Notes under the pieces: generated by a model | Databases searched by the model: none | What the model was told of the DNA's origin: nothing | The model's input: the letters and a program-made list of their open reading frames with translations, nothing else | Position numbers and translations under genes: made by a program | Part shown: positions 1 through 20,256 of the stretch, in pieces | Position numbering within the stretch: the stretch's first letter is position 1 | Layout: every line of letters begins with the position of its first letter | Virus record (IMG/VR): IMGVR_UViG_3300042540_001091 | Location: 1-20,256 of that record | Reading direction: 5' to 3' (one strand) | From: a virus | Length of the DNA stretch: 20,256 nucleotides

Positions 1-1779
1 AATAATATTTCTTTGTCTGCTGATGTAATTTGTCGAGATGGAAGTGGGGGTACAGTTTTTGCTTGTTTAGAACTTTTAAGTGCAGCACCGAGTGTCTTTA
101 CGATGTATGGAAATGTTTTAGGTAGCGATTTAGCTTCAAATGGCCGTGCAATCCGTAACACTGCTTCAGGTACCCTAACGATATTTGGTAATGTTTCAGG
201 CGGGGCAGCTTCAGGTTCTACATTTGGAGTAGATAATCAATCAACAGGTACTATAAATGTAATTGGGAATGTAGTGGCTAATAATCTTTTAAATGCTGGG
301 GCTATTAATAACAACTCAACAGGCACTATAAATGTTACGGGAAATGTATTTGGAAGTAATAGAGGTGCCAACAGTAGAGGTATTACAAATGCTGGTGCTG
401 GAACTGTAAATGTTATTGGTAATGTAGCAGGAGGCTCTGGATCAGGCAATTTTGGCATTGTTAGTAGTGTAGCTCAAAGTCGGGTAACAATTGTTGGAAA
501 CGTAAGTGGTTTTAGCGTTGGAGGTGTTTCTATGGGTGCTGGTACATATAATCAAATCGGTAGTGTACATTCTGCTGGTTTAGGGTTTACATCTACTTCT
601 GCAACCATAGTAGGGAATGTTTTTGCGGGTGCAGGTGCAGCTATAGCTGTCGGGGGTGCAAACGCTGTTCTTAACGTAACAGGTATTGTAAGAGGGGGTA
701 CTGCTTCTGCGGCGGTAGGTATAGGTAATACAAGTTCAGGTACTGTAACAGTTGTAGGTAGTGCTATAGGAGGGTTTACTACCAACTGTCATGGTATTGG
801 TAGCTCTAGTAACACTATAACTAATTTAATAGGGGTTTGTATTGGAGGGTTCGGTGGCGACTGTGGCGGTGTTAATCATTCTTCAACATCTGGAACTTTT
901 AATATTATAGGGGATGTTTATGGAGGTACTGGGGGAGCTGGTGCATTTAACACAGGTACAGGCACTTTAAACGTTTACGGTAATGTCTATTCAACAACAA
1001 TTCGTGGCATACAAAATGGTAATGCAGCTGCTTCAGGACCTGTTAATATTTTTGGATCAGTTTTTGCTAGAGATACTCAAGGGGTTTTTAATCAAAGTAC
1101 TACAGGAACAATTACAATTACAGGGGATGTATTTGGGGGTAGGGCTACAAATGCTTATGGGGTACATAATGCAATGGGTACAGGTATAGTTGTAGTGTCA
1201 GGAAGAGCCGTAGGTGGAACAGGCTCTGCTGCATATGGAGCGTATAATGCTTCAACAGGTACTTTAAGAGTAAAAAGAGCGGTAGGTAACGATTGGGGCT
1301 TGGGGTATACTACAGCCCTAGCATCAGTACCCGGTGTCTTTTCAAACGCACAAGGCTCTCAAACATTTGTAGAAGAATTAGAATGCGGTCCAATGGGTCA
1401 ATGGCCAACTGGTGGAGTTATATTTTTTACCCCAAATCCAAAAGCTACATTTCAATTTAAAACAGATACCTTTCAAAATTATTCTTTAATACAATCAATT
1501 TCTGCTGATAATCTTTTACCACCTGTAAGTTCAGTAAGACAAGGAACCATTTATGATTTAGGAATGGATACAGGTACTTGTATAATACCTCCTGCAAGTT
1601 CTGTGGGTTTCGGTGTATCTGTGGATAATATAACAGGTACAGCTACTTTAGTATCAACAAATGTTTGGAATATTTCATCGCAAGAAATAACCGATAATCA
1701 AAGTATTGGAGGAAGACTTAAAAATGCTTTGACAGCTAATGCAGCAGAAAGATTAGTAAACTCATTTAATTTGAATTAA
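1..1779 (+). CDS. Repeat-built fibre/adhesin-like protein (5' partial)
   Basis: The frame is open from base 1 (codons AAT AAT ATT TCT TTG), so the gene begins upstream; a TTG at 13 is only a possible internal start. Residues up to about 415 are irregular repeats of roughly 20-25 residues rich in Gly, Ser, Thr, Asn and Val, with a recurring core close to GTINVxGNV followed by a GG turn. This periodicity is typical of parallel beta-helix or beta-solenoid folds in phage fibres and adhesins. The last ~170 residues are different and non-repetitive, with PPVSSVRQGTIYD and GTCIIPPASSVGFGV stretches, and could be a trimerisation, attachment or tip domain. Base use is G-rich within the repeats. The assignment as a virion fibre or host-recognition protein is inferred from repeat architecture and phage context. 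A hypothetical cell-surface-like protein is the alternative. Confidence 0.6.
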   Translation, partial: NNISLSADVICRDGSGGTVFACLELLSAAPSVFTMYGNVLGSDLASNGRAIRNTASGTLTIFGNVSGGAASGSTFGVDNQSTGTINVIGNVVANNLLNAGAINNNSTGTINVTGNVFGSNRGANSRGITNAGAGTVNVIGNVAGGSGSGNFGIVSSVAQSRVTIVGNVSGFSVGGVSMGAGTYNQIGSVHSAGLGFTSTSATIVGNVFAGAGAAIAVGGANAVLNVTGIVRGGTASAAVGIGNTSSGTVTVVGSAIGGFTTNCHGIGSSSNTITNLIGVCIGGFGGDCGGVNHSSTSGTFNIIGDVYGGTGGAGAFNTGTGTLNVYGNVYSTTIRGIQNGNAAASGPVNIFGSVFARDTQGVFNQSTTGTITITGDVFGGRATNAYGVHNAMGTGIVVVSGRAVGGTGSAAYGAYNASTGTLRVKRAVGNDWGLGYTTALASVPGVFSNAQGSQTFVEELECGPMGQWPTGGVIFFTPNPKATFQFKTDTFQNYSLIQSISADNLLPPVSSVRQGTIYDLGMDTGTCIIPPASSVGFGVSVDNITGTATLVSTNVWNISSQEITDNQSIGGRLKNALTANAAERLVNSFNLN

Positions 1780-1805
1780 AAAACGTTTCCTTTAATATAC
1801 TCTGT

Positions 1806-2207
1806 ATGATCGAGTATTTTAAAGATTGCGGAGGTTCTCCAGAATACGAGCACAACGATTGCACCGTGAGAGCTCTAGCTATTGCTACTCTTGTTCCTTA
1901 TTGGAAGTGTTATCAAGTATTAGCACAATTTGGCCGTAAACCTAATAAAGGTACTAATATTCGAAAGTTCTTTAAAAATAATAAAATGGTATTGGGTTAT
2001 TGGTTTAAAAAATTAAGTTTTCGAAAACAAATTACCCTTAACAAGTTTGTAAAAAAATATCCAGAAGGGACTTACTACGTTCGAATATCCCGGCACGTCT
2101 TTGTAGTTAAAGATGGTGTAGCTATTGATATGGTAAGGCCGAAAACATATTGTAGAATAACCGACGCCTGGGAGGTAATATCCCCGCAAGATCTAGTTAA
2201 ATACTAA
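1806..2207 (+). CDS. Papain/C39-like cysteine peptidase-fold protein
   Basis: A 133-residue protein. Near the N terminus is NDCTVRALA, with Cys19 at the start of a predicted helix; later comes RHVFVVKDGVAID, with His97 and Asp108. A Cys in a DCxVRAL helix followed by a His in a beta strand ('xxHxxxVxDG') is the arrangement of small papain-like or C39-like peptidases and amidases found in many phages. Catalysis has not been shown for such phage members as far as I know, and the substrate cannot be told. ATG at 1806 has no obvious Shine-Dalgarno site. The gene ends one base before the GTG start of the next gene, so the two are probably co-transcribed. Confidence 0.5.
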   Translation: MIEYFKDCGGSPEYEHNDCTVRALAIATLVPYWKCYQVLAQFGRKPNKGTNIRKFFKNNKMVLGYWFKKLSFRKQITLNKFVKKYPEGTYYVRISRHVFVVKDGVAIDMVRPKTYCRITDAWEVISPQDLVKY

Positions 2208-2208
2208 T

Positions 2209-2487
2209 GTGAATTTTGATAAACTTGTAGAACAAATACTCTGCGAAATGCCTTACTTAGAAATCGGGAATACAGTATTCGATCTCGAAATGGAAAAATT
2301 TGCTAAAGACAGAGAAGGTTTTTTAGCAAAATTAAAAAGCATTCTCCGCGGAGATAAGCATACAGACAAATACGGAAATACAATTCAGCTAACAATACCG
2401 GAACAAAAACAAGAGTTTCTTAAAAAAATTAAACTGAATTTAATAATTAAAGGTTTTCTTTCTGGAGATTCTATAGATAGTTTATAA
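2209..2487 (+). CDS. Small protein with capsid-targeting-like N terminus
   Basis: A 92-residue protein starting at GTG 2209, one base after the preceding stop. The first 13 residues, MNFDKLVEQILCE, are an amphipathic stretch ending in L-C-E. They match the pattern seen at the N termini of several other proteins in the window and resemble the T4 capsid-targeting sequence cleaved after (L/I)-x-E. The rest is charged and probably helical, with no recognised domain. The short segment near residues 62-70 (DKYGNTIQL) may be a beta hairpin. If the leader is real, the protein would be a prohead-internal or ejected protein. That role is inference only. Confidence 0.6.
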   Translation: MNFDKLVEQILCEMPYLEIGNTVFDLEMEKFAKDREGFLAKLKSILRGDKHTDKYGNTIQLTIPEQKQEFLKKIKLNLIIKGFLSGDSIDSL

Positions 2488-2496
2488 AATACATAC

Positions 2497-3036
2497 ATGC
2501 CACTTTCTGACGAAGATATGTATCATATTATGGGACCCACTTCAATGGCACCTGATGAATTAGGTGAAATTAAACAATCAACAAGACCAAAAAAGCAATA
2601 TTACTCTTGGGATCACTTTCATACACTGGTTGGAGAGATTAAGAAGAAGGTTAAAACAGCACCTAATATCATTGTTTCTATAGGTAAAGGCGGGTCTATC
2701 CCAGGGGTTATCTTAGCAGAAGCATTTGAGTGTAATAACCTTAATCTCGGTTTAAAGTCCTATAAAGGACAATCACGAGGAGAAATTCACGAGTATCAAG
2801 GCATTAAATGTTACGACGGACTAAGAGATGCAAACATTCTTATTGTAGACGATATAGCTGATTCCGGGGAAACAATGAAGTATGCAGTTAACAAATTTAT
2901 AGGTAATGGTTGTGAAAGAATTCAAACAGCTTCTGTGTTCTATAAACCCTGTTCAAAATTTAAACCTGATTATTTTGCTGAAGAAGTAGAAGAAACTACT
3001 TGGATTGTTCAGCCCTGGGAACCTATGGAAGTTTAG
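2497..3036 (+). CDS. Phosphoribosyltransferase (xanthine/guanine/hypoxanthine type)
   Basis: A 179-residue type I phosphoribosyltransferase. The PRPP-binding motif is clear at about residues 113-126 (ILIVDDIADSGETM; two acidic residues then D-S-G-E-T). An upstream SIGKGGSIPGVILAEAF segment fits the pyrophosphate-binding loop region of the fold. The C terminus, TTWIVQPWE, matches the 'W-I-x-x-P-W-E' tail common in archaeal-type hypoxanthine/guanine PRTases and related proteins, where the Trp stacks near the base. The family transfers phosphoribose from PRPP to a purine base, so the phage probably salvages purines. A deazapurine-like base is possible given QueD/QueE elsewhere, but nothing in the sequence shows this. 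The 3' end overlaps the convergent Nudix gene by 14 bases. Confidence 0.8.
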   Translation: MPLSDEDMYHIMGPTSMAPDELGEIKQSTRPKKQYYSWDHFHTLVGEIKKKVKTAPNIIVSIGKGGSIPGVILAEAFECNNLNLGLKSYKGQSRGEIHEYQGIKCYDGLRDANILIVDDIADSGETMKYAVNKFIGNGCERIQTASVFYKPCSKFKPDYFAEEVEETTWIVQPWEPMEV

Positions 3037-3439
3037 AGATAAATTTCTTATAAAGCTTCCAATACGGTTTAAAAACAGAAGTTAAATTATCTTCTTTAAG
3101 TTTTTTGTAATTTACCCATTTATAATCTTTATGTTCCCAGGATAGTGTTGGCATAAAACTATCCTTAACAAACATAAAAAACGAATAAACAGGTTGTTTT
3201 TCGCCCTCTTTAGTAATTTTTAGTTTACCTACAAGCTCCCCATCTGGTACTAAACCTATCTCTTCCTGACATTCTCTATAGGCAGTTTCTAAAGGTGAGT
3301 ATTCATATTCTTCTCTGTGCCCTCCAGGGAATGTCCATTTGCCGTTGTCTTTTTGCAAGAGTAAAACTTCTTTTTTAGGTGTTACAAAAACTATTCCAGC
3401 ACCTAGGTATTTTATTTTAACAAATTCCGCAAAATTCAT
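3023..3439 (-). CDS. Nudix hydrolase
   Basis: A 138-residue protein with a Nudix box at about residues 39-63: GGHREEYEYSPLETAYREC followed by QEEIGL. The core RE-x-x-EE-x-G that binds the metal is intact. The spacing from the first box Glu (Glu46) to Arg55 is one residue longer than the classical G-x5-E-x7-REUxEExGU, and the U position after RE is Cys. Nudix enzymes hydrolyse nucleoside diphosphates linked to another group; phage members act on oxidised nucleotides, ADP-ribose, dinucleotide polyphosphates or mRNA caps, and the substrate here is unknown. Residues 36-38 (TFP) just before the box fit the usual Nudix strand. The start overlaps the upstream metallopeptidase-like gene by ATGA, so translation is probably coupled. 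The N terminus MNFAEFV faintly resembles the targeting-like leaders but lacks a cleavage Glu. Confidence 0.85.
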   Translation of the reverse strand: MNFAEFVKIKYLGAGIVFVTPKKEVLLLQKDNGKWTFPGGHREEYEYSPLETAYRECQEEIGLVPDGELVGKLKITKEGEKQPVYSFFMFVKDSFMPTLSWEHKDYKWVNYKKLKEDNLTSVFKPYWKLYKKFISKLP

Positions 3440-3822
3440 TTTTTAAGTACTTTTTTACTTTTTTTTCGTTTTTTTGGTGGGGGGTTGTATGTGTTAATAT
3501 CTATTTTTTTAAAAAACTCCATAATCAATCTATATATATCATAAGATGTTATATTGTTCATTATTTTTGACTCCACTCGCATAGTCCACCCTTCCCAATT
3601 ATGTGGATATAGATCATGTAATACTTCGTGAATAAGTGTAGGTATGAATTGTTTTCTCGGATCAATAAAAATGCCATAGTCCCAGCAGCATAAACCGTCG
3701 CAACCTCTTAACTTTTTAAAAACAAAATAACCTTTTGGTTTTTCCCGAATTCTTTGTAGTATACGGCGATATAAGTAACGTATTTTGTTTTTAGTAATAA
3801 TTTTTGGATCAGTATTTACCAT
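3436..3822 (-). CDS. HExxH zinc metallopeptidase-like protein
   Basis: A 128-residue protein carrying TLIHEVLHDLYP, a gluzincin-type HExxH motif (H-E-V-L-H), with a conserved-looking downstream Glu in WTMRVESKIM that could be the third zinc ligand. A Cys-rich GCDGLCCWDYG stretch precedes the motif by about 20 residues. The extreme C terminus is strongly basic and proline-rich (PPPKKRKKSKKVLKK), suggesting nucleic-acid contact or a disordered tail. Phages carry many such short SprT/WSS-like predicted peptidases of unknown target. The gene is followed by the Nudix gene with an ATGA overlap. A late-promoter-like AATAAATA lies 34 nt upstream. Peptidase activity is inferred from the motif alone. 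Confidence 0.65.
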   Translation of the reverse strand: MVNTDPKIITKNKIRYLYRRILQRIREKPKGYFVFKKLRGCDGLCCWDYGIFIDPRKQFIPTLIHEVLHDLYPHNWEGWTMRVESKIMNNITSYDIYRLIMEFFKKIDINTYNPPPKKRKKSKKVLKK

Positions 3823-3856
3823 ATTTCAAATTATATACTAAACTAGTACACAACAT

Positions 3857-3864
3857 TATTTATT
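3857..3864 (-). promoter_or_regulatory. Late-promoter-like AATAAATA upstream of metallopeptidase/Nudix pair
   Basis: On the minus strand AATAAATA lies 34 nt before the ATG at 3822. It fits the N-A-T-A-A-A-T-A consensus of T4-type late promoters. The 107-base gap (3823-3929) is very AT-rich, so chance matches are likely. The gap also holds a weak inverted repeat (AATGTAA at 3891-3897 and TTACATT at 3917-3923) and no gene that I can see. Confidence 0.3.
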
Positions 3865-3929
3865 ATAAAAATATAGTAACTTCCAACTTTAATGTAAACT
3901 ATTTTAAATAAATAAGTTACATTCCTTTA

Positions 3930-4079
3930 TTATAAAAAACTTACCGGTAATGTAATATCAGGAATAGTTAAAAGCCTCTCAATATCATCAATTTTGAATT
4001 TAATCATACCTAACGATATTGTAATAGCTAGTAAGAACCCAATAACTGCAAACTTCCAAATAATATCAAAGATTTCCAT
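3930..4079 (-). CDS. 49-residue single-span membrane peptide
   Basis: ATG at 4079 opens a 49-codon frame ending with TAA at 3930-3932. It is preceded by AGAGGTGA at about 5 nt spacing, one of the few good Shine-Dalgarno sites in the window, which makes the gene convincing despite its size. The start overlaps the end of the upstream AbrB-like gene by 14 bases. Residues 6-25 (IIWKFAVIGFLLAITISLGM) form one hydrophobic span, followed by a charged stretch (KFKIDDIER) and a short hydrophobic tail. This is the layout of a small inner-membrane peptide such as a holin-like, superinfection-exclusion or envelope-stress peptide. The function is unknown and I do not recognise the family. Confidence 0.65.
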   Translation of the reverse strand: MEIFDIIWKFAVIGFLLAITISLGMIKFKIDDIERLLTIPDITLPVSFL

Positions 4080-4353
4080 CTTTAATCACCTCTTTCAATA
4101 AGTCACAAATGACATCGTTAACTGATACGTCTCGTTCGCAAGATTCTTGAATAAGAAGCTCTAAGACTTCTCTAGGCCAACTACCCATTTCAAGTTCAAT
4201 TTTTGCGTAGGGTGTTAGTTGTATGCCCCCGTCTTTAAGTTCACAGGTAAACTTCTGACCTTTTTCAATATTAAGTTCAGTTAGTTCTTCATCAGTAAAC
4301 TCAATATAATGTTCTTCTCTTTTAAGAACAGTTTTAGCAATAGGTTGTTTCAT
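4066..4353 (-). CDS. AbrB-like/ribbon-helix-helix-like putative DNA-binding protein
   Basis: A 95-residue protein. Residues ~14-48 (HYIEFTDEELTELNIEKGQK then FTCELKDGGIQLTPY) look like a SpoVT/AbrB swapped-hairpin unit: strand, 'L-x-I-x-x-G-x-x' turn, and a final strand. Residues ~50-92 (KIELEMGSWPREVLELLIQE, then a Cys/Arg segment and VSVNDVICDLLKEVI) read as strand-helix-helix, like a ribbon-helix-helix module. Both folds occur in toxin-antitoxin antitoxins and transcription regulators. Without a search I cannot say which half, if either, binds DNA. The start overlaps the preceding gene by ATGA, and the end overlaps the start of the 49-residue membrane peptide by 14 bases, so the three genes are probably one transcript. 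Confidence 0.45.
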   Translation of the reverse strand: MKQPIAKTVLKREEHYIEFTDEELTELNIEKGQKFTCELKDGGIQLTPYAKIELEMGSWPREVLELLIQESCERDVSVNDVICDLLKEVIKDGNL

Positions 4354-4652
4354 ATAAGCTTTTTTAACAGGTCATTATTATAATCATCTTTTGAAGTCTG
4401 GCAAGAAGATTCTATTTGTCTTTTAAACTCTTCTTTAGTTTCTGGGCTAAGTCGATCCTTAATATAAACTAAAAGATTATTCAAACCTTTATCTGTTAAG
4501 TGCAGTTCTACAGATGAGCCGTCATATTCAGATCCGTAACCACACTCAATCTTTATCGTAACTGGTATCATATTGTGATCGAGAAGTTTACCGGAGAAGT
4601 CTGAATAATAAACAGACTCTTCAGGTTCAGCAGGTTTGAGTACCTTTTTCAT
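4350..4652 (-). CDS. Hypothetical protein, first gene of a minus-strand trio
   Basis: A 100-residue protein of unrecognised family. The N terminus is charged with an EESVYYSDFSGK segment, the centre has alternating hydrophobic residues suggesting beta strands (PVTIKIECGYGS, SVELHLTDKG), and the C-terminal third is helical and charged. The acidic stretch before YYSDFSGK and the beta pattern recall small phage proteins of unknown function; I cannot assign a role. It starts 51 bases from the divergent plus-strand gene at 4704, with AT-rich sequence between them that could hold back-to-back promoters, though I see no convincing -35/-10 pair. It ends with an ATGA overlap into the AbrB-like gene. 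Confidence 0.6.
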   Translation of the reverse strand: MKKVLKPAEPEESVYYSDFSGKLLDHNMIPVTIKIECGYGSEYDGSSVELHLTDKGLNNLLVYIKDRLSPETKEEFKRQIESSCQTSKDDYNNDLLKKLI

Positions 4653-4703
4653 ATTAATATTTTAGTTGCCGTTCCTTGAAATAGCTACTATTATTATTGA
4701 ACT

Positions 4704-4937
4704 ATGGCAGGACTATCTCAAAAAGAGTATAACAATCAAGTTGACGAAGCACTCATTATGTTTGGAGGAGGTGCTCCGTGCTGTAATATTGACCCAAGGT
4801 TGTGGGGGGATTTTAAAGAGCTGTACAAAGAGTTTAACGATTCTGTTCCTAAGACGATTGATTGGTCTCATGAACAGGTTTGTGAGTGGATGGACGGATA
4901 CGAGAAAGCTAAAATTGAACAAGACAAGAACCGATGA
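4704..4937 (+). CDS. Hypothetical protein, first gene of plus-strand cluster
   Basis: A 77-residue acidic protein. It carries FGGGAPCCNIDPRLWGDF in the middle, with a Cys-Cys pair, and a Trp-rich helical C terminus (TIDWSHEQVCEWMDGYEKAK). No domain is recognised. The ATG at 4704 is preferred over an overlapping reading frame at 4666-4941, because this frame begins the series of ATGA-coupled genes: its stop at 4935-4937 overlaps the ATG at 4934. The protein is soluble and small and probably belongs to the early/accessory set. Confidence 0.65.
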   Translation: MAGLSQKEYNNQVDEALIMFGGGAPCCNIDPRLWGDFKELYKEFNDSVPKTIDWSHEQVCEWMDGYEKAKIEQDKNR

Positions 4938-5446
4938 TTAAAAAGCTAAATATTGATATTGATTCTGTTAGACCTCCAGATTGGCTTGGTTATAAGCCTA
5001 CTTGGCAAGATCGTGTTGGTTGGTTTATTCGTTACGAGATCATCAGTCGCATTCCTTATCAGATTAGAGAATTTTATTATAACAAGATTAAGACTATTTG
5101 GGCACCTCAGCATTCGCGAATCCGTAAAGCAGTTCCTAAGTATTGGTGGGATCTTGATCATGTTCTTCAGGAAGTGAATTTTGAGATCATTAAGTCCTTC
5201 TACGAGGATGAGTATAAGGCAGGGATCGTTGATTGGGAAGGTACTGGAGGAGATGCTTTAAAATTTACTAAATGGCTGGAAGAGGCTTACATCTATATTA
5301 CTTCATACCGCAAAGTTCTTGAGAAGCAAATTGACAATGCTTATCCTAACTACAAGAAAGTTGAAAAGCTTGAACAAGAAATGGAAGATAAAGATACTCA
5401 AGTCTTAATTGAGCTTGTTAAGTGGCGCAGGCATATGTGGACATGA
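4934..5446 (+). CDS. Hypothetical protein with Trp/Tyr-rich N-terminal half
   Basis: A 170-residue protein of a type seen in T4-like phages without known function. The N-terminal half is rich in aromatic and basic residues (DWLGYKPTWQDRVGWFIRYE; PYQIREFYYNKIK), followed by APQHSRIRKAVPKYWWDLDH and a helical segment with DEYKAGIVDWEGTGGDALKF. The C-terminal third is a charged helix, possibly coiled coil (KVEKLEQEMEDKDTQVLIEL). There are no membrane spans or catalytic motifs that I can name. It is coupled by ATGA to the genes on both sides, which points to co-regulated expression. Confidence 0.65.
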   Translation: MIKKLNIDIDSVRPPDWLGYKPTWQDRVGWFIRYEIISRIPYQIREFYYNKIKTIWAPQHSRIRKAVPKYWWDLDHVLQEVNFEIIKSFYEDEYKAGIVDWEGTGGDALKFTKWLEEAYIYITSYRKVLEKQIDNAYPNYKKVEKLEQEMEDKDTQVLIELVKWRRHMWT

Positions 5447-5661
5447 AGATAGGGCCTCTTAATATTTGGTTTGATTGGGTAGCTTTATTTCCTTTAAAGC
5501 CTTATCCGAAGTTTTCTTACTTTAACGGAGGCAAGTACTGGAAGTTTTCTATCTATTGGTTCAAGTATTTGCTTGAATTTTCCGGACCAAAGCGTGATAA
5601 TACTACATACAAAAGAGTAACTTCAGAAGAGTTAGATAAGATTTTAAAAGAACTAAAATGA
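5443..5661 (+). CDS. Small aromatic-rich hypothetical protein
   Basis: I choose ATG 5443, which overlaps the previous TGA as ATGA, rather than an in-frame GTG at 5422; the cluster uses ATGA coupling at almost every junction. The resulting 72-residue protein is rich in Trp, Tyr, Phe and Lys (LNIWFDWVALFPLKPYPKF; GKYWKFSIYWFKYLLEF) and ends in a charged helix (TSEELDKILKEL). The aromatic block is too interrupted by Lys, Asp and Pro for a standard membrane span but could lie on a membrane surface. The function is unknown. Its stop overlaps the phosphoesterase start as ATGA. Confidence 0.6.
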   Translation: MKIGPLNIWFDWVALFPLKPYPKFSYFNGGKYWKFSIYWFKYLLEFSGPKRDNTTYKRVTSEELDKILKELK

Positions 5662-6512
5662 AGACTATTGTTATCCCGGACGTTCACCAGCGCGTTCAGT
5701 CAGTGAGGAACATCCTCAATACAGAGAAGATTTACGATGAAGTTGTCTTTCTTGGTGATTGGTTTGATTCTTTCTTTGAGCCTCCCAAGGTTACAGCGTT
5801 TGAAGAGACCTGCGAGTTCCTTCGCTACATGGTCCTAGATCATCCGTATAGGGATAAGTTTGTATTCTTAATTGGTAATCACGATTTGTCCTATATTCAC
5901 GAGAACAAGGATTACTCTTCTAATAGAATATCTAAGACTATCAAGTATTATTGTTCAGGCTTTACAGCTTCCAAGGCTAAGAAGTTCCGTCATCAGTTCT
6001 ATGATCGTGGATTAAAGGATGAGTTCTTTACGGAGCATTTCAAGATTGTTCATCGCACCCAGGGCTTTACTCTCTCTCATGCAGGTTTGTCTGAAAAGCA
6101 TATCCCTTATGGTCTGACTGCTGATGATCTCATTGACAAGATTATTCCCGTTGTTTGGAAGAACTTCAGAGACTTCACCCGGCCTCACAATTATCTTATT
6201 TCTGGTGCCGGGTTTTGTCGAGGTGGGGATTGTAATGTCGGTGGTGTAACGTGGCTTGATTGGAACAATGAATTCCAATGTTCAGAAGCTATTGGTAAAC
6301 AGATCGTCGGACATACAAGATGCAGGGAACCAGAATGTCTGGGCATGAATAAGCCTTATGAAAGTTGGAACCTTGATACTGAGAAGGATTATGGTATAAT
6401 CATAGATGGCAGGTTTACAACTAAGCCTATCCCTGAAGAGCCTTCTAAGTATAAGCTTTCTTCTCGGGTAACAAATTTATCAAACAACGAAACATTAAGA
6501 CATGACAGTTAG
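5658..6512 (+). CDS. Calcineurin-like metallophosphoesterase
   Basis: A 284-residue protein with the full set of metallophosphoesterase motifs in order: D-x-H (Asp8, His10 in PDVHQR), GDxxD (GDWFDS, residues 33-38), GNHD (73-76), a His in LSHAG near residue 140, and GHTR near residue 219. These residues bind the two metal ions. Members hydrolyse phosphomonoesters or diesters; in phages this fold includes the lambda-type Ser/Thr phosphatase and Ap4A hydrolases, and the substrate cannot be set from sequence. An insert rich in Gly and Cys (GAGFCRGGDCNVGG) lies between the last His motifs. The ~30-residue C-terminal tail is polar and probably disordered. The gene shares ATGA with the previous gene and overlaps the next by 11 bases. 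Confidence 0.85.
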   Translation: MKTIVIPDVHQRVQSVRNILNTEKIYDEVVFLGDWFDSFFEPPKVTAFEETCEFLRYMVLDHPYRDKFVFLIGNHDLSYIHENKDYSSNRISKTIKYYCSGFTASKAKKFRHQFYDRGLKDEFFTEHFKIVHRTQGFTLSHAGLSEKHIPYGLTADDLIDKIIPVVWKNFRDFTRPHNYLISGAGFCRGGDCNVGGVTWLDWNNEFQCSEAIGKQIVGHTRCREPECLGMNKPYESWNLDTEKDYGIIIDGRFTTKPIPEEPSKYKLSSRVTNLSNNETLRHDS

Positions 6513-6717
6513 ACAATTAGTATCGCAACTTCTAAAAGAGGATCAGTACAAGGAGGTAGTTGTAGCTGGTTACGAAGGAGGCTTTGACCTTGTCAAGAAG
6601 GTTGAGTGCTTAGATGTTATAGACCATCCAGAACCAGCTTGGTATTATGGAGCCTACGAACAGGTCTATGATAAAGATACTAAGCCTCAAAAGAAGGTAA
6701 TCTACTTAGCATCATAA
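6502..6717 (+). CDS. Small conserved-type phage hypothetical protein
   Basis: A 71-residue protein beginning MTVRQLVSQLLKE and continuing EVVVAGYEGGFDLVKKVECL. This is a pattern I recognise from short phage proteins that start with a helix, then a V-x-V-x-G-Y-E-G-G strand-turn. No function is known to me. It overlaps the phosphoesterase 3' end by 11 bases and is followed, one base after its stop, by the next gene. The N-terminal helix superficially resembles the head-targeting leaders, but the family as I know it starts this way in general, so I do not count it among them. Confidence 0.6.
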   Translation: MTVRQLVSQLLKEDQYKEVVVAGYEGGFDLVKKVECLDVIDHPEPAWYYGAYEQVYDKDTKPQKKVIYLAS

Positions 6718-6718
6718 A

Positions 6719-7282
6719 ATGTCACCAGAATTACAAAATAAATTAATTGAAAAGTATCCTGTCTTGTTTAAAGATAGGTTTAAGTCACCTAAAGAGTCTC
6801 TCATGTGCTTTGGCTGTGAGTTTCAAGATGGCTGGTATAAGATCTTTGACGACCTTTGTCATTACCTAACTCGTCTCTCTAAAGGAGAGCAACTCGTAAA
6901 GCTTAAACCAGAACTTGAAACAAAAGAGAATTACGGCTACATGTACGTAAAGAGTCCTGCGATTTCTTTTACTCAGGTTAAAGAGAAGTACGGCACCATG
7001 AGGGTATATTGGATTGGTAACGGTGTTGATAACTGGGATGAGATTATGAGTAAGATCGATGATAGTGTTAAGACTGATAATCTCTTTAACAAATACTATG
7101 ATAGAGTTGAGAACGCTATTGACTATGTAGAGTTTCTATCCGGTAAAGTTTGTGAAGAGTGTGGAGAGCCCGGCAAGGTTTATACTAACGGGTGGTATGT
7201 ATCCCGGTGTAAGAAGCACGCCATAGAGCACTACGGGTTCGATCCTGATGAAGATGACTCTGAAAAAGATCAAGAATTTTAA
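6719..7282 (+). CDS. Hypothetical phage protein with C-terminal zinc-ribbon-like motif
   Basis: A 187-residue protein. The N-terminal part (LIEKYPVLF, then CFGCEFQDGWYKIFDDLC) and the QVKEKYGTMRVYW segment are typical of a phage family of unknown function. Near residues 143-167 there is C-EECG-EPGKVYTNGWYVSRC-KKH: CxxC, a short beta hairpin, then C-x-x-H, likely binding one zinc ion. The C-terminal tail is very acidic (DPDEDDSEKDQEF). The zinc ribbon suggests nucleic-acid or protein binding, but nothing defines a reaction. It is the last gene of the tight plus-strand cluster; a 47-base AT-rich gap follows. Confidence 0.65.
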   Translation: MSPELQNKLIEKYPVLFKDRFKSPKESLMCFGCEFQDGWYKIFDDLCHYLTRLSKGEQLVKLKPELETKENYGYMYVKSPAISFTQVKEKYGTMRVYWIGNGVDNWDEIMSKIDDSVKTDNLFNKYYDRVENAIDYVEFLSGKVCEECGEPGKVYTNGWYVSRCKKHAIEHYGFDPDEDDSEKDQEF

Positions 7283-7291
7283 AATAGTTAG

Positions 7292-7319
7292 TTGAAATAC
7301 CAAAAATATTATATATTAT
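7292..7319 (+). promoter_or_regulatory. Possible sigma70-type promoter upstream of the GC-rich orphan gene
   Basis: TTGAAA at 7292-7297 and TATTAT at 7314-7319 are separated by 16 bases, each one mismatch from the sigma70 consensus. The expected start of transcription would be around 7326, only a few bases before ATG 7330, so the mRNA would be almost leaderless. The region is so AT-rich that a chance match is quite possible. Confidence 0.35.
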
Positions 7320-7329
7320 TAAACGCGTT

Positions 7330-7575
7330 ATGAAAAACACAAACACCAACATTACTACGATGAGTCTTGACGAAATCGCAAGCTTTTACATTCCGGCCAA
7401 TGCGCCTAAGAATGTTAAGTCCTGCATCGTTGAGAACTATCTCGATACTACCCGCTATGAATTCCTCGGGTTTGTCGATCGCAGCAATACCGCCATCCTC
7501 CGCCAACGCTTCCATAGCGTCCGCGACAACAATGGCCGTTTCGCTAAGATCCGCAATACTCGCCGCGCTCGCTAA
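7330..7575 (+). CDS. Orphan small basic protein with GC-rich codon use
   Basis: An 81-residue protein, polar at the N terminus (MKNTNTNITT) and strongly basic at the C terminus (RDNNGRFAKIRNTRRAR). It matches no family I recognise. Codon use differs sharply from its neighbours: of ten arginines nine use CGC and one CGT with no AGA, and many codons end in C, whereas the surrounding genes favour AGA and A/T-ending codons. It stands alone, with a possible promoter directly upstream and a strong stem-loop directly downstream. This fits a highly expressed single-gene unit, such as an early host-takeover or nucleic-acid-binding protein, or a recent transfer. ATG 7330 has no Shine-Dalgarno site; Met11 is an alternative start. 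Confidence 0.65.
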   Translation: MKNTNTNITTMSLDEIASFYIPANAPKNVKSCIVENYLDTTRYEFLGFVDRSNTAILRQRFHSVRDNNGRFAKIRNTRRAR

Positions 7576-7597
7576 CCGGTAAGTAGTAGAACATCAT

Positions 7598-7632
7598 GAA
7601 CCCGGTTTTGGGCTTGACTCAGAACCGGGTTC
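7598..7632 (+). terminator. Strong stem-loop after the orphan gene (possible terminator, no U-tract)
   Basis: The arms 7598-7609 and 7621-7632 pair over 12 bp (ten Watson-Crick from GAACCCGGTT/AACCGGGTTC, then one G-U and one A-U) around an 11-nt loop. It is among the most stable-looking hairpins in the window. No run of T follows (next bases CTGTTAAAC), so it is not a classical intrinsic terminator; it could be an mRNA 3'-end stabiliser. AACCGG at 7574-7579 could pair with CCGGTT at 7602-7607 as an alternative fold. Confidence 0.45.
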
Positions 7633-7648
7633 CTGTTAAACTGATGTC

Positions 7649-7936
7649 ATGAAAAAATTAGAAATCACATTTAGCAAAAAAGGTTTTAACTACTCGCAGG
7701 TTACCCGTAAAGGTAATTTTGCAATTTACGAGCAGCAAAATACTAAGGTTAAAAACGGTTCAAAAAACTACGAAGTTGTTGAGATTAAATCCCACAATGG
7801 TTACGAGATCGGTGGTTCAAAGATTGCGGCGGCAGAAGTTTATCCTGGGTCGTCTCAGTGGGGTCTTCTCGGGTGGACTTACACTGATTTAAAATCAGCT
7901 GAGAACAGATTTAACAAGCTTGTCAAAGGAAAGTGA
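7649..7936 (+). CDS. Small phage hypothetical protein (beta-rich)
   Basis: A 95-residue protein of a type common in T4-like phages: [20 protein letters not shown], then a Y-E-V-V-E-I strand, an [19 protein letters not shown] segment, and a final helix ([11 protein letters not shown]). The order strand-strand-strand-helix and the conserved-looking P-G-S-S-Q-W-G-x-x-G-W-T-Y suggest a small alpha/beta domain. I know of no function. It lies 16 bases after the stem-loop. Its last 42 bases overlap the 3' end of the convergent DUF6496-like gene, which is unusually long for two real genes. Confidence 0.6.
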
Positions 7937-8113
7937 TTCATTTGGATTCTCTTTCCCGGCCTTCGACAACGCGATGGCAACAGCTTGTTTTTGGGCTGCT
8001 TTTTTGGATTCGGGTTTTGAAGAACCGATCTTTCCAGATTTTTTATAAGCGCCCATAAGCTCTTTAACGTTTTGGTTTATTGTTTTTTGAGATGATCCAG
8101 ATTTTAGTGGCAT
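7895..8113 (-). CDS. DUF6496-like small basic protein with a targeting-like C-terminal extension
   Basis: I take ATG 8113 as the start, giving 72 residues beginning [20 protein letters not shown]. An upstream in-frame start at 8170 would add hydrophobic residues that the family lacks and would run into the divergent gene. The MPLK-x-G-x-S-x-K-x-I-x-x-N-x-x-E-L opening and the [18 protein letters not shown] segment are the signature I associate with DUF6496, short proteins in phages and bacteria of unknown role. Family members usually end shortly after SKAGK. Here about 18 residues follow, ending [13 protein letters not shown], which resembles the N-terminal leader FDKLVEQIL of the protein at 2209. 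The tail is encoded where the gene overlaps the convergent gene. Confidence 0.65.
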
Positions 8114-8117
8114 ATTA

Positions 8118-8131
8118 TGCTTAATTAAGCA
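8118..8131. promoter_or_regulatory. 14-bp perfect palindrome between divergent genes
   Basis: TGCTTAATTAAGCA is a perfect palindrome in the 30-base gap between the divergent starts at 8113 (-) and 8144 (+). Its position, with each start codon about 4-12 bases from an arm, would suit a dimeric repressor acting on both genes. It could also be chance in AT-rich DNA. No protein is identified for it. Confidence 0.4.
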
Positions 8132-8143
8132 ATATATTACAAA

Positions 8144-8698
8144 ATGGCTGCAGTAAAACAAAAACGTCAAAAGAGAGTAGATCTAGTTTGTATCTTAACT
8201 GGAGAGGTAACTCCTAAGCAGCCTAGAGCTCGAGTCGAAAAACAGGCTAAGAAGCTTAAGTTTGGGGACGTTGAAGATTACATCAATTATTTTATTAACC
8301 GAGAAGCTCGTAAATTACTTGGTAAAGGTCATTCGGAATTAGAAATTCGAAAACAGTTTAACTGTAAAGAAACAAAGTCTATTCCCTTTCATGTACTGAA
8401 GTGTTACGTTAAGAAGTTTAAATCAAAGGACGCTGTAGATAGAAAGAGACAAAAGAAGGTAGCAGATGATTATAAACACAAGCCTATTATTGTTCAGTGG
8501 AAAGGTTCAGAACCTATTAATATGGTTAAGAACAAAGACGTTTGTGCTGAAGTTACTCAATTTGCCTGCTGGCGTCCTGATATATATCTTGATTTAGGTT
8601 GTGAGGCCTGTATACTAAAAGACAATTGCGCTTGCCCTATTAAGAATCTCAAGCGAAAACCTCATGATAGACGACCTAAAAAAGCTAAAAGTATTTGA
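8144..8698 (+). CDS. Basic hypothetical protein with C-terminal Cys cluster
   Basis: A 184-residue, strongly basic protein. The N terminus is Lys/Arg-rich ([20 protein letters not shown]), followed by a helical domain ([20 protein letters not shown]). The C-terminal third has C-x19 or so spaced cysteines ending in [17 protein letters not shown]: five Cys within about 15 residues, likely a zinc-binding knuckle or ribbon. The tail is Lys/Arg-rich ([14 protein letters not shown]). These features suggest DNA or RNA binding. It overlaps the downstream PD-(D/E)XK nuclease gene by 35 bases, so the two probably function or are at least expressed together. I do not recognise a named family. Confidence 0.6.
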
Positions 8699-9467
8699 TC
8701 GAATCACATTTTACGACGACAAACATTCGTATAAAATTGATGGTCAACCTTCTGCTAAAGTATCCGTAACTGGATTAGTTAATACCGTCAAAGAGCCTTT
8801 TGACGAAGAGAAGTGGGCCGGGATTAAAGCTAAAGAGATGGGCATCTCCCCTGAAGAGATGAAACTTCTTTGGAAGAAAAATAACCAGATGGCAACCTAT
8901 CAGGGTTCTACTCTTCACAATTACATTGACAATTTTTATCAAAATAAAGTTAAGCCTTACGATAGAAATCTAGCTAAAGCTATTCTTGGAGATGTTTTGC
9001 ATGATAAAATGTACGGTAATTTAAAAGTTCTTGTCAAGCAGTTTATGAACTTTTATAATGATACAAAAGATTATATCCTTCCTGTTAAAAATGAATTTGT
9101 TGTTGGAGATTTAGAAGATACAAAAGTCTGTGGTATGTTGGATATGTTAGCGTACAATACTGAGACCAAGAAATATGAGATCTACGATTTTAAGACCAAT
9201 AAAAGATTTAGTTTAGTTTCTGACTTTGAAAAGAAACTTCAATACCCCGTTCAGCATCTTGACGAATGCGAACTAAACATTTATTCTTTACAGCTATCTT
9301 TATATAAAATTTTTATACAAAAGTATGCAAAGATAGAGATTGATAAACTTAAAGTAGTTTGGTTTTCAGTTAATAACGAAAACTATAAGATAATCGAACT
9401 AGACTATCTTCAGAATGAATGTTTAGCTTTAATGGCTGAGCACTCAATTAAGAATACGAGTCAGTGA
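8664..9467 (+). CDS. PD-(D/E)XK (RecB/Cas4-like) exonuclease
   Basis: A 267-residue protein with a PD-(D/E)XK nuclease core: His85 in GSTLHNYID, Glu144 in NEFVVG, Asp160 in CGMLDML, Asp175-x-Lys177 in EIYDFKTNK, and QLSLYK at 210-215. This order matches RecB-family and Cas4-like single-strand or lambda-type exonucleases and also phage exonucleases used in recombination. No iron-sulphur cysteine cluster of Cas4 type is visible. In a T4-like phage with primase and UvsY nearby, a role in DNA end processing, degradation of host DNA or recombination is likely, but substrate polarity is not readable. It starts at ATG 8664 inside the preceding gene, and its last 24 bases overlap the convergent membrane protein gene. 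Confidence 0.8.
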   Translation: MIDDLKKLKVFDRITFYDDKHSYKIDGQPSAKVSVTGLVNTVKEPFDEEKWAGIKAKEMGISPEEMKLLWKKNNQMATYQGSTLHNYIDNFYQNKVKPYDRNLAKAILGDVLHDKMYGNLKVLVKQFMNFYNDTKDYILPVKNEFVVGDLEDTKVCGMLDMLAYNTETKKYEIYDFKTNKRFSLVSDFEKKLQYPVQHLDECELNIYSLQLSLYKIFIQKYAKIEIDKLKVVWFSVNNENYKIIELDYLQNECLALMAEHSIKNTSQ

Positions 9468-9803
9468 AAAGTAAACAAACAAAGATGTTATATAATAAAC
9501 AGGCGTGTATAGAATTGAAAATGTCAAGCATGCCCCGACAATGGAAAGCCAAAAACCTAAACAAATAGGGCAAGTTATTAGCATTATTAAAAATTTACAA
9601 ATTGAACATTGAAATAAAATGTTCTTTTTTATTAATAAAAAATACGGAAATGTTAGGTTATTAGTATCATCCTCGTATCCTAAAAGTATTTTCTTTAAAC
9701 CAAATAGTTTACAATATTCAACAAAAGCATTACTCTGAAACCATACTACTAAAATTGCTACAATTAGACAGACTGTATTAATAAAAACAAGTATGTTTTC
9801 CAT
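9444..9803 (-). CDS. Multi-span membrane protein
   Basis: A 119-residue protein with three or so hydrophobic segments: residues ~3-22 (NILVFINTVCLIVAILVVWF), ~66-84 (around LIMLITCPICLGFWLSIVG) and ~88-115 (to the C terminus), with a charged loop between the first two. CPICLGFW in the second span is a motif I have seen in short phage membrane proteins of unknown function; the C-P-x-C could bind a metal or form a disulphide. It is preceded by a perfect TATAAATA late-type promoter 16 nt upstream. Role (envelope change, lysis timing, superinfection exclusion) unknown. Confidence 0.65.
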   Translation of the reverse strand: MENILVFINTVCLIVAILVVWFQSNAFVEYCKLFGLKKILLGYEDDTNNLTFPYFLLIKKNILFQCSICKFLIMLITCPICLGFWLSIVGACLTFSILYTPVYYITSLFVYFSLTRILN

Positions 9804-9808
9804 AAATA
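9801..9808 (+). promoter_or_regulatory. Late-type promoter CATAAATA for the plus-strand gene at 9827
   Basis: CATAAATA matches the N-A-T-A-A-A-T-A late promoter pattern and lies 18 nt before ATG 9827. It faces the TATAAATA on the other strand at 9820-9827, so the two motifs form an inverted pair in a 23-base gap. It overlaps the ATG of the divergent gene. Confidence 0.5.
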
Positions 9809-9819
9809 TACGTATAAAC

Positions 9820-9827
9820 TATTTATA
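9820..9827 (-). promoter_or_regulatory. Perfect T4-type late promoter TATAAATA for the gene at 9803
   Basis: On the minus strand TATAAATA sits 16 nt before ATG 9803. It is an exact match to the T4 late promoter core recognised by the gp55 sigma factor with the gp45 clamp. It lies over the first base of the divergent gene's ATG. Transcription would start about 6 nt beyond it and leave a leader of about 10 nt. Confidence 0.55.
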
Positions 9828-10258
9828 TGAAATTTGAGAATTTATACAGAAATGTCTTTTTAACGGAACAAGATAGTATTGACACGAAAGAAGATCAAGA
9901 CTCAATACAGCCTGATGAACCTGTTGAAAATCCTGATGTACCGGTTGTTCCTCAACCGGAGGACTTTAACGTAGATCCTGCTCCAGTTGCTCAGCCTGTA
10001 GGAGACGCCGGGTCTATTAAAAATTATATTATGAAGCTAGAAGAATTTGCTGATTCTTTGAACGGGGTTGATTCAGGTTCTTTACAGCAAATGGTTACTG
10101 ATATGGATAGAGCTGGCTCTTTATTCCAAGGTATTTCCCGCGAAACATCCTCCGATATTATTAAACTTGCTGAACAGACAAGACAGTTATCTGAAATTCT
10201 TAAAGGTTTTATTATTAACTCCGCTAAGCGTCAGAGAGATCTTGCTGCCGGTCAGTAA
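9827..10258 (+). CDS. Acidic virion-internal or scaffold-core candidate with targeting-like leader
   Basis: A 143-residue protein. Residues 1-14 (MKFENLYRNVFLTE) are an amphipathic leader ending L-T-E, matching the T4-like capsid-targeting pattern. Residues ~16-60 are acidic and proline-rich (many Asp, Glu, Pro and Val, for example PDEPVENPDVPVVPQPEDF) and probably disordered. From ~61 to the end is a helical domain with repeating hydrophobic positions (KNYIMKLEEFADSL, IIKLAEQTRQLSEILKGF). Small acidic, helical prohead-core components such as T4 gp67/gp68 and internal proteins have a comparable layout. I cannot equate it to a particular one. A late-type promoter lies upstream, and the primase gene follows after 17 bases. 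Confidence 0.6.
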   Translation: MKFENLYRNVFLTEQDSIDTKEDQDSIQPDEPVENPDVPVVPQPEDFNVDPAPVAQPVGDAGSIKNYIMKLEEFADSLNGVDSGSLQQMVTDMDRAGSLFQGISRETSSDIIKLAEQTRQLSEILKGFIINSAKRQRDLAAGQ

Positions 10259-10275
10259 GCCTATATAATATAGGG

Positions 10276-11280
10276 GTGGAAGGTCTACCTCAAGATTATG
10301 TCATACAGGCTCTCTACTCCTACTGCAAAAGACCTGTATACAAAAAGTACCAAAGAGTTTACAACGCAGAGTGTTGCGTTTGTGGGGAAGGTAGTTCTGC
10401 TGGTCGCAAGCGTCGGCTTTTTTATTTTCCAGACGATCGGTATTTTTATTGCTTTAATTGTTCTCGGTCTTGGTCTGAGCTTAGTTGGATTCATGAGATC
10501 ACTAAAAAGTCTATTCCGGAAATCTTAAGAGAAACTAAAAACTTTGTTCCAACTTCTCAGGTTCAAAATAAAATCCAAAAACAAAACGAAGCTGTCAAGC
10601 AAGTCGATATACCTTCGATCCCTGATGACTCAATTGACATTTGTGATCCCTCTCAAGTAGATTATTACAAAGATAATAAATTCATTAAAAAAGTAATTGA
10701 TTATTGTCAGTCGAGAAGATTGTTTAGTGCTGTCAATAAACCGAAATCTTTATATGTATCTTTTAAGGATAAGGTGCATAAAAATAGGCTTATAATTCCT
10801 TTTTATGGAGAGTCTGGTAAAATAGAGTCTTACCAGTCAAGAACACTTGACGGGGATACATACCCGAAATATCTAACAAAGTACGGAGAAAAGAGCCTTT
10901 ACGGCGAGAATAATATAGATAATGATATTCCTTACATCTTTATCTTTGAAGGCCCTATTGATGCTATGTTTGTTAAAAACGCTGTGGCAGTTGGTGGCTC
11001 CTCAATGACTGATAAACAAGAAGCTTTTATTAAGAAGTGTTTCGGTAAAGAGATAATATACGTTTACGATAACGATAAGAACAATAAAGAGATGTCTAAG
11101 AAGATTAAAAACCTTATTAAACAAAATAAAAAACTCTTTGTATGGCCTAAAGAGCTTAAGAAGTATAAAGATATTAACGAAATTTGCTGTAACCTTTGCT
11201 TAGATGAATTACCTTACAAGTTTATTGTACAAAATTCTTACTCTGGAGTTGAAGCTATAATGAAACAAAAGGTCACTTAA
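10276..11280 (+). CDS. DNA primase (T4 gp61-like)
   Basis: A 334-residue primase, close to T4 gp61 in length. The N-terminal zinc-binding domain has Cys33/Cys34-x-Cys36 and Cys59-x-x-Cys62 (CHC2-type, 'YCFNC' at the second pair). A linker region with KQNE repeats follows, then a TOPRIM domain with the Glu motif IFIFEGPIDAMFV (Glu about 224), a Gly-rich turn AVGGSS, and the second acidic motif YVYDNDKNN (about 263-268). Such primases make RNA primers at the fork with the T4 gp41-type helicase. The start is GTG 10276 after AGGG. The 3' end overlaps the convergent gene at 11273 by 8 bases. The primase is expected to be an early/middle gene, yet it follows a gene with a late-type promoter. Confidence 0.85.
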   Translation: MEGLPQDYVIQALYSYCKRPVYKKYQRVYNAECCVCGEGSSAGRKRRLFYFPDDRYFYCFNCSRSWSELSWIHEITKKSIPEILRETKNFVPTSQVQNKIQKQNEAVKQVDIPSIPDDSIDICDPSQVDYYKDNKFIKKVIDYCQSRRLFSAVNKPKSLYVSFKDKVHKNRLIIPFYGESGKIESYQSRTLDGDTYPKYLTKYGEKSLYGENNIDNDIPYIFIFEGPIDAMFVKNAVAVGGSSMTDKQEAFIKKCFGKEIIYVYDNDKNNKEMSKKIKNLIKQNKKLFVWPKELKKYKDINEICCNLCLDELPYKFIVQNSYSGVEAIMKQKVT

Positions 11281-11512
11281 GATTACTTACACAGAAGTTA
11301 ATAGCCTTAAGAAATTTATCTTTGTAATTACGAATCGGTTTAACTTCTACTTCTGTTTCTGCCTCTTCAATCATTTGAAGTCTTGAAAATTCTTCTTTTA
11401 AGGATTTTAAAAACTTCTCTGAAAACTGAATTTGTTTTGGGTAACGAACTCTTGTAACAACCTTCATAGTTGTTGGAAAAAAACTCTCACAAAGTTGATC
11501 AAATTTATTCAT
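11273..11512 (-). CDS. Small hypothetical protein, weak targeting-like leader
   Basis: A 79-residue protein beginning MNKFDQLCESFFPTT. The pattern F-x-x-L-C-E resembles the leaders elsewhere, but the Glu falls at residue 9, earlier than in the others, so the resemblance is weak. The rest is charged and helical (KFLKSLKEEFSRLQMIEEAE) with a central basic stretch (VVTRVRYPKQIQFSEK). No domain is recognised. It is adjacent to the 417-residue leader-bearing protein, one base after that gene's stop, so both probably share a transcript. Confidence 0.55.
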   Translation of the reverse strand: MNKFDQLCESFFPTTMKVVTRVRYPKQIQFSEKFLKSLKEEFSRLQMIEEAETEVEVKPIRNYKDKFLKAINFCVSNLK

Positions 11513-11513
11513 A

Positions 11514-12767
11514 TTAATTTACAGGTCCCATTCCGGTTCTAAGGGCACCAATAGCCGAGACAGCATTTCCAATACGTTGTGCAGCACTTAAACGGGGTCT
11601 AATAAAATAAGCCATATCGGTTAAAGCTTTATAAAGAGCCTTTGCTTCTTTTGACGGATCTTTAGAAATAGCCGTTAGGTCGTACTTAGTGTCAGGTAAA
11701 TACTGACTTACACCGGTATCAATAAAAGATTTGTAATCAGTATTTGTAGCACTACCTATTTGCTGAGATATTTTTTCAATCTGTTGATCGTCGAGTATTG
11801 CTGTTTGCTGTTTATTATTTTGTTGGGTGTTGCTGTTTGTTGTTTTTTTGTTAAAAATATTATCAAAACTGTCGCCGTAGTTTTTTGTGTAACCGACTGC
11901 TGCTTCGTGTATGTTTAATGACTCTTTAGTTAAATACTTACTTCGTAACAAATAAATGTAATATTCGTACGCATGTATAGCAATATTTAAAATATTATTT
12001 GCTGTAATATCTTCTACCATTTTGCTAAAATCACCAGGTACTTTTTTAGGCCATAGCCTATCTTTAAGCCACCCTTGAGGGTTTTTGGCAAAATCACCTT
12101 GCTTATAACCAGTATATTTTTTAAATTCAAACAATATTGGTATTATAACACTTCTATTAAAAGGTTTAAAAAGTCCTTTTAATCCTGTAATTCTATCTAA
12201 AATAGGAATTCTTTTAGTAATTATTTTAGTTATTGCAGAGTGTACTGTATCAGATCCTAAACTTTGTATTGCAACCTGAGATAGTTTGTTTGTTTCGGAC
12301 ATTAAACTGCGCCATGCTCTATTTACATCAGGGTTTACGGGCTCGTAGTCCGTAACTGTTGAAGTGGCGATAATAGCTTTTGCTGTATTATTAAATATAG
12401 GTTCAAATGTTGCTGGATCCTGAGTGATTGCGTTAATTATTTGCGAGAGTGTAAATTCGCTTTTTTTATCATCTTTTATTTTTGTATAAATTTGTGCAAA
12501 AGCGTCAATAAAAGGTATATATCCTACTGCAGTATATTTTGCCGCTATATATCCGCCGCCTACTATTACATTAACTGCCTTTAAAATATCTCTAATAACA
12601 GGTGTTTGATTATACTGGGACGTATATGCGCCTACTACTCGCATAAACCCTGGCGACTTTTGTATATTTTGTATATCGTTAGTATTATCCTGTTGAGGGT
12701 CGACAGGATTTATAGTAGGCTCAGCTTCTAAAAGAATATTATGTACCAGCTTTTTAAAATTAAACAT
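11514..12767 (-). CDS. 417-residue protein with capsid-targeting-like leader
   Basis: The first 14 residues, MFNFKKLVHNILLE, form an amphipathic leader ending L-L-E and followed by AEPTINP, where cleavage after Glu would be expected in T4-type processing. Residues ~15-35 are Asn/Gln/Asp-rich. A hydrophobic Gly/Ala-rich stretch (NVIVGGGYIAAKYTAVGYIP, about residues 67-86) may be a buried or amphipathic helix. The remainder is helical, ending with a Gln/Asn-rich linker (NTQQNNKQQTAILDDQQIEK) and a last helical domain. I do not recognise a family. Size, position in the late block and leader together suggest a prohead core, internal or ejected protein. A late-promoter-like sequence and a 25-base inverted repeat lie immediately upstream. 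Confidence 0.6.
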   Translation of the reverse strand: MFNFKKLVHNILLEAEPTINPVDPQQDNTNDIQNIQKSPGFMRVVGAYTSQYNQTPVIRDILKAVNVIVGGGYIAAKYTAVGYIPFIDAFAQIYTKIKDDKKSEFTLSQIINAITQDPATFEPIFNNTAKAIIATSTVTDYEPVNPDVNRAWRSLMSETNKLSQVAIQSLGSDTVHSAITKIITKRIPILDRITGLKGLFKPFNRSVIIPILFEFKKYTGYKQGDFAKNPQGWLKDRLWPKKVPGDFSKMVEDITANNILNIAIHAYEYYIYLLRSKYLTKESLNIHEAAVGYTKNYGDSFDNIFNKKTTNSNTQQNNKQQTAILDDQQIEKISQQIGSATNTDYKSFIDTGVSQYLPDTKYDLTAISKDPSKEAKALYKALTDMAYFIRPRLSAAQRIGNAVSAIGALRTGMGPVN

Positions 12768-12771
12768 AGTA

Positions 12772-12796
12772 ATTTGTATTATTATTTAATACAAAT
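12772..12796 (-). repeat. 10-bp inverted repeat around a late-promoter-like box
   Basis: ATTTGTATTA (12772-12781) and TAATACAAAT (12787-12796) are perfect inverted copies separated by five bases. The right arm ends at the last base of the nucleotide-kinase stop, and the left arm ends 4 bases before the ATG at 12767. In minus-strand mRNA this makes a 10-bp AU-rich stem just in front of the start codon. ATTAAATA (12783-12790) lies inside the repeat. Confidence 0.5.
12783..12790 (-). promoter_or_regulatory. Late-promoter-like ATTAAATA before the 417-residue gene
   Basis: ATTAAATA lies on the minus strand 15 nt upstream of ATG 12767 and is one mismatch from N-A-T-A-A-A-T-A. It belongs to the series of similar boxes before late-block genes (see 17016, 17626, 18800 and 19856). 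Confidence 0.35.
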
Positions 12797-13428
12797 CACA
12801 TATTAGCTAGCAGAGAGCCATCCTCTTCATCAAAGAATTTACCAGATGGTTTAATATACATAGGTATCTGTTCGATCCGAAGATCAGGCGGTCCTTCGAG
12901 AGTTATAACAGCAGGACAATCTTTTATTGGAAAAAATATACCTAAATTTTTTTCATACGTACCAATCAACGCTCTAAAAATATTATCAATTTCTTGTCTA
13001 TATACCGGGTCAATATCCCGGCATTTTTTAGGAACCATTTTAATTTCCTCTCTTAACGGTAAATAAAATATTATGTCAAAAACTTTAACGGCTTCAAGAG
13101 CAATATGTTTAGTTTCAATTATAAATTCATCAGATAATTTGCCCTTGCCGTTCAACCACAAAGAATAAGCAACATTGTCTATTACACATCGATCAAATAC
13201 TAAAAAATTATCTCCTTTTACTATAGCTTTTTGAGAGTCATCTATAATACAGTTAAGAATAGTTTTTTGTGATTCTTCTGTGCCTTCTTGACTACCGGTT
13301 ACTTTACCTGTTTTAATCAAATTACGGTATGTTGATTTAGCCTCTTTGTACATCGGCCACCTCTTAAGAAACTCTTTAATTAGTGTACTTTTTCCGTTAC
13401 ACTGTGTACCTACAAATGCAATTTTCAT
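12796..13428 (-). CDS. P-loop nucleotide/nucleoside kinase-like ATPase (AAA_28/NadR-type)
   Basis: A 210-residue protein with a Walker A motif at the N terminus (residues 7-15, GTQCNGKST), a D-R motif in FLVFDRCVIDNVAYS (about 75-88) that in small-molecule kinases binds the phosphate donor or acceptor, and a lid-like basic region (LPLREEIKMVPKKCRDID). This layout fits the NadR kinase-like AAA_28 family, found in many T4-like phages. Whether it phosphorylates a nucleoside, nucleotide or nicotinamide riboside is not certain. It lies beside QueE in the same direction with two bases between them. If it is a nicotinamide-riboside kinase-like enzyme, it would pair with the NMNAT-like gene at 15147 in an NAD pathway. 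Confidence 0.65.
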   Translation of the reverse strand: MKIAFVGTQCNGKSTLIKEFLKRWPMYKEAKSTYRNLIKTGKVTGSQEGTEESQKTILNCIIDDSQKAIVKGDNFLVFDRCVIDNVAYSLWLNGKGKLSDEFIIETKHIALEAVKVFDIIFYLPLREEIKMVPKKCRDIDPVYRQEIDNIFRALIGTYEKNLGIFFPIKDCPAVITLEGPPDLRIEQIPMYIKPSGKFFDEEDGSLLANM

Positions 13429-13430
13429 GA

Positions 13431-14189
13431 TTATACTTTAAGGGCTTTATTCCAGATTAGCAATTGCAGTCTTGGAGAAAAATTAACATGCATAGCTTTT
13501 GCATATTCTGCTACTGCAGGTGCATTCTGTACGTGCTCTTCTCTAGAACCACAACAAGGCATAAACCAAATTCGATGAAGAGGTACATTTATACCTTCAT
13601 AATCGTTTACATACTTTCTCCAAATTTCTTCGATATCTTTATCAGATGTAACAACAAATTTAAACCCTGATCCGTGTTGAACATGCCATTTAAGCACCTC
13701 AGGTTTATAGGTTTTTTCTTCGGGGTCACCGTTAGAAGAAAGTTTAGGTGAAGTGGTAAACGTCGCTCTAAACAACTCTTTCCAGGCTTTGGATGGTGTC
13801 AAAGTAGCATTAGTTTCAAAATCAATACGAGGTGTAAAATTATACTTCTCGACAAAAGCCTCCATAAATTTAAGAAGCTGCTTTTCTTGAATAAAAGGTT
13901 CTCCGCCTGTTAGTTTCAAAATAGCATTATTGCGAAGATGTTCAATGTAGTTATTATCATCCATCATCTGAAATACCTCAGCAAATGTTTTTTTATTTTT
14001 TACCGACCAAGATACAAAAGAGTCACAACCGTTCGGGGAGTCTTCTGAAGCAAAGCCAATACAAGTTAAATTGCACATAGCCATGCGCATAAAAACAGAC
14101 GGCTGGCCAATAAATTCACCTTCTCCTTCGATAGTATAAAACACTAAATCATCAGATAGGAACAATGTTTCTTTATTAATATCAATCAT
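13431..14189 (-). CDS. queE: QueE, 7-carboxy-7-deazaguanine synthase (radical SAM)
   Basis: A 252-residue radical-SAM enzyme that converts 6-carboxytetrahydropterin to 7-carboxy-7-deazaguanine. Evidence: the N-terminal YTIEGEGEFIGQPSVF motif typical of QueE, the cluster-binding cysteines Cys39 and Cys43 in MAMCNLTC, and TGGEP (94-98) for SAM binding. The third cysteine is unusual: classical QueE has C-x3-C-x2-C, but here the position after two residues is Phe46, and the next Cys is Cys55, in GCDS, giving C-x3-C-x11-C. CDS resembles the usual third-Cys context C-D-T/S, so I read this as an inserted loop rather than loss. A GGGAG Shine-Dalgarno-like sequence sits upstream of the ATG. It works with QueD, encoded nearby. 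Confidence 0.85.
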   Translation of the reverse strand: MIDINKETLFLSDDLVFYTIEGEGEFIGQPSVFMRMAMCNLTCIGFASEDSPNGCDSFVSWSVKNKKTFAEVFQMMDDNNYIEHLRNNAILKLTGGEPFIQEKQLLKFMEAFVEKYNFTPRIDFETNATLTPSKAWKELFRATFTTSPKLSSNGDPEEKTYKPEVLKWHVQHGSGFKFVVTSDKDIEEIWRKYVNDYEGINVPLHRIWFMPCCGSREEHVQNAPAVAEYAKAMHVNFSPRLQLLIWNKALKV

Positions 14190-14192
14190 AAA

Positions 14193-14402
14193 TTAACTCC
14201 CAATAACAAATTTATAAAGTAAGCTACATAAAACTATAGCAATCCATCCCAAGGGATTCAAAAATAATAGATAAAATGCACAAAAAAACAAGACAGCAAC
14301 TAATGATAAGAACTGCCACAAACCACCCCAAAATCCGCCACTTTCGTTTTTAGGTATAATTTTTTCAAATTTAGCGTTTATAATTTCAAGCTGATCTTTC
14401 AT
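14193..14402 (-). CDS. Small two-span membrane protein between QueE and QueD
   Basis: A 69-residue protein with a charged N terminus (MKDQLEIINAKFEKIIPKNE) followed by GGFWGGLWQ, a hydrophobic run (about residues 31-46, FLSLVAVLFFCAFYLLFL) and a second hydrophobic run after a NPLGW turn (about 51-66, IAIVLCSLLYKFVI). This is the pattern of two short membrane spans joined by a tight turn. It lies between the 7-deazaguanine genes, overlapping the QueD end by 17 bases and ending 3 bases before QueE. I know of no small membrane protein in this pathway. It could be unrelated, or a holin-like or transporter accessory peptide. Confidence 0.6.
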   Translation of the reverse strand: MKDQLEIINAKFEKIIPKNESGGFWGGLWQFLSLVAVLFFCAFYLLFLNPLGWIAIVLCSLLYKFVIGS

Positions 14403-14832
14403 AAATTGCGCTATTTAAATCATGTTCCCAAACTTCGACTTTGTTAACCCAGCACCGACCAACTGACATTTTTCTAATCATGGGATCAATTGTTTTGTGA
14501 CACCATTCAGCAGTCTTTTCAATACCTACCCCGTCCATAATACGAAGCTGACATCCACCGAGTTTATCTAGTTGTTTAAATTCTTCTAACAAAGGATCAT
14601 CTTTAGCTATACAAAGTGTATGATCAAATTGATCTTGTAACACCTTTTTAACATTTTTTAGACCGCCAAAGTTTATAACCCAATTTTTATCATCCAGACC
14701 TGTACAGCCAAACCAAAATTTAGCTTTAAGTTGATACCCGTGAATATATTTACAATGTGTTCCTTCAGCTCTCCATTGTCTAAAAGCGCAAGAGCCAAGT
14801 TCAATAATTTTTGTTGATTCAAATTTAATCAT
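14386..14832 (-). CDS. queD: QueD-like 6-carboxytetrahydropterin synthase
   Basis: A 148-residue protein of the 6-pyruvoyl-tetrahydropterin synthase fold. The catalytic Cys27 is in HCKYIHG, Asp70-His71 in FDHTLC forms the catalytic pair, and MDGVGIEKTAEW fits the dimer and pterin-binding region. The zinc site is altered: the family's HGH is HGY (His31, Tyr33), and the first zinc His, usually in an 'AAHRL' context, is replaced by Phe in CAFRQ. Thus only one of three usual ligands is clear. Despite this the overall pattern is so consistent that I keep the family call. The product normally feeds QueE (13431). It begins at TAATG coupled to the previous gene. Confidence 0.75.
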   Translation of the reverse strand: MIKFESTKIIELGSCAFRQWRAEGTHCKYIHGYQLKAKFWFGCTGLDDKNWVINFGGLKNVKKVLQDQFDHTLCIAKDDPLLEEFKQLDKLGGCQLRIMDGVGIEKTAEWCHKTIDPMIRKMSVGRCWVNKVEVWEHDLNSAIYERSA

Positions 14833-15119
14833 TAGGCTTGCTGTAAAGGTATTACATTGAGATTATCTTTGAAGAAACTAAAAACAGATTGTGTCCAATC
14901 GTCTTCGTAATTTTCTTCCTGGTAGAAGACAATATTATCAAGTTTTGTTGAGCCGTTTAGTTCGGTTTTAACTTTCTTGGACAATGAAATCATTTTGTTA
15001 ATATCTTTTTCGTCCCAGTCAGCTCCGACGTTAACAGAAGAGGCAAACAAAAGAGCTTCAATAACCATGTTTGCCTCGTCTTGTTTGAGTTCTAGTGTTA
15101 TGGTACTACTATTTTTCAT
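14832..15119 (-). CDS. Hypothetical acidic protein upstream of QueD
   Basis: A 95-residue protein, acidic, with an initial strand (TITLELKQDEANMVIEALLF) resembling the small 'ITLxLTxEEAxxLxxAL' phage proteins of unknown function. The second half contains Tyr/Glu/Asp-rich segments (NIVFYQEENYEDDW) and a helix at the end. Its TAA stop overlaps the QueD start as TAATG. The stop/start link suggests co-regulation with the 7-deazaguanine genes, not necessarily a shared function. Upstream is a 13-base palindromic sequence (CAGTAT-A-ATACTG, 15124-15136) just before the start. Confidence 0.55.
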   Translation of the reverse strand: MKNSSTITLELKQDEANMVIEALLFASSVNVGADWDEKDINKMISLSKKVKTELNGSTKLDNIVFYQEENYEDDWTQSVFSFFKDNLNVIPLQQA

Positions 15120-15146
15120 ATAGCAGTATTATACTGACTATAGAGC

Positions 15147-15761
15147 TTATTTCAACTTTTTATTAAACAGGTTATAAATACTAGAATCAAACTTACCGTA
15201 AAGATCTACAATTATTTGTTTTTTTTGCGGATCTGAAACATGCTTATACATATCTCTTATTTGAGTAGCACCAGTAACCGTTTTACCTAATACTTTGAAA
15301 GGAAATGTTTTTCCTACTTTAACATACCCTTTTTCGCCCATAGGTAATAATTGTTTAGCATCTTCTAATTTTTGCAAATATGGCATTGTGCCGTCTTTTT
15401 TTGGCTTATAGGAAAAACGATCTGCATCTTTTTGAGATACAACGTATATAAGATGATCTTTTGCATCGTTGTACTTTGATGTAATTTCTTTTGCTACATA
15501 TGTGCTTACAACTTGTACTATTTTGTCGCCTGGTATACCGGCCTTTTCTAACAAAAATTTACGTTCTTGAAAATTAAAAGGTGAATCCTCTTTTACAACA
15601 TTAGAAGTTGCAACCCAAACATCAGCCTCAGGGTACTCCCGTACTAAGGTGTTATATGCTGCTGCGTGACCTTTGTGAGCAGGCTGAAAACGGCCTGAAT
15701 AAACTATAACAAGTTTACCGTCTCTTGTTTGTTCTGTAAAAAATTGATTAAACGCTATCAT
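15147..15761 (-). CDS. NMNAT/cytidylyltransferase-like adenylyltransferase with capsid-targeting-like leader
   Basis: A 204-residue nucleotidyltransferase of the HxGH superfamily: GRFQPAHKGHAAAYNTLV (residues 23-40) holds the nucleotide-binding HxGH (His29-Lys-Gly-His32), and TGATQIRDMY late in the protein matches the second ATP-binding motif (ISxTxxR-like). Such enzymes transfer AMP or CMP; NMN adenylyltransferase, making NAD, is most common among phage members. Residues 1-10, MIAFNQFFTE, closely match the T4 capsid-targeting sequence MKTYQEFIAE (F/Y at 4, F at 7, E at 10). An enzyme packaged in the head would enter the host with the DNA. It overlaps the upstream ligase-like gene by ATGA. 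Confidence 0.75.
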   Translation of the reverse strand: MIAFNQFFTEQTRDGKLVIVYSGRFQPAHKGHAAAYNTLVREYPEADVWVATSNVVKEDSPFNFQERKFLLEKAGIPGDKIVQVVSTYVAKEITSKYNDAKDHLIYVVSQKDADRFSYKPKKDGTMPYLQKLEDAKQLLPMGEKGYVKVGKTFPFKVLGKTVTGATQIRDMYKHVSDPQKKQIIVDLYGKFDSSIYNLFNKKLK

Positions 15762-17005
15762 TGAAATTTTTTCTCTCTTGGTACTGCAAAATTTGCTTTA
15801 GAAAACTCCAATCGATCGACAAGCTTTATCATATTGCCTTCATGATCTACCGCTACGTATCCTTCGGGTTGAGTGACTTTTAACGTACCGTCAGGCTGAG
15901 CTAAAAATTGACGGGAATTAATAGCGTTATTGTATTTTTGTATAAAAATTTTCTTTATATCTGCTAATAATTGCGTTGCAAAGAAAACGTTTATTATAGA
16001 CATTTTATTAGTCTTAAGATTTTCGATATTTTTATTTTTTAATTCGGTTTTTCTCTGTTGACCTTTTTCTGAACTTAATTTAGCTATTTCTTTGTCCAGA
16101 TTTATACTTAACCAGTCTATGAATTCATTAAAATTTTTATCAGGGCTATCAACAAAACGTCCTTGACGAATTAAAGAATTTATAAATGTATTAAGATTAG
16201 CATACGTTGTAGGTGTTATATTTGACCAGTTGATAACATTACCAGCTCTTTGAATTTTAATTAAATTATCTTTAATACTATCTTCTTCTTGTTTGGTTAA
16301 TGTGACGGTACCTGACACATCTTTAAATTTTGCATCGTCGATAAAAACTTCTTTTGTTAAATTAAATTCATCCACCGAAACATCAGGCGTTTTAGATGTT
16401 TCCTTACCGAGTTGTCCGGTATATTTGGTGTGAAAAATTATACCTATTCGAGCATTACGTATTTTTTGCCCTAAAGGTGAATCGGCTTCTACAGCGTACG
16501 TAATAGTGTTAGGTTTAAAAGTTAAAAGCTTTTGACCTTCATATTCTATCTCTTGTATATCAGATTTGCTAAACATGAAGTCTCCTTGATAATAATTCTG
16601 TTTTATAACATTAGGGAGATATAAAAACGCCAATTTTAGTTTTTCAACCAAACCAGGTGCATGACCGAAGTTTTGTACAATTTCTTGTATAGAGTAGCTT
16701 GCTTTATCGGGATTTTTTGTAGAAACAAAAAACTTACCATTTTCAGGGTTATACCCCGCTAGAATTGCGGGTGCACCATCAAATTTAACAGTTGTAAAAA
16801 TCCTAGACTCAGTATTACCTTGAAAAATACTAGTTAATTCATTAATAAAACTAATAGCGATATCTAGTCCTTGTTGCTGTCCCTTTAAAATTAACTCTTC
16901 TAGATGAGTTAGATGAAAATTTATGCCTTTTGACTCTTGCTCAACAAGAGTTTTAGGTTTTTTATAGTTTTCTCGAAAAAAGCTATTAAAAGCTTGGTCT
17001 AACAT
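15758..17005 (-). CDS. KxDG nucleotidyltransferase/ligase-like protein with targeting-like leader (DUF6267-like)
   Basis: A 415-residue protein. Residues 71-80 (TTVKFDGAPA) carry K-x-D-G, the covalent-lysine motif I of DNA/RNA ligases and capping enzymes, with Lys74 the predicted AMP-accepting residue. QGDFMFSKSD and IGIIFHTKY further on could correspond to motifs III and IV. I recall this type (KWDGAPA in relatives) from cyanophage-like T4 phages. Its substrate is unknown. The N terminus is MLDQAFNSFFRE, ending F-R-E, and LVEQE follows at 20-24 as a second possible cleavage site. LTHLEELI at 32-39 is conserved-looking. It shares ATGA with the adenylyltransferase gene, so the two probably act in one pathway, such as NAD or RNA end repair (inference). 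Confidence 0.65.
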   Translation of the reverse strand: MLDQAFNSFFRENYKKPKTLVEQESKGINFHLTHLEELILKGQQQGLDIAISFINELTSIFQGNTESRIFTTVKFDGAPAILAGYNPENGKFFVSTKNPDKASYSIQEIVQNFGHAPGLVEKLKLAFLYLPNVIKQNYYQGDFMFSKSDIQEIEYEGQKLLTFKPNTITYAVEADSPLGQKIRNARIGIIFHTKYTGQLGKETSKTPDVSVDEFNLTKEVFIDDAKFKDVSGTVTLTKQEEDSIKDNLIKIQRAGNVINWSNITPTTYANLNTFINSLIRQGRFVDSPDKNFNEFIDWLSINLDKEIAKLSSEKGQQRKTELKNKNIENLKTNKMSIINVFFATQLLADIKKIFIQKYNNAINSRQFLAQPDGTLKVTQPEGYVAVDHEGNMIKLVDRLEFSKANFAVPREKKFQ

Positions 17006-17014
17006 AACGCTGTA

Positions 17015-17383
17015 TTATTTAAGCGTTAATAGATATCGTAGTTTATTAATTTCCGCGAGTATTTCGTCTCGAATATTGAGACAATCAGTATCTTTTACAG
17101 AATCATGCATTTCTGTAAAATTCGTTACTAGATATTCACTTAACTCGATTAGTATTGCATCAATATCTATTTCGTCTTTGTTAGCTATAGTTATAATAGC
17201 TTCTCTATCATATGATATCGTGCCATACTTGCCCTGATGTACCTCAACTAGGTTATCAAGAAGACCTGATATTGTTTCGTAGGCTTTGTCAAATGCTTTA
17301 TGCTGTGAATATAAATTAGTTTGCCAATGAAGGATTCTTAATTGGTTTAAAAACTTAAGTAAATTTATAACTACGCGGTCCAT
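17015..17383 (-). CDS. Ferritin/Dps-like protein (DUF5856-type)
   Basis: A 122-residue, all-helical protein. Residues 15-53 (LRILHWQTNLYSQHKAFD then AYETISGLLDNLVEVHQGKYG) match the start of a four-helix Dps/ferritin-like bundle: His19-Trp20 and His28, Asp32, Asp43, Glu47 are placed like Dps ferroxidase and helix-pairing residues. I associate this short form with the phage DUF5856 family. Dps proteins store iron and protect DNA; activity of this phage form is not established as far as I know. There is no targeting-like leader. The gene ends 10 bases before the ligase-like gene start; a CTTAAATA box overlaps its last codons. Confidence 0.65.
   Translation of the reverse strand: MDRVVINLLKFLNQLRILHWQTNLYSQHKAFDKAYETISGLLDNLVEVHQGKYGTISYDREAIITIANKDEIDIDAILIELSEYLVTNFTEMHDSVKDTDCLNIRDEILAEINKLRYLLTLK
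17016..17023 (-). promoter_or_regulatory. Late-promoter-like CTTAAATA before the ligase-like gene
   Basis: CTTAAATA followed by ATA lies 10 nt upstream of ATG 17005 on the minus strand, inside the end of the preceding gene. The same eight bases plus ATA precede starts at 18792 and 19849. It is one mismatch from N-A-T-A-A-A-T-A. Confidence 0.4.
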
Positions 17384-17385
17384 TA

Positions 17386-17619
17386 TTAGGCTTGAGCTTG
17401 ATTAGGTGGTGTAGGGAGCGTACTAGTGCCGGTAACAGGGGCAGCAGGTTTTTGTTTTTTCTGTTCTTGACTAATAAACTGTTCTAGTGCCTTTTGATCG
17501 ACGTTTAATTGCTTAGCTATTTGCGCAATTAATGCCGTCTGCTGATTACCAGCAGCTGCTGGTTGTTGAACAGGTATATTTTCTTGAAGTTTTTGTATAA
17601 TAGAATCAAATTTAGACAT
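17386..17619 (-). CDS. Small Gln/Pro-rich protein with targeting-like leader
   Basis: A 77-residue protein. Residues 1-13 (MSKFDSIIQKLQE) are an amphipathic leader ending L-Q-E. The rest is low complexity: Gln/Ala/Pro-rich (VQQPAAAGNQQTALIAQIAK), a short helix (QLNVDQKALEQFISQEQKK) and a Pro/Thr/Ala tail. The body looks largely disordered with one helix, compatible with a small virion-internal or linker protein. No known domain. Upstream is an AATAAATA box 6 nt from the ATG and a 73-base gap (17620-17692) with no gene visible. Confidence 0.55.
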   Translation of the reverse strand: MSKFDSIIQKLQENIPVQQPAAAGNQQTALIAQIAKQLNVDQKALEQFISQEQKKQKPAAPVTGTSTLPTPPNQAQA

Positions 17620-17625
17620 ATATAT

Positions 17626-17633
17626 TATTTATT
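17626..17633 (-). promoter_or_regulatory. Late-promoter-like AATAAATA, 6 nt before ATG 17619
   Basis: AATAAATA fits N-A-T-A-A-A-T-A exactly and is followed by ATATAT then ATG. With T4-type spacing, transcription would begin at or next to the ATG, giving a leaderless mRNA. It lies in the 73-base gap 17620-17692, which otherwise holds a GGGCCC palindrome and no clear terminator. Confidence 0.4.
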
Positions 17634-17692
17634 CAAGAGCAGTAATAAATTAAACGCTATTTGGCGAAGGGCCCAGAACTCTATATATGCAC

Positions 17693-18181
17693 TTAATCCT
17701 GAACCCTTGTTAAATCAACTGATCCGAATGAAAAGTTTTTAATTTTTTTATGTTTATTGTATAAACTATATAACGAGTAGTGTTTACAAAAATTGTTTAA
17801 ATTTTTTGTTTTAGGGTTTGTTTGTGCTAAAGCTCTTATTAAAGCAAATTCAACATCCGGTGAATCAAATGCCTTTACTTTTACCCACGGAACAGGTAAT
17901 ACCTTTAGGGCTTTTTCGAAAAATTTTTGATTGTAAGAAAATTCTTTTGGAAGAGAATATATAACAAAAGCTTTCGGGTATTTTGTTTTACATTTTTGAT
18001 AACCATCACATAATTTTTCTAAACAATAATGGTAGAAAAACTTTTGTATATCTTTTGATTTAAAATTAAAGGGTATTTTATATTTTTTACAAAAACCGTA
18101 CATTTCTTTTACAGCTTGTAAAAAATACGGATAATAATCTATTCCGGTAACCTGGGACTTTTTAAACTCCACAATATGCAT
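17693..18181 (-). CDS. Basic hypothetical protein, aromatic-rich
   Basis: A 162-residue, strongly basic protein rich in Lys, Phe and Tyr (YYPYFLQAVKEMYGFCKKYK; FNFKSKDIQKFFYHYCLEK). It has four or so Cys dispersed along the sequence but no clear zinc motif. A central SLPKEFSYNQKFFEKALKVL then VPWVKVKAFDSPDVEFALIR segment suggests an alpha/beta fold. I recognise no family. It begins at a TAATG overlap with the tandem zinc-motif protein upstream, so translation is probably coupled. The basic character fits nucleic-acid binding but proves nothing. Confidence 0.55.
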   Translation of the reverse strand: MHIVEFKKSQVTGIDYYPYFLQAVKEMYGFCKKYKIPFNFKSKDIQKFFYHYCLEKLCDGYQKCKTKYPKAFVIYSLPKEFSYNQKFFEKALKVLPVPWVKVKAFDSPDVEFALIRALAQTNPKTKNLNNFCKHYSLYSLYNKHKKIKNFSFGSVDLTRVQD

Positions 18182-18792
18182 TACTTTAATAATGCCTGAA
18201 CTTGCTCTAATGTCAACCCATCTTGTAGAGCAGCATCAGTTGTCTTATGTAATAGAGTAAAAATTTCACTTATTTTTTGTTCATAATCTAATAATTTTTT
18301 ATGAGTACTTTTATCATATTCAATCTCGTTCAAGCCTTCTAATGCTGTAACTTGGTTTATAAGTTCAAGCTTAGAACCTAAATACTTTTTAATTTTTAAA
18401 ATGGTTTTAGTTTCTACCGAAAGAGCCGCTTTTTCGGTTATTGTAACTGGGTCTTTTATTTTTTCCCCTTTTTCGTTTATTAATCCTAATTTGTATGCTT
18501 CAAATTCAGTAAAATCCTTGTTTAGTTCATGTAATAAAAAACGATTTTGCACACATTCATTAAACATTTTATTGTAGTCAATACCATGCAAATGTAAGTC
18601 CGAAAACGGATTCAAGCGGCACCCGCGACCATAAGCAGGAGAGCCGCAATATGAACACTTTTTAACATCTGACGGATGAAAGTGTACACCTTTTGGCGCA
18701 TAACGACACCCCTTACCATACGACGTTGAATTGCAATACAGGCATCTACTTACCGGTTTAATAGTTTGTGTTTTTTCATCCACTTGTTGCAT
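18181..18792 (-). CDS. Tandem CxYC...HxH zinc-motif protein
   Basis: A 203-residue protein. Two copies of a 29-residue unit lie at residues 17-39 and 46-69. The core CxYCxSxxYGxGCR is followed by P and then HxH. The first has Cys17, Cys20, Cys29, His37 and His39; the second has Cys46, Cys49, Cys58, His67 and His69. Each unit likely binds one zinc ion. I have seen such 'CxYCxSxxYGxGC...HxH' modules singly in phage and bacterial proteins of unknown role. The C-terminal ~100 residues are helical with Leu/Ile heptad character (LEGLNEIEYDKSTHKKLLDY, EIFTLLHKTTDAALQDGLTL), possibly coiled coil. It is coupled to neighbours by TAATG at both ends. Confidence 0.65.
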   Translation of the reverse strand: MQQVDEKTQTIKPVSRCLYCNSTSYGKGCRYAPKGVHFHPSDVKKCSYCGSPAYGRGCRLNPFSDLHLHGIDYNKMFNECVQNRFLLHELNKDFTEFEAYKLGLINEKGEKIKDPVTITEKAALSVETKTILKIKKYLGSKLELINQVTALEGLNEIEYDKSTHKKLLDYEQKISEIFTLLHKTTDAALQDGLTLEQVQALLK

Positions 18793-19211
18793 TATGTATT
18801 ATTTAAGAGGCTCTTAGGAGGAGTCCCGATACGGACATTAATAATCCCGTTGTAATAGTCATCTCTTCGAAGAACGTCGCGAGCTATTTGTTCTTTAATT
18901 TCTTCGTATCCGAGCTCCCACTTAGAACCACACACCTTTAAGATACGAAACTCGAAGTTGTCTTTGCCATGCTTTTGTATATCCTCGTTTAGTTCGTTAG
19001 AGGATGAAGTATATGTCTTCCAATCTGATTCTTTGTGATCTATTCTATTACGGGTTTTACCTTTGAGAGGTTTGCGTTTAATTTTACGGATACACTGCTT
19101 TTTACCAATATATTTTTTGCCATTAACTTTATTGGTTATTTCATAGATAAAACCAAACATGTTTTCATGCATGTAAACACCTTCGTTAATAAGCCAGTGA
19201 CCTGTATCCAT
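18792..19211 (-). CDS. GIY-YIG endonuclease-like protein
   Basis: A 139-residue protein with a GIY-YIG-type N-terminal domain: FGFIYEITNKVNGKKYIGKK at residues 19-38, where FIY (21-23) and YIG (34-36) occupy the GIY and YIG positions, and a basic helix with Arg follows (IRKIKRK). The downstream WKTYTSSSNELNEDIQKHGK and FEFRILKVCGSKWELGYEE fit a subgroup of phage GIY-YIG proteins (Seg-like) with a possible catalytic Glu in the GYEE/IKEQ region. Some phage members are homing endonucleases; here the protein is small, without a separate DNA-binding domain, and is coupled to its neighbour by TAATG, so it may be a resident nuclease. Met14 or Met18 are alternative starts. Confidence 0.65.
   Translation of the reverse strand: MDTGHWLINEGVYMHENMFGFIYEITNKVNGKKYIGKKQCIRKIKRKPLKGKTRNRIDHKESDWKTYTSSSNELNEDIQKHGKDNFEFRILKVCGSKWELGYEEIKEQIARDVLRRDDYYNGIINVRIGTPPKSLLNNT
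18800..18807 (-). promoter_or_regulatory. Late-promoter-like CTTAAATA before the zinc-motif gene
   Basis: CTTAAATA then ATACATA then ATG 18792 on the minus strand (7 nt gap); it lies within the last codons of the GIY-YIG gene. The same box precedes 17005 and 19849. Confidence 0.4.
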
Positions 19212-19220
19212 AAAGCAGAA

Positions 19221-19442
19221 TTAGCGCTTCTTTTTACGCTTTTTTCTGCCTTTAATTAAGCCTCTACGTGTAACTATACCACCGTATAAACTTTTAGGAA
19301 TGCGTGCATCCCCGGGCGCATAGTTATCCCCTGAAAATTGAGTAGCTGTAGATTGCGCTCCCGGACCAAAAGCCGATGCAGCCCCCCCTGCAAGATTTTC
19401 TTCATTTAAGATATCTAATACTATTTGTTCTAGTTTTATCAT
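19221..19442 (-). CDS. Small protein with targeting-like leader and polybasic tail
   Basis: A 73-residue protein. Residues 1-14 (MIKLEQIVLDILNE) are an amphipathic leader ending L-N-E, followed by a Gly/Ala/Ser/Gln-rich, low-complexity middle (ENLAGGAASAFGPGAQS and a short NYAPGDARIPKSLYGG) and an Arg/Lys-rich C terminus (RRGLIKGRKKRKKKR). Such architecture (removable leader, flexible linker, basic tail) fits a DNA-binding virion-internal protein. The start overlaps the preceding gene as ATGA. No known domain otherwise; role inferred. Confidence 0.65.
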   Translation of the reverse strand: MIKLEQIVLDILNEENLAGGAASAFGPGAQSTATQFSGDNYAPGDARIPKSLYGGIVTRRGLIKGRKKRKKKR

Positions 19443-19585
19443 TTAACTTGTCCCTTTCTGCATCTAACTATATAACCGGAAGCATAGGCTGAAGGAAACA
19501 CTTTGTATTTTCTTTTAGCCTTGTAATAGCACTTATCCTTCTTTTCGAGAAGCTGCTGTTTATAAAATTCTTTAAATGAGGTCAT
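19439..19585 (-). CDS. 48-residue basic virion-type peptide with Cys and 'PSAYASG' motif
   Basis: This short frame runs from ATG 19585 to TGA 19439-19441. Its start MTSFKEFYKQQLLE is an amphipathic leader ending L-L-E. It is followed by DKCYYKAKRKYKVFPSAYAS and then RCRKGQ. The K-x-K-x-K-Y-K-V-x-P-S-A-Y-A-S-G pattern with flanking Cys is one I recognise from very small proteins of marine T4-like phages ('CYYKVKARYKVWPSAYASG'), where the function is unknown. It is basic and contains two Cys. The stop overlaps the next gene's ATG as ATGA. The reading frame is supported by the overlap geometry, the leader and the match to a known small family. Confidence 0.7.
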   Translation of the reverse strand: MTSFKEFYKQQLLEKKDKCYYKAKRKYKVFPSAYASGYIVRCRKGQVK

Positions 19586-19594
19586 TTCTAGTAC

Positions 19595-19849
19595 TTATTT
19601 CTTTTTAGACCATTTAATTCTATTCGGTCCTTTTTTCTTAGCCTTTGAACCGGTGCACTGCGACAGAGTAGGACGACAGGCCGGGTAACCTTTGGAAGGA
19701 CCTTTTGTACCTTTTTCTCTACCACAAGGAACAATCTTACCGGGCTTTGATTTTTTACAATTAACCCAGCCCTTACCCTTGTTTCTTTTAAACCACTTAT
19801 GAAGAGATTCTTCATTTAATAGTTCCAGAACTGTATGGGTAAAGTCCAT
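19595..19849 (-). CDS. DUF5872-like basic protein with targeting-like leader
   Basis: An 84-residue, highly basic protein. Residues 1-13 (MDFTHTVLELLNE) are an amphipathic leader ending L-N-E, followed by ESLHKWFKRNKGKGWVNCKK and KIVPCGREKGTKG, then YPACRPTLSQC. The pattern HKWF(K/R)-x-x-x-GKGWV-x-C, PCGR and YPACRPT is DUF5872, found in phages and some large DNA viruses. Four Cys suggest one zinc-binding site. The C-terminal tail is Lys-rich (KAKKKGPNRIKWSKKK). Its function is unknown; the leader and basic tail suggest packaging with DNA. It is the first gene of the minus-strand block, preceded by a CTTAAATA box. Confidence 0.7.
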   Translation of the reverse strand: MDFTHTVLELLNEESLHKWFKRNKGKGWVNCKKSKPGKIVPCGREKGTKGPSKGYPACRPTLSQCTGSKAKKKGPNRIKWSKKK

Positions 19850-19855
19850 TTCTAT

Positions 19856-19863
19856 TATTTAAG
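19856..19863 (-). promoter_or_regulatory. Late-promoter-like CTTAAATA before the DUF5872 gene
   Basis: CTTAAATA then ATAGAA then ATG 19849 on the minus strand, a 6-nt gap. It is at the head of the long minus-strand block, where a real late promoter is expected. One mismatch from N-A-T-A-A-A-T-A. Confidence 0.4.
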
Positions 19864-19905
19864 TTGTTTCCTCTATAAAAGAGTCTATTATATAAGGTAC
19901 TAATT

Positions 19906-20256
19906 ATGGATGACCAAAGACAATCTCCGATTTTGTTAATTGAAAAATACAACGAAGAGATCAAAAAATACGTTACTGTTGATGAGTTTAATATGAAGCA
20001 GGTTCAAATGGATCTGCCAGCCTCTCGTCACTATTGGGTTGGTCGACTTATGTTTCATAAACAAGAAATTTTAAAGCTCAAAAAGCTCAGAAAAGAAGCT
20101 CAAAAGAAAATTGCCGATAAACTCGAGCATGAATCGCCTGTCGGGCTTAATCCTAAAACCTTAGAACAGGCTCAACAAAATCACCCTCTTATTGCTAAGA
20201 TTGATGGTGAGATTGCTGAGCACGAACTCGTTGTTGAGTATCTTGGTAAGATTGAA
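19906..20256 (+). CDS. uvsY: UvsY-like recombination mediator (3' partial)
   Basis: ATG 19906 opens a frame of 117 codons with no stop before the window ends. The start follows AAGG about 9 nt upstream, a weak Shine-Dalgarno. The first helix (SPILLIEKYNEEIKKYVTVD) and then FNMKQVQMDLPASRHYWVGR, followed by MFHKQEILKLKKLRKEAQKK, resembles T4 UvsY in layout (short N-terminal acidic helix, Y/W-rich turn, long Lys-rich helix ending AQKK). UvsY loads the UvsX recombinase onto ssDNA past gp32. Conservation is moderate, so this is a likely but not certain call. It is divergent from the minus-strand block, across a 56-base gap with CTCTATAAAAGAG, a small hairpin-like sequence. Confidence 0.65.
   Translation, partial: MDDQRQSPILLIEKYNEEIKKYVTVDEFNMKQVQMDLPASRHYWVGRLMFHKQEILKLKKLRKEAQKKIADKLEHESPVGLNPKTLEQAQQNHPLIAKIDGEIAEHELVVEYLGKIE

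Follow-up and report, generated by a model that had tools for sequence, protein, structure and literature searches.

The window analysed here, a virus record of 20,256 bases, carries an exonuclease gene at 8664 (PHROG 298) and a primase gene at 10276, whose product shares 26-29 % identity with T4-like primases (best 20 of 1927 matches). It also carries a short gene encoding an 81-aa product, which a preliminary description of this DNA had noted as a solitary gene flanked by a possible promoter and a strong hairpin; both elements were located, together with a second promoter-like element and the next gene (Table 1).

Table 1. Features of the single-gene unit and of the region that follows it in the window
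Feature	Position	Strand	Basis or remark
Sigma70-like promoter, TTGAAA-N16-TATTAT	7292..7319	+	-10 ends 10 nt before ATG; position kept in homologues
CDS, 81 aa, capsid-like codons	7330..7575	+	ORF list, alignment, codon scoring
15-bp hairpin closing the unit, terminator-like	7598..7632	+	Folding; two-sided compensatory change at 2/15 pairs
Sigma70-like promoter of the next gene, TTGACT-N17-TAAACT	7614..7642	+	-35 overlaps hairpin loop
Next gene, 95 aa	7649..7936	+	Start codon 6 nt past its -10

Arginine is encoded in this gene by CGC at codons 42, 51, 58, 60, 65, 75, 78, 79 and 81 and by CGT at codon 70, i.e. nine CGC and one CGT out of ten, whereas the 211 arginine codons of the remaining window ORFs include 20 CGC and 91 AGA; the dominance of CGC and the preference of the neighbours for AGA, both pointed out earlier, are thus borne out by the counts. 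C occupies the third position in 40 of the 81 codons, 14 of 40 in the 5' half and 26 of 41 in the 3' half, where it had indeed been said to prevail, and GC3 is 0.55 and 0.68 in the two halves, respectively. With a C3 of 0.494 vs 0.129 in the other window ORFs, the gene has the highest value of 38 ORFs. The C terminus of the product, described as very basic, contains ten K/R and one D/E in its last 31 residues.

Homologues were found by IMG/VR scans on 25 distinct contigs besides the window, with identities from 96 % down to 38 %. No further contig was gained from an additional IMG/VR scan, no relative was confirmed in prokaryote genome contigs, and the GenBank phage collection gave nothing significant for the 81-aa protein, with matches only at E 7-10. 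Against the homologue of record G001, dN was 0.030 and dS 0.573; against four relatives dN/dS ranged from 0.03 to 0.05, the changes being mostly synonymous, and the gene is under strong purifying selection.

The codon bias extends to the family. Pooled over 25 loci (the window and 24 contigs, L015 being left out because it has the same target as L014), CGY accounts for 208 of 225 arginine codons in the family vs 682 of 2087 in the remaining ORFs at these loci. NNC codons are raised in most homologues, hardly so in L089 (7/28) and not in L095 (4/19), while CGY reaches merely 4/8 in L088 and 2/5 in L094; the most distant homologues (L089, L094 and L095) show a weak bias. In the C3 ranking the family gene came second at the L005 locus; this ranking left out the L010 target, for which a longer antisense ORF had been taken, and L010 is included in the CGY count. 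On these comparisons, the bias is mostly inherited within the family.

These data bear on two rival readings of the composition. The preliminary description had considered a recent acquisition, here from a GC-richer source, and the gene does differ in composition from its neighbours. Close homologues, for which it had envisaged AT-rich codons as the outcome contrary to its own proposal, keep the same bias, as do relatives at about 50 % identity and beyond; the next gene downstream is identical in kind at the four relatives compared; dS falls inside the range of the other genes (towards its low end against G001); and the searches of prokaryote contigs and GenBank phages gave no confirmed or significant match, respectively. 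For the window clade, a recent acquisition is refuted by the homologues as compared here, and we give it next to no credence. The C-rich third positions might instead reflect an overlapping gene or a conserved RNA. Frames +2 and -1 are indeed open for 70 and 82 codons in the window; however, frame -1 is broken in L013, L032, L033, L088, L089, L090 and L095 and frame +2 in L014, L032, L033, L089, L094 and L095 (L092 being left out of this comparison), and substitutions in the gene are largely synonymous, which makes this reading very improbable.

Codon usage was then scored with the major capsid gene gp23 as reference, using the own gp23 of records G011, G013 and G001 (partial in the latter). 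The family gene ranked 1/269 in G011, 1/259 in G013 and 1/107 in G001, and the window gene ranked 1/38 when scored by its relatives' gp23. The homologue outscored gp23 itself in G011 (0.579 vs 0.528) and G013 (0.505 vs 0.337) and fell below it in G001 (0.107 vs 0.327). For the window gene, z was 5.2 with the G001 reference and 6.6 with the G011 reference, the null being its synonymous codons redrawn 5000 times from window usage, and the score of the family gene was attained by 0/5000 resamplings in each run. By plain NNC fraction the family gene took second place in G011 and shared first place in G001, whose ORF begins 11 codons upstream in the codon rankings. The 22 most NNC-rich ORFs of G011 include some that we take to resemble gp21, gp19 and gp32, gp23 alone having been assigned by search. 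The likeness of the family gene to gp23 lies in synonymous codon choice and CGY arginine; it is limited to codon usage, and no relation between the proteins is claimed.

Upstream of the gene, 19 of 25 copies have one of the words TATTAT, TATAAT and TAATAT ending at a distance of exactly 10 nt from the ATG, vs 6 of 660 control genes, the three words having been picked after the family had been seen and many copies being closely related. Copies with upstream DNA were counted, i.e. L090 was excluded for want of it and both L015 and L014 were included; control ORFs were called mechanically, with loss of genes cut at the 20-kb ends, and the 668-gene control includes family members, while the 660-gene control drops 4. 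A sigma70-like score of at least 10 was obtained for 51 of 668 genes and of at least 9 for 142 of 660, and in later-found loci the best sigma70-like site is often elsewhere than 10 nt before the ATG. A 5-mer test gave no counterpart in the L047, L007 and L010 stretches for the window genes lying between 4066 and 7282, and the promoter block aligns with relatives although the upstream flank differs, an arrangement that suits a self-contained unit. The transcript would carry a very short leader or none. Shine-Dalgarno-like words were not in excess in the gene sets counted (24/307, 13/290, 6/112 and 1/39 genes vs 22, 15, 5 and 1 in the shifted control).

The hairpin of the window reaches -25.5 kcal/mol in a 50-nt stretch. 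Hairpins at or below -17.3 kcal/mol were found downstream of all 18 copies examined first and of all 7 later loci for which enough DNA was available, compared with 37 of 660 controls (L095, whose downstream DNA is missing, was left out, and L015 was counted beside L014). A clean T-run is missing from the hairpin in the window clade and T-runs are seen in more distant members; the hairpin was not among the matches of a scan of the window for terminator-like sites. The -10 of the next gene's promoter is TATACT in 9 of 12 aligned sequences, and hairpin and promoter together form a putative composite terminator-promoter. PeSL motifs of T4-like phages were reportedly treated by Arbiol in 2010 and Comeau in 2014. 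At 7598-7642, the single locus examined for this trait, a stem-loop and a host-type promoter are present between genes. Composite promoter-terminator motifs of the PeSL type, i.e. an intergenic hairpin fused with a sigma70-like promoter as seen here, occur in T4-like phages according to excerpts of PMC4503421. The capsid-like codons of most homologues and the conserved promoter-like and hairpin framing lend weight to the earlier proposal of a highly expressed single-gene unit that may be adapted to host tRNAs, high expression being what these traits would predict.

For the clade of the relatives, a T4-like setting is indicated by gp23 (PF07068), found in 2 of 12 records (G011 and G001) and in 1 of 2 (G013), most records being fragments, and by ATAAATA/TTAAATA words of the T4-type late promoter motif (TATAAATA-like), of which G011 and G001 have an excess upstream of genes. 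No match to the host marker genes WhiB and Photo_RC was obtained in 7 records. The late motif was found upstream of 0 of 25 copies of the family gene, compared with 166 of 660 control genes; since it is likewise missing upstream of gp23 in 3 of 3 relatives tested, its absence from both genes argues only weakly for early expression of the family gene. Several ORFs that we take to be virion-like from their resemblance to known proteins do bear it.

Another element is more informative about timing. The pattern TTCCC-N11-14-TANN[AT]T, written after the sequences were seen, occurs upstream of 39 of 290 G013 genes, against 0.66 on average in shuffled sequence. Of these genes, 25 lie at 60-100 kb, and 26, with a -10 ending 6 nt before the ATG, would yield leaderless mRNAs. 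The G013 homologue is among the 39, its match lying 13 nt before the ATG and overlapping a second -10 candidate; the window clade's own promoter is without the TTCCC element. From the host-like form of this promoter class and its small-gene clusters, we infer that it is early. Early expression of the family gene is only favoured, mainly through this element shared by one distant relative.

In the protein, conservation among 15 aligned members is highest in the C-terminal block, and all of them share Y43, G47, VDR 49-51, N53, L57, R60, VRDN 64-67, GR 69-70 and A72. In the window protein, the conserved VRDNxGRFA block is followed by an Arg-rich end, which is absent from 6 of 26 copies (L012, L088, L089, L092, L094 and L095); later-found members vary in the block, e.g. 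VRDTMGRFS in L082 and VRNKLGQFA in L094. AlphaFold2 predicted the same strand-helix-helix-strand-strand order for the window protein and the distant L033 protein (mean pLDDT 76.7 and 74.8, respectively), with low confidence in the conserved block past residue 60, as might fit a segment folding on its target. Family profiles scanned with the 15 members (11 further copies being left out) gave best E values of 0.037 in Pfam, 0.067 in PHROGs and 0.068 in NCBIfam; neither PDB sequences nor BFVD gave a significant match, and Foldseek of the first model against PDB folds gave none at E <= 0.001. In fold comparison by VIA, by which alone the second model was compared, the best Z values were 3.5 and 3.4 for the two models; an RRM/uL23-like fold, with Z under 4 and within chance, was set aside. 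Homology searching, proposed in the preliminary description, accordingly yielded viral relatives and matched no described family in the libraries scanned, and no account of the family was found in excerpts of the literature on codon usage, leaderless promoters and RDxxGRF-type strings. As read from sequence, the gene defines a new protein family and forms a genuine single-gene unit that is conserved and under strong selection for translation.

Given a coding sequence that is conserved, codon-adapted and framed by a promoter-like element and a hairpin, we propose that the gene forms a dedicated transcription unit, conserved in a clade of uncultured T4-like phages and probably transcribed by the host RNA polymerase from the sigma70-like promoter, early or early/middle in infection. 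Its transcript would be nearly leaderless and ended by the hairpin, and its codons, under the kind of translational selection seen in the major capsid gene, would place the 81-aa product among the abundant phage proteins. We regard this explanation as a whole, i.e. a conserved single-gene unit with capsid-like codons and a probably early, abundant product, as reasonably probable. The product might then act as a stoichiometric host-takeover factor, with the conserved C-terminal block and the Arg-rich end of most members as its binding part. Binding to nucleic acid, ribosome or RNA polymerase, suggested by charge, conservation and presumed abundance, is the likeliest role, and one that we advance tentatively.

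MotB and Ndd are small early host-takeover genes of T4. So are AsiA and MotA according to excerpts of PMC2988021. All four share with the unit a small product and a host-type promoter, action on host machinery being presumed here; they differ in that the family has no significant match in Pfam, PHROGs, NCBIfam or PDB sequences.

The capsid-like codons could also mark a late, abundant virion component, e.g. a small capsid decoration or internal protein, and T4 Soc is close in size to the 81-aa product. Codon usage like that of gp23 would be explained in this way, and since gp23 itself is without the late motif in the relatives tested, absence of the motif is compatible with late expression. Against this stand the frequency of the motif among control genes and its presence at several of the virion-like ORFs mentioned above, in contrast to its absence from every family copy, as well as the element of small-gene clusters borne by the G013 homologue; we consider a virion component unlikely. 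A counter-defence protein made early and in excess would agree with the unit anatomy and the abundance predicted for the product, on which this reading draws; the product, being basic, differs from DNA mimics such as Ocr and matches no family, and such a function appears quite improbable.

For the host-takeover reading, a far-reaching version may be envisaged, which we offer as a speculative possibility: no other protein of these phages, the capsid protein included, would be translated as strongly as this family, which would be made from a leaderless early mRNA and would represent an undescribed class of host-takeover factor acting stoichiometrically on the host transcription or translation machinery, in uncultured T4-like phages seemingly without Shine-Dalgarno initiation. 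Codon adaptation at or above capsid level singles out, from sequence alone, the first genes to test among the hundreds of unknown ones in an uncultured phage. If what we infer from it holds, the family is a strong takeover-factor candidate, and the same ranking flags further high scorers, namely clusters of small genes in G013 (60-76 kb) and G011 (202-205 kb).

Several observations were made at other loci. The small-gene cluster at G013:60766-75882 (L057) has capsid-like codons and many genes starting MMK or MMR, with their own TTCCC-N12-TAAGAT-like promoters ending 6 nt before the ATG. The ORF at G011:204642-205028 (L046 4642-5028) is third in codon adaptation and first by NNC (34/37), and a codon-adapted G011 gene (L036 12119-12523) encodes a tail rich in Lys that contains RDKLGRFVK, a string similar to the family's RDNxGRFAK block. 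An out-of-frame ORF within the primase gene of the window (10298-10525, +) shows an apparent dS of 0.036-0.164 vs three relatives, probably low because of the primase frame.

On the minus strand of G011:195318-199008 (L045 15318-19008), a tandem array of ten ORFs, most neighbours overlapping by 8 bases, encodes proteins with very different middles and related C-terminal segments like L-S-x-D-T-x-D-S-F-G-G-L-L-D-V-L, the ORF at 197407 being diverged; 8 of the 10 start MSF or MYF, then ...ES/EA/EE, N-termini that we take to be like T4 capsid-targeting propeptides. The array may consist of cassettes for head-packaged proteins, and the ORF at G011:208212 is similar to its members. In the window, unrelated proteins encoded at 2209 and 9827 and, on the minus strand, at 11512, 12767, 15761, 17005, 19442 and 19849 share a short N-terminal M-x-F/L-...-L/F-x-E, presumably comparable to the gp21-cleaved capsid-targeting peptide of T4, which suggests that several packaged proteins are encoded there.
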